In this document: in pieces, positions 1 through 64,000 of the stretch | Layout of the letters: the number at the start of each line of letters is the position of its first letter | How positions within the stretch are numbered: position 1 is the first letter of the stretch | NCBI GenBank assembly: GCA_003116975.1 | Contig: BGKB01000007.1 | Span: 186,001 to 250,000, forward strand | DNA length: 64,000 nt | Direction: 5' to 3' | Source: Aurantiochytrium sp. KH105 | Taxonomy: Eukaryota > Sar > Bigyra > Thraustochytrida > Thraustochytriidae | Made by a program: the position numbers and the translations under genes | The notes under the pieces: generated by a model | The model's database searches: none | Seen by the model: the letters and a program-made list of their open reading frames with translations, nothing else | Told to the model about the DNA's origin: nothing

Positions 1-412
1 CCTGCATCAGGTCACGCTTGACGTAAACCATGCGGTTCTGATGCCAGGTGCGCAGGACAGACATGGCAAAGATGGCAATCAGCTCGAGCTGACCGGACTT
101 GGCGTCCGGGTCTTTTTTCAGAGCCTTGGCGCTGTGGCCGAAAGGCCAGAGTCGCCAGAAGATTTGGGCCATCGGGTCGCCTCCGCCCTTGCCCTTCTTC
201 TTGCCTTTGCCGGACTTTGCAGGAGCTTCGCCCCCGTTGGCGGCTGCGGCGGCGGCCTCCTTGGCCGCGCGCGCCTTCTTGCGCGCTGCATCCTGCTGCT
301 GCTTGTAGGCCACGAGGCCGCCTGCGAGCGCGGCCACGAGCGCCGCGCGTCGCAGGTTGGTCTGCGTCAGGACCGCCGCCGCGGTGCTCGTGGTGCTGGC
401 GCTGCTGCTCAT
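1..412 (-). CDS. Peroxisomal ABC half-transporter (ABCD/PMP70-like), N-terminal part, partial
   Basis: The gene reads leftward from an ATG at 412 and runs off the left edge, leaving 137 codons. The first 40 residues hold a hydrophobic stretch followed by a lysine/alanine-rich linker. A segment then reads FWRLWPF...LELIAIFAMSVLRTW. In the ABCD family (PMP70, ALDP) the equivalent region is the start of the first membrane domain, with an F-x-RL motif, LxLIA and a SRTxxS/D motif. Such half-transporters dimerise in the peroxisomal membrane and import very-long-chain or branched acyl-CoA. The ATP-binding cassette lies outside the window, so the call rests on this short N-terminal resemblance only. 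Confidence 0.55.
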   Translation of the reverse strand, partial: MSSSASTTSTAAAVLTQTNLRRAALVAALAGGLVAYKQQQDAARKKARAAKEAAAAAANGGEAPAKSGKGKKKGKGGGDPMAQIFWRLWPFGHSAKALKKDPDAKSGQLELIAIFAMSVLRTWHQNRMVYVKRDLMQ

Positions 413-967
413 GGTCTCTCTCTACGTGCTTGCTTGCCTCGAGTCTCTGCCGCGCCCGCTCGCGCGTCGCCTCCTGCGAGTCTGCGCCGACGGACCGCGC
501 TCGCTCGCTCGCTCGCTCGCTCGCTCACCCGCCTGCCGGCGAGGGGGCGACTGTCGCGGGCGGACTTGCCCGGCGAGGGCGGGCGCTCCAGCCGCTGCCG
601 CTCGCAGAGCGGACCGGGCTTTCCTGCACTGCCGCGGCGTCGGCCTCGTTGTTGGCCTACCACCAGCCTGTGCGTGCGTGCGTGTCGCCTGGACTTGCTG
701 GTGAGTCGCTGTCGCTTTAGGCCTACTTGCGGCGCTTGTCCCGGCAGCGGCGTGCAGTGAGTGACACGCTCGCTCGTCGGTCGTGTCCTAGACTCCGAGG
801 TCGAGAGATCGAGGTCGAGAGAAGGAGGGAGGCCGCGGCGACGGCGCGCGGTGGTACTTCTTTCTCTCCTCCGACTTGGACTTCCTCGTGGACGAGAAGC
901 GATGAAATGGAATGCGCAGCCAGAAGTACTCCGCTCCGTGCGTGCGCAGTGTGGAATGCGATTGATT

Positions 968-988
968 TATTGATTGATTGATTGATTG
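968..988. repeat. (ATTG)n microsatellite
   Basis: About five tandem ATTG units, directly visible. Confidence 0.85.
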
Positions 989-1159
989 ACAGCTGAGCAC
1001 GAGGTGGCCTGGTCACCAGCCTGCCTGTCTCCTAGCCTGCGCGGCTGCGGCGCGATGCACGCGCGCGATGCAATGTAATGCAATCCGATGCGATGCGATG
1101 TGGTTGATGTCTATCTATCCCAAGATCAACGCACGCACGCGTGCAGATGAACGAATGAA

Positions 1160-1188
1160 TGAACGAACGAACGAACGAACGAACGAAC
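1160..1188. repeat. (GAAC)n microsatellite
   Basis: About seven tandem GAAC units, preceded by diverged GAAT units. Confidence 0.9.
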
Positions 1189-1737
1189 TTCAACAGATGA
1201 ACGAAGGCCGACCTTCAACTTGAGAAAGCTTGCTAAGCTGCGCGCGGCGGCTTGTGGGTCTGTTGCTCCCAGGTGCTGGGTGGCTTGGGTGGGAGGTGAG
1301 GTGAGGCGAGCCGCGCCGAGTCGAGTCGAGCCGACCGAGCTGTCCCGTGGCCTCCTCACAAAGTCGCCACCTTGGGCGCCCCCTCGTCGGCGCAGTGCGT
1401 GCGGCGGAGAGCCTTGCGACTCTCGCCTGCCGCGGCTTCGCTTCGCGCCGTCGCGCGCGTCCCAGGCTCGCTCGAGTCTGCGCCCGATCGGGTCTGGCTG
1501 GGTCCGGGATCTCTCGAATGAATTCAAATTCAAATGCAAATTTCAAATTTCACGCGGGTTTGCGCACGAATTTCACACATCCGCCCGTCCAAACCAGGTT
1601 TGCTTTGCTCGGCGCGAAGTGGGGGACGAGGAGGAAGGAAGGAGCCCACCTCTCGCCCGGAGGAAGCTGCGACGTGCTCACAGCGGCCCGTATGCTGATG
1701 CCCCCGATCGATCGCAGTCGAATGTCGAATGTTCAAC

Positions 1738-1769
1738 CGATCGATCGATCGATCGATCGATCGATCGAC
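1738..1769. repeat. (CGAT)n microsatellite
   Basis: Eight tandem self-complementary CGAT units. A second, imperfect CGAT run occurs at 1932-1959. Confidence 0.9.
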
Positions 1770-2988
1770 GGACGATCATTCGTGAAATGAATGCATTCGA
1801 ATCCAAGCAACTTCGAAGCACCGCCTCCTCCGCCTGCCGGCGGCTCGCTCGGCCGGCGGGGAAAACCCTAACGCAGCAGACGGACTCGGGTCGCGCGAGA
1901 GGTCGCGTCGCCCCGGTCGGCCAATGAGTCCATCGATCGATCAATCGATCGATCGATCGCGGCGAGGCGCGCAGTATGGGCTCGAAGGAATTTCGGATTT
2001 CATATCCTGTGTCGCGTACTCTTCCTCTGTGTCCCCTTCAGTCTACCCCTCCTTGCTTACGTCTCGAAAAGCTGGGGCTGGAGGAGGGTTACGGGGCGAG
2101 TTAGAGGATCGGAATGCAGTCTTTGAGCGCGGAGTAGTAATGGGTCTATCGGAGCTGGACGATCGAGCTTTAGACCTCTTTGTGGAGGCGGGGGAAAAAG
2201 ATGCGAAAGGGCCCTGGTGGTACAGGGATGAAGGGACAAAGGGCTGGCTTCGTGTCAACGGATAGGTGTAGTGGCTTGATTAGAGATGCTGGAGTTCATT
2301 TGGGTGTCGAGGCGCACTCTATCAGTCAGTCAGTTCGTCGGCGAGCCAGTCTCGACCGGTTCTGGCGAGGCGCATCGCAACTCGGATAACGAATGAAGCG
2401 GCTTCGGAGACTTCGATCCGTCTCGACCCAGCCTCAAACCTGGTCTTGTCGTCTTGGTGTCGATCCGCAACGCCCTTGCCCGCCCCCCCTTCCCTCCTTC
2501 ATCCTCCTCCCCCTCCCCCCTCGCCTCCCCCAAACCCGTGCCTCGATCCTAGACCCAAATGCTCGGGGCCAAGCTCCGCAAATCCCGGCCTATAAGAAAA
2601 AATCGAGTCTGCTTCTGCTTTCCACATATCTTATGTACGTTCGAGAGCGTTGGCGCGCGTGCCAACGGATCGGATCAAAGACCGCAGGTGAAAGGGCCGC
2701 ACGCAAGGTCAAGTTTGCTGGCATAGAATCGTTTTCAATCGCACAGAAAACGGACCAGCTCCTTGGGAAGAATTTGTCGACTCGCGAGTCAGTCGGGAGG
2801 TGACCAAGTGGACAGTGGCTATCGAGTTGACCAAACGGCAACGGCTATCAGATGCTGCGCGTGCACAACACCAATGAGGCAAAACTTGGAAGAGAAGAGC
2901 GACAGCTCAACGTCTAGTCCGGCGGGAATTGCCAAATTAGGTTGACCAGCAGGCAGACGGACAAGCCGGCAAGCATGCACGCAAGCTA

Positions 2989-3016
2989 CAAGCAAGCAAG
3001 CAAGCAAGCAAGCAAG
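2989..3016. repeat. (AAGC)n microsatellite
   Basis: Seven tandem AAGC units, 250 bp upstream of the zinc-finger gene. Confidence 0.9.
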
Positions 3017-3266
3017 TGGCAAAATTGGAAAACAGATCTTCAACGCACGTGGCCAGTAGCATCAGCAGCAGCGGTAGCGGCAGCAGCAGGGCGCGTCGCC
3101 GAAGCAGACTCAATCGCATACGACACTCACGCCGAACCCCCCAACGCGACCGACCGCGTCGCCTTCCCTCGCGTCGCAGCCCGCTGCTCTCCATTTGATT
3201 TCTTCGTAATTGTATTGACCTTTGGCATCTAGTCTCGACGTCGTGAAAGCGCGCTCGAGAGATATC

Positions 3267-3908
3267 ATGGGTAACGGAGCGTCCGTGACCGGTGCGCCGG
3301 TGGCACAGCCCACGGCGGAAGCACTGCGCGCCAAGCTCGATGCTATCAAGTTGGAGGCCAACAAAGACACACGCGAGTTTGACACGCCGCGTGGCGTCAC
3401 TGCAAAGGCTGAGGTTGACCGTCTTCGCGCCCTGCTCAAGAATACAATCGAAGATGGTGTACATCTCGAAGAGGTTCTCAAGACTATCGAGGCCCCTCCA
3501 GCGGAGGACGACGAGGACGATGGCCCTGATGAGCGCGAGCCGTGCCCCAAATGTAACCGCAAGTTCAACCCGGATCGTATTGAAAAGCACGTTTCCGTGT
3601 GCAAGGGCGACACCAAAAAGTCTGCAGCGGACGCCAATGCCGGCGATTCTTCTTCTGACCTTGCGGCTGCCGATTCCAAGGACAGTGGCTCAGGTAGTCG
3701 TCCTGGATCCTCTTCCAAGTGGAAGGAGGACCGCGCCAAGATGAAGGAGCAGCTCAAGCGCGACCAGGAAGCCGCAAAGTCCAAGGCTTCGGAGGCTACG
3801 GACGCAGCGGACGCAGCAGGCGCAGAAGCAGCCGAGACTACCTATGAAAATGGCGCAGAGGCGCCCGCTGCCCAGGAGGGTGAGGCTGCTGCACCAGCAG
3901 CAGAGTAA
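3267..3908 (+). CDS. C2HC zinc-finger protein with predicted N-myristoylation (ZC2HC1-like)
   Basis: 213 aa, single exon. The ATG at 3267 is chosen over the in-frame ATG at 3222 because it starts MGNGAS, a G-x-x-x-S myristoylation consensus. The centre (about residues 90-112) reads CPKCNRKFNPDRIEKHVSVC, a zf-C2HC_2 finger as in ZC2HC1/FAM164 proteins (C-x2-C, then H-x3-C). A helical, charged segment precedes it, with an acidic DDEDD patch. The remainder is a low-complexity Ser/Lys/Ala/Glu-rich tail. The molecular function of the family is poorly known; several members occur in flagellated organisms. A membrane-tethered zinc-binding scaffold is inference. Confidence 0.72.
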   Translation: MGNGASVTGAPVAQPTAEALRAKLDAIKLEANKDTREFDTPRGVTAKAEVDRLRALLKNTIEDGVHLEEVLKTIEAPPAEDDEDDGPDEREPCPKCNRKFNPDRIEKHVSVCKGDTKKSAADANAGDSSSDLAAADSKDSGSGSRPGSSSKWKEDRAKMKEQLKRDQEAAKSKASEATDAADAAGAEAAETTYENGAEAPAAQEGEAAAPAAE

Positions 3909-4899
3909 GCAGCACGTATACATACATCAAATGAATTTCACAACTCTTTTTTATACCCGATTACAAATCAAGCTTGTCTGCAAGCTCAGAAGTGAGAATT
4001 TTGGAGTGGGCTAAAGGATCCTAATCAGACAACAGAGGAATCGCATCCACTTAAATTCGTAAGTATACCCAAAACACAAAGAGTTTGTCTGGGGCCTAGA
4101 ACTACATGTTAATAATTAAACCAAGGCTCTAGCCATCCTTACATTTTTACAACAACCACTTACACCTGCAGATGGCTGCACTGACGGTTTGGTTCCATGT
4201 CTCTGACATATCTATCGATGTACTCCCGGTGAGGCGAGGATGAAAGAGTGCAAACCTTTTCAATCTTTCGCCCCAGAAATAGTTTCTCAACCAGAAAGGA
4301 CAGATCCCCTCATTCCTTTTTGTCTGCCAATGCAGAACACCCCCTTCGCCGGCAATTGTCTGCCAATGCAGGACACCCTCTTCGCCGGCAATTGTCTGCC
4401 AATGCAGGACACCCTCTTCGCCGGCAATTTTTATATCGACCCCAGCAGCTGCTACTAGTGCAGAGCCCGTATGGTAGGGGTGTAGTAAAGCTCCATCTCA
4501 CAAGAGCTTGAGCCATAAAAAAAAAATCGGAAAAATTAAAAAGGTGTGTGTTTTCCCTCGCCTCGCGGGACATACGACATAGCAACAAGGGATTAGGAGG
4601 GTCATTGAGGAACTTCGGCAAAACTCTCTTAAATGTTTACCCGAACGGACCCCGACGCCGTCGCGCCGGGCCCAAGCAGAACGTCAAGCTCGCTCTTGAC
4701 GTGGACCGCCCGGCCGGCCGACTTGGGGCCGCGAGGTCCGTGCGCGAGCTCTCGCGAGGCACCGGCCACCAAGTAGCCGCGCGCTCGCGCCACGGCCGCT
4801 TCCTTTACTTCCTTCAGAGCGTGACTGGGCCGTCAACGAGGTGTGCGGCGGCACGTGCAGTCAAGTCAGTCAATCAGTCGCTCGTTGGGGCCTTCAACA
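3909..4899. other. Intergenic region with a 36-bp tandem repeat
   Basis: This is the 3' flank of the zinc-finger gene and the 5' flank of the membrane-protein gene. It is AT-richer than the genes up to about 4550. It contains the three-copy 36-bp repeat and an A-rich run at 4518-4527. No gene is supported. Confidence 0.6.
4321..4428. repeat. 36-bp tandem repeat, three copies
   Basis: Units start at 4321, 4357 and 4393. Each begins TGTCTGCCAATGCAG and ends CTTCGCCGGCAAT. Copies 2 and 3 are identical over the unit and copy 1 differs at two positions. The period is a multiple of three, so open frames cross it on both strands. Confidence 0.92.
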
Positions 4900-6051
4900 A
4901 TGGGCGACGACGCGGCGAGCGCCGCGGCGATGGGCAGGATGCTGGCGGTAACCAGCGAGGCGGATGGCTTCATCATCAACACGACTCATGGAACGTTTGA
5001 GAGCCCGATCGACGGATCGTTGTCCGATATGCTCTTTGCGGCCGCAGGCGCGAGCAGTCCCGCCGGCGCACTCATGTTGACCATCTTTATCGGCTCGTGG
5101 ATTCTGCAGCCCATTGCGCTCGTGCATACTACGGTATTTTTCCGCGTCTTTGGCGTACGATCTGACTTTCTAGGCAATCTTCTTTTAGGCGTCCTGCTGC
5201 CCATGGGAATCGTAGCCTCGACTGTGCTTGTGGGCCGCGACGCCTTTGTGTGGATGAAGATTCTGTCTTTGATTGGCGCATCGACCATCTTTTTGCTCAT
5301 CAAACACGTCTTCCCACCCCCCAACCGCATTGTGCAGCTCCCCATTCTTGGCGAGACCCGCATGAATGTTTTGTACAGCGTACTGGGACACGGCGTTTTC
5401 ATGGTCAACATGGTGGAAGAGTTCGTTTGGGAGCTGTTTTTGCTGCAAAAGAAGCCGTACAACATCATCAACGGGTGCAATGGGGTCGTCTTGACCATCA
5501 TGGTGGTCATGTACGCCAAGCGCTATGGTTTCTCGGTCATGGAACGCTACGACGAGACGACGCGCGAGATTCGTGCTAACCTTTCGCCCCTCTTTATCGT
5601 TGCTTATACGTTGTGGAACATTGAGTACAATGCCGTCTATCATCCAGAAAAGGCCATGTACTACGTGATTACCTCGCTGCTCCTTCCTCTGCTTGCAGCC
5701 ATACTCGGGCTCCACGACTGGCTCGAGATTCGCGTTATCTCGGCTCTGCATGCCTTCATCTTGCGCATTTCTCCTGTCAAGATCTCTTCCAGCGTAAATG
5801 CCACACTCTTTCTTGGATCACTCGGCTTCGAGAGCGAGATCTTCCGCTATGTGTTTTCTTCCACTGCTGCCTTTGCGACCTTGGCGGTTGTTGTGGAGGT
5901 CGTTGCGCGCATTAATCGCGGTCGCAAGCACTTTGATGGGCCTTTCAACATTACGTCTCTGATTAGTGTTGACGAAAGGCACCCCGAGAGGTACTACAGA
6001 GATGGCGATGAGCGCGGCAAGAGTGGCCGTATCATGGCTTCAGATATCTAA
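4900..6051 (+). CDS. Multipass membrane protein of unknown function (possibly DUF5692-like)
   Basis: 383 aa, single exon. The ATG at 4900 (ACAATGG context) is preferred to the in-frame ATG at 4843. I count about 8-10 hydrophobic segments between residue 50 and residue 355, separated by short loops, with a hydrophilic C-terminal tail rich in Arg/Asp/Glu. Notable conserved-looking pieces are NIINGCNGVVL and a YTLWNIEYNAVY segment. The order 'membrane segment, WN-type ING loop, YTLWN' recalls DUF5692 membrane proteins as I remember them; that match is weak and untested. No catalytic motif, transporter signature or nucleotide-binding site is visible. Confidence 0.7.
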   Translation: MGDDAASAAAMGRMLAVTSEADGFIINTTHGTFESPIDGSLSDMLFAAAGASSPAGALMLTIFIGSWILQPIALVHTTVFFRVFGVRSDFLGNLLLGVLLPMGIVASTVLVGRDAFVWMKILSLIGASTIFLLIKHVFPPPNRIVQLPILGETRMNVLYSVLGHGVFMVNMVEEFVWELFLLQKKPYNIINGCNGVVLTIMVVMYAKRYGFSVMERYDETTREIRANLSPLFIVAYTLWNIEYNAVYHPEKAMYYVITSLLLPLLAAILGLHDWLEIRVISALHAFILRISPVKISSSVNATLFLGSLGFESEIFRYVFSSTAAFATLAVVVEVVARINRGRKHFDGPFNITSLISVDERHPERYYRDGDERGKSGRIMASDI

Positions 6052-6343
6052 TCTGGTCCATTTTTTCTGTTGTTTTTTTTTGGTGAAAATTGTTCGTTTG
6101 TCATGGGAAAAGGAGATTGTTTCCAAAAGCTTGAGGCCCCTCGTTAGCGCCGACGCCTTATTTTATGAATCACCGAAAACGAGACTAGGGTTAAATTTAT
6201 AAAGGTCGTGAGTGACAGGCGACGTTGCTTGCTTGTTCTTGCTTGCTTGCTCAACATCTTGATTGGTGCAAAGTACGCTACGCACGAAACAAGCAGCAAC
6301 GCATTGTTTCCTTTCTTTTCTTCTCTTTTCTTTTCTTTTCTTT

Positions 6344-7981
6344 TTAGGTCGCAGCGTCTGCGAGAAGTTGGTAACCGGCCATGCCGAGGTCAAGGTCGTC
6401 GTTATTGTACTCATCTTGCGAAAAGCTTGGGCCCGCACCCCGCTCACGAATCAAAGGCCGGCGTGAATAACGTTCAGGAGGATCGTCCCCGGCGGTATCA
6501 TCATCATTGTCGTCATCGCGTCTGTATCCTCGTCGAAATGTAGGTCGACTTGAATCACCCCCCCTTCCGCCACTGTTTGTGCTGTCGTCGTCATTGTTGT
6601 CGAGATCATCACGACTGCTGCTATCCGTACGACTCCGATCTCGCCGTCTGACACCACGGAGAGGACGGGCAAGATATTGTGCCTCGCTTTCGATGCCAAG
6701 ACTGCTCATTGTGTCGGTGACTGCGAGCATGATTTCCGACTGAATGTCCGCGTGTCGTTTATCCTCCGTGTCCAAGCCACTGGTGTGCGTCCAAATGAGC
6801 ACCTCGAACATTTGGTCGAGCACGACAAAGAACTCGGTCGCATCGCCGAGCTTGCCGTGCTTTGCATTCGCTGGATGCGAGGTGAGGGCTGGATGCAAAG
6901 TCTGTAGGGTGTGCTCCAATTCGGACAAGAGCTTGCGAATTTTTGCACCAGGTGTCTCCGGGCTTAGTTTCATGCGCACCTCGAGCAAGCGAGTGGACCC
7001 GCGCGAGAAGTTTGTAACAGGCTGCTCGAGCACGCGCGAGTTAGGAACGTAGATGATAGACTTGTCCGGCCGCTGCAGCTTTGTCGTCCGTAGCGTAATG
7101 TCCAGCACTGTGCCTTCAACTCCAACGACGCGGACGTAATTTCCCTCTGCAAATTTGTCGTCGAAAAGAACCATGAGACCCCCGATGAGATTTCGAATCC
7201 AGGGCTGCGCTGCAAAGACTATACTTAGCGTAAAAATCGTGGCGCTCTGGAAAAACGACACGACCGGAACGTCGTTGCTCTGCAGGCCGAGCACGATGAT
7301 GAGCAAAAAGATGACGTACTTTACCACACGAAGGCCCTCTTCGATTGCATGGCGTAGCGATGGCTCGTTCCCACCATCAGTACCCCGTTGCTGCGAGTTA
7401 CTGCCCTCTGCTTCATGATCGACGCCCTCGTCGTCAACGTACAGCATGGGCGCCAGCGGATCGTCCACTGCGGTAACAGTGGTATTCGAGAAAGCGGCTC
7501 GTTTGGCATCCTTGTCCGCCTCGGCGTTGGCTTTGCTGGCTGATCTGTTGCCGCGCTCTGCCTCGAGTCGCACAATTTTGGACAGCGCAGCAAAGGCGGC
7601 ATTGATGAAGAGTAGCAGGATGATGAAAAATGGAATGGACAAAAAATAGCGAAAGATGCTGTACACTCTGTCCGGCATGTGCAAGGTCACGAAGCCTGCC
7701 CATACGAGACCCCAGCGCAGCAATTGCGACATCCAAGAAGCTACATGGCGCTTCAGCGGACGGAGCCACGATCGCCGTTTGTATCTCGTGAGGATTAAGC
7801 TCAGCAGCGCAATGAGCAAGTTCACAATGTAGTCTGCCAGCATTGCCAAGACCCATAGACATGCTGTCACAATGAGCCATTGGTACGCAACGCCCCAGAA
7901 CTGGCAGTTCTTGCTCGGCTGCGCTGAGCAGCAATAAGCTGCGTTATTTGTCCATGTGTCGCCGCAGTCGCTCGTGCTCAT
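6344..7981 (-). CDS. MscS-family mechanosensitive ion channel
   Basis: 545 aa, single exon. The N-terminal third has several membrane segments and a hydrophilic loop (about 145-205). A pore-lining helix region follows (FFQSATIFTLSIVFAAQPWIRNLIGG, stated in two parts: FFQSATIFTLSIVFA and AQPWIRNLIGG). Next is the beta domain FDDKFAEGNYVRVVGVEG and IIYVPNSRVLEQPVTNFSR, the hallmark of MscS/MSL channels. Such channels open under membrane tension to release osmolytes. The last ~100 residues are a disordered, Asp/Arg/Ser-rich tail that is unusual in bacterial MscS. In a marine or brackish protist a role in hypo-osmotic relief or organelle volume control is likely. No organelle-targeting peptide is obvious. 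Confidence 0.88.
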   Translation of the reverse strand: MSTSDCGDTWTNNAAYCCSAQPSKNCQFWGVAYQWLIVTACLWVLAMLADYIVNLLIALLSLILTRYKRRSWLRPLKRHVASWMSQLLRWGLVWAGFVTLHMPDRVYSIFRYFLSIPFFIILLLFINAAFAALSKIVRLEAERGNRSASKANAEADKDAKRAAFSNTTVTAVDDPLAPMLYVDDEGVDHEAEGSNSQQRGTDGGNEPSLRHAIEEGLRVVKYVIFLLIIVLGLQSNDVPVVSFFQSATIFTLSIVFAAQPWIRNLIGGLMVLFDDKFAEGNYVRVVGVEGTVLDITLRTTKLQRPDKSIIYVPNSRVLEQPVTNFSRGSTRLLEVRMKLSPETPGAKIRKLLSELEHTLQTLHPALTSHPANAKHGKLGDATEFFVVLDQMFEVLIWTHTSGLDTEDKRHADIQSEIMLAVTDTMSSLGIESEAQYLARPLRGVRRRDRSRTDSSSRDDLDNNDDDSTNSGGRGGDSSRPTFRRGYRRDDDNDDDTAGDDPPERYSRRPLIRERGAGPSFSQDEYNNDDLDLGMAGYQLLADAAT

Positions 7982-8707
7982 AATTGCACAGCGTTCTGCC
8001 TGCCTGACAAACGAGACAAAGAGACGGACAACTTGGCCAGCCCAGCTCGATCAGGGCGGCTGGCAGATGTGCAGAACTCGTCCTGGCGCCGGGCGCGGAG
8101 ACCGCGGCGCGCGCCCGGCCCTCTCGAGCTTCTTTCTCCTCTTTTTCTTTTTTTTTATTTGCTGTGCGCGCAAGTTGAACTTCGAAGAAGGACGCTGCTA
8201 TTCCACTGCGCGGTCAAGGCTCGTTCCGCGGTCAAGCCCGAGTCAGTTAGAGTAGACAAAAAGATGCTTGGGGCGTGCGTGGAGAGGCAGAAATAAGACA
8301 GAGGAGAAATTGATTGCTGCCTTTGGTACGTCACCCAAAACGAAGTTGCTCATGTGCGAGAGATGATTGAATTTGACGACTTCGAAAAGTTCGCATGGTC
8401 GTCGTGATGGTGTGTCCAGAAAAGTCAAAGCAGAAGTTATCGAGCAAGAGAAACGTGCATCTCTGTTTTCGTTTTTATTATAAAAGGAACGTCGACGAAA
8501 AGCCTAGTGTTTCCCGACGAGTCCCGATTGCAATCAGGTGCGAGCCGATGATGTAGACCGATGATTTAGATCGAACGCCCCCATGCTGCGACACTACAAT
8601 ATCTGACGCAAAGAAGTCGCATTCCCCAAGGAAAAGGGGTGCGGGCTGGATAATTCCAAGTATGTATATCACGATCCGTACGGAAAAGAGCGCCCGCTTT
8701 CGACACC
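7982..8707. other. Intergenic region, no gene seen
   Basis: Upstream flank of the MscS gene and downstream flank of COA5. It holds a T-rich tract at 8139-8158 and an AT-rich TTATTATAAAAG stretch near 8474-8486. The small frames here lack any motif. Confidence 0.5.
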
Positions 8708-8917
8708 TCATGATGCCTTGAGGCCTTGAATCCGAGAGCGCATGTTGAGTTGATTCGCCTTGCAGACCACGTAGGCATTCTTGAGCGACTCGCACTCTTG
8801 CACGTGCTTCACGCACTCCTTCATGCTCTTCCCCTCCTTCTTCACGCAGTCGCTCTCGCGAAGGCACCGCTTCAGCGAGTCCGCGGCGTCCTGGCAGCTC
8901 CGCGACGCTCCGCCCAT
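8708..8917 (-). CDS. COA5: Cytochrome c oxidase assembly factor 5 (PET191)
   Basis: 69 aa from the ATG at 8917. A longer frame to 9031 exists, but the extra residues are unlike the family and family members are usually 70-100 aa. The protein shows the PET191 pattern: a cysteine about eight residues in, then CLRESDCVKKEGKSMKEC, a further C in an ECESL segment, and YVVCKANQLNMRSRIQG. These are twin CX9C-type cysteines of a small coiled-coil-helix protein of the mitochondrial intermembrane space needed for cytochrome oxidase assembly. The gene is divergent from the neighbouring coiled-coil gene at 9310/9373, with a GC-rich shared upstream region. Confidence 0.88.
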   Translation of the reverse strand: MGGASRSCQDAADSLKRCLRESDCVKKEGKSMKECVKHVQECESLKNAYVVCKANQLNMRSRIQGLKAS

Positions 8918-9309
8918 CTCGTCCTTCTCGCTCGCTCGCTCGCTTCTCTTGCTCTTCTGCGCGAAGGAAGAGTCCTCGTCGCCGTCGGCGTGCCTCCGGG
9001 GACGCGCGCCAGGCTTTCCCTCCTCCGGCACTTCGCCTGCGCGCGGAGCGGCCTCGCGCGAGCGGCGGACGGTCTCCGGGCTTTAGCGATCTGGTCGCGG
9101 CCACTTCGTTCGTTCCTGGCGGCGCTGCAGACAGACAGACAGACCTCGGTTTCAAATCCGATTTCAAATCCGATTTCAAATCCGCAACTCGCTCGAGCGG
9201 CACCGCTGCGTTGCTGCTGCTGCCGCTGCTGCCGCCGCTGCTGCTGCTGCCGCTGCCGCTGCCGCTGTCGCTGCTGCGCGGACCGCGGGAGATCTGCCCG
9301 CCTTGCGAA
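8918..9309. promoter_or_regulatory. GC-rich putative bidirectional promoter region
   Basis: About 390 bp separate the divergent starts of COA5 and the coiled-coil gene. The sequence is GC-rich with a direct triplication of ATTTCAAATCCG (about 9151-9183) and CTG/CCG trinucleotide runs at about 9212-9272. No TATA box is obvious. Confidence 0.35.
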
Positions 9310-9932
9310 ATGCTGCTGTCCGTGGCGCTCTCGCGGCGCGCCGTGGGCGCATGGCGCGGATGCGGCGCCGAGATGGCCAACGCGACATGGCGTCGCGCGC
9401 TCAGCGAGGACGCCGAGGCGGAGCGCAGGCGGCAGGAGCAGCAGCGCCGGCGCGAGGCCGAGCGGCAGGCCGCCATTGAGCAGGAGGAGCGCATCAAGGC
9501 GGAGAACAAGGAGATGATCAGCTCGTTTTCGCAAATGGCCGACTGGATCGACGTCAAGGAGCAGCGTCTCCCGACCCAGTTCGGCGACGGCAGCGCCGCC
9601 ATCGACTTCAGGTACGTTGACAGAGAAGACCCGGCAAGAGAAAGTGGAAAAGCTATCATTACTGACGGTCAATATTTGTTCTACTCGTGTGACATGTCTC
9701 TTTTGCTGCGCACAGCAACGCCATCAAAACGCGGCAGCGTACGGCTGAGGAGCGGAAACGCATTTCGCCATCGCAGCTCCAGGCCGCCTTTGACAATGCG
9801 GCGAATGCGCAGGAGACGCAGCGAACGCTCGAGTCGCTTGGGATTTCCGCAGAAAAGGCGCAGGCCATCGTAACACACTACAGCAAGCCAGAGCTCTTCG
9901 TTGTCAACTACGATGATGTTAGCGACAAGTAG
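9310..9932 (+). CDS. Small Arg/Glu-rich coiled-coil protein, two exons, unknown function
   Basis: Exon 1 runs to 9611, then a 104-bp intron 9612-9715 (donor GTACG, acceptor GCACAG), then exon 2 9716-9932. From the first ATG at 9310 the product is 172 aa; from the ATG at 9373 (GAGATGG context) it is 151 aa. The longer start adds MLLSVALSRRAVGAWRGC, which looks like a mitochondrial presequence, but this is not decisive. The body is a charged helix (AEAERRRQEQQRRREAERQ), probably coiled coil. The C-terminal part is a helical segment ending KPELFVVNYDD. I do not recognise a family. The intron call rests on the consensus splice sites and on the frame continuing open to a stop. Confidence 0.6.
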
Positions 9933-10039
9933 CCTGGTCGACCGAAAATGGCCACGAGCGAGTGCACGCTCGATGGTGAGTGATTCGTAAAGCTGCAGTG
10001 TGGTCAGTTCCGACTGGGCCTTGCAGACACCGTGTCGTC

Positions 10040-11241
10040 TCACATGGCGTCCTCCTCGTCATAAGGCATGCGCTTGCGTTTTGAGCGCCTGCGTCGTTTC
10101 GCACGATCTTCCGTGTTTCGTTCAAACATGTCTTGCTTATGTTCTTCCATCTGCTCGTCGCGACGGTCAGGAAGGAGCTTATCGTCGAGCTTCATGAAGT
10201 CTCGCCCCTCTTGAGTGAACACATGGACTAGAATACTGCCGGCGTCGAGGACGACCCAATTCTCGTCGGCATCATAAGGCTATGTCCGCGCAACACATAC
10301 ATGCACAAACATAACACCACACACGTAATGTAATTGTCAGTCAGTCAGTTAGTCAGTCAGTCAGTCCAGTTCATCATGCACCTTGTCAATCGATTCCAAA
10401 AGAGGAAAGAGAAAAACAACTTTTAAGAAAGAGGAGGCATGGAGAAAAAACGTACCTTGTTTTCGTGCGAAGAGCGGAGGCCGCGCTTGCGCATGGACTT
10501 GTGCAAAATCTTGGCGAGACGAAGAATGTGCTGCGAAGAACGACCCGTCACAATCACAGAGTCCTCGCGCATTCCTGATTCCTCGCCAGTGACGGACACA
10601 ATGTTCTCCCCGCCATTGGCTTCGAGGCACGCCTTAACTTCCTCGAGTGTAAGGAGCTCTCCGGGAATGGCGCGAATCAGCTTGGTCTCTCGCTCAACAA
10701 GGCCTGACTCCCACGTCCACGATGCCTCACGCTTACGTCGGTGTCGGGCATAGTCTTCCTCGGCATTATCCTCACTCTGCGTCATCCAGACCGCAGCGTC
10801 CATGGCCTCGTCGACTTTAATATTAAGGACATCGCGGTCCTCAAGCTCGGCGTTGGCGTCCTCGCCGTCCTCGGAAGGGTTTTCGTCCTCGGACGAGGCG
10901 CGATTCTTGCTGGGTGGGACCCACTCCCAATCCTCTTCATCATCACCATCCTGTTCCTCCTTCATTTTCACATCGTCATTCTCAGCGGAAGCAGCACCAG
11001 TAGCACTAGCACGAGCACCGACAGCAACGCTTTGCTGCTGCTCTTCGTCCCCCGCGCGCGGCGCAGCCTTGTCGTCTGTGGCCAGCCAGCGCCTTGGTGC
11101 ATGAGGCGTCCACGCACTCGCGGCCGCCGCCGGCGTCACTCGCGATCCTGCTGCGAGATTCCAGGGCGTCTGCGAAGCGGCCGCGAGCCTGCTGCCACGG
11201 CCCTGCCGCGCCACCGCGCGCAGGCCTGCACGAAGAAGCAT
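10040..11241 (-). CDS. Mitochondrial ribosome silencing factor (RsfS/Iojap/MALSU1-like), two exons
   Basis: Exon 1 is 11241-10456 and exon 2 is 10279-10040, giving 341 aa. The 176-bp intron starts GTACG and ends ACATAG; splicing is in phase 0. The N-terminus is Arg/Ala/Leu-rich with no acids, a typical mitochondrial presequence. A long acidic linker follows. The RsfS fold then covers LTLEEVKACLEANGGENIV, DSVIVTGRSSQHILRLAK and, across the splice, ENWVVLDAGSILVHVFTQEGRDF. RsfS proteins bind uL14 of the large ribosomal subunit and block premature subunit joining. A basic RAKRRRRSKRKR block near the C-terminus is an addition to the bacterial form. It is convergent with the upstream coiled-coil gene (107 bp apart). 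Confidence 0.85.
10336..10363. repeat. (GTCA)n microsatellite inside the RsfS intron
   Basis: About seven GTCA units, one altered to GTTA, lying within the intron 10280-10455. Confidence 0.8.
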
Positions 11242-11630
11242 GATAATTCAAGTTCTGTTCGCTGCGCATCAACTTGCGGCTGGGCCACAGAGAGAGAGTG
11301 GTGGGCCTTCAAAAGTAACGAAAAGCCAGCGAAAAGAAGAAAAAATCCAGCGATGTTGATGACTCCGAGATCAGGCGCGAAGCGTGGCCGACTAGGTAGA
11401 GAGAGATTTGCCGCACACTGAGAGGCACTAATCTGTTTTTGAAAAATCTGCGAAAGTCAAGACGAAGCGTTTTATAGGATTCTTTATTTTGCGGTGTTGC
11501 AATGGCTGTTGGTTTTTTTTAATTGCCGATGACACGATGCTGTAAGCTACTCAACAAGAAATCCAAAGGAATCTATTCAATTCCGTTGTCTTTGATCATA
11601 GAAAAGGTGCTGTTTTATAAAAGTAAAGGC
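11242..11630. other. Intergenic region, no gene seen
   Basis: Upstream flank of the RsfS gene and 3' flank of the dihydroorotate dehydrogenase gene. AT-rich stretches (TTTTATAGGATT near 11470, TTTTATAAAAG near 11612) may relate to 3'-end formation, which is unproven. Confidence 0.4.
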
Positions 11631-12812
11631 TCACTTTTCGTGGTCCTTGCCCACAACTTCCGCAATCGTATGATAGCCGTCGCGCTCCATGAGAACCTTG
11701 AGTTCGCGGTTGAGACGATTCACGAGCGGGAAACCCTGATATGTGAGCGCAGTGTACAACTGAACCAGCGAGGCGCCGGCCTTTAGCTTTTCGTAAGCGT
11801 CAATGCCTGTGCTGATACCGCCAACGCCAATGATGGGAACCTTGCCCTGCGTGAGGCGGTACATGTCGCGAATAACTGCGGTGGACTTGTCCTTGACGGG
11901 CATTCCACTCAGGCCTCCAACTTCGCCACGCGCGTCGCTCACGAGAGTCTCTGGCCTGGCAATTGTGGTGTTGGATACGATGAGACCATCCACACCTCGC
12001 GAAGTGACAACATCGGCAATGTCCTGCTTGTCCTCCTCGCTGAGATCGGGCGCGATCTTGAGCACAACAGGGGTGCGGCGGCGGCCGGCGCAGACCTCAT
12101 CACGGGTCTGCACCACATTGCTAATGAGTTCGTCGAGCTCACGCTTGGCCTGCAGGTTACGCAGGCCGGGCGTGTTGGGGCTTGAGATGTTCACAACGAG
12201 ATAGTCTGCCATGGTGGCAAACTCGCGCACACCCTTGCCGTAGTCCTCAATGGCGCTCGGGGAGGTCTTGTTCTTGCCCAGATTGATGCCCAGCACGCAG
12301 GGCGTGCGCGATGCGTCAGACAAGTACGCCTCAAGGTTGGCCTTGACGGCAGCGTGTCCGTCGCTGTTAAAGCCGTAGCGATTGATGACAGCCTGGTCCT
12401 GCGGCAAGCGAAAGACGCGCGGTTTCGGATTTCCTGGCTGTGGCTCTGGAGTCACGCTGCCGATTTCGACAAAGCCAAATCCAGTGCGAGCCATGCCTTC
12501 GACGCCTTCTGCGTTCTTGTCAAAGCCTGCTGCCAAGCCCACTGGATTAGCAAACTCAAGATCCCACAACGATTGCTTGAGCGCCAGGTCGAGGCCCTCA
12601 TTCTTGGTGGGTCGCGGAATCAGCTTGTACTTGGCGGCCAATACGCCCAGTCGGTGCGCCTGCTCTCCGTCCGTGAACGTGTGCACCATGGGCATGATGA
12701 CCTGGTTGAAGACGCGCTCGTCCTGGGTCCAGTAGCCGTAGCCGACGGCGCACCCGATGCCCGCCCAGCCGCCTAGCAGCGCGTTCCGCGCGAACCTCAT
12801 CGTGCCGGCCAT
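11631..12812 (-). CDS. Dihydroorotate dehydrogenase, class 2 (quinone-dependent, mitochondrial)
   Basis: 393 aa, single exon. The ATG at 12812 is used because upstream codons to 13034 encode low-complexity sequence and overlap the repeat array. The N-terminus (MRFARNALLGGWAGIGCAVGY) combines a presequence and a membrane helix, as in class 2 enzymes of the inner mitochondrial membrane. The FMN barrel shows FANPVGLAAGFDKNAEG, FVEIGSVTPEPQPGNPKPR, NRYGFNSDG, the catalytic-serine loop VNISSPNTPGLR, and IIGVGGISTG. It oxidises dihydroorotate to orotate in pyrimidine synthesis, passing electrons to ubiquinone. Length matches the family. Confidence 0.95.
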   Translation of the reverse strand: MAGTMRFARNALLGGWAGIGCAVGYGYWTQDERVFNQVIMPMVHTFTDGEQAHRLGVLAAKYKLIPRPTKNEGLDLALKQSLWDLEFANPVGLAAGFDKNAEGVEGMARTGFGFVEIGSVTPEPQPGNPKPRVFRLPQDQAVINRYGFNSDGHAAVKANLEAYLSDASRTPCVLGINLGKNKTSPSAIEDYGKGVREFATMADYLVVNISSPNTPGLRNLQAKRELDELISNVVQTRDEVCAGRRRTPVVLKIAPDLSEEDKQDIADVVTSRGVDGLIVSNTTIARPETLVSDARGEVGGLSGMPVKDKSTAVIRDMYRLTQGKVPIIGVGGISTGIDAYEKLKAGASLVQLYTALTYQGFPLVNRLNRELKVLMERDGYHTIAEVVGKDHEK

Positions 12813-12969
12813 TCTCGCAGCCTCTTTGTCTCCAGCCCCTTTGTCCGGTCGCTCTCGCCCTGTCTGCCGCGCGCAGCCACCGGGTCCCAACCCTCCTCGC
12901 TTGGGGTCTGTCTGTCTGCGCGGCTGCTGCTGCTTGCCCGCCCGCCCGCGCCCGCCACATGCCAATTGC

Positions 12970-13155
12970 GTACCGTGACTGTACGGTAACGGAGGCCAAG
13001 TTAGCGATAACGTACCTTCGCGGTACGCAATCATAAGTAAGTTAGCAATAACGTACCTCCGCGGTACGTAATCATAAGTAAGTTAGCAATAACGTACCTA
13101 CGCGGTACGTAATTATAAGTGAGTTAGCAATAACGTACCTACGCGGTAGTAGGTA
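12970..13155. repeat. 41-bp palindrome-containing tandem array (left part)
   Basis: Four units begin at 12998, 13039, 13080 and 13121, exactly 41 bp apart. Each reads AAGTTAGCAATAACG, then a hairpin CGTACC-N5-GGTACG, then an AT-rich spacer ending CATAAGT. A related palindrome (TACCGT...ACGGTA) lies just left at 12970-12990. The same motif reappears at 17150-17256, so the array seems to flank the mobile-element island. Confidence 0.9.
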
Positions 13156-13477
13156 AACATAGCTTAGAGCCTAATAAATAAGCCGCTTTTGGGCGCACAA
13201 AGCCAAAGATTTCAAAAGTAGAGCGTAAAAGCACGCGATAAATTAGACGATTGTTTACGAGCGGGAAAATCGGGCATTCTTTTTGGGACTCAACGTCACA
13301 GTCTCCCTCCTTGCATACGACAAGACGTACGGTAGCGATGACTAAATTTTTCCTACTTTAACGACCACTCAGGCTGCCAGTGCCAGTGAAGAATCGAGCA
13401 GCACAAGCGACGACTCTGCAATCGCACAAATGAACTCGACACTGCGGTTGAGGTGCGCAGTACAGGCACGAGCACAA

Positions 13478-14799
13478 TCATTCCGCAGACCCTGCTGCCT
13501 CGGCTTGAGCCGTCATCAACATAGTCCGTTCGGCTTCGATTTTGTCCACTTCCGCCTGATACTCTTCGTCGGTGATGAAACCGCGGGAAAACCTGATTGA
13601 TGTCATATTGAACTTGTGATTGAGCCTCGAGATCGACAACTGAAAGTCTTTGTGCTCTCTCAAAACAGTCATAATGAGCCCGGACAAACGCTTCTCGCTT
13701 TCGAGCACCTCCAGTGCAGCAGCTGCGTGCATGTTTTCTCTAATCCGAGCTTTCTTCGCCGATTCGCTCGAAGGGTCACTTTTTTGTTGCCAAATGCCCG
13801 TTTTGAAGCCTGCAAGCGCGCACGCCTCTTCTTCATGTTTCCCCATGCTGACTCCGTGCTCGAGATCGAGGAGCTTTCGGCGGTTTGCTGAAGCAACCAG
13901 AACTAGAAGATGTTGATGTTGAACGCAAGATGGTAGGACTGTCTTCCTCTTCGTCCGAGTGAGAGACGTCGCTGTGGTCGTCGTCGCTGTAGTCGTCGTC
14001 GCTTCCAGGCACGACATGGCTGGGCTCGGACAATTCGGTCGACGCCGCTATGCGGGAGAGCGAATCCATCTGCTAAATGATGTCAATGACGTGGGCGAAC
14101 TTAAATTTCAGGGCAGCAGATTCTTTTGCGCTCAGGAAATTTGCGTCCTTACCAGTTTGGGCACGGACCTCTTCAAAGTACAGCTTCTCGGCTCGCTCAA
14201 CATAGTCTGATTCAGACCAGCCGCTGCCCCTCGTCGCTTTGCGAGCCTGCAACTTGCAGAATATGTATCGCTTGCACTCCCGCTCGATAATCTGCACGCG
14301 ATTCTTTAGTGCAATCGGCGTGCGGGAAACTGGGGAACGGGACGCCTCATTTTTTTCGCGCCATGAGCTCCAGCATCTTGGCCTGCACGGAGTTCCAGAA
14401 GTCCTCCGCCCTCTGGTTCGTTCCACGGATACTGTCCTCTGTGGTATTCACGTATGCAGAGATGAGACATTCATCTTCAGCCTTCGTGTACGAGTAGTCG
14501 CTGCCGCCACGAGAGGCGCTTCGAGGGTTGCCGCTGCCGCCTCGAGAGGTGCTTCGAAGGGTGTCGCTGCTGCGAGGCTTGTGGGAAGGATCTTGATCGT
14601 TTCCGATGTCTATGCATGGAGGATACGCACCAGAGCGATCGTTCGCTCCCGCTACCTCGTTGCCGCCACATTCACCAAGCTCACCTCTCTCTTTGCACGC
14701 GTTCGGCTCCTCACGAGATAAATCGTCGACTAGACTAGTCGCAAACTCATTGCAGATCGCGGCCCCGTCGCAATCCTCTACGTCGTAGCTGCTTACCAT
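13478..14799 (-). pseudogene. Decayed Myb/SANT-like (NAM-associated type) DNA-binding protein gene
   Basis: Reading leftward from an ATG at 14799, an acidic leader leads to YTKAEDECLISAYVNT, GTNQRAEDFWNSVQ and, in the next frame, RTPIALKNRVQIIERECKRY followed by FKFAHVI. Together these match the trihelix/SANT-like domain of 'NAM-associated' proteins common in oomycetes and plants. The frame breaks at an A7 run (14351-14357 region), where the zero frame ends at TGA at 14347. It meets an in-frame TAG at 14073 and changes frame again between about 13925 and 13750, where KRAFGNKKV and KKARIRENMHAAAALEVLESEKR lie in different frames. No splice sites explain these breaks, so decay is more likely than introns. 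Confidence 0.55.
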
Positions 14800-15031
14800 T
14801 GTCGCGACAGCTACGACGACGCCACCGACCGCGTGCACTGCCTGCAGTATCTGCTTTGTCGATCGATTTGGAGCGCAGCGTTGCAATCCAGTGCACTAAC
14901 AGTAAAGAAGGATCATCGTTTCTCTTGTCGTTTGGCTAGAAAATGCTAGGGTTCTCATGAGAACGAAAGGTGCATATACCACAGATTCTCACGTCTCTAC
15001 AAAAGAAAATTGAAAGAAATTCTTATAATCT

Positions 15032-15055
15032 GAGCCATGCTGGCCAGCATGGCTC
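15032..15055. repeat. Perfect 24-bp palindrome
   Basis: GAGCCATGCTGG followed directly by its exact reverse complement, with no loop. It sits within element A just inside its right terminal repeat. A second short inverted repeat (AAGCCAAA...TTTGGCTT) follows at about 15092-15109. Confidence 0.9.
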
Positions 15056-15149
15056 TGTCGGTAAAAACCTTTTTAAGAGTCATCTTTCAAGAAGCCAAAT
15101 TTTTGGCTTGTGGCGCCAAAAAGCGGCTTATTGCGATTGCTCTAACTTA

Positions 15150-17138
15150 CAGTCAACGAGACCATAAATCGGTAATTATAAAGGCAATGGACGGAGCTGC
15201 ACAGGGCCGGGGGAAGGGGCGTTGTTGGCGGGCCTCTGTGCTGATAGTCGAGCCCAACTCGTATTTGGATAATAGTTGATTGTAACCATTCTTATTGTTT
15301 TTACTATATAACCTCTAGGGTCGACCATCTGAAATTGTTAGGACAGCTTCGAGCTGCTTTTCGAGTTCATCAACGTCGTATTCTTCTTCAAAAAGGTCAT
15401 CATCATCACCACTATCATCGCTGTCAGTTTCAACACCATCTTCAATCGAGGATTCACTACGAAACTCCTCTATGACACGATCACGTGAGACGATAATCCG
15501 CTTCACCAAGTCTCGACCAGAGGGTTGCTCGAGTTTGATGAACTCGGCATCGAGTCTCTGCTTCACATCTTGGAGAGTGGTGTCCTTCGTGTATTGCCTT
15601 GCAATATTTCCTTTCACGTAAGCCCAAATCAGTTCGATGGGCTGCAGATCCGAGTAGTGAGGTGGTGTGAAGAGGACGCGATGCCCTGCCCTCTGTGCTG
15701 CCTCGATCACTTCCGGCAGCACCTTCTCCTTGATCCAGTTCTTCAGCAGAACTTTCAGCTGCGCAACTGTGCTCGTTGCGTCGTGCGGTATCTGATATTG
15801 ATAGAGCGCTGCAATAACCTCCCGTTTCTTTAGCTTCGCGACGTCGGGTGCGGTTGGCGGCAGCGTCTTGTGGTAGCTCGCATTGTCCATTATGATCAGG
15901 GACGGCTCATGAAGGTTAGGTAGGAGCTGCGTCCGCCACCACAATGCAAAATTAGTCCCGTTGAAGTTCTTGTGGTAGTCTCCTTTGCTCGCGTCAGCTG
16001 CTTGCGGACAAAACGTCCAAACAGAGCCTGGCACGAGGCCAGCTTCACGATCTGGGTATTTTGGACTCGAATTCTGAATGGCAGCCAAAATACAATACCT
16101 ACGTCCCTTGTGTTGAACGCGCGTCGTTGTGTCTTCCGCGTCCATTGGATCAAATAGACTTTTGTCAAACCTATGGTAGTGTTGATGCACGTATGACTCA
16201 TCAAGATAGACCTCCCTTAGCTGCAACTCAGGCGGAAGGGATCGATTCTGTAAGAGTCTGACGATGTAATCGTCGCGCAGAGCAATATGTTCGACCTTCA
16301 GCGAAACCTTTCCCGGACGCTTCCCACGGCAGAAGCCCATCGCGACCAGATAGGACTGTGTGGCGCGAAGAGCAGCACTGTAGTCTTTGGCGTCTATCAC
16401 ACCGCCTTCGTCATGGATAATCGAAAGCACCCCAGTCTCTACCAGGTAGTCTGTGATGTGTCTGGCTGACACAGCCTCATGGCGCAGCCGCCTTTCGCGT
16501 ACGAAGTCACGAATCTTGAAGAATACCTGCTTCGTCGTTGGAACACGTCTCGGCTTCGCCTCTCGATTGCCGCGATTCGAGACTGGTTGCAGACTGCGAT
16601 CGCCAGTCTCACTCGTTCGAGAGTCGGTCCAGCTCTTTATAAGAGGAGCGAGTGTAGACTTGGATATGCCCAGCATTGCGGACACGTTTGCCATCGCGTT
16701 AATCGGCCACTTGCGGCCTGTCTTTTTCTGCGAAGCCAACTGATCTTTTTGATACGCGAAATAAGCGTGTAGAGCCATGAAGCGCTCTTGAGACGTGAGC
16801 ACCGGTCGTCCACGAGCTTTTCTGATTGCCTGAAGTTCTCCTTCGCAGCCCTCGATGGTCGCCGTTACCCGGGTTTTGACGCTTTCATTTCGCGGACGCC
16901 CTTGCTCTTGAGATAGTGATGTCCGGCGACGCTTGGGGGACCCGCTCATCGTTTTAGTACACACCCCCTCTTCACCGCAAGTCCGCGTCGTGTGCTCGCT
17001 GGCGTTGGTCGTAGCCGCGCGCTTCGTCGCGATCTGCACGCCGTCGACTTTTTCCAGTTCATCTTAAAAAGCGCCGCTTCTCGCGTGGACGGAAGGAAAA
17101 ATTAGAGGCTAATTACCGATTTATGGTCTCGTTGACTG
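15150..17138. mobile_element. Element B: intact ~2.0-kb DDE transposon with 29-bp perfect terminal inverted repeats
   Basis: The left end 15150-15178 starts CAGTCAACGAGACC and ends GGTAATTA. The right end 17110-17138 is its exact reverse complement over 29 bp. Both ends are flanked by TTA (15147-15149 and 17139-17141), consistent with a 3-bp target-site duplication. One intact transposase gene fills the element. The left end abuts element A and the right flank is the palindromic array. Intact ends and frame suggest recent activity. Confidence 0.85.
15315..16949 (-). CDS. DDE transposase, IS630/Tc1-mariner-like (DDE_3 type)
   Basis: 544 aa, single exon. The first true ATG of the frame is at 16949 (the frame is open to 17039 but begins there with GTG). 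The N-terminal part has a Lys/Arg-rich leader and helix-turn-helix-like segments (FMALHAYFAYQKDQL; VSAMLGISKSTLAPLIKSW). The catalytic core shows D in VYLDESYVHQHYH, D in LIIMDNASYHK and E in PPHYSDLQPIELIWAYVKG. The second D and the E are about 84 residues apart, far more than the 34 of classical Tc1/mariner. The insert contains a helical SAP-like stretch (KKREVIAALYQYQIP...TVAQLKVLLKNW). The tail is very acidic. It cuts and joins the ends of element B. Confidence 0.88.
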   Translation of the reverse strand: MSGSPKRRRTSLSQEQGRPRNESVKTRVTATIEGCEGELQAIRKARGRPVLTSQERFMALHAYFAYQKDQLASQKKTGRKWPINAMANVSAMLGISKSTLAPLIKSWTDSRTSETGDRSLQPVSNRGNREAKPRRVPTTKQVFFKIRDFVRERRLRHEAVSARHITDYLVETGVLSIIHDEGGVIDAKDYSAALRATQSYLVAMGFCRGKRPGKVSLKVEHIALRDDYIVRLLQNRSLPPELQLREVYLDESYVHQHYHRFDKSLFDPMDAEDTTTRVQHKGRRYCILAAIQNSSPKYPDREAGLVPGSVWTFCPQAADASKGDYHKNFNGTNFALWWRTQLLPNLHEPSLIIMDNASYHKTLPPTAPDVAKLKKREVIAALYQYQIPHDATSTVAQLKVLLKNWIKEKVLPEVIEAAQRAGHRVLFTPPHYSDLQPIELIWAYVKGNIARQYTKDTTLQDVKQRLDAEFIKLEQPSGRDLVKRIIVSRDRVIEEFRSESSIEDGVETDSDDSGDDDDLFEEEYDVDELEKQLEAVLTISDGRP

Positions 17139-17149
17139 TTAGTTAGTAA

Positions 17150-17256
17150 GTAAGTTATCATAACGTACCTCAGCGGTACGTTATTGAAACAAAGTTAGCA
17201 ATACCGTATCAGAAGTGTACGGTATTACAATTACGTACCATTGAGAGGTACGGTAA
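17150..17256. repeat. Palindromic array, right part
   Basis: Three hairpin motifs follow element B. They are AACGTACC...GGTACGTT at 17162-17182, ATACCGTA...TACGGTAT at 17201-17225 and TTACGTACC...GGTACGGTAA at 17231-17256. The spacers contain TAAGTAAGTTA and AAGTTAGCAATA, as in the 41-bp units at 12998-13155. Confidence 0.85.
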
Positions 17257-17498
17257 ATTCTTACCTACTACCCGTCTCTCGTCACTCCTACTACGAGATA
17301 GGCCTAGATGCGCCATGGCATCAGCCCTGCAAAGCCCGAACCGCGAGCTCTGCAGCTGGGCGCAGCGCGAGAGGCAAGCTTGTGCTGCCGCCCCTGGCGA
17401 CAGCTTAAGCGGGAGGAGAAGCTTGCAAAGCTGGCTGACTGACTGGCTGACTGGCTGGCGGTCGAGAATACAAGCACCTCGCTTGCGACCGCGAAGAG

Positions 17499-18884
17499 AT
17501 GAGCTCCGGCGACCAAGTGGATGATGGCATCGTGGCCGCCGCTGCAGCCGCCAAGACGTACGAAGTCGAGCTGCCAGAGTGGCTGGGAGGGTCCGTGGTA
17601 GAAATTGACAGCCAGCTTGCGGATCTGTTGCTCCTTGGACTGTTTACATTTGTGCTCTTCTTCTTGACGGACCCCTTTCGCATCATTGAAAAGGTCGATG
17701 AGCGCCTTGTCAGACTGTACAAGGCGCCCGAAAAGTCTGCCGTTCAGGGCCGCAAGGTGTTTTGCATCGTGAACCCTACGAGCGGCAACAAGAATGGGAA
17801 ATGGCAGTACGCCAAGGTTGCCTTTCCTCTGCTTCGAAGTGCGGGGGCAACCGTTGACATGGTCATGACCAAGAGCACCGAACATGTAACTGAGCTCGGC
17901 GAAAGCATGGGCAAGGCGTACAAGGACGGTGACAAGGATGCCTTTCCCGATGGAGGCGTTCTTGTCATGGGCGGAGACGGGACCTTTTTCGAGGTTATCA
18001 ATGGTATCATCAGCGGTCTCACCGGCGGCTCGATGGATCTGGACAAGGACGGCGCACGCAAGGCTCTTGAGACCTTGCGCATTGCACACATCCCGGTGGG
18101 AACCTCGAACGGCATTGCACGTACTACCGAATGCGCAACTGCATACGAGGCCATTTCGCAGCTCATTGCTGGTGACGGCGAAGGCAACAATACTAGTCAT
18201 CTTGACCTGGCTGCTGTCGACCTCGAATTCGCTGAAGGCAGCAAGGAGCAAACGTCCACGAAGCGCCGCATCTACGACGTCATGTGCACGTCTGTCGGCT
18301 TCGTATGCGACTACAACGACCTTACCGAGTACCGCTGGCGCTTTCTCGGCAAGACGCTCAAGGAAACCTTGGCCCTCTTGACCCTGTTTGCTCTGCGCAG
18401 AGTGGTGAAAGCCCGTTTGCTCGTTCGCCCGTGCGAGCTCTCCAAGGAGCAGCGGCTTGAACTTGCCACCAAACATGGGTACAATGACACCGCAGAGCTC
18501 TCCGAAGCAGCAGGCCACCCTGGTTGGCTCGAGATCCCTGGTCCATTCGTCTTGATCACCTGGACGACGCTCTCCTGGATTGCAAACGACTCGTGCTTTG
18601 CGCCCGAGACTGGCTTTGGCGACGGACAGGCTACCGTCGTGGCCATGAATGCCAACAACTCTCGCTGGCAAATGATGCGCGCTGCCATGGCCTTCGAAAA
18701 GGGCGATGCGGGCAAATTGCCCTTGGTCCAAATGTATCGCGTTCGCGAGATGAAAATTTTGCCATCAACTCCACTCCCGGTGGACACGACAGGCTCCATC
18801 GTCAAGAATGTGAAGAGCATCAATGTGAAAATCCTCCCCAAGGCCGTTCAATACCTTCGCAATCCTTCACTTCCGGTGACCTAA
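17499..18884 (+). CDS. Lipid kinase of the sphingosine/diacylglycerol kinase family
   Basis: 461 aa, single exon from ATG at 17499. A membrane segment lies at about residues 40-58 (ADLLLLGLFTFVLFFL). The DAGK catalytic domain follows: FCIVNPTSGNKNGK (C1), GGVLVMGGDGTFFEVINGI (C2, ATP-binding GGDGT) and IPVGTSNGIAR (C3). Further matches include DVMCTSVGFVCDYN and the later GFGDGQATVV. These features fit sphingosine kinase and ceramide kinase relatives, which phosphorylate lipid head groups at membranes using ATP. The substrate cannot be set from sequence alone. There is no C1 or PH domain. Its start lies about 240 bp from the right end of the mobile-element island. Confidence 0.88.
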   Translation: MSSGDQVDDGIVAAAAAAKTYEVELPEWLGGSVVEIDSQLADLLLLGLFTFVLFFLTDPFRIIEKVDERLVRLYKAPEKSAVQGRKVFCIVNPTSGNKNGKWQYAKVAFPLLRSAGATVDMVMTKSTEHVTELGESMGKAYKDGDKDAFPDGGVLVMGGDGTFFEVINGIISGLTGGSMDLDKDGARKALETLRIAHIPVGTSNGIARTTECATAYEAISQLIAGDGEGNNTSHLDLAAVDLEFAEGSKEQTSTKRRIYDVMCTSVGFVCDYNDLTEYRWRFLGKTLKETLALLTLFALRRVVKARLLVRPCELSKEQRLELATKHGYNDTAELSEAAGHPGWLEIPGPFVLITWTTLSWIANDSCFAPETGFGDGQATVVAMNANNSRWQMMRAAMAFEKGDAGKLPLVQMYRVREMKILPSTPLPVDTTGSIVKNVKSINVKILPKAVQYLRNPSLPVT

Positions 18885-19206
18885 TACTACGCAACGTTGC
18901 AGGAATCAGCCCTAGCTTGCCCTTGGGACCTGATCAGGGCTAAAGATGAGTAGGCCTATGCAATTTTAATTTTTTGATATCCCGTGTCATCTCTGATGAC
19001 ATGGCATGCTTGCGAAGAGAAGCTGGAGAGGAACAAGGACGCGTTGTTGCAAATCATTCCAAAAAGAGAAGAATATGTTGTGAACTGAGTGACAGTCAGC
19101 CATAAAAACAGGCAGAGGTATACGGATTGAATTATCTTATTGAACAAAAGAGAAGGCAGCAAAGAAGGCAGGAAGGAATGAGAGCTGCCGGGTCTAAACG
19201 TTGATT
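18885..19206. other. Convergent 3' intergenic region
   Basis: It lies between the ends of the lipid kinase (+) and the hydrolase (-), is AT-rich and has no supported gene. An imperfect inverted repeat (GTCATCTCTGATGAC) lies at about 18986-19000. Confidence 0.5.
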
Positions 19207-20421
19207 CTATCGCTTCGCGCCATCGAAAAAGGCAGTCACATCGTCATCAAAAACCTCGTTGAGATAGACGTGATGAGTTCCAGGAATGACGCGAAGGGCG
19301 TTGCGAGGCGAGTTCATCTGCGAAAGCGCATGCTCCGCGGATCCAAGATCGCGCGCCATCCAGTCACGGCTGCCAAAGACGACCATAACGTCCATGCCGG
19401 TAATTTTGGGCAAATCGTCGACGAGAGGGCGCTTTGCGTACGCCATGGGATGCATAATCGTGGAAAGTGCATGCTCGCCACTTGCCGGGGCAGCACTGAT
19501 TTGGTACATGTAGTCGACGAGGAGACCGTTGGTGGCCTCGTCGTTTTCGTCAAGACCTTTAAAGCCGAGCGTACGCGAGCCAAATCGATTCTGGAAGAAT
19601 CCTTCCACGAGCCTACGTCCGTAGAACCCAGAGCCACGAATGAGATGGTGCGGATTTGCGCCTTGCTCCCAGAGCCAAAGGATGGTTCGGAAAAAGAAAG
19701 AGCGGGGTTGAGCATTGATGTCCTCTGGACGCGCTGGCAGGCCAAAAGGACTGGCAAGTACCAGTTTGTCGATATGATTTTTACCCCCTCGCAGAGCATA
19801 GTGCGCCGCAAGATAGGCACCGAGACTGTGACCAACAACGTCGAACTTTTCGATGCCGCGTTGTTCGCGCCAGCGCTCGAGAGGCTCAATAAACCAGTCG
19901 ATCGCTTCGTTTTCGTTCTTGGCAATCCATGGCGGGCGACCCGAGCCTGCGCAGCCGAGCCAATCGACAGCGATCACGGGGCGCCCTGTACGCTGGGCAA
20001 TCCTTGCCATGTTGTTTGCAAACAGCAGGCTTCCTGCGCCGTAGCCATGCAACATGACGATGGGCTTGTTGTTCGTCGTTGCCGTCATGGCATTGGAGGT
20101 CGCCTTGCTGTCTACACGATGGCACTCAATGGAGTGCACCACCTCTGCTCCTCTTTCATCTTCGCCGACCACGGTACGCACGCGCTCAAAGGCTACCGGG
20201 ACGCCGTCGACGTCGCGGGTGTGGCCTGCGATGCGCGCGAGGACTTCGTCCTGCACGTTGTCAAGGCGCTCCTGCGAGACGGAGCCGCCCATGATGCTGC
20301 CGCACCTCCTCCGGGGCGGCCGCAGGTCCACCGCCGCTGTCGCCGAGGCAAGCGCGCGCGTCTGCTGCTCCCGGACAAGCAGCTGTCGCACGGGCCCGAG
20401 TCGTGCCAGCGCCGCGCGCAT
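19207..20421 (-). CDS. Alpha/beta hydrolase, CLD1/ABHD4-ABHD5-like
   Basis: 404 aa from ATG at 20421. The frame is open further upstream, but that part is low-complexity. The ATG at 20292 (ATCATGG, giving MGGSVS) is an alternative with better start context and would give 361 aa. From 20421 the leader is Arg/Ala/Leu-rich and presequence-like. The hydrolase fold shows PIVMLHGYGAG (oxyanion region), FDVVGHSLGAYLAAHYAL (nucleophile Ser in GHSLG), VVFGSRDWM (acid) and VIPGTHHVYL (His). The pattern resembles cardiolipin-specific phospholipase CLD1 and ABHD4/5, which hydrolyse acyl groups from phospholipids. A mitochondrial lipase role is plausible if the longer start is used. Unlike ABHD5, the nucleophile serine is present. 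Confidence 0.85.
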   Translation of the reverse strand: MRAALARLGPVRQLLVREQQTRALASATAAVDLRPPRRRCGSIMGGSVSQERLDNVQDEVLARIAGHTRDVDGVPVAFERVRTVVGEDERGAEVVHSIECHRVDSKATSNAMTATTNNKPIVMLHGYGAGSLLFANNMARIAQRTGRPVIAVDWLGCAGSGRPPWIAKNENEAIDWFIEPLERWREQRGIEKFDVVGHSLGAYLAAHYALRGGKNHIDKLVLASPFGLPARPEDINAQPRSFFFRTILWLWEQGANPHHLIRGSGFYGRRLVEGFFQNRFGSRTLGFKGLDENDEATNGLLVDYMYQISAAPASGEHALSTIMHPMAYAKRPLVDDLPKITGMDVMVVFGSRDWMARDLGSAEHALSQMNSPRNALRVIPGTHHVYLNEVFDDDVTAFFDGAKR

Positions 20422-21154
20422 GAAGGGAATCAGTTGTGCCCCTCGCGCTCCGAGTCCGAGTCGCTCGCTCCTGTTCTCGTTCTTCTTGGCGAGGGTTCGT
20501 CTCAATCTCTGTCTGCTGTCTCTCTGTCTCTCTGTCTCGTCGTCCCAGGCAGCGAAGAAAGCTCGCGGGAATGCGTCGCGGAGATCGCGGTTTGCTGCTG
20601 CTGCTGCCGGCTGCGGCACAAGCGCGTCGCGAGATGCGCGACCAGCCTGCTGCAGCTGCAGCTGCGCGCGGATCGACAGAAAGCCGCCAGAGCCGGACGA
20701 GGGAACGAGGAAACCCGGCCGGGGCTCGGCCGCGAACAGCGAAGGTTCGCCGCGGACCGCGGAGTTGATTGCTTGCCGAGCTGGGGGGGGGGGGGGGGGT
20801 CTCCAGCGACCAAGGAACTGCCAGCTGCAGCTGCGGCAGCGGGCTGCACTGCAGCAGCAGCTGCACTGGTGGCTGCACTGCAGCTGGCTGCGGCCGGTTG
20901 GTGGCCGCGACGCAGATGCACGCACGCCCGAGAATACTTTTTTCTTTGTCTTTTGATCAGGAGCTTCACGCACCCTCGCATTGGACGTTGAGCTTGGTCT
21001 TTTCGAAGTGGGGGTGTGAAGCGTGGGCCTCGCTTCGTACGTTTATTTTGGACGAAGCGGGAGACGAAGGGTTCTGGGATTCCTTCGTTGATGCATTCAT
21101 TCATTCATTCGATCAATCATTCAAAGGTTATAAAGGGGAGATGGAGGTTCTAAC
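20422..21154. other. Intergenic region with G17 run and CTG/CAG-rich tract
   Basis: 5' flank of the hydrolase gene. It holds a 17-bp poly-G run at 20783-20799 and a CTGCAG-rich tract from 20818 to 20890. An ATTC/ATTCA repeat lies near 21093-21112. Long frames here on both strands are compositional. Confidence 0.5.
20783..20799. repeat. Poly-G homopolymer (17 bp)
   Basis: A directly visible G run; its length may be unreliable in assembly. Confidence 0.85.
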
Positions 21155-24006
21155 TTAGATGCGCTCGAGGAGATCAAGACCGAGGATGGTCATGGACGTC
21201 TTGAGGGCGACGCGCACGGAGCGAATGAGAATGAGCCAGTTGACACCGTGCTCGTCGGCGAGCTTCTTCTCAGACTTGATGATCAGCTGGTGGGTGTTGT
21301 AGAACTTGCTGGCGGCGCGGCAGACCTCGTAGACGTACTTGCACAGGTGGTGGGGCTGCAGCTTGCTGACGGACTCATCGAAGCGGTCGCCAAAGCGGAG
21401 AATAGCGAGCGCGAGGTCCCACTCTTGCGAGCGCATGCGCTCGACACAGAAAGTGGCCTTGCCCTCCTCGATGATGGCATCGACGTCCTTGCCAATGACA
21501 TCCTTGACGGTGCGCTCGATGCTGCACATGCGCGCGTACGTGTACATGAGATAGACGGCGGTGTCACCGTCGCTCTGGAGCATGAGGTCATAATTGAACA
21601 CATAGTCCTTGATGCGGGCATTCTTGAGATCAAAGTACTTGACAGCAGAGTAGCCGAGCTTGTTGGCGGCGTCCGGGGCCTCTTCTTTGGTGAGAAGGCA
21701 CGTCTTAGCCTCGATGCGCTCCTCAAGGTCCTTGGCCATGCGGTCACGCGCCTCGTCGAGAAGGTCAACAAGACGCACGGTGCCGCCCTCGCGCGTGCGG
21801 AAGCGCTGCCTGTCGGCGCCCTGCACGACGCCAAAGGCAACGTGATCGCATTGCACGCTGTCGTCAATGTAGCCAGCGCGAAGCGCGGCCTCAAAAACGG
21901 CAAAAAAGTGACGCTGCTGACCAGCGTCAGTCACATACACGAGCCAGTCGCATCCGAGCTCCTGCGCGCGGTATTTGATGGCGGCCATGTCGGTTGTGTC
22001 GTAGCCATAGCCACCATCACGCTTGACCACAAAGAGTGGCACACTGTTGGCCTCGGTGCGAATCACCCTGGCGCCATCATCGTTCTCGAGTAAGCCCAGC
22101 TTGTCAAGCTCCTCGACAATACCGGGGATGCGCGAGTTGTAGAACGACTCCCCGGTCACGCCGTCCGGGAACGAAACATTCAGACGATCGTAAATCTGGT
22201 TCAGCATGGACTCGCTGATCGACAGATACAGTTTCCAGCCTGCCACGGCTTGCGGGTCGCCGGCCTGCAGCTTGACCACCTCGAGCCGGGATTCTTCCTT
22301 GAACTCTTCTGACTCATCAAAGGCATTTTTGGCGGCCTTGTAGAATGCCTGTGCTCATTGCATCGTCCACGCGCTGTCAGTTTCGTGTGTCTTTCCAAGA
22401 TAACTTTCCATCGCCACCTCTACTTTTCCCCTGCCTCCATTTCTTTCTTTTCCTCTCTCTCTCTCTCTCTCTCTCTTGCACATTGTTTCTGCCATTTGAT
22501 GAAAAGCAAAAAGCAAAAGCAAAATAATAGGTTGTCAGCAACCGAAAGACCACCCCGTCCACCATCATAAAAAGGTCGGGGCGGTGAGTTATGGTGCGAT
22601 ACTTGCTCTTGCACCCGGAAGCCACGCAGCCGCAACGCTCGCAAAAGGAGCTCTATCGCAGCTGAAAACAAGAGAACCCAGAACAAGCCTGAGCTCTCTT
22701 GCGCGACCCAAATGCTTTTCTTTCCCCCATCCCTCTCTCTCTTACACCTCTCTTTCTCCCCGTGGCCTCTCAAAAAAGCCTTTTGCCAGGTCTTCACAAA
22801 CCTCTTTCTCCTCATACTTACATTCAAATCTGAGATGGACGGTGTCTCCTCAAGATAGTTCGGGTTGTTGTGACGCATGTACGTGAGCAGCATGCCGAAC
22901 TGCGTACCCCAGTCGCCAACGTGGTTGATGCGCTTGACCTCGTGACCCTGAAAGGTCAGCATCCGGCAAAGCACCTCACCAATGACAGTGGAGCGCAAGT
23001 GGCCAACGTGCATCTCCTTGGCCACGTTAGGAGACGAAAAGTCGAGCGCAACCTTTTTCAAGGAGAGCGCACGAGGTGGAGAGAGCTCTCCCTGCTCGAC
23101 AATTTTGCGCAGACGCTCCGCAACGAGCTTTTCATTCAGGAACAAGTTGATGAAACCCTTGCCTGAAACTTCGGCACGCTCGATAATGTCCGGATACACG
23201 CGGGGCTCATCCCGAAGATGCTGCGCGAGGGCCTCGGCAGCATCCTTGGGCTCTTTCCAGTCGGCACGACGCGCGCGCTTGAAGAGGGCCATGGCGCTGT
23301 TAAGCTGAAAGTCAGGCTTCGGGCCATCATTCTTGGAAAATCCCTCTTGCACGTTGGAGTCCATGCCAGGGAGCTCCTTGGCGACAGCCAAATCGCACGC
23401 CTCCTTGACCACCTTCCAGAGATCGCTCTGCGGGTCCTGGGCGTTATCAAGGTAAGAAAAGAGCGCAATCTTGAACTCGTCTTCGGACGATTTCAAGCAC
23501 GAATCAAATTCCGGGTGCTTCATTGTGAGCTTTTCGAGCCACGAGGACGCAAGCGGGCCCAGTGACAAACCGCGCTCCTTGGCAAACCGCAGAGAGCAGC
23601 CAATGCAGACGTCCGCAAGGCTCAGGGTCTCAGAGGCGAGGTAAGGGCCCGTCAGCTTGGCGAGGCGGTCCTCAAGGCTGGTGTCGAGTGCGTCTGCGGA
23701 AGCAGCAGAGGCGCCCAGCACGATCTCGTCAAACTCTGCAAGCTCGTTCATGGTGATGCTCGTGTTGTCGATCTTGGGCATGCCGGCGGCCAAAAGATAC
23801 CTGCAGATGGCATGCTCGCCGAGGAGCGGAGCCTTGCCCTTCTCCAGCGCAAGCACGGGAAGTCTACCGGGGCTTGGCACGACCGTCTTTGCCGCGTTGA
23901 CAATCTCGATCGTCGCGCCCGACAGCGCCGCGGCCACCTTGCACTTGTACGCGGCCAGACGCGCGGCCGCGCCGGGGCCCGAGATCAGTTTCATCGGTGT
24001 CGCCAT
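21155..24006 (-). CDS. Arginyl-tRNA synthetase with N-terminal GST-like domain, two exons
   Basis: Exon 1 is 24006-22822 (395 codons) and exon 2 is 22348-21155 (397 codons plus stop), giving 792 aa. The 473-bp intron begins GTAAGTATG and ends GAGCACAG, in phase 0. Residues 1 to about 180 resemble the GST-like domain of some synthetases and eEF1B-gamma (LLGEHAICRYLL; GPYLASETLSLADVCIGCSLRFA). The class I ArgRS core follows with SSPNVAKEMHVGHLRST (HIGH motif, about 325-341) and NHVGDWGTQFGMLL. In exon 2 VVQGADRQRFRTREGGTVRL stands in for KMSKS, as in plant-type enzymes, and the anticodon-binding helical domain closes with ALKTSMTILGLDLLERI. It charges tRNA-Arg in the cytosol. Confidence 0.93.
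22350..22821 (-). other. ArgRS intron with CT-rich tracts
   Basis: The intron contains a (CT)n run near 22455-22477 and further pyrimidine-rich stretches on the plus strand (22730-22765). These are purine-rich in the transcript. It is much longer than the other introns in the window (63-176 bp). Confidence 0.6.
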
Positions 24007-24689
24007 AGTTCCAAGGTCTGGTTCACAATGCGGGCAAAACTCGCCGCGCCTTTCGCGAGCCTCTCGCGCGAGCGTTCACTCGCGCCTCTGCGTGGTCGCC
24101 GCCGTCGGCGCTGGAATCGAGCGTCGTCTCGCGCGCAAAGGCGGCCGGCCCCCGCGCCAAGCAAGGCCGTTTGAGGATTGGTCTCCGAGGCGTGGTCCTT
24201 CAGAGCCAGAGAATCTTTTAGAGGGCTATCGTGCGCGGTCGCGTCGCTTCGCTTCTTAGACCTCTTTTTATTCGAATAAATGGTTTGGTTTCTTTTCGGC
24301 TTTCTATTCTGTTGTTATAGGTGGAAGGCAAAGGGGCTGGGACAGGTTTGATCATGCGGCTTCGCGTACGCAAATACGTGATGGCTTGTAGAATGCGCAT
24401 ACCAGCGAGCGAAGAACCCATTTCCCCCTGCCCTCGATGGTCCCAGCACGGACTTCTCGACCTGACTTGCATCGTGGCCGTGTGTATGAGTCCGAGTCCG
24501 GAGTCCGGACGTGACACTGGCATAGTGAACGTCAACGGTAAAATGTCTTGCGTAAAGGTCGGCCTCTTATTTTAGTGTGCGACGGCCTGACGAGAAAGGG
24601 AGGCGAAGCCAAGCAGAGCGGAGCGGAGTGCCTGCGAAACAAAGACGATCGCGACCGCAAGTAGCGGGTGCGACCGCCCAGAACGGACG
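24007..24689. promoter_or_regulatory. Divergent promoter region between ArgRS and CFAP52
   Basis: 683 bp separate the two start codons. No gene or clear TATA element is seen. An AT-rich segment lies at about 24260-24320. Confidence 0.3.
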
Positions 24690-26714
24690 ATGTACTCCTT
24701 TGAGCTTGAACACGCGATAGGGTACTCGTGCACCGAGCAACCGAGCTTGCACATTCACCCGCGGACCAATGAGTTCGTCTATGCGTCCGGAAGCTCGGTC
24801 GTGTCGCGCGACTTTGACGATCCGCACCAACAGAGTTTTCTGCGCGGTCATGACGCTTCGCTCGCGTGTCTAGCGCTTTCAAGACGTGGCACCTTTGTAG
24901 CATCCGGCGACGTGAGCTCTGCCTCAGACATTGTAGTTTGGGACTATGCGGAGCGGCGACCCTTGTGGAGATTTTCAGAACACGATGGCGGCGTTCGAAT
25001 CTTGAGTTTCTCGCACGACGAGCGGCTGTTGCTTTCCATCGGCCGCGAGGACCGACGAATGGCTATCTGGGACCTCAAGACCGGTATGCTCGTTGCCAGC
25101 ACAGATTTGCCCAAGGGCATCGGTCGCGTTGATTGCGCCAATTGGGGAGGTTTTGCCAAAGATGTGAAGCGTCGCGACACGGGCAATTACCAGTTTGCCA
25201 CGGCGGGCGACGTTCTCACCCTCTGGGCGCTTGACCCTTTTGCGGGCGAGCTCGTTCTTCAGGCTGCAGACTCGCGACGCAATATTCGACAGCACTTGTG
25301 CGTTGCCTTTGCGCACGTCCCAGACAGCTGCGGGCGCGAAGGCTACGAAGACGAGTGGCTGCTCACAGGAACTGCAAGCGGGGACTTTATGGCCTTTCTC
25401 GTCAAACCAAACAAAACGTCTAAATTTGCTGCCGCGACTGCAACTTTTGCAGTGTCCACATCGGCGTGTGGCGGTGGTGTCGTTTCGCTCATTACAGACC
25501 CGGTTGATGAAACCAACGTGCTCATCGGCGGTGGCGACGGCACGGTGGCGCGATTCGTATACCAGGTGTCTAATAGCACATGGGTCGACGAAGAGGGTGC
25601 CTCGCTGCGCGGTGCGGTGCACGGGCTCGCCTACAGCGCCACGGGTACCGAAATGCTGGCTGGATCAACGATGGGCGATGTGGTTCGCGCACGACGCGGA
25701 GCGCTGAGCAAGCCCGTGCGCGTATGCTGGAACCACTGCAGCGCCATCACGTCGCTGTCCTTTGCGCCTGGGTCAAACGATGAGTTTGCCACCGCCTCCT
25801 CGGACGGATCGATTCGTGTATGGCACACCGAGGACTACTCTGTGTCGATGGAGACGACCAAGTCTGGGACGCAGCACAAGCAGCAGCTGAAGCAGATTCA
25901 GCAGATCCAGACGCAGCAAGTCCCGAACGCCCCCGCGGACTACGCAACGTGCTTGCACTTCACCATTGATGCTATTCTTTCTGGATGGACGGATGGCTGC
26001 GTGCGCTCGCACCATGCTCAGACCGGGGAGCTTCTCTGGTGTATTAAGGATGCACATGCCGGTGGCGTGACGGCTCTTCGACTTTCGAACAACATGCGAT
26101 ATGTAGTGACGGGAGGCGAGAATGGCGAGGTCAGGGTGTGGGAGATGCGCATGCGGCAGCTCGTTTCGCACCTCAAGGAGCACACGCGGGCCGTGACGCG
26201 AATCGTTCTCTTTGATGATGACGTGCACGCCATTTCCTGCAGCCGAGACAAGTCATTTCTTTGCTGGGATTTGCGCGAAGACAAGCGCATTAGCGCGCAC
26301 ACGCAACGCATGGGCGGCATCAATGACATTTCCATGAATCACGACCAAACAGTGGTGATCACCATGGGCCAAGAACGAACAATTTCCTTTTGGGATTTGC
26401 GCGAGTCAAGTCCGATTGCTACCATTGCCACACAACAGCAGGGCATGCACGAGGACGAGGCCACCTGCATCGCAATATCGCATGGTGGCGACCTCTTTGC
26501 TACGGGCGGCATGGACAAGGTGGTCAAGCTGTGGGCCATGGTTGCCGGAGCTCCGGTATTGTTGCAGACTCACGTCGGGCACACCGGCGAGGTTTCTGCC
26601 ATTTCCTTTACGCAGGACGACCGGCAGCTTGTCAGCGTTGGTCTCGATGGCGCCATTTTCATTTGGAACGTTTTCCGTGATGACGCCGGCGCTGGGCCCG
26701 AGTCTAAAAAGTAA
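24690..26714 (+). CDS. CFAP52: Cilia- and flagella-associated protein 52 (WDR16)
   Basis: 674 aa, single exon. The chain is almost entirely WD40 repeats forming two propellers. Examples are FLRGHDASLACLALS, VVWDYAERRPLWRFSEHDG, IRVWHTEDYS, VVTGGENGEVRVWEM and VKLWAM...GHTGEVSAISF. The order and local wording follow CFAP52: an early LRGH block with SASDIVVWDY, then AISAW/ILSGWTDG, then VTGGENGEVRVW, and a final SVGLDGAIFIWNV. CFAP52 is a microtubule inner protein of the doublet B-tubule, needed for stable motile axonemes. Its presence implies a flagellated stage, such as zoospores. A glutamine-rich insert (QQLKQIQQIQTQQ) interrupts one blade at about residue 400. Confidence 0.88.
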   Translation: MYSFELEHAIGYSCTEQPSLHIHPRTNEFVYASGSSVVSRDFDDPHQQSFLRGHDASLACLALSRRGTFVASGDVSSASDIVVWDYAERRPLWRFSEHDGGVRILSFSHDERLLLSIGREDRRMAIWDLKTGMLVASTDLPKGIGRVDCANWGGFAKDVKRRDTGNYQFATAGDVLTLWALDPFAGELVLQAADSRRNIRQHLCVAFAHVPDSCGREGYEDEWLLTGTASGDFMAFLVKPNKTSKFAAATATFAVSTSACGGGVVSLITDPVDETNVLIGGGDGTVARFVYQVSNSTWVDEEGASLRGAVHGLAYSATGTEMLAGSTMGDVVRARRGALSKPVRVCWNHCSAITSLSFAPGSNDEFATASSDGSIRVWHTEDYSVSMETTKSGTQHKQQLKQIQQIQTQQVPNAPADYATCLHFTIDAILSGWTDGCVRSHHAQTGELLWCIKDAHAGGVTALRLSNNMRYVVTGGENGEVRVWEMRMRQLVSHLKEHTRAVTRIVLFDDDVHAISCSRDKSFLCWDLREDKRISAHTQRMGGINDISMNHDQTVVITMGQERTISFWDLRESSPIATIATQQQGMHEDEATCIAISHGGDLFATGGMDKVVKLWAMVAGAPVLLQTHVGHTGEVSAISFTQDDRQLVSVGLDGAIFIWNVFRDDAGAGPESKK

Positions 26715-27231
26715 TCTACAAGTGATGTCTGTGGGCCGCGACTCTGGAGCAATGTCTGTGGGCTGAGTCCCAAAAGCAATGTCTGAGGGTCGAGTCCCAA
26801 AAGTAATGTATTTGGCCGAGTCCAAAAATTAATCTTCGTAACCGAGTCCAAAAATTAATGTGCGAGCCCGCCCTAATCTCCGTTCTTCACGTCAAGCAAA
26901 TTTTGTTGTTGCGTATTCTTCTGAGCACAGTGCCCTTGAGATGAAAATCCTCCATTTTCGTGAGATGTCTAGTCCTTACTCATCCTGTCCTTATCTGGGT
27001 TCGCGTTCGTTTTGCGTTCTATTTTTTGCGTTCTGTCACACCCCCCTTGTAGCTTCTCTGCGCAGTTCACGAGGAGCGAAGTCTCGACCTATACCCGTAC
27101 TTACTCGCCAGCTGTACCGAGCTATACTATACGATTGTGTCAACTTGCCACCAAGCGGGAAAAAGCCAAGCAGGCTATCCATATCCTCTTCTGCGTCTGC
27201 CGGCGAATAGAGCAGCACTGGCCGCGCGAGG
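26715..27231. other. Intergenic region with degenerate ~27-bp tandem repeat
   Basis: Directly after the CFAP52 stop come five to six diverged copies of a unit such as AATGTCTGTGGGCTGAGTCC followed by CAAAAG (about 26732-26863). The remainder is the 5' flank of the methyltransferase gene. No gene is seen. Confidence 0.6.
26732..26863. repeat. Degenerate ~27-bp tandem repeats
   Basis: Copies share ATGTCTG, GGGC/GGTC, GAGTCCCAAAAG or GAGTCCAAAAATTAAT. Divergence increases to the right. Confidence 0.75.
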
Positions 27232-28422
27232 ATGCAGCGCGGCGCGACGCCGGGGCCACCGCGGCCGCCGCCAGGCTTCGGCCCGCCCACGACGGCGTCC
27301 GCGTCGGCCGGGGCACCGGGCATTGGGAGTCAGGCGGCGGCCGCGGCAGCAGCAGGAACAACAGCGACTTCTGCGACTTCTTCTACGACAGTGCCTGCGA
27401 CAGCAGCAGCGCAGAGCGGCTTTAACAATGCAGAGAGTATCGTGGACGCGTCTGGTGGCGTGCTCGTGCGAGGTCGCAGCGTCTTTGACACGCCCGGGGG
27501 CGATACCTCGAACACAACGCCTTCGAGACGGCCGCCGCCAGGCTTTACAGAGCGGCCACTACTCGCCTCCGACGGAACCGCTGGGTATGGTGGCGGCGAG
27601 TTCAACACGACGGTGCTTAACCGGACCTTGGCCGCCAAGGCGCAAAAGCACAAGTGGAACAGACTTTGGGGCTACCTTTCGCCCGACTACATGTCAGCGA
27701 TTCAGATGGATGAGGTGGCGACCTTTAGTGTCACGGGCATGAAGATTGCCGAGACGATCTCGCAGGCGCTGCGCTCGTTAGACGGTATAACCGAGGACAG
27801 CATTATCACCGACGCCACGGCCTGTGTCGGTGGCAATGCCATCTCCTTTTTGCGCTACTTTCGCGTGGTGAACGCCATTGAGCTCGACGAGGCGCGATGC
27901 GGGATGCTCAAGCATAACTTAGATTTGTGCTTGGAGCACGAACGCCTGACCACGCTGTCGGGACACCGATTTATCAAGATGGGGGGCGAGAAGGACGACG
28001 CTGCCGAGGCGCGCGCCGCGGATCGTCCGCCCGAGGAGCTTCCCCCCATCATTGGAAAACTAAATATTTACAAGGGCGACTGTCTGCAGGTTTGCCCGCA
28101 GATCCGCCAAGATCTGCTCTTTCTAGATCCGCCATGGGGCGGCAAGCAATATCACAAGCGTGACAAGGTGGTCCTCTTCATTTCGAAACGCCCCTTGGCC
28201 GAAATTTGCAAGACGCTCGGAAAGACGACGCAGTACCTGGCTATCAAGGTGCCTTTCAATGCTGACTTGACCGATCTCGAGCAAGACTCGTCTTGCAAGT
28301 TCGTCAAGGAGGTCAAGCTTGAGCGAATGAAGCTCCTCGTCCTTGAGTTCGCCAATGCGCTCTCTTCCGATCAGCTCAACTTTTTCTACTCCTTTACGCC
28401 CAGTCAAAGTGGCTCTGCATAA
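27232..28422 (+). CDS. RNA cap guanine-N2 methyltransferase (TGS1-like)
   Basis: 396 aa, single exon. The first ~140 residues are disordered, with Pro/Ala/Thr/Ser runs and two PPPGF motifs (RPPPGFGPP at about 11-19 and RRPPPGFTERP at about 103). The methyltransferase domain has the TGS1 layout. FSVTGMKIAETIS precedes the SAM motif ITDATACVGGNAISF, and an acidic motif II follows (NAIELDEARCGML). GDCLQVCPQI precedes the catalytic FLDPPWGGKQYHK, where TGS1 usually has SPPWGG. TGS1 enzymes convert m7G caps of snRNAs, snoRNAs and some mRNAs to trimethylguanosine in the nucleus. Whether this one makes di- or trimethyl caps is unknown. Confidence 0.85.
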   Translation: MQRGATPGPPRPPPGFGPPTTASASAGAPGIGSQAAAAAAAGTTATSATSSTTVPATAAAQSGFNNAESIVDASGGVLVRGRSVFDTPGGDTSNTTPSRRPPPGFTERPLLASDGTAGYGGGEFNTTVLNRTLAAKAQKHKWNRLWGYLSPDYMSAIQMDEVATFSVTGMKIAETISQALRSLDGITEDSIITDATACVGGNAISFLRYFRVVNAIELDEARCGMLKHNLDLCLEHERLTTLSGHRFIKMGGEKDDAAEARAADRPPEELPPIIGKLNIYKGDCLQVCPQIRQDLLFLDPPWGGKQYHKRDKVVLFISKRPLAEICKTLGKTTQYLAIKVPFNADLTDLEQDSSCKFVKEVKLERMKLLVLEFANALSSDQLNFFYSFTPSQSGSA

Positions 28423-29094
28423 AACGAAAACAAACGAAAACAAACAAACAGACAGACAGATAGAGACAGACAGACAAGCAAAGGTGGCAAAGGGGGAAAT
28501 CTGCTTGGCGGGGGCAACTTGGCGGCTCGAGGCGGGCGCCCGATCAAAAGAATATTGATTCTTTGCGCAGTACGCATTTTCTCATCGACTGACTGCGTTG
28601 CGTTGCGTTGCAAGATGGCGGGGCCGGGTAGGGGTCCTGGACTCGCCCTTATCGTTTTGCTTCCTTCGAACGAGCAAGCGAACGAACGAACGAAAGAATG
28701 AACGAGAGTAATAAAGCGCACTTTTCTGTTATCCAAAGTAGGCCAAACGATTCTTGCTTATTCTGCTAATAATACGAATCGCGCACATGGGTGCGCAGTA
28801 GAGGGATGGGAACCCTTTCTTTTGGTCAGACCCACACATACGGAAAGTCGTGCGAGTACTTGGTTTACTCACTCATCGCTCACTCAAGCGAAAACGCAAA
28901 TCTTGGTCTCTCCGTTCAAGCAATGGATTCTGCGCCGGGCAGCAAATTTAGATGCCTGGACAGACTTGATTAAACTGTCGGAGCAGAGAAGCGCACGCTC
29001 GCGCTTATACACCACAAGACAAATGTTGTGATGACAGTGAGTAAAGATCCCGTTCATTCTCGACAGCGTCGTGCTTACAGCGCAGTACAAGAGC
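28423..29094. other. Convergent intergenic region, no gene seen
   Basis: It lies between the methyltransferase (+) and MORN (-) stop codons. It contains ACAG/ACAA-rich repeats (28438-28478), GCGTT repeats (about 28594-28611) and GAAC repeats (28668-28692). Confidence 0.5.
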
Positions 29095-29682
29095 TCATTC
29101 TGACAATAAGAAGCGCACGGTCGGTGGAAGTTGTTTTGGGTCCGTGGGCAGTTCCAGCGCGGAGCCGGTCCCACTTTTAAACGATCCCTTTGCGAAGATG
29201 CCCGTCCATTCCGAAGGCTGTTTGCATGAAGCTGCAGTTAATGTGCCCTGCCCGTGCATTTTTCCTTCGGACCACATTCCCTCAAAACGGTCACCATTTA
29301 CAAGCGTGAGTGCACCGCGACCATGGAAGTTGTCCGTACCCTGAAATTCACCTTCGTATGTGCTACCGTCGGCAAAAGAGTAGACACCGTTCCACATGGA
29401 TCCTTGGCGCCATTCGCCTTCGAAAGACTCGCTCATTTCGGGCATGTCGAGCTTTCCCTGTCCGTCTTGAATCATGACGGTGATTGTCTCCATGACAGGC
29501 TCGCCGCTGTCGGCAGCATCATCGTCCTCGGTCGGCACGGGTCGCTCCACTTGTGTCTCCGTCCACTCGCCATCGTAGACGGCGGTTCCGTGAGCCATGG
29601 GAAGCTCGAAGCGACCGCGGCCTCGCCGCGGTGCGACTGCCTCGAGCTCTGCCTCGGCTGCGGCCTTGGCTTTCTTTGTCAT
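29095..29682 (-). CDS. MORN-repeat protein
   Basis: 195 aa, single exon. After a basic/acidic N-terminus, MORN-type units are visible. Examples are GTAVYDGEWTE, ESFEGEWRQGSMWNGVYSF, STYEGEFQGTDNFHGRGAL, DRFEGMWSEGKMHGQGTL and a diverged SEWTGIFAKGSFKSG. MORN repeats (YxGxxxxGxxHGxG) form elongated beta sheets and serve as scaffolds, often at membranes, basal bodies or flagella. The last unit and its short tail recall MORN2. The particular partner is unknown. An ATG at 29596 could give a shorter form. Confidence 0.85.
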   Translation of the reverse strand: MTKKAKAAAEAELEAVAPRRGRGRFELPMAHGTAVYDGEWTETQVERPVPTEDDDAADSGEPVMETITVMIQDGQGKLDMPEMSESFEGEWRQGSMWNGVYSFADGSTYEGEFQGTDNFHGRGALTLVNGDRFEGMWSEGKMHGQGTLTAASCKQPSEWTGIFAKGSFKSGTGSALELPTDPKQLPPTVRFLLSE

Positions 29683-30028
29683 GCTTTTTGTGCGCGACTT
29701 CGTCCGCCGTGCGAGCGTATCACGGTCCTTTCAGATTGTGTTTGCCCATGCGACTCTCTGTCAGCTCGCTCAAAACTTCTTCTAGCTGGACGTTCTTGTC
29801 GGGCCACTCCTAGAACTGTTAAAAGAACTACTTTTCCCAAACGTGTCTTGCATTGTGGTTTGGACTTCAAGTTTTTCCATTTATGGAAAAAAGTTGATTT
29901 TCGTAGAACGTAACGGATCACTTTTCGTACTACAACCAGGCTTTTAGGCTTCTTTTAGCCTTCACAGACTCACTCTCTGCGTTAAAAACCCAGGGTCAGG
30001 CAAGCATTGTTATTGTTGCCGCAATGAA

Positions 30029-30081
<53 letters not shown>

Positions 30082-30295
30082 GACTGTCAGTTGAAGTATA
30101 AGTGGATAGTACAATTGGTTTCATATGCAATGTATACAATATGTTCGCGAGCGACAATCGAAAGGCTCGAGATTGTCTCGGGATCGCGATGGTCGTAAGA
30201 CTCAAGGTTATTGGACCCGAGATCGCGATAAGCCACAATGCTGAAAGTTGTCTCGAGATTGCGACTGTCAAAAAGCTCGAAGATGCCTCGTCCTC
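29683..30295. other. Intergenic region with (TGTC)n microsatellite
   Basis: 5' flank of the MORN gene and 3' flank of the 7TM receptor. It includes the TGTC run and, from 30140 to 30290, loosely repeated TCTCGAGATCGCGA-type words. No gene is seen. Confidence 0.5.
30029..30081. repeat. (TGTC)n microsatellite
   Basis: About thirteen tandem TGTC units, the longest microsatellite in the window. Confidence 0.92.
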
Positions 30296-31501
30296 TTAAA
30301 CGCTCGCCACGGCATAATGGACGGGCTCGTCGGCTGCTTGCCCCCGAGCAAATGGAGTCGCAGGCATCGACGCAGTCACGACGACTTGCCCATCTGAAGG
30401 TGTCTGCATGCTTGCGTCGCACTCTTCTTTGGACAGTGGCGTCGCACAGGGAACGTCTTCTGCTGAAGCTTCAGCTGCGGCTGCCGCTGCACCCTGAGAC
30501 GAGCCTGATCCCGGAAGAGAGAACTTGGTTCGGACTTGATCTTCAGAGAGCCCGAAGTGTCGTTGCTTGCTTTCAATGATGAGAGCTAGCGTGAGAATCG
30601 TTGTCAGGCCAAAACAAACGGATGTGACGACACCGCGAATGAAGCCACCACTCGAGATAAGGTTGCTATCGAAGGCCACGGAAACGAACAGGATGATCGT
30701 GAAAAGAAGGCTTGAAACAAAGAGGCTCAGAGACTCGTATGCAACAGAGGGCATCTCAATGGCTCGAAACGAATAGACGAGCGTCATGAGGAAACCAAGG
30801 CCGAGGAATGCCCAAATAAGAATGGCAGGATAGGGCAGATCAAAGTCATCGAGAAATGCTGCCGTGGAGCATTGGAGGTGGCCGGTCTCGCATGGATTGT
30901 ACTTAATCGGATAGAACAGAAACCAGCCAGCAAGCAGGCCGACAACTTGAGGTACCATTGCAATCATGAACTTGACCAGAACGTCGTTCTGTAAATTCGG
31001 CGAATCACCTGCAGCGCCCGAACTCTTGTTCACGCGCCAGGAAATGTACACTTTGAAGAATAACGATAAAAGGATGAAGAGAAGCCCAATATAGAAGAGG
31101 GAGAAATGAGCATAACAAATGCCGGGAAGGTATGCAAAGGCACCAAGCAAATCCAGAAAAAGGCCAATGCATGCAAGGAGACATCCCACGGCCAGCAGGA
31201 GCAAAAGCTGCCATTGTGTGAGACGCAGCACAGGCTTCTTGCGGTGAAAAAGGACCTTAATCATGGAACAGAAAGAGAGAAAGACCGGCACTGCGAAGAG
31301 TCCTAGGACCATGGGGTGGACGCTCTCGCCTTCGGGCCGACTAAAAACCAGCGTCAAACTCTTGTCCCAGCTCACAGTAAGACACTGACGGGCTGTCCAG
31401 CACACGACCTCCGAATACGTTCCCGTGGTGCACGTAATTTCGTCGAGGGATGTTCCGGCGTCGAAGAGCCCCCACGCCATAGAGGCATCCGACGAGGACA
31501 T
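30296..31501 (-). CDS. Seven-transmembrane receptor resembling class C GPCRs (7tm_3)
   Basis: 401 aa, single exon. Seven hydrophobic segments can be placed. Segment 1 is VLGLFAVPVFLSFCSM, 2 is LLLLLAVGCLLACIGLFLDL, 3 is FSLFYIGLLFILLSLFFKV and 4 is MIAMVPQVVGLLAGWFLF. Segment 5 is ILIWAFLGLGFLMTLVYSF, 6 is LFVSSLLFTIILFVSVAF and 7 is VVTSVCFGLTTILTLALI. The third segment ending FFKVYISWRV and the HRKKP loop after the first resemble GABA-B/mGlu-type 7TM domains (FAKTWRVY; F+...KP). There is no Venus-flytrap domain, only ~60 residues with two or three cysteines before TM1, and no evident signal peptide. The cytoplasmic tail is Ala/Ser/Glu-rich. Ligand and G-protein coupling are unknown. Confidence 0.6.
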   Translation of the reverse strand: MSSSDASMAWGLFDAGTSLDEITCTTGTYSEVVCWTARQCLTVSWDKSLTLVFSRPEGESVHPMVLGLFAVPVFLSFCSMIKVLFHRKKPVLRLTQWQLLLLLAVGCLLACIGLFLDLLGAFAYLPGICYAHFSLFYIGLLFILLSLFFKVYISWRVNKSSGAAGDSPNLQNDVLVKFMIAMVPQVVGLLAGWFLFYPIKYNPCETGHLQCSTAAFLDDFDLPYPAILIWAFLGLGFLMTLVYSFRAIEMPSVAYESLSLFVSSLLFTIILFVSVAFDSNLISSGGFIRGVVTSVCFGLTTILTLALIIESKQRHFGLSEDQVRTKFSLPGSGSSQGAAAAAAEASAEDVPCATPLSKEECDASMQTPSDGQVVVTASMPATPFARGQAADEPVHYAVASV

Positions 31502-33835
31502 CTTTTCTGCGACTCCTCAGATAGTTTAGTAGCGAAAGTGGCTCTTCTCTTCGATGCTTTGCCCGTCTGCTTGCTTGCTTGCTTGCTTGCTTGAGGTTGC
31601 TGAATCGACGTATTATTGTTTTGCCAGCTCTCTCCTTCTCTCTCGCCGACCAAGATCATGTCTCTTCGGTTCTTTCCGGCTCTTGAGCGTTAGAAACTTT
31701 TGGAACCTCTATAACTATCGCCTCGCTGGCTCTCCTTTTATTATACGACGTCCAGGTTCATGTTCTCTTTCCTGCCTGTGCCAGAGTCGCTCGTACAGTA
31801 GGTCTGGGAATGAGAGCCCGCGAGGCCGTCTGCGTAAGCCGTACGCGGCTCGGGGTCAATCCATGAGGTTTCCTCAGGCTGCCCGTGCAAGCTGTCGCGA
31901 CGTGCAGGTCTCCCTGCTCGCCATCTTTCGTTCGCCTGTCAGATGACCGACCTCGTGCGCGCACAGGACTACGAGTGACGAGGCTGGCTGGCTGGCTGGC
32001 TGGCTACTTGAGAGCCTAATCGCGAGGCGATGAGGGTGGGCGTGCGGTCTGTCGCGCTTTGAGGGCCTTCAAGGTAATTGATCGTTTTCAAATTTGCATG
32101 AAGTTTAGAATTTTGAGCTGGTCAAACAAAGTCCAAAGCAGGTGTCGGCCTCTCGTCAGCAAAACAACGTGGGGATCACGTTTTACCATTGCTCTGAATA
32201 AAGATATTATGCCGAGAGTCTCTTTCCTTATCGACAGAGGAGGCTGGAGACATGTCAAAATGTTCGGCAGGATGACTCTGCACGCGTTGCTTTTTTACCA
32301 TCGAAATTAACCGCCACATGCCGCAAAACATCCTTTCACGATTGATTTCTTGGTCACGACGAGCTAGACAAGACCGAAAAAAGAGGAGCTGCCAGTTGCC
32401 ACCAGCAATCACTGGTATCACGTTACTTTTTATTTCAAGGGGCTCGAGCCTGAACTTATTCTGGCCAATATCGACCGTGAATTTGAACTTGGAGATGCGA
32501 TTCTGCAACCAAGTCTTAATTTGAGATGAGCAAAACTCATGTTAACGTGATTTATTGTTCTGGCTGGACGCTGCACCTGGGGACCGTAGCGTGCATGGAA
32601 TGACGCAAGGAGGATATCCCTTCTCGCGAGGGGACAAGTTACCTGAAAGTTTTTCGGGCGTCAGACGATTGTGCGACCGTGTAATAGACGGCACCGTCGT
32701 TGATGAGAGTTTCGAAGCCTCTCCGACGATCCGCAGGCTTGCGGACCTGCGGAGTTGCGGACCTGCGGACTCTCGGAATCGTGATAGCAAGCTTTCACGG
32801 CCCTCGTCTGACCGTGAAACGCGGTCGCACGGGTACTTAGGACAGGAAGCGTCCCTCAAATTGAAAGAAGTCGAACATTCTTCGAGCTACGGAGTGTTGG
32901 GAGTGGAGCCGGGCGGGGCCTTGGGCTGGTCATTCCCATCCTTGGCCCCTAACTTGTTTTCGCGAACTTTTCGAACCTCGACGTTTAGCAGGGTGTTGTT
33001 CTCTCTTATCCATTCCAGTCCTCTAGCTTGCATCATTCTTGGCCGGAGCCGGTCATCACCTCGGGGCGTTGAGCCGGCCTCGCATACTTTGCGCGCTGCG
33101 CTGCGCTGAGCTACTTGTCTCTTCGTCCCTTGTTGTGGCGAGCCGGTCTTTCGTCTCGGGCGTTGAGCCGGTCTTTCATCGTCTCTGGCTCTCATCAACC
33201 ATGGCAAGATGGTTTCGCGCTCATTCTCTGCATCAAGACGCGGCGGCATGCAAGCTGGAAACCGGATGGATGGCGAGTCAGTCTCGCGTTCTTAGCATCA
33301 AAACTGTGAGCCGGTCTCCCTTTCTTGGCGTAGAGTCCACGTGCCCAACCAGCCAACTTTGACGAACCGTGCAAGCGTGCGCGCGGGGCATGGCGTGGGT
33401 CCCGCGGGACACACGGTGACCGGCGCGGAGGGCACACCGCGGCGCAGTTTGCCGCGGCGCGTACCGTTCCTTCCTGTTCTGAACTATTACATATATGGAG
33501 AAGCAATATGGCATCCCGCGCGGTCCGCGCTGCGTGCAAAGTTACTGCAAGGGGGGACTCGAGCCGACCACGCGCCCAGTCAATGTCCCGCGCCGCTTGC
33601 TAGCAAGTCGCCGCGAAGCCAGTCCGCGCTGTACTGGATTCATTCGTGTCTCTTCCGCGCTTTCACACTTTTCTTTCTTTTCTTTTCTTCGGCGTCTTTC
33701 TCGTGCGGATGCGCGGACATGCGGATGTGCGGACGAAGCAAAACTCGAACTCAAACGAGTAGCGAAACAAAACCCGAACCCGAGCAGCCCGACATCCAGC
33801 TCGACTAAAGCGACAAACGAGTGTTCGCAAACACA
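31502..33835. other. 2.3-kb divergent intergenic region
   Basis: It separates the 7TM receptor (-) from the sulfatase (+). It contains TTGC (31569-31593) and GGCT (31984-32005) microsatellites. A 16-bp direct duplication GCGGACCTGCGGAGTT/GCGGACCTGCGGACTC lies near 32748-32779. A dispersed GTTGAGCCGGTC/GCGAGCCGGTC word occurs at 33048-33315. Frames up to 184 codons exist but show no motif. Confidence 0.5.
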
Positions 33836-36049
33836 ATGCAGGGCGTCTTGACGTTGCTTGTGCTGGTCCTCGTGAGCACATGTCTCATGGATCTCGTGCA
33901 CGGGGCGTCGTCGACCGAAAGCAAAAAGCTCAATGTTCTCCTCGTGATGGTCGATGACTTCCGCCCTGAGGCTTCGTCCTATGGAAGCAGTGATGTAAGC
34001 ACCCCTAACATGGATGCTCTCGCCAAGGAGTCTGTGCAGTTTGAACGGGCCTACACACAGGAAGCGCTGTGCGGACCATCGCGGGGGTCGATGCTGAGCG
34101 CCCGCTTGCCGACAAGTCTCGGCTACTATATTCACACGGATGCCGCACAAGAGCGAACAAAGCTCAAGAGCGCCCTTGTGCTGCCCAAATGGTTCGAAAG
34201 TCAAGGGTACGATACCTTTGGCACCAGCAAAATCTTTCATTGGGTTGGAAACAATGCAAGATATTTCGGAGAATACGACAAGCAGGGCGTCCATGGCAGC
34301 AACAGTTGCGGAGACGATGTCGTCTGCGCAGATTCAGACACTCTCGATGACTTCACGGACTACCGCGCGCTCGAATGGGCGACTACCCAGCTTGACAAGT
34401 TTGCGACCAAGTCGAGGTACACAAATGGGGCGACGCCATGGTTCTTGGTTGTTGGCTTCCGTCGGCCGCACACCAAGTTTCGGGCGCCCAAGTCTTTTTT
34501 CGAGCGGTTTTCGGCAGACGAGATCTCGCTTCCCAGCGCGATCGAGCGTGAGCGTCCCACGGGTGCGCCCTGGCAGGCGTACAAGGGCATGTGCGCGGAC
34601 TTGCTCAACTCCAACGAAGTTCGCGCCAGTGGATTTCTTGATCCTTATGAGGATACTCTCGCAGATGACGTGGCACGCAAACTTCGCATGGGGTACTTTG
34701 CCTGTGTGGAGTGGATCGACTATGCCATGGGCCAGTTGCTGGACCGTCTCGACACGAACGGGCTCAAAAACGAGACCCTCGTCGTCGTGACGTCAGATCA
34801 TGGATGGTCGCTTGGCGAAAAGACGAGCTGGTGCAAAGGCAGCGTGTATGAGCGCGCTCTTCGCGTGCCGATGTGGATTCGCGACCCGGTTGACCGCTCC
34901 AGAGCAGGAACGCAAGAATCGGCGGGTGTTTCCCTTCTCGATTTGTATCCGACTATTGCAGAGCTCGCTGGTGTTCCTTTGGCGCAGCAGGACTTTGAAG
35001 ATTACGAGATGGATGGTCGTAGTTTCGCGCACTTGGTTCGCGACGACGACGACATGAGCGAGACAGTAGCAGAGTCCCTCCTCCGTCTTCCGCAGCTCGG
35101 TGGCCACGAGTGGTCCTTTCCGAGCAATGCTAGCTTTAGTGTTTGGCCGATCTGCGTCGCCGATGGAGAGCCGAACAAGCAGATTGACTGCCGCACATGC
35201 AAAGACAGAAATGGAAACGTGGTGGACTGCCAAGACTGCGCCTCGTTGTCGTCTTGCTCGCGCGAAGAGAGCCCCATTGCCTATATGGGTTTGAGTGTGC
35301 GGACGGAGCGATTTCGGTACACGGAATGGCGGGCGTGGGACGACGCGACCAACAGCGCCGACTGGGATGCTGGCGATGCGGGCGCCGAGAACCGCGAGTT
35401 GTATGATCACGATACCAAATTAGGCAGCGTTGAGATGGAGAACGTGGTCGATAAACGCGCTTACGAGACCAACGCCGAGCAACACGCCAACATGCTTCGC
35501 GCTCGCTTTGCCACGTGCTCGGGCATCACGGACGAGACGAAATGTTCTGCGCGGGGAGACCACTGCGTGTTCCACAACGGGAACTGCATGAACCGAGGTT
35601 TTTGCGCCTTTAGCGGGCCCAATTCCTTTCAAGATTGCGCAGCGCGAGCAGAGGCATGCGTGTGGAGCCCGCTGTACAATCAGTGCGTGAACCGCATCAA
35701 GGAGGGCCGCTCGGCACCGATTTCTGCGCCCCCGACCACGCCAGAGCCCACGTTGGCGCCGACCAGGCCGCCTGCGTTTCGCGATGTGATTGAATACCCG
35801 ACGGAGACGACTCCAGCACCGAGTCTCTCGCCGACGCCTTCCAGCGCATTTTGCAAGAAGTTCAGGCGGCGCCAGAAGCGCTGCGTCCAGAATGGTTGTG
35901 CTTTCTTCAAGGGCATTGGCTGCCGGGAGCCAACATTCTGCGACTTCAAGCGCCAGAATTCAACGCGCCGCAAGGCCGGCTGCAGCGAAAACAGCGACTA
36001 TTGCTCATGGGACGCCAGCGACAAGACCTGCGTTGCGATCCATGATTGA
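33836..36049 (+). CDS. Secreted sulfatase, iduronate-2-sulfatase-like, with Cys-rich C-terminal extension
   Basis: 737 aa. The ATG at 33836 is used (the frame opens at a GTG at 33821). It begins with a signal peptide (GVLTLLVLVLVSTCL). The sulfatase domain starts LNVLLVMVDDFRPEASSYG, with the metal-binding DD pair. CGPSRGSML, about residue 79, is the C-x-P-S-R site whose Cys becomes formylglycine. Later come GFRRPHTKF and VTSDHGWSLGEKTSW, as in IDS. After the catalytic domain come Cys-rich modules (TDETKCSARGDHCVFHNGNCM), a Thr/Pro-rich linker (TTPEPTLAPTRPP) and a final six-Cys module. These suggest cell-surface or wall association. Thraustochytrid walls contain sulfated polysaccharide, so a role in wall turnover is a reasonable inference. 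Confidence 0.9.
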   Translation: MQGVLTLLVLVLVSTCLMDLVHGASSTESKKLNVLLVMVDDFRPEASSYGSSDVSTPNMDALAKESVQFERAYTQEALCGPSRGSMLSARLPTSLGYYIHTDAAQERTKLKSALVLPKWFESQGYDTFGTSKIFHWVGNNARYFGEYDKQGVHGSNSCGDDVVCADSDTLDDFTDYRALEWATTQLDKFATKSRYTNGATPWFLVVGFRRPHTKFRAPKSFFERFSADEISLPSAIERERPTGAPWQAYKGMCADLLNSNEVRASGFLDPYEDTLADDVARKLRMGYFACVEWIDYAMGQLLDRLDTNGLKNETLVVVTSDHGWSLGEKTSWCKGSVYERALRVPMWIRDPVDRSRAGTQESAGVSLLDLYPTIAELAGVPLAQQDFEDYEMDGRSFAHLVRDDDDMSETVAESLLRLPQLGGHEWSFPSNASFSVWPICVADGEPNKQIDCRTCKDRNGNVVDCQDCASLSSCSREESPIAYMGLSVRTERFRYTEWRAWDDATNSADWDAGDAGAENRELYDHDTKLGSVEMENVVDKRAYETNAEQHANMLRARFATCSGITDETKCSARGDHCVFHNGNCMNRGFCAFSGPNSFQDCAARAEACVWSPLYNQCVNRIKEGRSAPISAPPTTPEPTLAPTRPPAFRDVIEYPTETTPAPSLSPTPSSAFCKKFRRRQKRCVQNGCAFFKGIGCREPTFCDFKRQNSTRRKAGCSENSDYCSWDASDKTCVAIHD

Positions 36050-36364
36050 ACCTTAAATGTACGATACTTTTACTCAGAAAGCAATTTCACAGATTTACAA
36101 CTTGAAGCTGTAATTGTCCATGAGCCTTTGGGCTAGGCCTAGGTAGTAGCGATTAGGCCTGGCTTGCTCTTCGCAAAGCTTGCTCTTCGCAAAGCTTGCT
36201 TTTCGCAAAGCTTTGTTTGAACATTTACTGTTTGTCCGCCGTCGGCGACCGTCCGTAAGCAATGCTCTGCCCGTGCTATTATTCTCGTTTCGTAAAACAC
36301 AAACCTCAGATCGGAAAGGTAGAAGAAGCGAGAGACGCAGGGCCGGACGCGCGCGAACGGGACG
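36050..36364. other. Intergenic region with 16-bp tandem repeat
   Basis: Between sulfatase and AMP-ligase genes, both on the plus strand. Three copies of GCTTGCTCTTCGCAAA lie at 36162-36209. No gene is seen. Confidence 0.55.
36162..36209. repeat. 16-bp tandem repeat, three copies
   Basis: Units GCTTGCTCTTCGCAAA, the third with one change (C to T). Confidence 0.88.
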
Positions 36365-38086
36365 ATGAACGTGGCCAATGGCACCTTCGCCTCGTGGCCC
36401 GAAGAGCTGGCCAAAAGCGCGCAGCTGCGCTCCGAAAAGCGTGCCATCGCAGAGCTGACGAGTGATGGCATGGGCGTGCGACGCGAACTCAACTTTGCTC
36501 AGCTATGGCACGCGAGTCTCGGTGTGGCACAGTGGCTTCGCGAGCGAGAGGTCAAGAACAAGAGCCGCTTTGTTATCCTGGGCGATGACTCGCTGGAGCA
36601 CGTCGTTCTCTGGGCAGCAGCTGCCCTGAGTGGGGCTGTGGCAGTCACGGTGGATGCAGCTTCCCCGCTCACCTCCATTCTGGATGTCATTGAGGACGCA
36701 GAGTACGTTTCAACTTTGAGGACGCGCAGACACCTATACAATCGGATGCTGACACGCTAGCACAGGCCTTCGGCGGTGCTCATTCTCGAAAACAAAGGCA
36801 GCGACCTTGTTTCTGCAGAGCGTGCTTTGCAGATTCGTGAGGCCTGCAAGCAGCCGATTCGAGTATATACCCTCGCACCTGGACAGCTCCTCGATGAGTC
36901 AAAAGATCTCGGCGCGGAATTCCCCTTTGAAAAGCGACGTGATCGTGATTTGGAGGCGCCATGGGCAATTTTATACACGTCAGGGACATCGACAGGCCGT
37001 AAAAAGGGTGTCGTGAGGTCGCAGCGAGGTCACTTGCTCGGCTACTTTGCCCACCTACCGCACATGCACTTTCGTCCGGCGCAGGAGACCTTTCTGGCGA
37101 TTTATCCACTGCATGGTATCTCCAGCTTCTTTTTCGTGACAATGCTCTTGTATCTGGGCAACTCGGTGCTCTTGCTGTCGCGAGAGCATGCAACCTCGGG
37201 AAGAGTTCTATACAATGCGGCAAATGAGTTCCCTGTCACCTATACCACGGGTGGCCCGGCGCATCTTGTTTCTATTATTGACCACGCAGAAGCGCACGCA
37301 AATGGGAAGCAGCTTTTGGGCCTACGCATGATCATGGCGAGTGGGGCCATGACGTCAAAAGCCACTCAGGAGCGAATCCGAGCCTTTTACGCGAATGCAT
37401 CCTTTTACGAGGTGTACGGGTCCACGGAGGCCGGCATCATTTCCATTCTAGATCCCACCGACTTTAAGGGTAACGAGGGCTCTGTGGGCATCGAACCAAG
37501 CGGCGTGAGCATGGTACGTTTCGTCGACCCCGTGTCGGGCGAGCCAGTTGCAGGAACGCTCCAGGCCCCGGGCGAGATTGCGGTGCGAACGCCAATGATG
37601 TGCCGCGGATATTGGCGTCGGTCGCCAGAGCACATTGACGGTTGGTTTTCGACCGGCGACATGGGCTATCGGAGCGACGCTGGTTTTCTCTACCTTCTCG
37701 GTCGGGCCGATGACCGCATCACTTTGCCCACGGGCGCCAGTTTTTACCCTTCCGAGGTCGAGCGTGTGCTTTTGCGCCACGAGCGCGTTTCCCAGGTGGT
37801 TGTATTTTGGGATGACGGCGTTCAGACGCTCGCGGCTCTAGTGCTCGCGCGCAACACCATTTTGCTGCCTGCAGGTCCTGCAGCCGAGGCCGACAGCGAC
37901 GCAACCGCGGAGGCTGTTTCCGGCGGCGAGATTGAGCGCTCGATTCGCGCCCATAGCGAGGCTCACTTGGCGCCGCATCTTGTTCCGGATGTGGTCTTAC
38001 CTCTCTCCGAGACCTCATGGGCCAAATTGCCCAAGACGGCCACGCGCAAGATCATGCGCTCGCGTCTCCGACTGCATTCCCTGTGA
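36365..38086 (+). CDS. AMP-binding acyl-CoA synthetase-family ligase, two exons
   Basis: Exon 1 is 36365-36702 and exon 2 is 36766-38086, with a 63-bp intron (GTACG...GCACAG) splicing a split GAG codon; the product is 552 aa. Adenylate-forming motifs are clear: WAILYTSGTSTGRKKGVVRSQ (P-loop), YEVYGSTEAGIIS, and GWFSTGDMGYRSDAGFLYLLGRADDRI. The C-terminal lysine region is KLPKTATRKIMR. Such enzymes activate carboxylic acids as acyl-AMP and usually transfer them to CoA. The N-terminal domain is short compared with long-chain ACS enzymes, more like medium-chain or 4-coumarate-type ligases. Substrate cannot be assigned. There is no clear peroxisomal C-terminal tripeptide (it ends LHSL, which is only loosely PTS1-like). 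Confidence 0.88.
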
Positions 38087-38447
38087 GATAGGCCTGAATC
38101 ACTGGCGGGCAATCTTCATCAATTTCATTTTTACGCACCTCTTGGTCGCTCGAATGCTGTTTCTCAGTCCCTTCTCCTTCTTTAGCCTCGTACACGAACC
38201 TCAGCTCCCTGCGCATCCCGTCTCTTCTCCCCTCGGTCCCCAAGACCCCATCCAACGTTCGGATGCTCGAGTGGCCACCGCTCCTGTCCCTTATAAGAAA
38301 GTGTCCGACTTTTGGCCCCAGCCTTCAGGCAAAGGGACCGCAAATACCGGACCCCGCGCACTGCTTAGCTTCCGGCTTAGTAAGTCTTACTGCTGGAACC
38401 TTGGTGATCGTACACCAGTCCGCTAACAGAAGTAACTGCTTCCTTCG

Positions 38448-38519
38448 CAATCTCAGGCTCAGTGGTAGAGCGTTTGACTTTTAATCAAATGGTCGTGAGT
38501 TCGATCCTCACAGTCGGAA
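38448..38519 (+). tRNA. tRNA-Lys(TTT)-like gene; 5' acceptor strand does not pair
   Basis: A D-arm GCTCAGTGGTAGAGC (38457-38471), an anticodon arm TTTGA-CTTTTAA-TCAAA with anticodon TTT, and a T-arm GTGAG-TTCGATC-CTCAC are all well formed. A- and B-box promoter sequences are intact, and T-rich tracts that could stop Pol III follow. The 3' acceptor strand would be AGTCGGA plus discriminator A (38512-38519). However, the bases expected to pair, CAATCTC, are not complementary. A partial complement (TCCG) occurs upstream at about 38419. It may be a pseudogene, a tRNA-derived repeat, or a gene with an unusual 5' arrangement. Confidence 0.5.
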
Positions 38520-38590
38520 ACGAGTAGCAACGTTTCCATCTTTTTTTTTCCTCCCTTTTTTTTTTTTTCTTCTTTCTTCTTCTTCGTCTT
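38511..38590 (+). terminator. T-rich tracts, possible Pol III terminator
   Basis: Runs of T9 (about 38541-38549) and T12 (about 38558-38569) occur 22-50 bp after the tRNA-like gene. Confidence 0.35.
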
Positions 38591-39065
38591 CCTCGGGTCG
38601 TCGAACAACAACTTGGAGGAGGACGAAGATCATCTCGAAGAACGTCGATGGCGATCAGACCAGATCGGATCAGATGCAAAGCCGAGAAGGTCGCTCTCGC
38701 GCGCGTCGGGAGACTGGCGACTGCATGCGCAGCTGGCAAATGTGGCAGTAGGCTGTACCTTGCGACGCGTTGATTTTCGGGTGAGGCGGGGGCGTGGAAG
38801 GAAGCCTGCTAGTCGCGAGTGAGAAGAGCGAGCGCGGGAAAAGATAGCGAGAGCTCTTCTGCGCGTCTCACGAGCCAACTCGTCTCGGGCAGTTCTGCAA
38901 CAAGAGACGGCACGCCACGCAGGCAGGCAGGAAGGCGACGCGGCCGCGACTGCACGGAGAGACTCGCGCTCTCGGTCCGTGGACGCGCTCGGAGGCGGAG
39001 CGGCGCGCGGCGATCTTTGAAGACGCGAACAACGCCACCGCGCGAAACCGAGACCGAAAGAAATC

Positions 39066-40388
39066 ATGGCGGAGCCCGCCAACGAGGACCCGACGACGGC
39101 GGCCTTTGCTGGGAGCAAGCCGGAAGACTGGATGTACATTGCAGAGGGAGCGCTCAACCTCGCGACGCGATATGCTGGCGACGATGATCGTCTCCGGGGA
39201 TGCGTGCTTCGCGTACGCAAGGACAACCCCGAGGCTAGCGGCGGCAAGTCCGGAGAGAGCAATCCTTGGCGCGAGTCCATGCAGTTTCTCGACCGCGTGA
39301 TCCTGCCCCTGCTCGGCCGCAGATACGTGCAGCCCGCCGTTGAAGTTCCTCTTCCACAAGGATACATAGAGGCGCTTGGCGCGCATATCGAGCCATCGAG
39401 GCCGGAAAAACGCCGCAAGCACACGCTGGATATGGGCCTTAAGACGGGACTTCTCATGCTCGATAACACAGCCATTCCAACCGGGGAAGGACCCTCCATC
39501 TGCTTCGAGCTCAAGGTCAAGTGCGGCTTCATTCCCGAAACGTGCCCCTTCATCACGCACGATATCAAGCGTAAGGTCGATCGCTTCACTATGCATCAAG
39601 CGCTCAAGAATGAAAAGGGCAAACTCGACACACTCAGCAAGTACAATCCGACGGACCTCTTCTCCTACGACCGCGACCGTGTCCTTCAGGCTCTCGACGC
39701 CCTCGTTGACACCCCTCAGAACAACTTTCGCATGTTTGTTGATGGAAAGATGGTCTTCCCGGATAGTAAGGGCCACGGAAGTCGAGCCGATCTGGCGGAG
39801 ATTCTTCAAGACTACCCCGCTCTCAAGGACGGCGGCGTCGATGGCCTCCTCGCAGCGCTCGCGAACATTCTCGTGCAGGAACCACTGCTCCGACGGCTGC
39901 AGCGCATGCAAGAAATGGACGACTGTGACATTGAGGCTGCCTGGCCCATTTACCAAGAGATTCTCGCGCGTGGCGAGACTGTGCAACCGCTTGCAGAAGG
40001 CGACAGCATCCTTCCGCGTGCACCGCCCGCCACCTTGCCAAAGGAACCAGCTGCCCAGCATGACCTCGTTCGTCGCTTCCTCCTCTCATGCACAGCCAAG
40101 GACTGCTCGACCATGATTGTGCTCAAGCCTTCTGCCGGGAACAAGGAGCCCGAAAATGTTCCCACGAGCCCAGACCTTCCAGTCACAGACGACAAAGTCT
40201 CACGAACGATTGTCGACGGCGTCGGCCCCTTCATGTATTCAATCGCGATTGTTGATCTTGACCCCAAGCCTATTGAAAAGATGGAGCATTGGTTCACGCT
40301 TGACAAGAAGATTGCCGAGTTCTACGCGGCAAAGATGGCAACGCCCGAGAAGGACGACGCATCCGCTCCTTTGGCGCAGGGCAGCTGA
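39066..40388 (+). CDS. Inositol-pentakisphosphate 2-kinase (IPK1)
   Basis: 440 aa, single exon from ATG at 39066. IPK1 signatures are DWMYIAEGALNLATRYAGDD with CVLRVRKD (nucleotide-binding N-lobe), and CFELKVKCGFIP (the ExKxKxGxxP motif). Others are VDRFTMHQALK followed by LSKYNPTDLFSYD, and IAIVDLDPKPIEKMEHW near the C-terminus (the metal/ATP DLDxKP motif). It phosphorylates Ins(1,3,4,5,6)P5 at position 2 to phytate (InsP6), a cofactor in mRNA export and the precursor of inositol pyrophosphates. Length agrees with plant and fungal enzymes. A proline/alanine-rich loop occurs around residues 318-330. Confidence 0.9.
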   Translation: MAEPANEDPTTAAFAGSKPEDWMYIAEGALNLATRYAGDDDRLRGCVLRVRKDNPEASGGKSGESNPWRESMQFLDRVILPLLGRRYVQPAVEVPLPQGYIEALGAHIEPSRPEKRRKHTLDMGLKTGLLMLDNTAIPTGEGPSICFELKVKCGFIPETCPFITHDIKRKVDRFTMHQALKNEKGKLDTLSKYNPTDLFSYDRDRVLQALDALVDTPQNNFRMFVDGKMVFPDSKGHGSRADLAEILQDYPALKDGGVDGLLAALANILVQEPLLRRLQRMQEMDDCDIEAAWPIYQEILARGETVQPLAEGDSILPRAPPATLPKEPAAQHDLVRRFLLSCTAKDCSTMIVLKPSAGNKEPENVPTSPDLPVTDDKVSRTIVDGVGPFMYSIAIVDLDPKPIEKMEHWFTLDKKIAEFYAAKMATPEKDDASAPLAQGS

Positions 40389-40587
40389 GCAAGCCGTCTA
40401 CGACAAACAAACAGGAGGGAAGTATGAAGAGAAAAAGTTTGTAAAGCATGACTTGCCTGGGATCTCCTCCTCGCCACACTACGCGATACCACACCGTTTT
40501 CATGCATAAATGCGCCATCGTAAAGATAGTAAAAGTGAACGTGAACAAAGACAACAGAATGAGGAACTCGTTATGAAATGATGTTAG

Positions 40588-43500
40588 TTAGGCTGAGTCG
40601 TAAACCGGATTGGCCGCCACAACGCTATCGCCGACGTGCTTCGCCTCGACGGCCGAGTATTGGCTGGTTCTACCACTGCTCCGACTGCTATCGTGGCGGC
40701 AATTACGGCGACGGCGAATAATGACAACGGCAGCAACGACCGCCGCAATCACTGCAAGGACCGTGGGGGCCACAATCGCAGCAATGTCCGAGTCAGATTC
40801 GCCATTGCCATTGCCGCTGCCATTCACGTTCGCGTCCGCAGTTGTAAATGTCGAAGGAATGGCTTGCGAGCTGGGCAGCATACGATCGCGCGCATCCGCA
40901 ATGTAGCTAGACACCTCGTCGGCATCAGGAAGCTGCCACTTGTAGTCCTCACCTGCAAGCGTCGCTGGTACTTCTGGAATGGTGAGCTGAAAGGCATCGT
41001 CCTCATTGGCCAAACGACGACGATTTCCCGTCGAGATAATCTCACCGACATTGCCAAAGAGATCTGTCACGCCACGGATACGAAGCTCGACGGTGGACGC
41101 GCTCCATGTGGTCACGTCCGCTGCGGCCACGTTCATGAGGACCACCGAGGCGTCATAAAGCCAAGACGAACAAGAAAGCGCGGCGTCGATTGTGATGTTG
41201 CTCTTAGGCTCAGTGAGCGTCACGGAAAGACCACTTGCGCTGCAGTCAACCATCTCGTTGAAGCGAAGATTTGCTACCGCAAAATTCGTGTTCGACGCGC
41301 GGATTTGGCTGACAGGAATGATGGAGGTCAGCTTCGGGCCTGAAACATCATAGACACCAAGACGCCGTGAGGAGCGCACACTTCCGGTTGCATCACAAGC
41401 TGCGCGGAGCTCAAGCACATACCGCTGGCCGTCCACCAGTACCCCGCTCACGTCATCGGAGCTGAGCTCGAGCTGGGTGTGGCCAGGAGCAATACTGCCA
41501 ATCTGGACAGCCGTGCCTGCTATTGTGCCGTCTACATATGTCGATGCCCAGACCGAGACGGTCCGCGCAACGTCATCGCTTCCACTCGCACGCTCGAGCA
41601 AGAGCGTAGGCGATGCCGTAGACAATTCCCAGGAATCTGTGTCAAGGGTAAGATCCCCAGCCCACGCGAGGGGGGCGCAAGACTGCACCCAATTGAGCGT
41701 AAATGACTCGGATGCAGAGACGCCACTGTCGCAGGACGATTCCACCGTGATGACGACCGTTGTAGAGAGAATCGAGGTGTCAAGCCGCTCATAAAAAACT
41801 TGGACCGGGTGCTGGACGCCAGCTTCGACGTCGATCGTGAGGCCAGAGCTCAGGACTTGGCCACCTGCAGAGTACACAATTCCGCCAGTCGCGCTCTGGG
41901 AGTCGACGGAAATCTTCACTGCAAACGTCGCGTCAGAGCTGTCGAGGCTTGCTGCGCGCGTGTCAATATAAAAGGAGAAGCTTCCTGTGTCAGTGTCCAG
42001 TTTGTCGGCTGGCGCCTTGGCAACAAGGAGCGTAAAGGCTTCGCGAGCCAGCGTGCCGGGCACGTGGGGACACTGCGTTGTGCCGCCGAGAACTCTGTAC
42101 ACGTGTGCACCACTGTATGGACTGCGATACATGGCCACGGTGATTGTATCACCAACGTCCGTAGCACCATAGACGGTCGACACGCTGGTCTCGACCTGAT
42201 CGGTCTCTGTCTCGGACAGCGTGACTTGAACCTCCCGCTGCACCGAGATTTCGTCCGAGCTCGAAATTTCAGAGGAGATGCCAACACTGAACAGTTTAAA
42301 GCCACCTTTCAGTGAAGCCTCGACCAGCTCCTTCATCGATTCCGACGATGTCGTCGAATAGAAGTCTGTGACAGAGCGCGAGCTAGACGTGGTCGTCTCT
42401 GAGAAAGAAAAGCCGCCTGCGCCGAAGGTGACAATATTTGTGGCATCCGACCCCGTGTCCCAATTATTGAGCGGAAAGTTAAGCGAACCCCGAAAGTCAT
42501 CGTCCCAATGCTTGAGGAGGCTGAGCCACTGATCGCGCTGCACGAGCGCATCAGAAAGCTGCATTTGGACGTCCTCGCTGTCGAGAGAATCGAGATTCGC
42601 CGCAAGAGACTCGATTGATCGCTCAGTGATCCGAAGACTTCTTTCGCAGTCTGCGCGAGTCTGGTACACGAGCGAAGCGGACTTCTGGCCCCAGCCTAGA
42701 GACTCTGCGCTTCCCACCGTGCATGACGTCTGCAGAAATGAGAGGATTGTCGCCTCAGTGAGATTTGCAACGCTCCCCATGAAGAGCACCATGTCGCCCT
42801 TTTTTCCCGTCGAGCCAATTTTCGTCTTCAGCTCAAACGTTGTCGATGTTGTGGTGGTGTTCACAACGTCGTCGAGTGCAGTAACATTCGCACTCGTCGT
42901 CGATGTTGTACCACCTGTTGCAATGTTGGCCGAACCGCCCCCCAAATTCATGCCAGCGCTTACTTTGTATGATGATGTGGCACCGTCCTCGTCGGTAACC
43001 TTGACATACATTGACGACTCAACGGAGAATGAACCTGTAAATGAAGCCGAGGCGTACGACCCACCAATTGACGCGCGCGACACAGGCGGCGCGTAAAGGT
43101 AGTAGAGAGGAATAGGGTCTTGACCAGGAAAAGTTCCGATCGCGCCCTCGTTCAGAACCACTTTGCCTATCACCAGACAGTCGACTGTCTTAAATCTGGC
43201 ACTTGCGATCGATGAGTCGCTCGCGTTCCAGTGGCTTGGGAGCCGAAGCTCGATGACCACGCTGCGGATAAATTCTTCGACACTGTGAGATGCTGTCGCG
43301 CGGTCAAGAGGTCGAGTAGGCTCACCGACTAAGAGCGAAGTGACAACCTCCGACGCGTTGGCGGCAATGTCTTTGGCAGATAGAGAGCACGGGCTAGCTT
43401 CATTGCAAGACGCGGCCTCGACGGTCGGCGCAAGACCGTTCGTCACAACGATCTCAATGTCCGAAGGCATGAGTCCACAAGCTTGATCATTGTATGTCTG

Positions 43501-46326
43501 CTCCGTCTTGATAACGAAGTCCACATATTGGCTACCTTCGAGGACGTGAGCAAAAGGGGTGCCACCGCAGGCAGCTACGACCGTGTTCGCGTCAAATGCC
43601 TCGCCGGAAGGAATCTCCGTCAGAACCACAGGAATGGGCTCGTAGGTCATGTCAAAGACTTGGTCCCCATCGTGCAGGTTGATTGTGGAGTCGGCAAACT
43701 GAAAGTAAAAGTTGTCCTGGACGTTGGTCTCTGCAAACGTCAGATCGACGGCAAGAGCTGTTGCTGGAACCGTGTACTCCGTGTCCACAGCAGACGTTTC
43801 AAAGTGAACGGTCATGCCAGGGCAATATGCGAAAGTCAAGTCGACACCGACACTGCCGAGGCTAAAATTGCATCTCGTTGCGGCTGTGTGCAGGGTCAGC
43901 GTGCGGCTCGTCACATCGTGAATGACGAGACCGGATATGTCGTCCTGCACCAGCAAAGAAGACGAGACGAGATCCTGGGCGTCGGCGCCGACACCTTCAA
44001 TGACGTGGTCCATGTCCTTCAATTCCAATTTGACTGAGGCGCCAACAGGAATGTTGGCGCCAAAGCTGCCACCCGCGCCAGTAGTTGTGGAAATGACGGT
44101 CGTCCAAGAGCCGCCTACTTGAACCAGGACCTCGTATGGGACTCCCTGCAAAGCGCAAATGCCCGACGAGACAACGTCCAGGTGAGGAAAACCAATGACG
44201 CCGGTAACCGAGCGGCTTCCCGTGTCCACGAGCGAGACGTCGGTCACTTCGTAGTAGCGCGTCGTGATGTGGACGCCACTGCTTATCGCGCTCGATGCCG
44301 AGCAGGCTCCTGTTGCTTCGTCGATGGTTGTGCACACCTCGATGTCAGTAGCGTAGGCGCCTGTCTTGGCACTGACAATGGTGATGCTAGACGTCTCAGA
44401 TGAGCTGGATCGCGCAGAATCCTCAAACTCGATACGAGCAATACCTGCGGCGTCCGTCACAGTTGTGCGTAGTACGCTACTACCTTCGGTTGTGTAAGTG
44501 ATGGTAATGCCCTGTACAGGAACGGAACGGTAAATGTTGCTCACGGTGAAGCGGACTGCAGACATGTATGATAGCGTCGTTTCTTGGCAAACCTTGGCAG
44601 AAGCCGACATGTACTTGACCGAGGGCTGCGAGGGATCCAACCAGGTGGAAGGGACCATTGGTAGGTTGTCGTCGGAATTGATGATCCACTTGTTCGCGAC
44701 ACAGACTTTGAAGTTGCTATTCACTGGAACGGCGGTTGTCACAGCCAAGTCCGTGACTGTCACTTGCTGTTGGGACGCAACACAGCCATGGTCTGGGTTG
44801 GCAACTTCGATAGTCGACATGACGACCCCGGTAGCGGTCTCGCTTGTCACAGTGTATCCAGACACGATGCTCGGATCAATCACAGAGGGGAAAGTCACCT
44901 GGAGAGAACTGGTGCTCGCATCGGAGACGTGGGGGAAGGCAGAAAGGTCGCCCTGCTCAAACGGGCTGTAGAGACTGAAGTCAAAGCTACCAGGTTCCTG
45001 AAAGGCAATGGAACGTAATCTACTACCCAGCACAGAGTCTCTGCAGACGCGGTGTTGGCAAGCGACACCTGCGCGAGTGGCTTCTGCGCAGAATCCTTGG
45101 CCTGAAGCGGAGAGAGTGTCTTCGACGCAGTACGAGTTGGCGGGGCATGCATTCTTGTTGCCATTGCTGCAATAGTAGCCAACCTCGCATGGCTGGCAGC
45201 TATCGACAGTCGCCGTCGACGATTGGATGTAGTAGCCCGGAAAGCAAGAAGGACAATCGCGAGCACCAGAATAAACGTTGGAATCCGCGTAGCGGGCTGC
45301 AAAGCCCCCCCAAGTTTTCAAATAGCAGAGCTTGTTGGATTTGACCCACGAGAAGATCACGCAGTCGTCATGCTTTTGGCACTCGCGGCGGCAATCGTGC
45401 GGGTTCGCAATGCCACTTCTCGTCACAATGTCAGAATTCGGAAAGTTCTGGCCTGCTCGCATGCAGCCGTCCTGGTATAGTAACTTGGCAAAGTCTCGCG
45501 CCAGTTCAATGTCGTTACCATCCTTTTGGCAGTACAGGTTTCCCGACAAGTAAAGCTGATTCGAGTTGGCCGGCGCGCCTGTCCAGGAGCCTTGCAGGTT
45601 GAGAACATCATTGTAGAGTGTGCACGTATTGCCCGAGTCCGTCTTCTTGAACTGCCACGAGAGACATGGCAGGTGATATCCCGTTGATACATAGTTTTGA
45701 TTGTTGTACGACCATTTGCAAATTGAAGCACCGTTCGTTGTAATTGTCGGAAAAATTTCACTGACGCCTGATACAGAGGCGCTTCGAACACCTGGACTAC
45801 TTGAGGAGGCAAGACACGAACTATCAAACTTCTCCCTTGAGATGTCACCTTCGTAGTCAGAGACATACTTGTAGCATACGGCCGAATAGCAAGGCGTCGC
45901 GCGAAGGTAGTTGGTCTTGATGCGCCAAAATTTCTCCGTATCACCAGTGAACTGTTGCGCGTAGCATTCATCGAAGTCGTGTGCCCCACCCCACTCGCAG
46001 TAATATTCACGATGACGGAGGTACGCAGTGGGCTTGCCGCTCATCGTGAGCTGAAGTCCGCGATACTTGGCATTTTGAAACCAAGATTTGCATCTGTCTG
46101 CGCATTCTTGGGGCGTGTCGGCATTAGCAGCAGAAGAGGACATGAGAACGTTGGTGTTTCCGCCGTAAGCGTTGGCATACACCGGGAAGTGGCCGTGGAC
46201 AATGCAGCCAGGATTGCTGTTGGCAAGACCATGATTCTTTGCGCTTTCGTAGGATTGGAGCGTTCCTTCAGCGTATAATGCAGCTGCTGCTGCGATGCAA
46301 AGCGTCAGGAGCAATCGGTACCGCAT
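40588..46326 (-). CDS. Giant secreted type I membrane protein with PAN/apple domains and NPxY tail
   Basis: 1912 aa in a single 5.7-kb exon. The start at 46326 gives a signal peptide (MRYRLLLTLCIAAAAALYAEG); the frame is open upstream. Cys-rich PAN/apple-like modules lie at about 41-150, 203-266 and 288-358; the last is clearest (CRRECQKHDDCVIFSW). An EGF/GCC2-GCC3-type Cys cluster spans about 358-413 (CFPGYYIQSS; CEVGYYCSNG). Beta-rich repeats of uncertain type follow, with a Ser/Thr-rich centre and a helical stretch near 1190-1310. A transmembrane helix at about 1848-1870 (APTVLAVIAAVVAAVVII) precedes RRRRN and a 42-residue tail containing YSAV and NPVY near the end. It is probably a cell-surface receptor or adhesin; ligand unknown. 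Confidence 0.82.
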   Translation of the reverse strand: MRYRLLLTLCIAAAAALYAEGTLQSYESAKNHGLANSNPGCIVHGHFPVYANAYGGNTNVLMSSSAANADTPQECADRCKSWFQNAKYRGLQLTMSGKPTAYLRHREYYCEWGGAHDFDECYAQQFTGDTEKFWRIKTNYLRATPCYSAVCYKYVSDYEGDISREKFDSSCLASSSSPGVRSASVSGVSEIFPTITTNGASICKWSYNNQNYVSTGYHLPCLSWQFKKTDSGNTCTLYNDVLNLQGSWTGAPANSNQLYLSGNLYCQKDGNDIELARDFAKLLYQDGCMRAGQNFPNSDIVTRSGIANPHDCRRECQKHDDCVIFSWVKSNKLCYLKTWGGFAARYADSNVYSGARDCPSCFPGYYIQSSTATVDSCQPCEVGYYCSNGNKNACPANSYCVEDTLSASGQGFCAEATRAGVACQHRVCRDSVLGSRLRSIAFQEPGSFDFSLYSPFEQGDLSAFPHVSDASTSSLQVTFPSVIDPSIVSGYTVTSETATGVVMSTIEVANPDHGCVASQQQVTVTDLAVTTAVPVNSNFKVCVANKWIINSDDNLPMVPSTWLDPSQPSVKYMSASAKVCQETTLSYMSAVRFTVSNIYRSVPVQGITITYTTEGSSVLRTTVTDAAGIARIEFEDSARSSSSETSSITIVSAKTGAYATDIEVCTTIDEATGACSASSAISSGVHITTRYYEVTDVSLVDTGSRSVTGVIGFPHLDVVSSGICALQGVPYEVLVQVGGSWTTVISTTTGAGGSFGANIPVGASVKLELKDMDHVIEGVGADAQDLVSSSLLVQDDISGLVIHDVTSRTLTLHTAATRCNFSLGSVGVDLTFAYCPGMTVHFETSAVDTEYTVPATALAVDLTFAETNVQDNFYFQFADSTINLHDGDQVFDMTYEPIPVVLTEIPSGEAFDANTVVAACGGTPFAHVLEGSQYVDFVIKTEQTYNDQACGLMPSDIEIVVTNGLAPTVEAASCNEASPCSLSAKDIAANASEVVTSLLVGEPTRPLDRATASHSVEEFIRSVVIELRLPSHWNASDSSIASARFKTVDCLVIGKVVLNEGAIGTFPGQDPIPLYYLYAPPVSRASIGGSYASASFTGSFSVESSMYVKVTDEDGATSSYKVSAGMNLGGGSANIATGGTTSTTSANVTALDDVVNTTTTSTTFELKTKIGSTGKKGDMVLFMGSVANLTEATILSFLQTSCTVGSAESLGWGQKSASLVYQTRADCERSLRITERSIESLAANLDSLDSEDVQMQLSDALVQRDQWLSLLKHWDDDFRGSLNFPLNNWDTGSDATNIVTFGAGGFSFSETTTSSSRSVTDFYSTTSSESMKELVEASLKGGFKLFSVGISSEISSSDEISVQREVQVTLSETETDQVETSVSTVYGATDVGDTITVAMYRSPYSGAHVYRVLGGTTQCPHVPGTLAREAFTLLVAKAPADKLDTDTGSFSFYIDTRAASLDSSDATFAVKISVDSQSATGGIVYSAGGQVLSSGLTIDVEAGVQHPVQVFYERLDTSILSTTVVITVESSCDSGVSASESFTLNWVQSCAPLAWAGDLTLDTDSWELSTASPTLLLERASGSDDVARTVSVWASTYVDGTIAGTAVQIGSIAPGHTQLELSSDDVSGVLVDGQRYVLELRAACDATGSVRSSRRLGVYDVSGPKLTSIIPVSQIRASNTNFAVANLRFNEMVDCSASGLSVTLTEPKSNITIDAALSCSSWLYDASVVLMNVAAADVTTWSASTVELRIRGVTDLFGNVGEIISTGNRRRLANEDDAFQLTIPEVPATLAGEDYKWQLPDADEVSSYIADARDRMLPSSQAIPSTFTTADANVNGSGNGNGESDSDIAAIVAPTVLAVIAAVVAAVVIIRRRRNCRHDSSRSSGRTSQYSAVEAKHVGDSVVAANPVYDSA

Positions 46327-49300
46327 GCTTGACACTCTTCTTGGCTCTTGCGATGGCTTTTTTCGGGTTTCGGTTTTGCCCCGAGGTCTTTGCTCGTGGC
46401 AACAACATCTAGCTTCAGGCAATGCGACAAGAAGCTATGGGGCAAGTGGATAAGCGAGCGAGCGAGGGAAATCGACTCGAGAACAAGCAGGCCTAGGCCA
46501 TCGGGTAGAGCGAAAGACTAACTAATCTCCATGCAAAGGACAAGAAACTCGAGCAGAGGGAGATTCTTCTTTTGAGCCCGAGCGAGGGATGCTGAAGCGT
46601 TCCGCAACTATCGAAGTGAAATTTACATTTGGTTGTCCTCGTCTTGATTGATTGGAGCAAGCCATTTCCAAGTATCGACGTACGTAGTCACTACTGGTGT
46701 GTGGGCGAGCGCTCGGCCGCCGTTCACGGCCAGGCCCTGCAAACAGCCGCCGTTGACATGCCGCAAACGCATAGAATCGGGCCAATAGCGAGCGATCAAG
46801 CAACCAAAAAATAGTTGCGGCTCTGTCCGGCGTTCACGCAAAACTCGTGGAAGGGAAGCGTTCTAAAACGGCCCGGACGAGAGAAGTGCCATCCAGACAA
46901 ATTGCATGATCACAGACTCTTGGGACAGATGTGGCTGCGGAATAAAGCAAGATCTCAAAATGAACAAGTATATACTTTCTACTCGGGCAGCTCGCTCGAT
47001 GCAGAAAACAGGCGCGCGTCGGTCTTCTCCAGTCACCAGTCACCAGAATTGACTACTTTGAAGTCTACATAACTTGCAGCCCGGCTGCGATCAGCTAGCT
47101 GGCCTGGGTGCGTCGTGCATATAGAGGGTAGGAAAAATTCTGCGCGTGGGGCAGCGGCAGTTCTCCCTTTCATCTCAAGAATCTTGCACACCGCCACTTA
47201 CGGCGCGCAAATTGGAGCGTGAGCCCACTTTGCAAACCTCTGCCACTTCTGCTCCAATTGCCAACGGTAGAAGGTCATTAGAGTTTCCAGCTACCATATG
47301 TCGGCACGCTTCTCATTCCAGGTTGCGCTGGCTTGCGACCCTCAGCTTCCAGAAAAAGAGCACGCTCGCGGCTTTGGTTGTTTGCAAAGCTTGTCCTGCG
47401 CGGCGCACACCCACTCACGGCTGGGCCTCGCTCGCAGCTCTGCAGCTGCAGCAGCAGCTACAGACGGCCTTCAAGTTGGGTGTTGTCGTCATCTGCACTG
47501 CTGTTGAAGTTCACATGTGATAAAGCTTAAAAAGCGCCACTTCTTCCAATCTTCGAATCTAGGCTCAGGAAATCGGGACACACTCTTCGCTATGGAATGC
47601 AGTCCCTGTCAATGTACAAATGCGCGGTACAAGGCGGCACGCCAACCGCAGCCGAGGGCGCGCGCTCGATAAATGCTCTCGTCCGAAAACCAGGCCTCGC
47701 TCGTAAACGGGCCTGCCCGGGCCGCGCCGCCGGGCCGAGAAGTCCGTCTCTACATACCACCAAGCAGGGAAAGTGATTTGCGTTCCGCACGGCCGGTTAG
47801 ATCGCAGCTGGGGAGCTCTTTTTTTGCGTTCCTCCGGGCCTTGCTGGATTCCAGCTGGGTATACAATTTCCTCGAGGCCACAGCCACCACAAGTTGGCCG
47901 TCCGGCCCGTACCCGACGGAAAATAGATTGAGAAGCGCTGAATGTCGCGCGTGCGGCCGAGCGAGCGGCCGAGCGGAGCGGCCGAGCGGAGCGGCCGAGC
48001 AAGCGGCCGAGCGAGCGGCCTTGCCTTGCGTATGATTTCCGAAATCATCTCGTCTTGTATACATCGCACGACCCATGTTCACTTCCGGGCTGCCGAGAAT
48101 TTGTTCTGCGTCTCAAGTCTCGAACATCGCGCACGTCTCTCTAGCTTGCAGCTGAGCTGTCAATGTTTGGTAGAAAGACCGATCAACCATTGTGAGAACG
48201 CAGAACTCTACTCTCAGCCCGAAACTTTTACTCACTTTTGCGATTTTGCGATCGCCTTCGTCTACTTTTGCAGCTTCATGTGGACATTCTTTCATCCATA
48301 TGGACTGGGAATGCAACGACCTCTCGCTCTCGAGAACGATGATATTCCCTCTATCCAAAATGCTTCGATCAAATAGATCAACAACCTTTCCTGAGAGCAA
48401 ACGCAACTTGACTTGTTGCCAGCCTGAGCTCAACCAACCTTTTAGGCTCTTGGATCAACCTTGTAAAACTGTGTAAAGCAGTCCGCGTCTCACAGAGACA
48501 GAGGCAAAAAGGTACGGCCGGTATACGCTTACCGGATCTGAGGAGGCGCAATCCTTAGCCCTATTTCGTTAACAAAACCTCATGCCGATCAAGTATTACC
48601 TTCAAATACCAGACCCCGTGTTTCGCCCAACCGCTTAGTTTGAACCATCTGCAGCTGCGAGCCGTGCGTCGCCACCAGGAAAATTCCGAACGCACTCACT
48701 GTCAAGCTCCCGCCGCCGCCGACTCCCTCCCTACCTCCTCCCTGACTGCAAACCCATGTAAAGCTCGTGGCAATCCAAGTTCTCTGGCTTGTGGCGCAAA
48801 TCAACCAGCCAGCTTGTCGAGTATACGAAGACAACTTCGACAAAAAATAAAAATAAAAACAAAGTCAACAAGCTTCCGGGTCTGGCTGCAGCTGCAGCAG
48901 CTGCACTGGCCGCCCCCCCGCAACTTGAAGATGACCTAGCAAATATCCGCCAAAATGAATAAAAGTGAAATCGCGCCCGAAGCGACCTCGGCTCGCGGCC
49001 TCCCTCGAGGTCTCTGTGCGCGTCTCCGCGGGTCTCCTTCTGCTTCATCTTCTTCATCTTCTCGTCTCGTGGCGGCTCTCGCCCGGCCGGAGCGGCTCCC
49101 TTGCCGCCGCGCCCGCAGCGGCGCTCAGTGCGGGGCGCTGCGGGGCCGGCGCTGCGGCGCAAGAGCTCGCGCGGGGACCGGCTCGAGCGAGGCCGCGCCT
49201 GGCTCCAGTTTGGCGGAGGGCTCGCGCGACTTGGGCGCCTGCGCAGACCCGCAAACCGCAAACCGCGAAGCGTAAACCGCAAACTGTAGACGAAGAGCTC

Positions 49301-49351
49301 GGGATTGGAGCTCCGGTTGGGGTTGCAGAAGACGAGGTCCACGCGCCCACG
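46327..49351. other. 3-kb gene-poor region
   Basis: No convincing coding gene is visible. It contains a GC-rich repeat at 47945-48020 built from GAGCGGCC/GAGCAAGCGGCC words. The leader before 49352 is GC-rich with duplicated CCGCAAACCGC-type words (about 49248-49285). Both flanking genes point away from it. Confidence 0.5.
47945..48022. repeat. GC-rich GAGCGGCC minisatellite
   Basis: Tandem variants of GGCCGAGCGAGC and GGCCGAGCGGAGC, about seven units. Confidence 0.8.
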
Positions 49352-49582
49352 ATGCAGAGCAGCAAGCAGCTGATGCGGACCAAGTCCACACAATGGCGCG
49401 TGGCGTCGCTCGTGGACATCTTCGAGGACAAGAAGCTCGACGGAAACCTCACGCCGTATATTAGCTCGCTGGCCTCGCGCGCGCTTGCGCATGGGTCGAG
49501 CCTTCGGGACATCTTCGAGGCGCTCGAGGAGCTCGGCGAGGACCCCAATTCCTGGCGCTCTCGGCTTCGCGACAACGAATAA
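49352..49582 (+). CDS. Small conserved-looking protein, paralogue 1 (unknown family)
   Basis: 76 aa from ATG at 49352. The frame is open upstream to 48965, but that part has leader-like composition. The body reads TQWRVASLVDIFEDK, DGNLTPYISSLASRALAHGS and RDIFEALEELGED, then SWRSRL. It is nearly the same as the protein at 51132-51365, which is strong evidence that both are real genes. It is probably an all-helical small protein with amphipathic segments; no signal peptide or membrane segment is seen. I do not recognise a family. Stop is TAA at 49580. Confidence 0.78.
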   Translation: MQSSKQLMRTKSTQWRVASLVDIFEDKKLDGNLTPYISSLASRALAHGSSLRDIFEALEELGEDPNSWRSRLRDNE

Positions 49583-50583
49583 AAATCACCCTAAGATGAC
49601 GCGCATGTAAACTTATTATTATAAAGCGTCGCACAAGAGATTGACACCTACTCTTCTATGCGCTTGCTTGTCGATGCAGAGCGAGATTGTCTGCGCCGGG
49701 TTGCCGCGAAGGCGTGAGCATGATCATCTTGTGTCAAATCGCCGCTGAGTGATGTATGTCTATCTTGGAGCGTATTGTCAGTACGCGACTGCAGTGCTCT
49801 GGCCTTGGAACCTTTCGATTCGCGAAAACGTGTCTATTTCACGCACCAAATCTCTGCGACAGCGGTGATAGATTCGCCTAGATCTTGGTAAACGAGACGC
49901 CGAGCATACGAGAAGAGTCACCAATGTATAAAATAAAAGAAAAATCATGATGATTCACTGTAAGTCAATTCATGTGTGGGAGAGCGACCATAAGAACACC
50001 TATGATACGAGTTCTTTCTGTACGGTCACCTGGTCGTCTCCACGTCGTCTGCAAGTAATTCAAAGATGAGGGAGAATGAGCGCACCGTACTTTTTCACGG
50101 GTCGGAAATCCATGCTGCAAAGCACCGCGACGCAGAGCGAAGCCACCTTCCGATGTTCGGTCTGCCAGTCAGGCCGTCTTTCAACTGTCCTCTTTTCAAA
50201 GTGCTCCCCCTTGCTCACGAGCCCGGCAGCCGCACGGCTCAAGCAAATCTTCCCGTCCCGTGCATCAAACATGCAAGTACGGCCCGTGAAGCTAATTCCT
50301 TCCATGGAGGCTCGTCTCCCCTACGACTTTTTCTTGCTGCCTCATACCGGTTTTTTGATTGATGGATTGATTCGTTCATTCATTTCTTTGCGCATTGTTC
50401 GACTCTTCGTTCCCCTGTGCCAATGGCAACGTCATCCCCTCACAACTTGAGGACCAGAAAAAGATCCGAAGGGCATCCTCTACCACATAGCATTCGCCAA
50501 GTTCTCGCCGACACCGTCTCCGCGATCGCGCCGAGTTCTCTCGCATCCGCCAAAACCGAGTCGCCGTCAGCCACGTCTGGCAT

Positions 50584-50641
<58 letters not shown>

Positions 50642-51131
50642 GCAGCGTCCAGCCAGCCGGGCGAAGCGACGAGAACTGGCAAGGCTTCACAACTTAAAGA
50701 GTTGCTGCGCTGAGCGCGCTTCGGCTTCCCGTTTCTTCATCTTCGAAATCTCACACCCACCCCGCTCTCCCCCCTCAGCCCGCGAGTTGAGGGGCAGATA
50801 GGCATAGCCGGGGCGTAGGGACGGCTAGGCGCGGGCGGTCTGCGGGACCGCGCGCGGATCGACTCCGCGGCCTCTCTTCGCCGGCTCTCCCCTCCTCTTC
50901 ACGGGTCTGTCGCTGCGGCAAATGACTGTAATGTAGGCCTATACTAGTAGGGCGACAGGCGCCCTCAACTCGACTCGACGCGACAGACCCCGAACAACCC
51001 AACCCGGACCAGAAGATCTCGCTAAAGATAGAAAACGCGCGTACCACCGGCGGCAGCAAGCAGCCCAGCGAGCAGCCCAGCAAGCAGCCCAGCCTGCCCA
51101 AGGTATTTAGATAAAGGAGGAGGAGGAGAAG
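49583..51131. other. Intergenic region between the two paralogues, with (CAG)n run
   Basis: No strongly supported gene. A CAG/AGC run lies at 50591-50643, preceded by CATCATCATC. CAGCCCAGCGAG-type repeats sit at 51060-51095, just before the second paralogue. An 81-codon minus-strand frame at 50305-50060 is not low-complexity but lacks motifs or homologues I can name. Confidence 0.5.
50591..50643. repeat. (CAG)n trinucleotide repeat
   Basis: About sixteen CAG units with one CAA interruption. Confidence 0.9.
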
Positions 51132-51365
51132 ATGATGCAGAGCGCCAGGAAGATGGTCATGCGGTCGCAGTCGAGGCAGTGGCGCGTGGCCTCGCTCGTG
51201 GACATCTTTGAGGACAAGATGCAGGACGGCAACCTCACGACGTACCTCGGATCCATGGCGTCGCGCGCGCGCGCGCACGGATCGAGCATGCGCGACATCT
51301 TCGAGGCGCTCGAGGAGCTCGGTGAAGACGCGGACTCGTGGCGTGACCGTCTTCGCGAGGACTAG
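51132..51365 (+). CDS. Small conserved-looking protein, paralogue 2 (unknown family)
   Basis: 77 aa from ATG at 51132 (a second ATG follows directly at 51135, matching the start of paralogue 1). It shares RQWRVASLVDIFEDK, DGNLTTYLGSMASRARAHGS and RDIFEALEELGED, then SWRDRLRED, with the 49352 gene. Differences are mostly conservative, which suggests selection on the protein. The adjacent CAGCCCAGCGAG repeats are not shared. A tandem duplication in the same orientation, 1.55 kb apart, is inferred. Confidence 0.8.
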   Translation: MMQSARKMVMRSQSRQWRVASLVDIFEDKMQDGNLTTYLGSMASRARAHGSSMRDIFEALEELGEDADSWRDRLRED

Positions 51366-51625
51366 AGACAATCTTATGTTATACACAATGTGTTACCCCT
51401 GTGTTGTAAAATAAATTATGCTTGACTTATAATCAACCATCACCTCTCTCTCTCTCTCTCTTGCTTTCTTGGCAACAACACGCTGCCAGCTTTCCTTTCT
51501 TTCCTTGATGTTCACAGAATAAGTGATATCACCGTGATGACCGGCAACGTGACGAACCAGCTGATCTCTCACTTCACGCTTAACACAGAGGAACGGAGAC
51601 CTTGCAATGCTGCTAAGGTATACTG

Positions 51626-53362
51626 TCAAGCAGAAAGGGACGCGGCAATCTCAAAAAGCAAACACTCTCTTCCCTTGGGCACCATGACCTCTACACCCTG
51701 CGGAAGTCGCTCGTACGTGGCCAGAGGCAGAGTGAGAGCAGGCCACCCGACGGAAGGGGCCAGACGATTGTTGGCGCAGTATTGCTGTTTCCCGCTCGAA
51801 ATACGCGATGGAAGTTTCTTGAACGTCGGATACGCGAGGGCATCGAGCCGCTGCGCTCGCATCAACGCCGTCAGAGCAGCCTCAAAGAGAGCGGGAAAGG
51901 TTCGCGTCAAGAGATCGTACATTTCCACCTCGCGTTTTCGCAGCTTACCATGCACCTTCTTCTGCATGGTGGAAACAACTGATGCGCATTCGCTCGATGG
52001 CAGTCTCTCTTCGCAGGGACCAGCGGTGACGGCAGCAATGCTCGCGAGCTCCAAGCCCGTGGCCTTGCGCAGGTCGTCCTGGAACTCAAAATAGCTTGTA
52101 GACTTTTGTTTGGACAACTGTGCGACCAAACGCGACACCTCCTCGAGCGCTGCGTCTTCGGCGAGCGCAACAAAGACAGAGCCCGATCCTTTTTGCGCCG
52201 CTCGACTCGTTGTCGCGTCTGCAAACGCGCGTCCGAGTCCGCTCTCTGTAGGGAGTAGCATGGGCAGCACGCCAATGCGACGCGGGGCATTCCGTGCCGC
52301 CGTTTCGACGCACCATGGTTGCCCACTGGCAATAGCCCATGAAGTGGCCACATCTTGAGCGTTCGCAGCCATGAAGCCAACCGTGTCTCGCGAATGACTC
52401 AGAGGTACGACACCCTCCACGGGCACGCCCCCTGTTGTCGGACGAATGCCAAAGAGCCTAGCAAAGGAGGACGGAATGCGTACAGAGCCGCCCGTATCCG
52501 TCCCCACGCCGATCACAGCAAGTCCCAGCGCGACGGCCACAGCGGTTCCCCCGCTCGATCCGCCCGGATATCGCGACTTGTCGAAAGCATTCAGCGTTTG
52601 CCCGCCGCGAGATGAAGACGTGCGGAATCCGAGCGCAAATTCGTCCATGTTGGCATGACCCAAGACGACAGCTCCGGCTTCCACCAGTCGAGCCACGGCA
52701 GGTGCATGAGCTTGCGCGGGCTGTCGCATGCTCTCCATAGCGATGCTTCCCGCGGCACTAACCATGCCTTGGACATCGATATTGTCCTTGACGATCACGG
52801 GAACGCAGTACAGAGCACCATTCGTATCGCGGGACTTGGCCTCCATCAGAATATCCTCGCTGGCCCTCACTTCCACGACCGCCTTGTACGTCTTTGCTAT
52901 TTTTCCACGCAAACGCTGCACATACGCTTGCACCACCTCCTCGCAGGTCCAGCCCTCCTTTCCTCGCGCGAGCGCCTGCGCCTCGGCCACCGAGAGCACC
53001 TTGGCCGGGAGCTTGCGCGAGGTCGCGCTCGCCGCCGTCAACGTCGTCGCCGCGTATTGCTCTCCGCCGCGGAGCGAGGCCGCCGAGGACGACCTCAGCG
53101 CCGGCGGCGGTGCCGACGCGGCCGGCGCCGAGGCCGGCGGCTCCCGCGCGCCCGAGAGCGCCCGCGCCGCGAGGCCCAGGACCACGAGCGCCGCGAGCGC
53201 CGCGAGCGCGACCATGGCGACCGCATGCCGCGGCCTCGCGCCCGCGCCGGCGCCATGCCCCGCGCCGCGCCGCGGGGCCGCCCGCGCCGCCGGGGCCGCG
53301 CCGCCGGGCCTGGCCGCGCGCCGCTTCTTGCGCCGCGGCGTGGCGGCGTGCGCGGCGGCCAT
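51626..53362 (-). CDS. Amidase-signature enzyme with N-terminal membrane anchor
   Basis: 578 aa, single exon. A very Arg/Ala-rich N-terminus is followed by a hydrophobic helix at about 50-70 (VALAALAALVVLGLAARAL), suggesting a signal anchor or organelle leader. The amidase-signature core has Lys in VPVIVKDNID and the Gly/Ser-rich block YPGGSSGGTAVAVALGLAV followed by GTDTGGSVRIPSS. Together these supply the Ser-cisSer-Lys triad. The fold resembles GatA and plant amidases/AMI1. These enzymes hydrolyse amides; as GatA they transamidate Glu-tRNA-Gln. The absence of visible GatB/GatC partners and the membrane anchor favour a stand-alone amidase. It is divergent from the Kir channel gene, with 173 bp between start codons. 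Confidence 0.88.
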   Translation of the reverse strand: MAAAHAATPRRKKRRAARPGGAAPAARAAPRRGAGHGAGAGARPRHAVAMVALAALAALVVLGLAARALSGAREPPASAPAASAPPPALRSSSAASLRGGEQYAATTLTAASATSRKLPAKVLSVAEAQALARGKEGWTCEEVVQAYVQRLRGKIAKTYKAVVEVRASEDILMEAKSRDTNGALYCVPVIVKDNIDVQGMVSAAGSIAMESMRQPAQAHAPAVARLVEAGAVVLGHANMDEFALGFRTSSSRGGQTLNAFDKSRYPGGSSGGTAVAVALGLAVIGVGTDTGGSVRIPSSFARLFGIRPTTGGVPVEGVVPLSHSRDTVGFMAANAQDVATSWAIASGQPWCVETAARNAPRRIGVLPMLLPTESGLGRAFADATTSRAAQKGSGSVFVALAEDAALEEVSRLVAQLSKQKSTSYFEFQDDLRKATGLELASIAAVTAGPCEERLPSSECASVVSTMQKKVHGKLRKREVEMYDLLTRTFPALFEAALTALMRAQRLDALAYPTFKKLPSRISSGKQQYCANNRLAPSVGWPALTLPLATYERLPQGVEVMVPKGRECLLFEIAASLSA

Positions 53363-53535
53363 GCGCGGCGTATCTTCGCGCCGTCTCGCGTTCGGGTTCT
53401 GCGCGGCGAACGGAGAGCGATCGATCGATCAAGCCGGAGACGAGGGAGGTCGCGACGCAGAACTCGATCGAAACCCGTCTGGCGAACAAACCCGTTGGGC
53501 AGACCCGCGAGGCAGACCCGCGAGGCCCCGAGAAG
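53363..53535. promoter_or_regulatory. Compact bidirectional promoter, amidase/Kir
   Basis: 173 bp between divergent ATGs. It contains CGATCGATCGATC (53419-53431) and a doubled GCAGACCCGCGAG. No TATA box is seen. Confidence 0.4.
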
Positions 53536-55185
53536 ATGTCCTCGCGGCCGCTGCTCGGCGGCGGCGGCGGCGGCGCTGCGGCTGCCGCCAACAGCGCGTC
53601 GACGCGCGGCGAGGAGGCGTACGGGGCGACGGCGCCGGTCTCGGTCTCGGCCTCGGCCTCGGCCTCGAGCGACCTCGGCAGCGAGTCCGCACCGCCGGCG
53701 ACAGCCGCTGCAGCTGCGGCGGCGGCGGCGGCGGCGCCTACTGCCGGCGCGGCGCAGAGATCGCGCACGGGCCAGCAGAAACGCTGGAAACGCGCCGTCG
53801 AGCGCGGGTCCTCCTTCGCGTTCCCCAACGTGGCGCAAGAAGAGGCCGACCGCCTCTTTAGCAACTACGGCGAGGGCTACGAGCGCGCGGACTGGGCGCG
53901 CAGCTGGCACTCATCGCGAGAATCCAGTGCGCAGCGCCCCAGTAGCGCGTGGAGGATCATGAATCGCGACGGCGACTTTGGACAATCCACGGGCAGCCTT
54001 CGCGTCCACCGCCTCAATCGCTCCGCAGCCCTCTACGTTGCAGATCTTTGGCACACCCTGGTCGACTCCAGCTTCCGCATGGTCTTCATCATCTTCCTCG
54101 TGCTCTACCTGCTCTCCATCCTTCTCTTTGCAGTGCTCTACATGCTCATTTCCAAGCCCTGCGAGCTGCATCTCGACAATTTCCTCAGCGCCTGGGCCTT
54201 CTCGCTCGAAACCATTATGACGATCGGCTATGCATTTCCTGGCGACCGCGACTACTTTTCACAGTGCACCTCGCTTGTCACATTCGTCACATTTGAGAGC
54301 ATTCTTGGCGTCATCTGCGACTCTGTCTGTGTCGGCCTTGTCTTTGCGCGCCTTTCGCGCGCACAGACACGCGCTGCGACCATTGTCTTTTCAGACTCGG
54401 CCGTCGTGCGCAGAATTCACGGCAAGCTTTCGCTCATGTTCCAGGTCGCGGAAATGCGCAAGCATCAGCTGGTCGAAGCCCACGTTCGCTGCTACGCCCT
54501 GAGTCGCCACCGCTGCGCCGACGGGTCCCCACTCATGTACTTTCGATCCGATACAATGCGGCTCGTCAAACCCGACGACGAGCTCGGTGGCATGCTTTTC
54601 ATGGCCTTCCCCAGCGTTGTGGTGCACAATCTTGACACCTTCTCACCTCTTCGCCCGTCCACAAAGCCAAGTACAGATGCCACAGCGCCCAACGCCTCGC
54701 GCCAGAACGTCTTTCCGGGCGTGCTGCAGCGTGACTGCGACATCGAAAACGGCTCACGCGATCTTGTGCACGACGCTGAAACGCCTCTCTCGCATGGGAA
54801 CCAAGAGCCCGAGGTCAAGTCGCCCGCGTCCCAGCCTTCACAAATGGGTGCATCTTTGTCCGCCTCGTCCTTGTCGTCCTCGGCGTCCGGCCCCGTTCTC
54901 AGCGCGTACGAGGCCGAGGAAGAGGCACTCAAGCAGTACATGATTGACCATCGCGTGGAAATCATATGCATGGTTGAGGGCATTGATGCAGTCACAAGCG
55001 ACACGATCCAAGCGCGTCATTCTTATTGCTTTGAGGACATTATGTGGCACTTTGACTTTGTGCCTTGCACTCTTGAGGATGAAAACGGCGCTGCCCAGCT
55101 TGACTTTGAACAGTTTCACAAAGTGTTTCCTGTCCCGGAGCAATACAAGAATTTGCCGCCCATGTACCTACATTCCAACCCATAA
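53536..55185 (+). CDS. Inward-rectifier-type (Kir) potassium channel with atypical filter
   Basis: 549 aa from ATG at 53536. The frame is open upstream, but that overlaps the amidase gene on the other strand. The first ~95 residues are Gly/Ala/Ser-rich. TM1 is at about 181-205 and the pore region reads SLETIMTIGYAFPGDRDY. TM2 (TFESILGVICDSVCVGLVFA) leads to the Kir cytoplasmic domain: RLSRAQTRAATIVFSDSAVV, GKLSLMFQVAEMRKHQLVEAHVR and FDFVPC...DFEQFHKVFPVP. The normal filter TIGYG reads TIGYA here (residues 229-233, GCA at 54232-54234). A ~100-residue Ser-rich insert (about 375-465) splits the cytoplasmic domain. It probably conducts K+, though selectivity may be altered. Confidence 0.88.
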   Translation: MSSRPLLGGGGGGAAAAANSASTRGEEAYGATAPVSVSASASASSDLGSESAPPATAAAAAAAAAAAPTAGAAQRSRTGQQKRWKRAVERGSSFAFPNVAQEEADRLFSNYGEGYERADWARSWHSSRESSAQRPSSAWRIMNRDGDFGQSTGSLRVHRLNRSAALYVADLWHTLVDSSFRMVFIIFLVLYLLSILLFAVLYMLISKPCELHLDNFLSAWAFSLETIMTIGYAFPGDRDYFSQCTSLVTFVTFESILGVICDSVCVGLVFARLSRAQTRAATIVFSDSAVVRRIHGKLSLMFQVAEMRKHQLVEAHVRCYALSRHRCADGSPLMYFRSDTMRLVKPDDELGGMLFMAFPSVVVHNLDTFSPLRPSTKPSTDATAPNASRQNVFPGVLQRDCDIENGSRDLVHDAETPLSHGNQEPEVKSPASQPSQMGASLSASSLSSSASGPVLSAYEAEEEALKQYMIDHRVEIICMVEGIDAVTSDTIQARHSYCFEDIMWHFDFVPCTLEDENGAAQLDFEQFHKVFPVPEQYKNLPPMYLHSNP

Positions 55186-55550
55186 CCCATAGAATGCTGA
55201 CATTTTCACACACACACACACCCCAAAAAAGAAAGAGGATAAGATTACGAAACGGGTAGTGTCCCTTTTCCCTTATGTATACTTTCAAGAATGACAACGG
55301 CGCTTGACTCTGAACAAAAAAAAATCCTTTTTCACAAGGTTTTCCTGTCCCGGTGTCCCAGAGCAATACAAGAAGTTGCTGTTCATGTAGTACTGCATCA
55401 AATGCTGAGATACCAACTCCCCAAAAGACGAAACGAAACAGTCCGTGTCAAGTTTCTTTGTTGATGATTATAAAATCAAATGTGTATGTCACCAATGCCC
55501 AGCGTCAGGTACCACTGGGAGCCCATATTGACCATCGAATAGAGACGCGG
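55186..55550. other. Convergent intergenic region with duplicated Kir-end sequence
   Basis: It lies between Kir (+) and KNTC1-like (-) stops. A second copy of words from the Kir 3' end (TTTCCTGTCCCGG, AGAGCAATACAAGAA) appears at 55342-55375, suggesting a local duplication. A (CA)n run lies at 55209-55221. Confidence 0.6.
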
Positions 55551-58500
55551 TCATCTTTGTTGCGCCAACAAACCAGGATGCGAGCGCACGAGGGCAGTAA
55601 TGAGCTGTTGCAGCGCGGCATCCTCCGCATCTTCTTGAGCGCTCGCCTTGTGAGCCTGCGCAAAGAGTTCGGGCAAATCAGCGATCTCGACGCGCCGCTG
55701 CAAAATCTGCTGCGTTGTGAAAAAGAATTCGCGACGCATGCCCAGCGAGAGCATCTGCCGCAAAAGAGCCTGCACAATCTTCGGCTCGTCCAGGAGATCA
55801 AAATCAAGCATCAAATGCGCCACAAGCTGAACTGCACGCTCGTCACCACGATGGTCACGCCATAGCCCACGAACAAGTCCACGCTTGTCGCACTGCACTA
55901 GCTGATCAAATGTATGAGGCAAATGCAGATCCTCAAAGACGGACATGTAAATGCAGTACTGCAGGTGCAAGTCTAATGGCAGTGCATCCGCGCCGCGCTG
56001 ACTATATACCGAATCGATTTGAGCGCTGCTTCCCAGCCGAAACACCGCGCGCAGAGCACGAGCGCGCGATGCAAACGATCGGCCTGGAACGTCGGTCTGA
56101 AAGGCAAAGTTCAGAAGATACGCAATGCCGCGACATGTGTCCCGGTCGGCGTCTGGACCGGGTCGCGCCGACATGGTGTACACGATGCGTTGCAGGAGCT
56201 CTTCCTCTACCTGTTGCGCTTCTTGCAGTCGCGCCGAAGCTGACGACGTTGTTGTCGTTGACGAAGACGACGTACTCGTCGTGGCCAGCCAGCCGAGCAC
56301 GAGACGCTTGCGTACCTCGAGAAGATCCACGCCATGCCGGTGGGCCAACTGCTCTGCGACCTGATGCAGCCGATGGCGGTCTTGCCATTGCGTCGCAGCC
56401 ACTGGGCCAAAGCGATCGTACAGGTCTGCAATTAGCTTGCCGTAATCGAGATCCGCCTTTTTGCTCGGAAGACGGGCGGCAATTCCGGCGCGCCTCAAAT
56501 CAAGCTCTGTCGCGAGCTGGTTTGCCAAACGCGTCATCTCATCGCTTTCTGCGCGCTCAAGAGCAAAGCGCAAAATGAGCAGCTTCGCCTCCGGAGTGCC
56601 CACCTGCCCGACCAGCCATGAGCATGCCTCCAGGACCCGGCCGTGAGACTTGACGTTGTTGAGTACGGGCAGCACACTCTTGGTCACCGACTCGCCTGCG
56701 CGCATTAACTTACGCACAAGACACAGGTAAAAGTCGTTCGGGTCCAAGTCTAATGGGTCGCTCAGTGCCACCAGCCATTTCACAGTGTCCGGCTCCAGGC
56801 ACAACTCGAGCGCCGGCCAAGGATTTTCCTCAAAGAGCGCGTGCAGATTAAGACGAACCTCGCAGATGCGAAGCAACTCGAGCACTTGCAAGTACTTTGC
56901 CTGGCCCGGCCATGCGCACAAACGACAAACTGCCTCGAGACGTTCGTACGAAGTTCCTGGTACGCGCGGGAAAACGTGTTCGCACACCTGAAGGAGGAGA
57001 CTGTCATCCATGCGGCATCGGGCCAGGGCGATCTCGTCTCGGTGCTTGTTCAAATCGGCGCTTTCGTCCAAAAACAGAAGCTTCAGGTAGAGACCGTGCA
57101 CCAAGTCATTGCGAACCTTGTATGTTTCGGCAAATGCCACCGTTTTCTCTAAATCATAGCCCGACCTGGGAATACAGAGCTGCAAAAGGGTCTGCTGCAG
57201 GTACACATTCGCCTTCGCGCCCTCTGCGGTGAAGCGAGTCGGATCAAAGTCCACATTCAGTGACTGCAGCCAGGTCCACCATCTAGCATTCTCCTGCATG
57301 CGTTGACAATCGAGAACCACGTCCTGCATGTGCCTGCATCTCCCGAGCGAGATGCCCACTCCGGCCAACTTTTGGAGACGAGCAAAGTCGCCCCGGTCAT
57401 TCTTGGGCAGGCTCGAACGAAAGCTCGCAAAAGCAGAACTTCCTTGCGCATCTGCAAGCAGGTACCCCAGCGCAAGGTCTGCATCCATGTGCGGCGCCGA
57501 AAGCACCTTGTCCGCAAGGCCGCGAACAAGCTTCATGGCCGTCTCCGTGAGACCGGGCCGCACGGCAATGCCAACCACACGGAGACCCAGCTGTAAAGCG
57601 CCGTTTTGCGAAAGATGGCCCATGAGCGCCTCTGCGGCCGGCTCGGGGTTTTGGCGCGCACCCAAGGCATACAGAAATCCCGCAAGCAATGGTAGCACAG
57701 CGGTCGACTCAAGAACAGTCCCGTGCTCTTTGAACCACGCATGAGCAGCTCGCGCCAAACTCCGGGTAGGGACCGCTGCGTCCTCCGAGGCGTCCCATTC
57801 AAAGCCGTCACCGCAACGGTCTAGTACGGCTTGCACAAGACTGCTGCTTCGCAAGAGTGTGGTTGCTCTGCAAAGCTGCGCGTCGTCCTTGGTGTTCAAG
57901 CAGACATCCATCAGCAGATCGTGGCCGGCACGCTGCGCGCGGCTACTCGAGGGAAAGCGCATTGCAAGCTCGACCGCCAGACGTTGTTTCCAGTATTGGC
58001 TCATGGGTCGCGCACCCCAGGCTAGGCATGCATCCAGGTTTTTGGGTTCCTGACGAGCAAGCCAGATGGCGACGCGACCAGCCATTTGTTCCCGTGAAAA
58101 TCCGAGAAGCGAGGCGCGACGACCTAATTCAGTGGTCTTCGAGTTCGTGCTTTCCCGCATCACATGCAACTCGAGCAAGCCCTCAGCATCGCCATCAAGC
58201 GAAAAGTCTTGGAGGTCAAGCCGAATCGAGAACTCCGTCTGCAGGTCGCGCGCTGCTTCAAAGCCTGCAGACCACGCGTGGCCACCACAAGCGCCCACCA
58301 TGGCACCAAGGCGTGCCAACGCGAGTCTTTCCTCGTCGGACTCTGCATCACTTTCCTCGGCCAGGCCCCACATGCAAAAGTTACGGACTCGCTCCTCTAC
58401 GCTTACCACTACGTCGGGGCAAAGCTCCACCATGAGCGAATGCAATTCGCGAACCTTTTCCTCGCTCGGTGGCTCAGATTGCAGCGTCATGTTTTCGAAG

Positions 58501-61286
58501 AGGGTCGCAAAGACATCTGCCACGTCAAAGCAACGGTACGCGCGCGCAATCTGCACCGCACGCTCTGCGACCGTCTCGGACTGTGCCAGAACATACATGA
58601 GAATGGCTTTGGCCTGTGTTGCACTTCCAAAGTTGATCTGCCGGTCGAGCTGGAAAGATGATAGCAACGAAGAAAGATCCATAAGCCTCTTTTGATCCAA
58701 GATCTCGCCTTGCAAGTCCGTGGTCCAGGTCATGGCCGTCTCCACTACGGCAGAAAGTTCATCGCTGTATGGCGGCACAATGTTGCGCATGAGAGTGAGC
58801 ACGGCGCGCGAAGCGGCCGTCAGATCCCCAATTTGTCCGACGGCTTTGACCGCACATTGCTCCCACGCACTGCTCGACGAGTCGATCTCCAGAGCGACGC
58901 GCGAAATGTAACGCACCAAAACTTCGTCTGCGTCAACGCCGTATCGGGCTGCGCATGGCCTCAAATGGTCCTTGGTTGCCCTGGCAATCAGCTCGGGCGC
59001 CGTCACACGGCTCATCATGTCCATGAGCACCTCAACGCGCGAAGCACTCCGAAAAGCCTCGACGCTGATTGCAAGCGCATGCTCACGCTGCAAGTGAATC
59101 ACCTCGACGAGATCGGCACGCAGGCGTTCAAGCTCGGCAATGGCATGATTCTCTGCCCGAGGTCCACTCTCGGCAGCCTGTCTGGCAAGTTCGCCTGGAC
59201 TGCACAGACGAAGTTTGAGCTTTTCCCGTTCCGTTTGGACCTGCGCAGACGCAATCATTGCAGCCTCTTGGATCAGGCTCAAAGCGCTAACAGCATCGAG
59301 CGTCTTACTGGCCATGAACACGGACCACGATGCTAGTTGTGCCTTTTGTCCGTGCGAACGAACGTGCGGGCCGACGTGGTCACGAAGCCAGTCTACGAGG
59401 ACTTCTGAAGAAGTCTCGGCAGGAATATAGGCCAACAAACGTACCACGTCGTCCTCTTCAGCACGAATGTGCCGGTGCAAGACAATCGCAGCCATTTGTA
59501 GCTGTCCCTTTTGGAGGAACAGAGTGAGGGCTTGCATCAGGCGGCACGTGCGAAATCGCTGCCATTCTTCACAGTCAAAGGCATCACTCAGCAACGTATA
59601 CGTTTCCAGTCTGTACAGCGCATCCTTTACTTGTGCGAGGAGCGCCTCGTGAGCATGATCGCTGCACAGATCCTCAGCCTTGCGCAGGAGTCGCTTTTGC
59701 GCTGCGGGGGCGCCTGGCAAGCGAACTTGCATGCACCCTTGCACAACAAAGCCGAGGAATCGCTGAGGGTCCATGGCAATAAGTTCATCCACAACGCCAA
59801 AAAACTTTTCGTAAATCGTTTCTGGAAGGTCCGAGATGCCCTCGCCGTCCAATAGGTGCGAACGCGCCGTTTCCAAGAGCTGGCTCAGTTTGCCCTTGAA
59901 TGCACGATCTCGACCCGGCAAGTCGTGCTGCGTTGCAAGAGCAAGAGCCTCGTCGAAGCGACCTCCGCTCAGGAGTGACTCAAAGCGCATGGCGTCGTTG
60001 CTCTCAAAGCAAACAATCCCCTTGACCCCCCCCGTGCTTTGTTGACGAATTGCGAAGCTGCGCGAACCCGGAATGGCGACAAGGCGACTCGCAGTGTCGC
60101 TGGCCTCATCTTCGTCTCGGACTCGCGACTCGTATAGCGTTTCGAGCGTCGTCGATCCATGCAGCCGGATTCGTGCGACCTGGAGCGTGCCATCAGCGCG
60201 CAGGATACCAAGACGCGCACCCGTTCCCATGCAAGCAATGTCGACAATGCCTGGGCTCACGCAAAGGCAGCGCAAGAGCGTCGCACGGCGCGCATCCCAA
60301 AGACAGACGCGGCCCGACTGGCTTAGGGTCACTGCCATCGTTTGGCTCGCTGTGTTTTCCAGCGCGCAAAAGGGCGATGTGCTGTCCAGTGGGTCGCCTC
60401 CGACACTGTCGCAGCGAAGGGGAGACCGGCTGTCCACGCTGACCCAGACAGAAAGTTGCGGGGCATCTCGCGCAGCCAAGAGGACGCGAAGAAATCCCGT
60501 AGCTTCATTTCGAGCAACGAGCATGCCCATGGATCCGCCGGCAGCGCAGCTTGGGTCAAGCTCAAAGCTTTGCATCGAGGCCGAATCCCGGACACTCTTG
60601 AGCAAAGCCGTGTTCCCGCCTTCTGCCGCGTCCTCCAGGAGGTGCAAGCACAAGTTAGAGAACCGAAAGAGGCGCGCAGGATTTCGAGAGGCGATAAAAA
60701 GTTCTTCGCCCACTTGCTCGCTGTCGAAAAAGCTTGGCTGTTCCAAGAATGTCATGCAATCGAATCGCTGTCCCCGCGTTCCGAGCATGGGCTGCGAAAA
60801 GAGCAGGGAGCCTCGGTCGCTGATAAAGTGCAAGGTGCCGCGCGCGTCGCCCACACAAAAGCAAGTCCCGCTCGAGTTCCATGCCAAGACATCTGCCGAA
60901 AGGCTGAAGCGCGCACGTTCTATGGCGGGACCCATCTTCGCATCAAGTTCGAGCAGCCGCAGGTCCTTCCCAGCGCCCAAGCACATCATCGTGCCAGGCT
61001 GCACTGTGCCGTCGTCGTGCTCATCGTCCTCGCTGTGCCCAGAGGCTTGCGCTGCAGCGTAGACAATGCTGCCTTGTTGAGGCAGCTTTTCGTTGCCAGA
61101 TTGAGACAGGCCCTGCTCGGCCCCGAGGTTGCCAGCAGTGGCATCGTTTTCTGCGTCAGATTCTTGACTCTGGCGCTTCGCAGTTGATGCATCTCCAACC
61201 TCAGTCTGCTTCCCAGCAGCAACGAGGTCCACCTCGACGACGGTGGCCAGAGCGAACAGGTCGCGGTCCATGCCCGTTTGCGCCAT
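55551..61286 (-). CDS. Kinetochore-associated protein KNTC1/Rod-like (RZZ complex)
   Basis: 1911 aa, single exon from ATG at 61286 (frame open to 61508). The N-terminal ~450 residues form a beta-propeller, with WD-like strands such as SADVLAWNSSGTCFCVGDARGTLHFIS (seen in parts) and VCLWDARRATLL. A long alpha-solenoid follows from FESLLSGGRFDEALALA onward. The Rod C-terminal-type region includes DLVHGLYLKLLFLDE and VLELLRICEVRLNLHALFEENPW. In animals Rod joins ZW10 and Zwilch at unattached kinetochores to recruit Spindly/dynein and Mad1/Mad2. The assignment rests on overall layout and local similarity; a NAG/NBAS-type relative of the same superfamily is the main alternative. Confidence 0.75.
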   Translation of the reverse strand: MAQTGMDRDLFALATVVEVDLVAAGKQTEVGDASTAKRQSQESDAENDATAGNLGAEQGLSQSGNEKLPQQGSIVYAAAQASGHSEDDEHDDGTVQPGTMMCLGAGKDLRLLELDAKMGPAIERARFSLSADVLAWNSSGTCFCVGDARGTLHFISDRGSLLFSQPMLGTRGQRFDCMTFLEQPSFFDSEQVGEELFIASRNPARLFRFSNLCLHLLEDAAEGGNTALLKSVRDSASMQSFELDPSCAAGGSMGMLVARNEATGFLRVLLAARDAPQLSVWVSVDSRSPLRCDSVGGDPLDSTSPFCALENTASQTMAVTLSQSGRVCLWDARRATLLRCLCVSPGIVDIACMGTGARLGILRADGTLQVARIRLHGSTTLETLYESRVRDEDEASDTASRLVAIPGSRSFAIRQQSTGGVKGIVCFESNDAMRFESLLSGGRFDEALALATQHDLPGRDRAFKGKLSQLLETARSHLLDGEGISDLPETIYEKFFGVVDELIAMDPQRFLGFVVQGCMQVRLPGAPAAQKRLLRKAEDLCSDHAHEALLAQVKDALYRLETYTLLSDAFDCEEWQRFRTCRLMQALTLFLQKGQLQMAAIVLHRHIRAEEDDVVRLLAYIPAETSSEVLVDWLRDHVGPHVRSHGQKAQLASWSVFMASKTLDAVSALSLIQEAAMIASAQVQTEREKLKLRLCSPGELARQAAESGPRAENHAIAELERLRADLVEVIHLQREHALAISVEAFRSASRVEVLMDMMSRVTAPELIARATKDHLRPCAARYGVDADEVLVRYISRVALEIDSSSSAWEQCAVKAVGQIGDLTAASRAVLTLMRNIVPPYSDELSAVVETAMTWTTDLQGEILDQKRLMDLSSLLSSFQLDRQINFGSATQAKAILMYVLAQSETVAERAVQIARAYRCFDVADVFATLFENMTLQSEPPSEEKVRELHSLMVELCPDVVVSVEERVRNFCMWGLAEESDAESDEERLALARLGAMVGACGGHAWSAGFEAARDLQTEFSIRLDLQDFSLDGDAEGLLELHVMRESTNSKTTELGRRASLLGFSREQMAGRVAIWLARQEPKNLDACLAWGARPMSQYWKQRLAVELAMRFPSSSRAQRAGHDLLMDVCLNTKDDAQLCRATTLLRSSSLVQAVLDRCGDGFEWDASEDAAVPTRSLARAAHAWFKEHGTVLESTAVLPLLAGFLYALGARQNPEPAAEALMGHLSQNGALQLGLRVVGIAVRPGLTETAMKLVRGLADKVLSAPHMDADLALGYLLADAQGSSAFASFRSSLPKNDRGDFARLQKLAGVGISLGRCRHMQDVVLDCQRMQENARWWTWLQSLNVDFDPTRFTAEGAKANVYLQQTLLQLCIPRSGYDLEKTVAFAETYKVRNDLVHGLYLKLLFLDESADLNKHRDEIALARCRMDDSLLLQVCEHVFPRVPGTSYERLEAVCRLCAWPGQAKYLQVLELLRICEVRLNLHALFEENPWPALELCLEPDTVKWLVALSDPLDLDPNDFYLCLVRKLMRAGESVTKSVLPVLNNVKSHGRVLEACSWLVGQVGTPEAKLLILRFALERAESDEMTRLANQLATELDLRRAGIAARLPSKKADLDYGKLIADLYDRFGPVAATQWQDRHRLHQVAEQLAHRHGVDLLEVRKRLVLGWLATTSTSSSSTTTTSSASARLQEAQQVEEELLQRIVYTMSARPGPDADRDTCRGIAYLLNFAFQTDVPGRSFASRARALRAVFRLGSSAQIDSVYSQRGADALPLDLHLQYCIYMSVFEDLHLPHTFDQLVQCDKRGLVRGLWRDHRGDERAVQLVAHLMLDFDLLDEPKIVQALLRQMLSLGMRREFFFTTQQILQRRVEIADLPELFAQAHKASAQEDAEDAALQQLITALVRSHPGLLAQQR

Positions 61287-61561
61287 GGCCGGCTTGGTGC
61301 GCGGGTCCCTTGCGCCTTCGAAGCAAGTCGTTCCCGACTCGGCAAGCGGTACGAGTTTGCCAGCGTGACACGTACGCGCTCGCCCCGATGCGAGCTTTCG
61401 CAGTCGTCCGTTTCGACTGCCGACGTGCGTACGCTCGCTTGCACGCACGCGCTCGTGCCGCGCGAATGGCTTTTGATCAGGGGTTTGGGCGCGGCGGTTG
61501 TCGCGCAAGAGGATACCCTACTTCGTGTAACATTCACACCATATAAATCCTGCATGTTAAA

Positions 61562-64000
61562 CTACTTCTTCTCCTTATGAGACACGGTGGACTCGGCGAC
61601 GCCCGGCTCCCGGGGCGCGCTGAGAGCGGCGATGCCGGCCACGGTGGTCCTGGCACGCTCCGCGACGGACCTTACCCGCGCTCGCGAGGCAGCGACCCGG
61701 AGCTCGAACTGCAGCCTCCGGAATTTGAGGTCCTTCTCCTTCGAGGGTGCCGCGCACAGCGCCCACAGCGACAGCTCCCGCAGCGAGATCGTCCCATTCC
61801 CGTCTTTATCAATGAGCGAGAGCGCCTCGGTGGCCTCTTCGGCGGTGAGCACATGCCCGATCGAGAACGCCAAGGCACGAAACTCGCCGGGATCGAGTCC
61901 ATCGTCTCTGTTACTGTCGAAGCGCCGAAAGGCCCTCTCGATCGGCGTCAGTCTCCAGGACTCGCATGCGAGGTACGCGCGAATGGCATGCGCGTCGGCG
62001 TCCTCTTGCGACATCGCCGGCCATTCCCTGGCAGCGACGCAAATGTCTTGCGAGCGAGCAAATTGATCTGCGCGCTCCGAGAGGTCTGCTGCGTGCCGCT
62101 TGCGCTCGCCCGAACACAGTTCGCGGCAAGCTTCTTCAAGAGAAGCTCTCGCGCAACGTTCGTCCTCGACGAGGCAGGCCGCAGCGCGATCACGTGCACG
62201 CATAGCCTCGTATATACGAAGCTCGAAAGCGTTCAGATCCAGGAGCACGTTTCCATTGTTCAAGGCGCGACATCGTCCGAGCAACTTGCGCAAGAGCTCT
62301 TGCATCCTTCGTGGCTCCAACAAGGAATCCTGCGCCTCTGAAGCAATCGCTTCGACGCCTTCGTGCTGGGGAATGAGATTTACAAATGCATGTATCGCGC
62401 TTCCCCGCGTTACAGGCTGACCGCGCTTCAGCTCGAGACTCACTTGCGGAGTCCACTCTCCACGTACGCGGTCAAAACTGGCAACTGTTAAAAGATCGCC
62501 TTGATCCGACAATGTCGCGCGTAGAATCGAGCCCAGCCGCTGACTTGATTGTCCAACGCAGCGGAGTAGACGTCCGTGGCGCAAAAATTCGCGATCGAAC
62601 GAGACTGCGTCGTCTTTACCGTTCTCTGCACCTCGCAGAACAAAACGCGTGCGCGACGCTAGCCACGTCACGAGTCTCTGCATCTCCGATGCCGATTCTG
62701 CTTCAGCATGCGCCAAGAATGGAACATCGGATCGCTTTGTGCAAGCTAATATATCGAGCATATCCGCCGGTAGTGTCACCGAGTGCTTGACAAGTATTTC
62801 GGCATCAGGATCGCTCTCCGGTGTTGCTCCTCCCGTTACAGGTCCAAGTCCGACACGAGCGGAAGGATCCAGCAGCTCCCGCATGATAGTGTCTCCTGAT
62901 GACGTTCTCGCAGCTGCCGCCGTATACCTCGCGAGAAGCTCCCTCTCCATTTTCCAATCATCTTTGGCCACATCAAATTGACCTTCTTGACTTGCATATC
63001 GTGCAGCCTCTTGAACTTCCGACTCGGTCTTTGCATGCGCATCGCTCTGTGCAAATACTTCAATGCCCGCATCAATGCTCGACGACGACTTAAGTGAAGA
63101 TCTTCTGATCAATGCAGCATCCTCGTTTTCTGCGGTCGTCTCGATCATGCCCTCGTCGGAATTTGTAAGACTCTCATCGGCAACGATCATCTTCGTATTT
63201 GAGGCCGGCAACGATGGCCCTTCAATCGGCAGAGCAAATTCGGCTCCTGTTTGTGTTTGTAGGAATACACGCTCTTCGATTGGATCGTAGCGGATGCGAA
63301 AAGGCCCTATTTTCCGTGAAACACCCCGCAAAAGAGTTTGAGACAGACTCGCCACGCTTCGTGACACTTCAGCCCGCGCCATAGTTTCGTGCGCGTCACC
63401 GCGGGCAAGCGTACGCAAATCTTCTGCCTCTTGCCAACATTCTTCACTCACAACGTCGAGATCGATTGTGTGGCTTGAAATATGGTTCCAAGACGGTACA
63501 CGAACTTGCACTAGAGCGTCTCCGGATGGTCCTTGCCAACACCTCAAAACACAGCCAATCCCATCGATGCGTCGCACTGCCTCGACTGTCGCTCTCTTCC
63601 ATGACTTGGGACTTGCCGAACGTAGCGCATAACGCTTCATGACAGTACTGCTTGGCCACAAAATCTTTCGAGCAGATGCGTCAAGACGCAAGCCATCAAG
63701 AGCTCCTGTGAGACGGCTTCTACGGGCGTGCCTTAGTCCAGCAATTCTGTTTGCCAAACGTGTCCTCTCTTCGTATATCTTGTCCATGTGCGGCGCCTGG
63801 ACCATGACATGTGCATTTTCTTCAAGATATAAAGTAGTCTGCTCTTGCGCAGTCTTGGCCAGATCGTCTTCAAGTGCCATGGCCGCCTGCTCGGTACAAC
63901 ACACGCGCGTATCCTTTTCACGTTGCGTCTCTCGTCGCATGCGAAGCCAAAGGTTTCGATTGCGCTCCAAAACGTCCATCGACACCGAGACGTTTCCGCG
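61562..64000 (-). CDS. EF-hand, coiled-coil protein; 5' end possibly beyond the window
   Basis: The frame ends at TAG 61562-61564. The first visible ATG is at 63979, but the frame stays open to the edge, so the true start may lie outside. At least 805 aa. The N-terminal 130 residues are charged helices (RNRNLWLRMRRETQREKD). A middle beta/alpha region of unknown fold contains acidic Ser-rich linkers. Near the C-terminus two EF-hands appear: FRRFDSNRDDGLDPGEF (D-x-N-x-D-x-G) and LIDKDGNGTISLREL (D-x-D-x-N-x-G), both with intact calcium ligands. A final helix is Arg/Ala-rich. It follows the KNTC1-like gene in the same orientation, 275 bp upstream of that start. Function unknown; calcium-regulated scaffold is inference. 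Confidence 0.8.
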   Translation of the reverse strand, partial: RGNVSVSMDVLERNRNLWLRMRRETQREKDTRVCCTEQAAMALEDDLAKTAQEQTTLYLEENAHVMVQAPHMDKIYEERTRLANRIAGLRHARRSRLTGALDGLRLDASARKILWPSSTVMKRYALRSASPKSWKRATVEAVRRIDGIGCVLRCWQGPSGDALVQVRVPSWNHISSHTIDLDVVSEECWQEAEDLRTLARGDAHETMARAEVSRSVASLSQTLLRGVSRKIGPFRIRYDPIEERVFLQTQTGAEFALPIEGPSLPASNTKMIVADESLTNSDEGMIETTAENEDAALIRRSSLKSSSSIDAGIEVFAQSDAHAKTESEVQEAARYASQEGQFDVAKDDWKMERELLARYTAAAARTSSGDTIMRELLDPSARVGLGPVTGGATPESDPDAEILVKHSVTLPADMLDILACTKRSDVPFLAHAEAESASEMQRLVTWLASRTRFVLRGAENGKDDAVSFDREFLRHGRLLRCVGQSSQRLGSILRATLSDQGDLLTVASFDRVRGEWTPQVSLELKRGQPVTRGSAIHAFVNLIPQHEGVEAIASEAQDSLLEPRRMQELLRKLLGRCRALNNGNVLLDLNAFELRIYEAMRARDRAAACLVEDERCARASLEEACRELCSGERKRHAADLSERADQFARSQDICVAAREWPAMSQEDADAHAIRAYLACESWRLTPIERAFRRFDSNRDDGLDPGEFRALAFSIGHVLTAEEATEALSLIDKDGNGTISLRELSLWALCAAPSKEKDLKFRRLQFELRVAASRARVRSVAERARTTVAGIAALSAPREPGVAESTVSHKEKK

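Follow-up and report, generated by a model that had tools for sequence, protein, structure and literature searches.

Tc4 belongs with the Tc1/mariner transposons. An excerpt of PMC11071193 treats Tc4 as a DDD group, discussed for ecdysozoans, in which the target is CTNAG and TNA is duplicated. According to an excerpt of PMC8533490, Sailor (DD82E) has been reported in 23 species of Chromista (Stramenopiles), and its spacing ranges from DD78E to DD111E, DD83E variants included; on insertion it predominantly duplicates TATA, and GT or CC usually stands at the start of its ends. A 3-bp duplication is ascribed to Zator in an excerpt of PMC10045372. For PIF/Harbinger elements, the excerpted sources give TWA as the target, with C|TNA|G for NuwaII (PMC4482050), and call TNA the classic Harbinger pattern in Ectocarpus (PMC12477816). 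No DDE element of the IS630 group with a TNA target beyond the Tc4 type was found in excerpts of the open-licence PMC literature, among which PMC8151067 contains the term TNA.

The window analysed here, a stretch of 64 kb, contains a 41-bp palindromic array in the spacer of two divergent genes, split by two abutting DNA transposons, elements A and B. We consider it very probable that a locus-specific palindromic minisatellite in this spacer received two independent transposon insertions. Since both alleles are known, events at the locus can be placed in relative order: an old, shared Harbinger and a young IS630-group element present on one allele occupy a single gene spacer. In the host genome, matches to the PfaA (PUFA synthase) model lie in contig pairs, the best of them at 930 bits with a cut-off of 1010; they are a weak hint of a thraustochytrid, as 11 of 14 control genomes match the model too, none of these above the cut-off. 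The features are summarized in Table 1.

Table 1. Features of the locus, in positions of the window
Feature	Position	Strand	Basis and remarks
DHODH (dihydroorotate dehydrogenase) gene	11631..12812	-	ORF and Pfam DHO_dh, E 1.7e-92; left neighbour
Outer left palindrome P0	12963..12991	.	1-mismatch match at 12969-12985; conserved on contig C298
Palindromic array U1-U4	12998..13148	.	TRF and repeat search; three full units and one truncated
Element A, PIF/Harbinger relative, transposase-less	13167..15142	-	inverted repeats, genomic matches, homology to the C298 element
TTA target duplication, left of B	15147..15149	.	comparison with other copies
Element B, IS630/Tc1-mariner-group transposon, 1989 bp	15150..17138	-	ends set from other copies
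B transposase, open frame of 574 aa, DD83E	15315..17039	-	Pfam DDE_3, NCBIfam IS630
TTA target duplication, right of B	17139..17141	.	comparison with other copies
Resumed array unit	17142..17199 (aligned part 17152-17199)	.	alignment and fold z -5.3
Outer right palindrome P6 (AATACCGTA/TACGGTATT)	17199..17227	.	fold z -5.0; also on C298
Outer right palindrome P7	17232..17258	.	fold z -3.3; also on C298
DAGK-domain (diacylglycerol-kinase catalytic) gene	17499..18884	+	ORF and Pfam DAGK_cat, E 6e-17; right neighbour

The palindromic array and its two flanking genes

Both neighbouring genes are transcribed outward from the array, and the palindromes lie ~150 bp from the ATG of the DHODH gene, which we picked at 12812 within a longer ORF, and ~240 bp from that of the DAGK-domain gene. 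TRF assigns the left array a period of 41, 3.7 copies and 94% matches. Full units hold a hairpin with 6- to 7-bp arms, but the left units, folded singly, have only a moderate advantage over shuffled sequence (single-strand z of -1.9, -2.8 and -1.9 for the full units). Related hairpins had been noted to resume on the far side of the transposons, and the right-hand unit is indeed homologous to the left ones: its local score is 60, whereas none of 2000 dinucleotide shuffles scores above 44. For the outer palindromes P0 and P6, 206 and 284 of 2000 shuffles resemble the unit equally well, so that their similarity to it lacks significance; that of P7 is suggestive only (8 of 2000). The single-strand fold z of P0 against shuffles is -1.7.

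Within the window, CGTACC-N5-GGTACG with at most one mismatch occurs at five places, every one of them in this spacer, whereas shuffled sequence would give 0.04. A search of the organism's own 76-Mb genome for the 41-bp unit, as the original prediction had proposed, located the array only here and at the allelic position on contig C298, and its interpretation as a dispersed repeat or MITE was rejected on this ground. Unit number varies between the alleles, with five left units on C298 against three full and one truncated in the window. A minisatellite of variable length, confined to this locus, is the best explanation for the array.

Genome-wide, the palindrome motif is not enriched over reversed controls: ACGTACC-N3-9-GGTACGT is found at 10 places against 9, six of the 10 being this locus and its allele, and CGTACC-N5-GGTACG at 10 against 14. 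These counts, together with the difference in unit number between alleles, speak against the view that the palindromes are putative regulatory sites under selection, such as a binding cluster for a dimeric factor within a bidirectional promoter, which the transposons have now split. Regulatory sites would agree with the location between divergent genes and near both ATGs, and with palindromy that is maintained despite differing arms, ACGTACC/GGTACGT in the units and AATACCGTA/TACGGTATT in P6; however, template-switch correction of imperfect palindromes could also preserve their symmetry. On balance, we regard a regulatory role as possible but rather unlikely; only an action of the palindromes in the two promoters would give the array importance of its own.

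Element A and the allelic contig C298

Contig C298 aligns with the window from 11313 to 48221. Seven aligned blocks outside A are longer than 1.2 kb; identity is 93-96% in six of them and 88.6% in the seventh, which lies at the contig end. C298 carries, in this order, the five left units, an A-family element, P6 and P7, and B is absent, so that palindromes lie on both sides of the A-family element in a B-less allele. The right-hand unit is also missing there, and the B-less allele is therefore not equal base for base to the pre-insertion site. The C298 element begins 1.9 kb from the contig end and contains one N, and an assembly error in its contig-end region is possible. Its left part measures 4.1 kb and includes a transposase gene (DDE_Tnp_4, Pfam E 3e-25), as compared with ~0.2 kb in element A of the window; its right tip seems altered. 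Neither Pfam nor NCBIfam yields a match for a further ORF of this element (L019 2161-3960). For the element's accessory ORF, there is no Myb/SANT match in Pfam up to E 5 and no Myb domain match in NCBIfam. A relative of the C298 left block at C7:112-120 kb has no clear terminal repeats.

Element A has an inverted-repeat pair of 49 nt that is 78% complementary and, counting itself, 32 genomic matches. Its homology with the C298 element extends over the right 1.7 kb of the latter, and it is through this allelic relative that A is assigned, from sequence homology, as a PIF/Harbinger derivative. The window copy lacks a transposase gene. Three ORFs (13478-14017, 14073-14426 and 14347-14886) resemble broken remains of an accessory gene, Myb-like by eye only, and the pieces have no Pfam Myb/SANT match at 0.001. 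The flanks of A, TTA at 13164-13166 and TAA at 15143-15145, do not form an exact duplication. Both this and a short A-family piece at C7:2-89, which is 93% identical to A over 88 bases and in that part as close as the allele, run counter to the explanation that we favour.

Both ends are known for five of 11 other A-family copies; the target duplication is exact in four (TAA, TTA, TTA and TGA), and in the fifth, on C161, it is TGA only if the ends are shifted 1-2 bases inward. TGA is compatible with TNA, not with TWA. All five copies tested have an uninterrupted allele. In the comparison from which the homology of A and the C298 element is read, the minus-strand copies on C119, C62, C33, C200 and C17 were left unflipped, and their mid-element pairs there are incomplete. 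The CGTACC/GGTACG palindrome is absent at all 16 borders checked among the 11 other copies listed, and those borders have no 7-bp-arm palindrome of any kind within 100 bp.

With gaps left out, identity between the alleles is 93.1% for the body of A and 95.2% and 92.4% for two flanking non-coding stretches (in the BLAST alignment, the figure for A is 89%); the shared part of A has thus diverged about as much as the surrounding non-coding DNA, which marks A as old. Among the matches listed, the other copies that align with A for more than 300 bases reach only 78-85% identity, and one shared insertion is therefore the likeliest origin of the element on both alleles. Independent insertion of A on each haplotype, at a hot spot, could explain why the left parts differ (0.2 against 4.1 kb) and why the flanking unit number differs, but it is improbable given the gap-free identity of the shared 1.7 kb, the greater distance of the other copies and the left junctions, which align in both alleles.

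Element B, its copies and its target site

Element B is bounded by perfect terminal inverted repeats of 29 bp (15150-15178 and 17110-17138). Catalytic residues of its transposase are D280, D385 and E469, both D having been assigned by eye from motifs, which places 83 residues between the second D and E. Pfam DDE_3 is matched with E 1.6e-9 (38.2 bits against a cut-off of 28.6 bits), the best stretch covering only residues 442-485 and 44 of 146 profile positions, and NCBIfam IS630 with E 1.4e-11, at 44 bits below the curated cut-off of 100 bits. B thus has the DDE_3/IS630-type catalytic domain by which the IS630-Tc1-mariner group is recognized. No PDB entry matches the sequence up to E 1, and the predicted structure has a mean pLDDT of 37. 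A contig scan for prokaryotic relatives found none; it is weak, its queries being two short peptides taken from three sequences that are nearly identical. The Pfam/NCBIfam libraries contain an ISAzo13 model. B was rejected as a Zator, as it matches only DDE_3 in Pfam (E up to 5) and only IS630 in NCBIfam (E up to 1), neither of ISAzo13 type.

Exact 3-bp TNA duplications flank 14 of the 15 two-ended copies of B; six of these 14 lie within CTNAG, and G follows in 11. Ten other insertions (of 14 two-ended) were tested for empty alleles, and in nine the allele runs through the site with one TNA, once as TCA against TTA; the tenth, on C38, has a one-sided match only. The alignment of other copies ruled out a TA duplication at 15143-15144, and the duplications and the nine empty alleles exclude B from the ordinary TA-inserting Tc1/mariner elements. 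The term Tc1/mariner insertions, used in the original prediction, fits B as a member of the IS630 group but not A. Eight full-length copies, this one included, have open 574-aa frames with 100% identity (rounded). Element B is a recent insertion, and we propose that it is an active element. With many near-identical copies and empty alleles, it represents a clean case for asking what in a transposase sets a target of 2, 3 or 4 bp.

None of the 28 borders of the 14 other copies of B has the CGTACC/GGTACG palindrome. Some 7-bp-arm palindrome, never of CGTACC type, lies within 60 bp at four of them, and no genome-wide CGTACC-N5-GGTACG place coincides with those four. A larger compound element carrying A, B and the array, the second reading of the original prediction, would agree with palindromes on both outer sides of the A-B pair, but it is very improbable since the array is confined to one locus and its allele, 0 of 16 A borders have a 7-bp-arm palindrome and 0 of 28 B borders one of CGTACC type, the C298 allele has the array without B, and A and B each make their own 3-bp duplications elsewhere.

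Proposed history of the locus and comparison with known systems

The first reading of that prediction, a pre-existing array interrupted by A and B back to back (A ending at 15142 and B starting at 15150), is borne out by the same confinement of the array, the bare borders of other copies and the B-less allele. A PIF/Harbinger element would first have inserted in the spacer, between two palindromes, before the haplotypes separated. The alleles would then have diverged: slippage or unequal exchange probably added or removed array units, and the element came to differ in its left part, with 4.1 kb on C298 and ~0.2 kb in the window. Much later, and on the window haplotype only, an active B would have inserted at a target site starting 4 bp from the right end of A, its TTA becoming the 3-bp duplication. 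We infer this order of events, and the array presumably serves no essential function. The original prediction proposed to look for an empty site joining 13163 to about 17142. Half of this is at hand: B is missing from one allele, but an A-family element is present on each haplotype and no A-empty allele was seen. That the array is older than A is therefore concluded from the units on either side, which are homologous, and from other A copies, whose borders are bare.

The array resembles a minisatellite (VNTR) in its tandem 41-bp units with 94% matches and allele-variable number, and differs from one in that its full units hold a hairpin and outer palindromes of other sequence flank the tandem part. 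The A family is like PIF/Harbinger (PHIS superfamily; NuwaII-type and stramenopile Harbingers) in the DDE_Tnp_4 of the C298 allele and in its 3-bp TNA duplications. It is unlike them in the extra unmatched ORF of the C298 element, in the accessory ORF without a Myb match and, for the window copy, in the missing transposase.

As far as the excerpted descriptions go, B shares with Zator the 3-bp duplication. With Tc4 it shares the TNA duplication, which lies within CTNAG in six of the 14 exact cases, whereas B is DDE, with E469 as the third residue and the 83-residue spacing, and resides in a protist-like genome. By description, it is like Sailor in its DD83E spacing, its length of 574 aa and its IS630/DDE_3-type catalytic end; in contrast to Sailor, B duplicates TNA rather than TATA, and its ends begin CAGTCAACG. 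Tentatively, and with somewhat less than even confidence, we suggest that B may represent an undescribed IS630-Tc1-mariner lineage of a stramenopile-like protist, in which the TNA target, like that of Tc4 and Harbinger, arose from TA or TATA independently of the DDD Tc4. The unexpected trait of B is its combination of a Sailor-like spacing with a Tc4-like target.

The intergenic array and its distribution

The spacer between a DHODH gene and a DAGK-domain gene contains a tandem array of 41-bp units, each full unit bearing a hairpin. A like unit resumes to the right of two adjoining transposons: element A, a transposase-less PIF/Harbinger relative, and element B, of the IS630/Tc1-mariner group (alignment score 60 vs a maximum of 44 in 2000 shuffles). 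CGTACC-N5-GGTACG, allowing one mismatch, occurs five times in the window, all at this locus, with 0.04 expected.

Coordinates of the features (window positions unless a contig or locus is named)
Feature	Position	Strand	Remark
DHODH gene	ATG taken as 12812	minus	left neighbour of array
Array	12998-13148		41-bp units
Element A	13167-15142	minus	
Element B	15150-17138	minus	
P6	17199-17227		outer right palindrome
P7	17232-17258		outer right palindrome
DAGK-domain gene	ATG at 17499	plus	right neighbour of array and transposons
Second tandem array	26725-26861		26-27-bp units, ~4 copies, 77-78% alike
Second ORF of the C298 element	L019 (stretch of C298) 2161-3960	plus	599 aa, beside transposase gene; no Pfam or NCBIfam match
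Deleted B copies	C1:361642-362608; C11:199057-200022		flank loci L079-L082
Single ACGTACC/GGTACGT palindromes	C4:94960-94981; C55:98578-98599; C49:317229; C90:95186		

The genome searched comprises 76 Mb in 367 contigs, the window being C7:186001-250000, and many loci are present on two contigs in an allele-like manner. PUFA-synthase-like matches (PfaA model), below the family cut-off, were also seen in the contig pairs C72/C155 and C290/C61 and may indicate a thraustochytrid-like host. Whole-genome DNA search with 12900-13163 gave three matches, the array locus and two on its allelic contig C298, and 17142-17300 gave two, the array locus and C298. No further array locus was detected at the sensitivity of this search, which skips very common words. 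The exact CGTACC-N5-GGTACG motif was found at 10 places (reversed control, 14), eight at the array locus or its allele and the others on C49 and C90, where the palindrome is solitary in GC-rich surroundings, with no array in the 260 bases viewed. ACGTACC-N3-9-GGTACGT was found at 10 places vs 9 for the reversed control; six belong to the array locus and allele, and four to the contig pairs C4/C55 and C49/C90. General enrichment of the palindrome motif over reversed controls was not observed genome-wide.

The original prediction had also considered the array as part of a compound element carrying A and B. This reading was rejected because the borders checked of other A-family and B copies lack the CGTACC-type palindrome. 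Palindromes with arms of 7 bp and a loop of 3-9 bases are absent within 100 bp of the 16 borders of 11 other A-family copies. Among 14 other B copies, with 60 bp covered at each of their 28 borders, such palindromes are present at four borders (one on C38, one on C121, two on C20), none of the 28 has the CGTACC type, and the genome-wide CGTACC-N5-GGTACG list places no shorter-armed motif with a 5-base loop at B borders.

The C298 allele and element A

C298 (39 kb) is alignable to window positions 11313-48221; outside element A there are seven blocks longer than 1.2 kb, six of them with 93-96% identity and the final one, where the contig ends, with 88.6%. The order in C298 is five left units, a 5.9-kb A-family element, P6 and P7. 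Element B and the right-hand unit are absent there, and the right-end tip of the A-family element is apparently missing relative to the window. The window has three full units and a truncated one to the left of the transposons and a single unit to the right. Where repeats form hairpins, slippage or unequal exchange may have produced this difference in unit number between the alleles. P6 retains its palindrome with arms differing in sequence from the units, a symmetry that either selection or template-switch correction could explain. A putative promoter role of the array is possible.

Element A shares its right 1.7 kb with the C298 element (93.1% ungapped identity, 1599/1717; 89% in the BLAST alignment). 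Flanking non-coding DNA is 95.2% (138/145) and 92.4% (206/223) identical, and DHODH 98.6%. Other A-family copies show 78-85% in matches longer than 300 bases; shorter matches reach higher identity, e.g., 93% over 88 bases at C7:2-89. The simplest account of these sequences would be a single insertion of A predating the haplotype split. The C298 element encodes a DDE_Tnp_4 transposase (E 3e-25) and a second, family-less ORF, both absent from the window copy. At their left ends the two elements are unlike: the first 0.2 kb in the window is 78-80% identical to other family copies, and most of the 4.1-kb left block of the C298 element (positions 389-4132 of 4139) is 91-94% identical to C7:114043-118585. 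In one of the two alleles, either that of the window or that of C298, the left part of the element was probably replaced from another copy.

Five of the 11 other A-family copies are covered at both ends. Four have exact 3-bp duplications (TAA, TTA, TTA, TGA), the fifth, on C161, has TGA on both sides only with its ends set 1-2 bases inward, and all five have an uninterrupted allele. At the array locus A is flanked by TTA and TAA, an inexact pair.

Mobility of element B

The 574-aa B transposase is open in eight copies including that of the window, listed at 100% identity (rounded), with C2 scoring slightly lower. Fifteen copies were read at both ends and five more at one; ~5 old or broken copies lie outside this count. 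An exact 3-bp duplication, always TNA, flanks 14 of the 15, that on C183 being less certain within a GTGA repeat. The fifteenth, on C121, reads TCA/CCA, and its partner on C20 TCA/TCA; these two copies, which have flanks in common, are 92-93% identical. Of the 14 other two-ended insertions, 10 were checked by a genome search with their joined flanks; nine of the 10 have a single trinucleotide in a through-running allele (one reads TCA vs TTA when filled), and the C38 site matched on one side only. The near-identical copies, TNA duplications and uninterrupted alleles argue that B is young and recently mobile. An internally deleted form (~0.97 kb) occupies two unrelated sites, on C1 and C11, each with its own TNA duplication; the same form at different sites indicates that this non-autonomous derivative has moved as well.

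Affinities of element B

The C-terminal catalytic part of the transposase matches DDE_3, the best stretch covering residues 442-485 only, and the IS630 model match is weak. The D residues were located by eye; 83 residues lie between the second D and the E. Sailor is described with the same spacing and predominantly TATA duplications, in contrast to the TNA target of B (PMC8533490); Tc4 shares the TNA duplication but has a DDD triad, whereas the B triad ends in E (PMC11071193); and Zator shares 3-bp duplications (PMC10045372) and resembles ISAzo13, for which B gave no match in the profile libraries used. On these sequence features B is provisionally placed in the IS630 group, its target being atypical, rather than in Sailor or Tc4.
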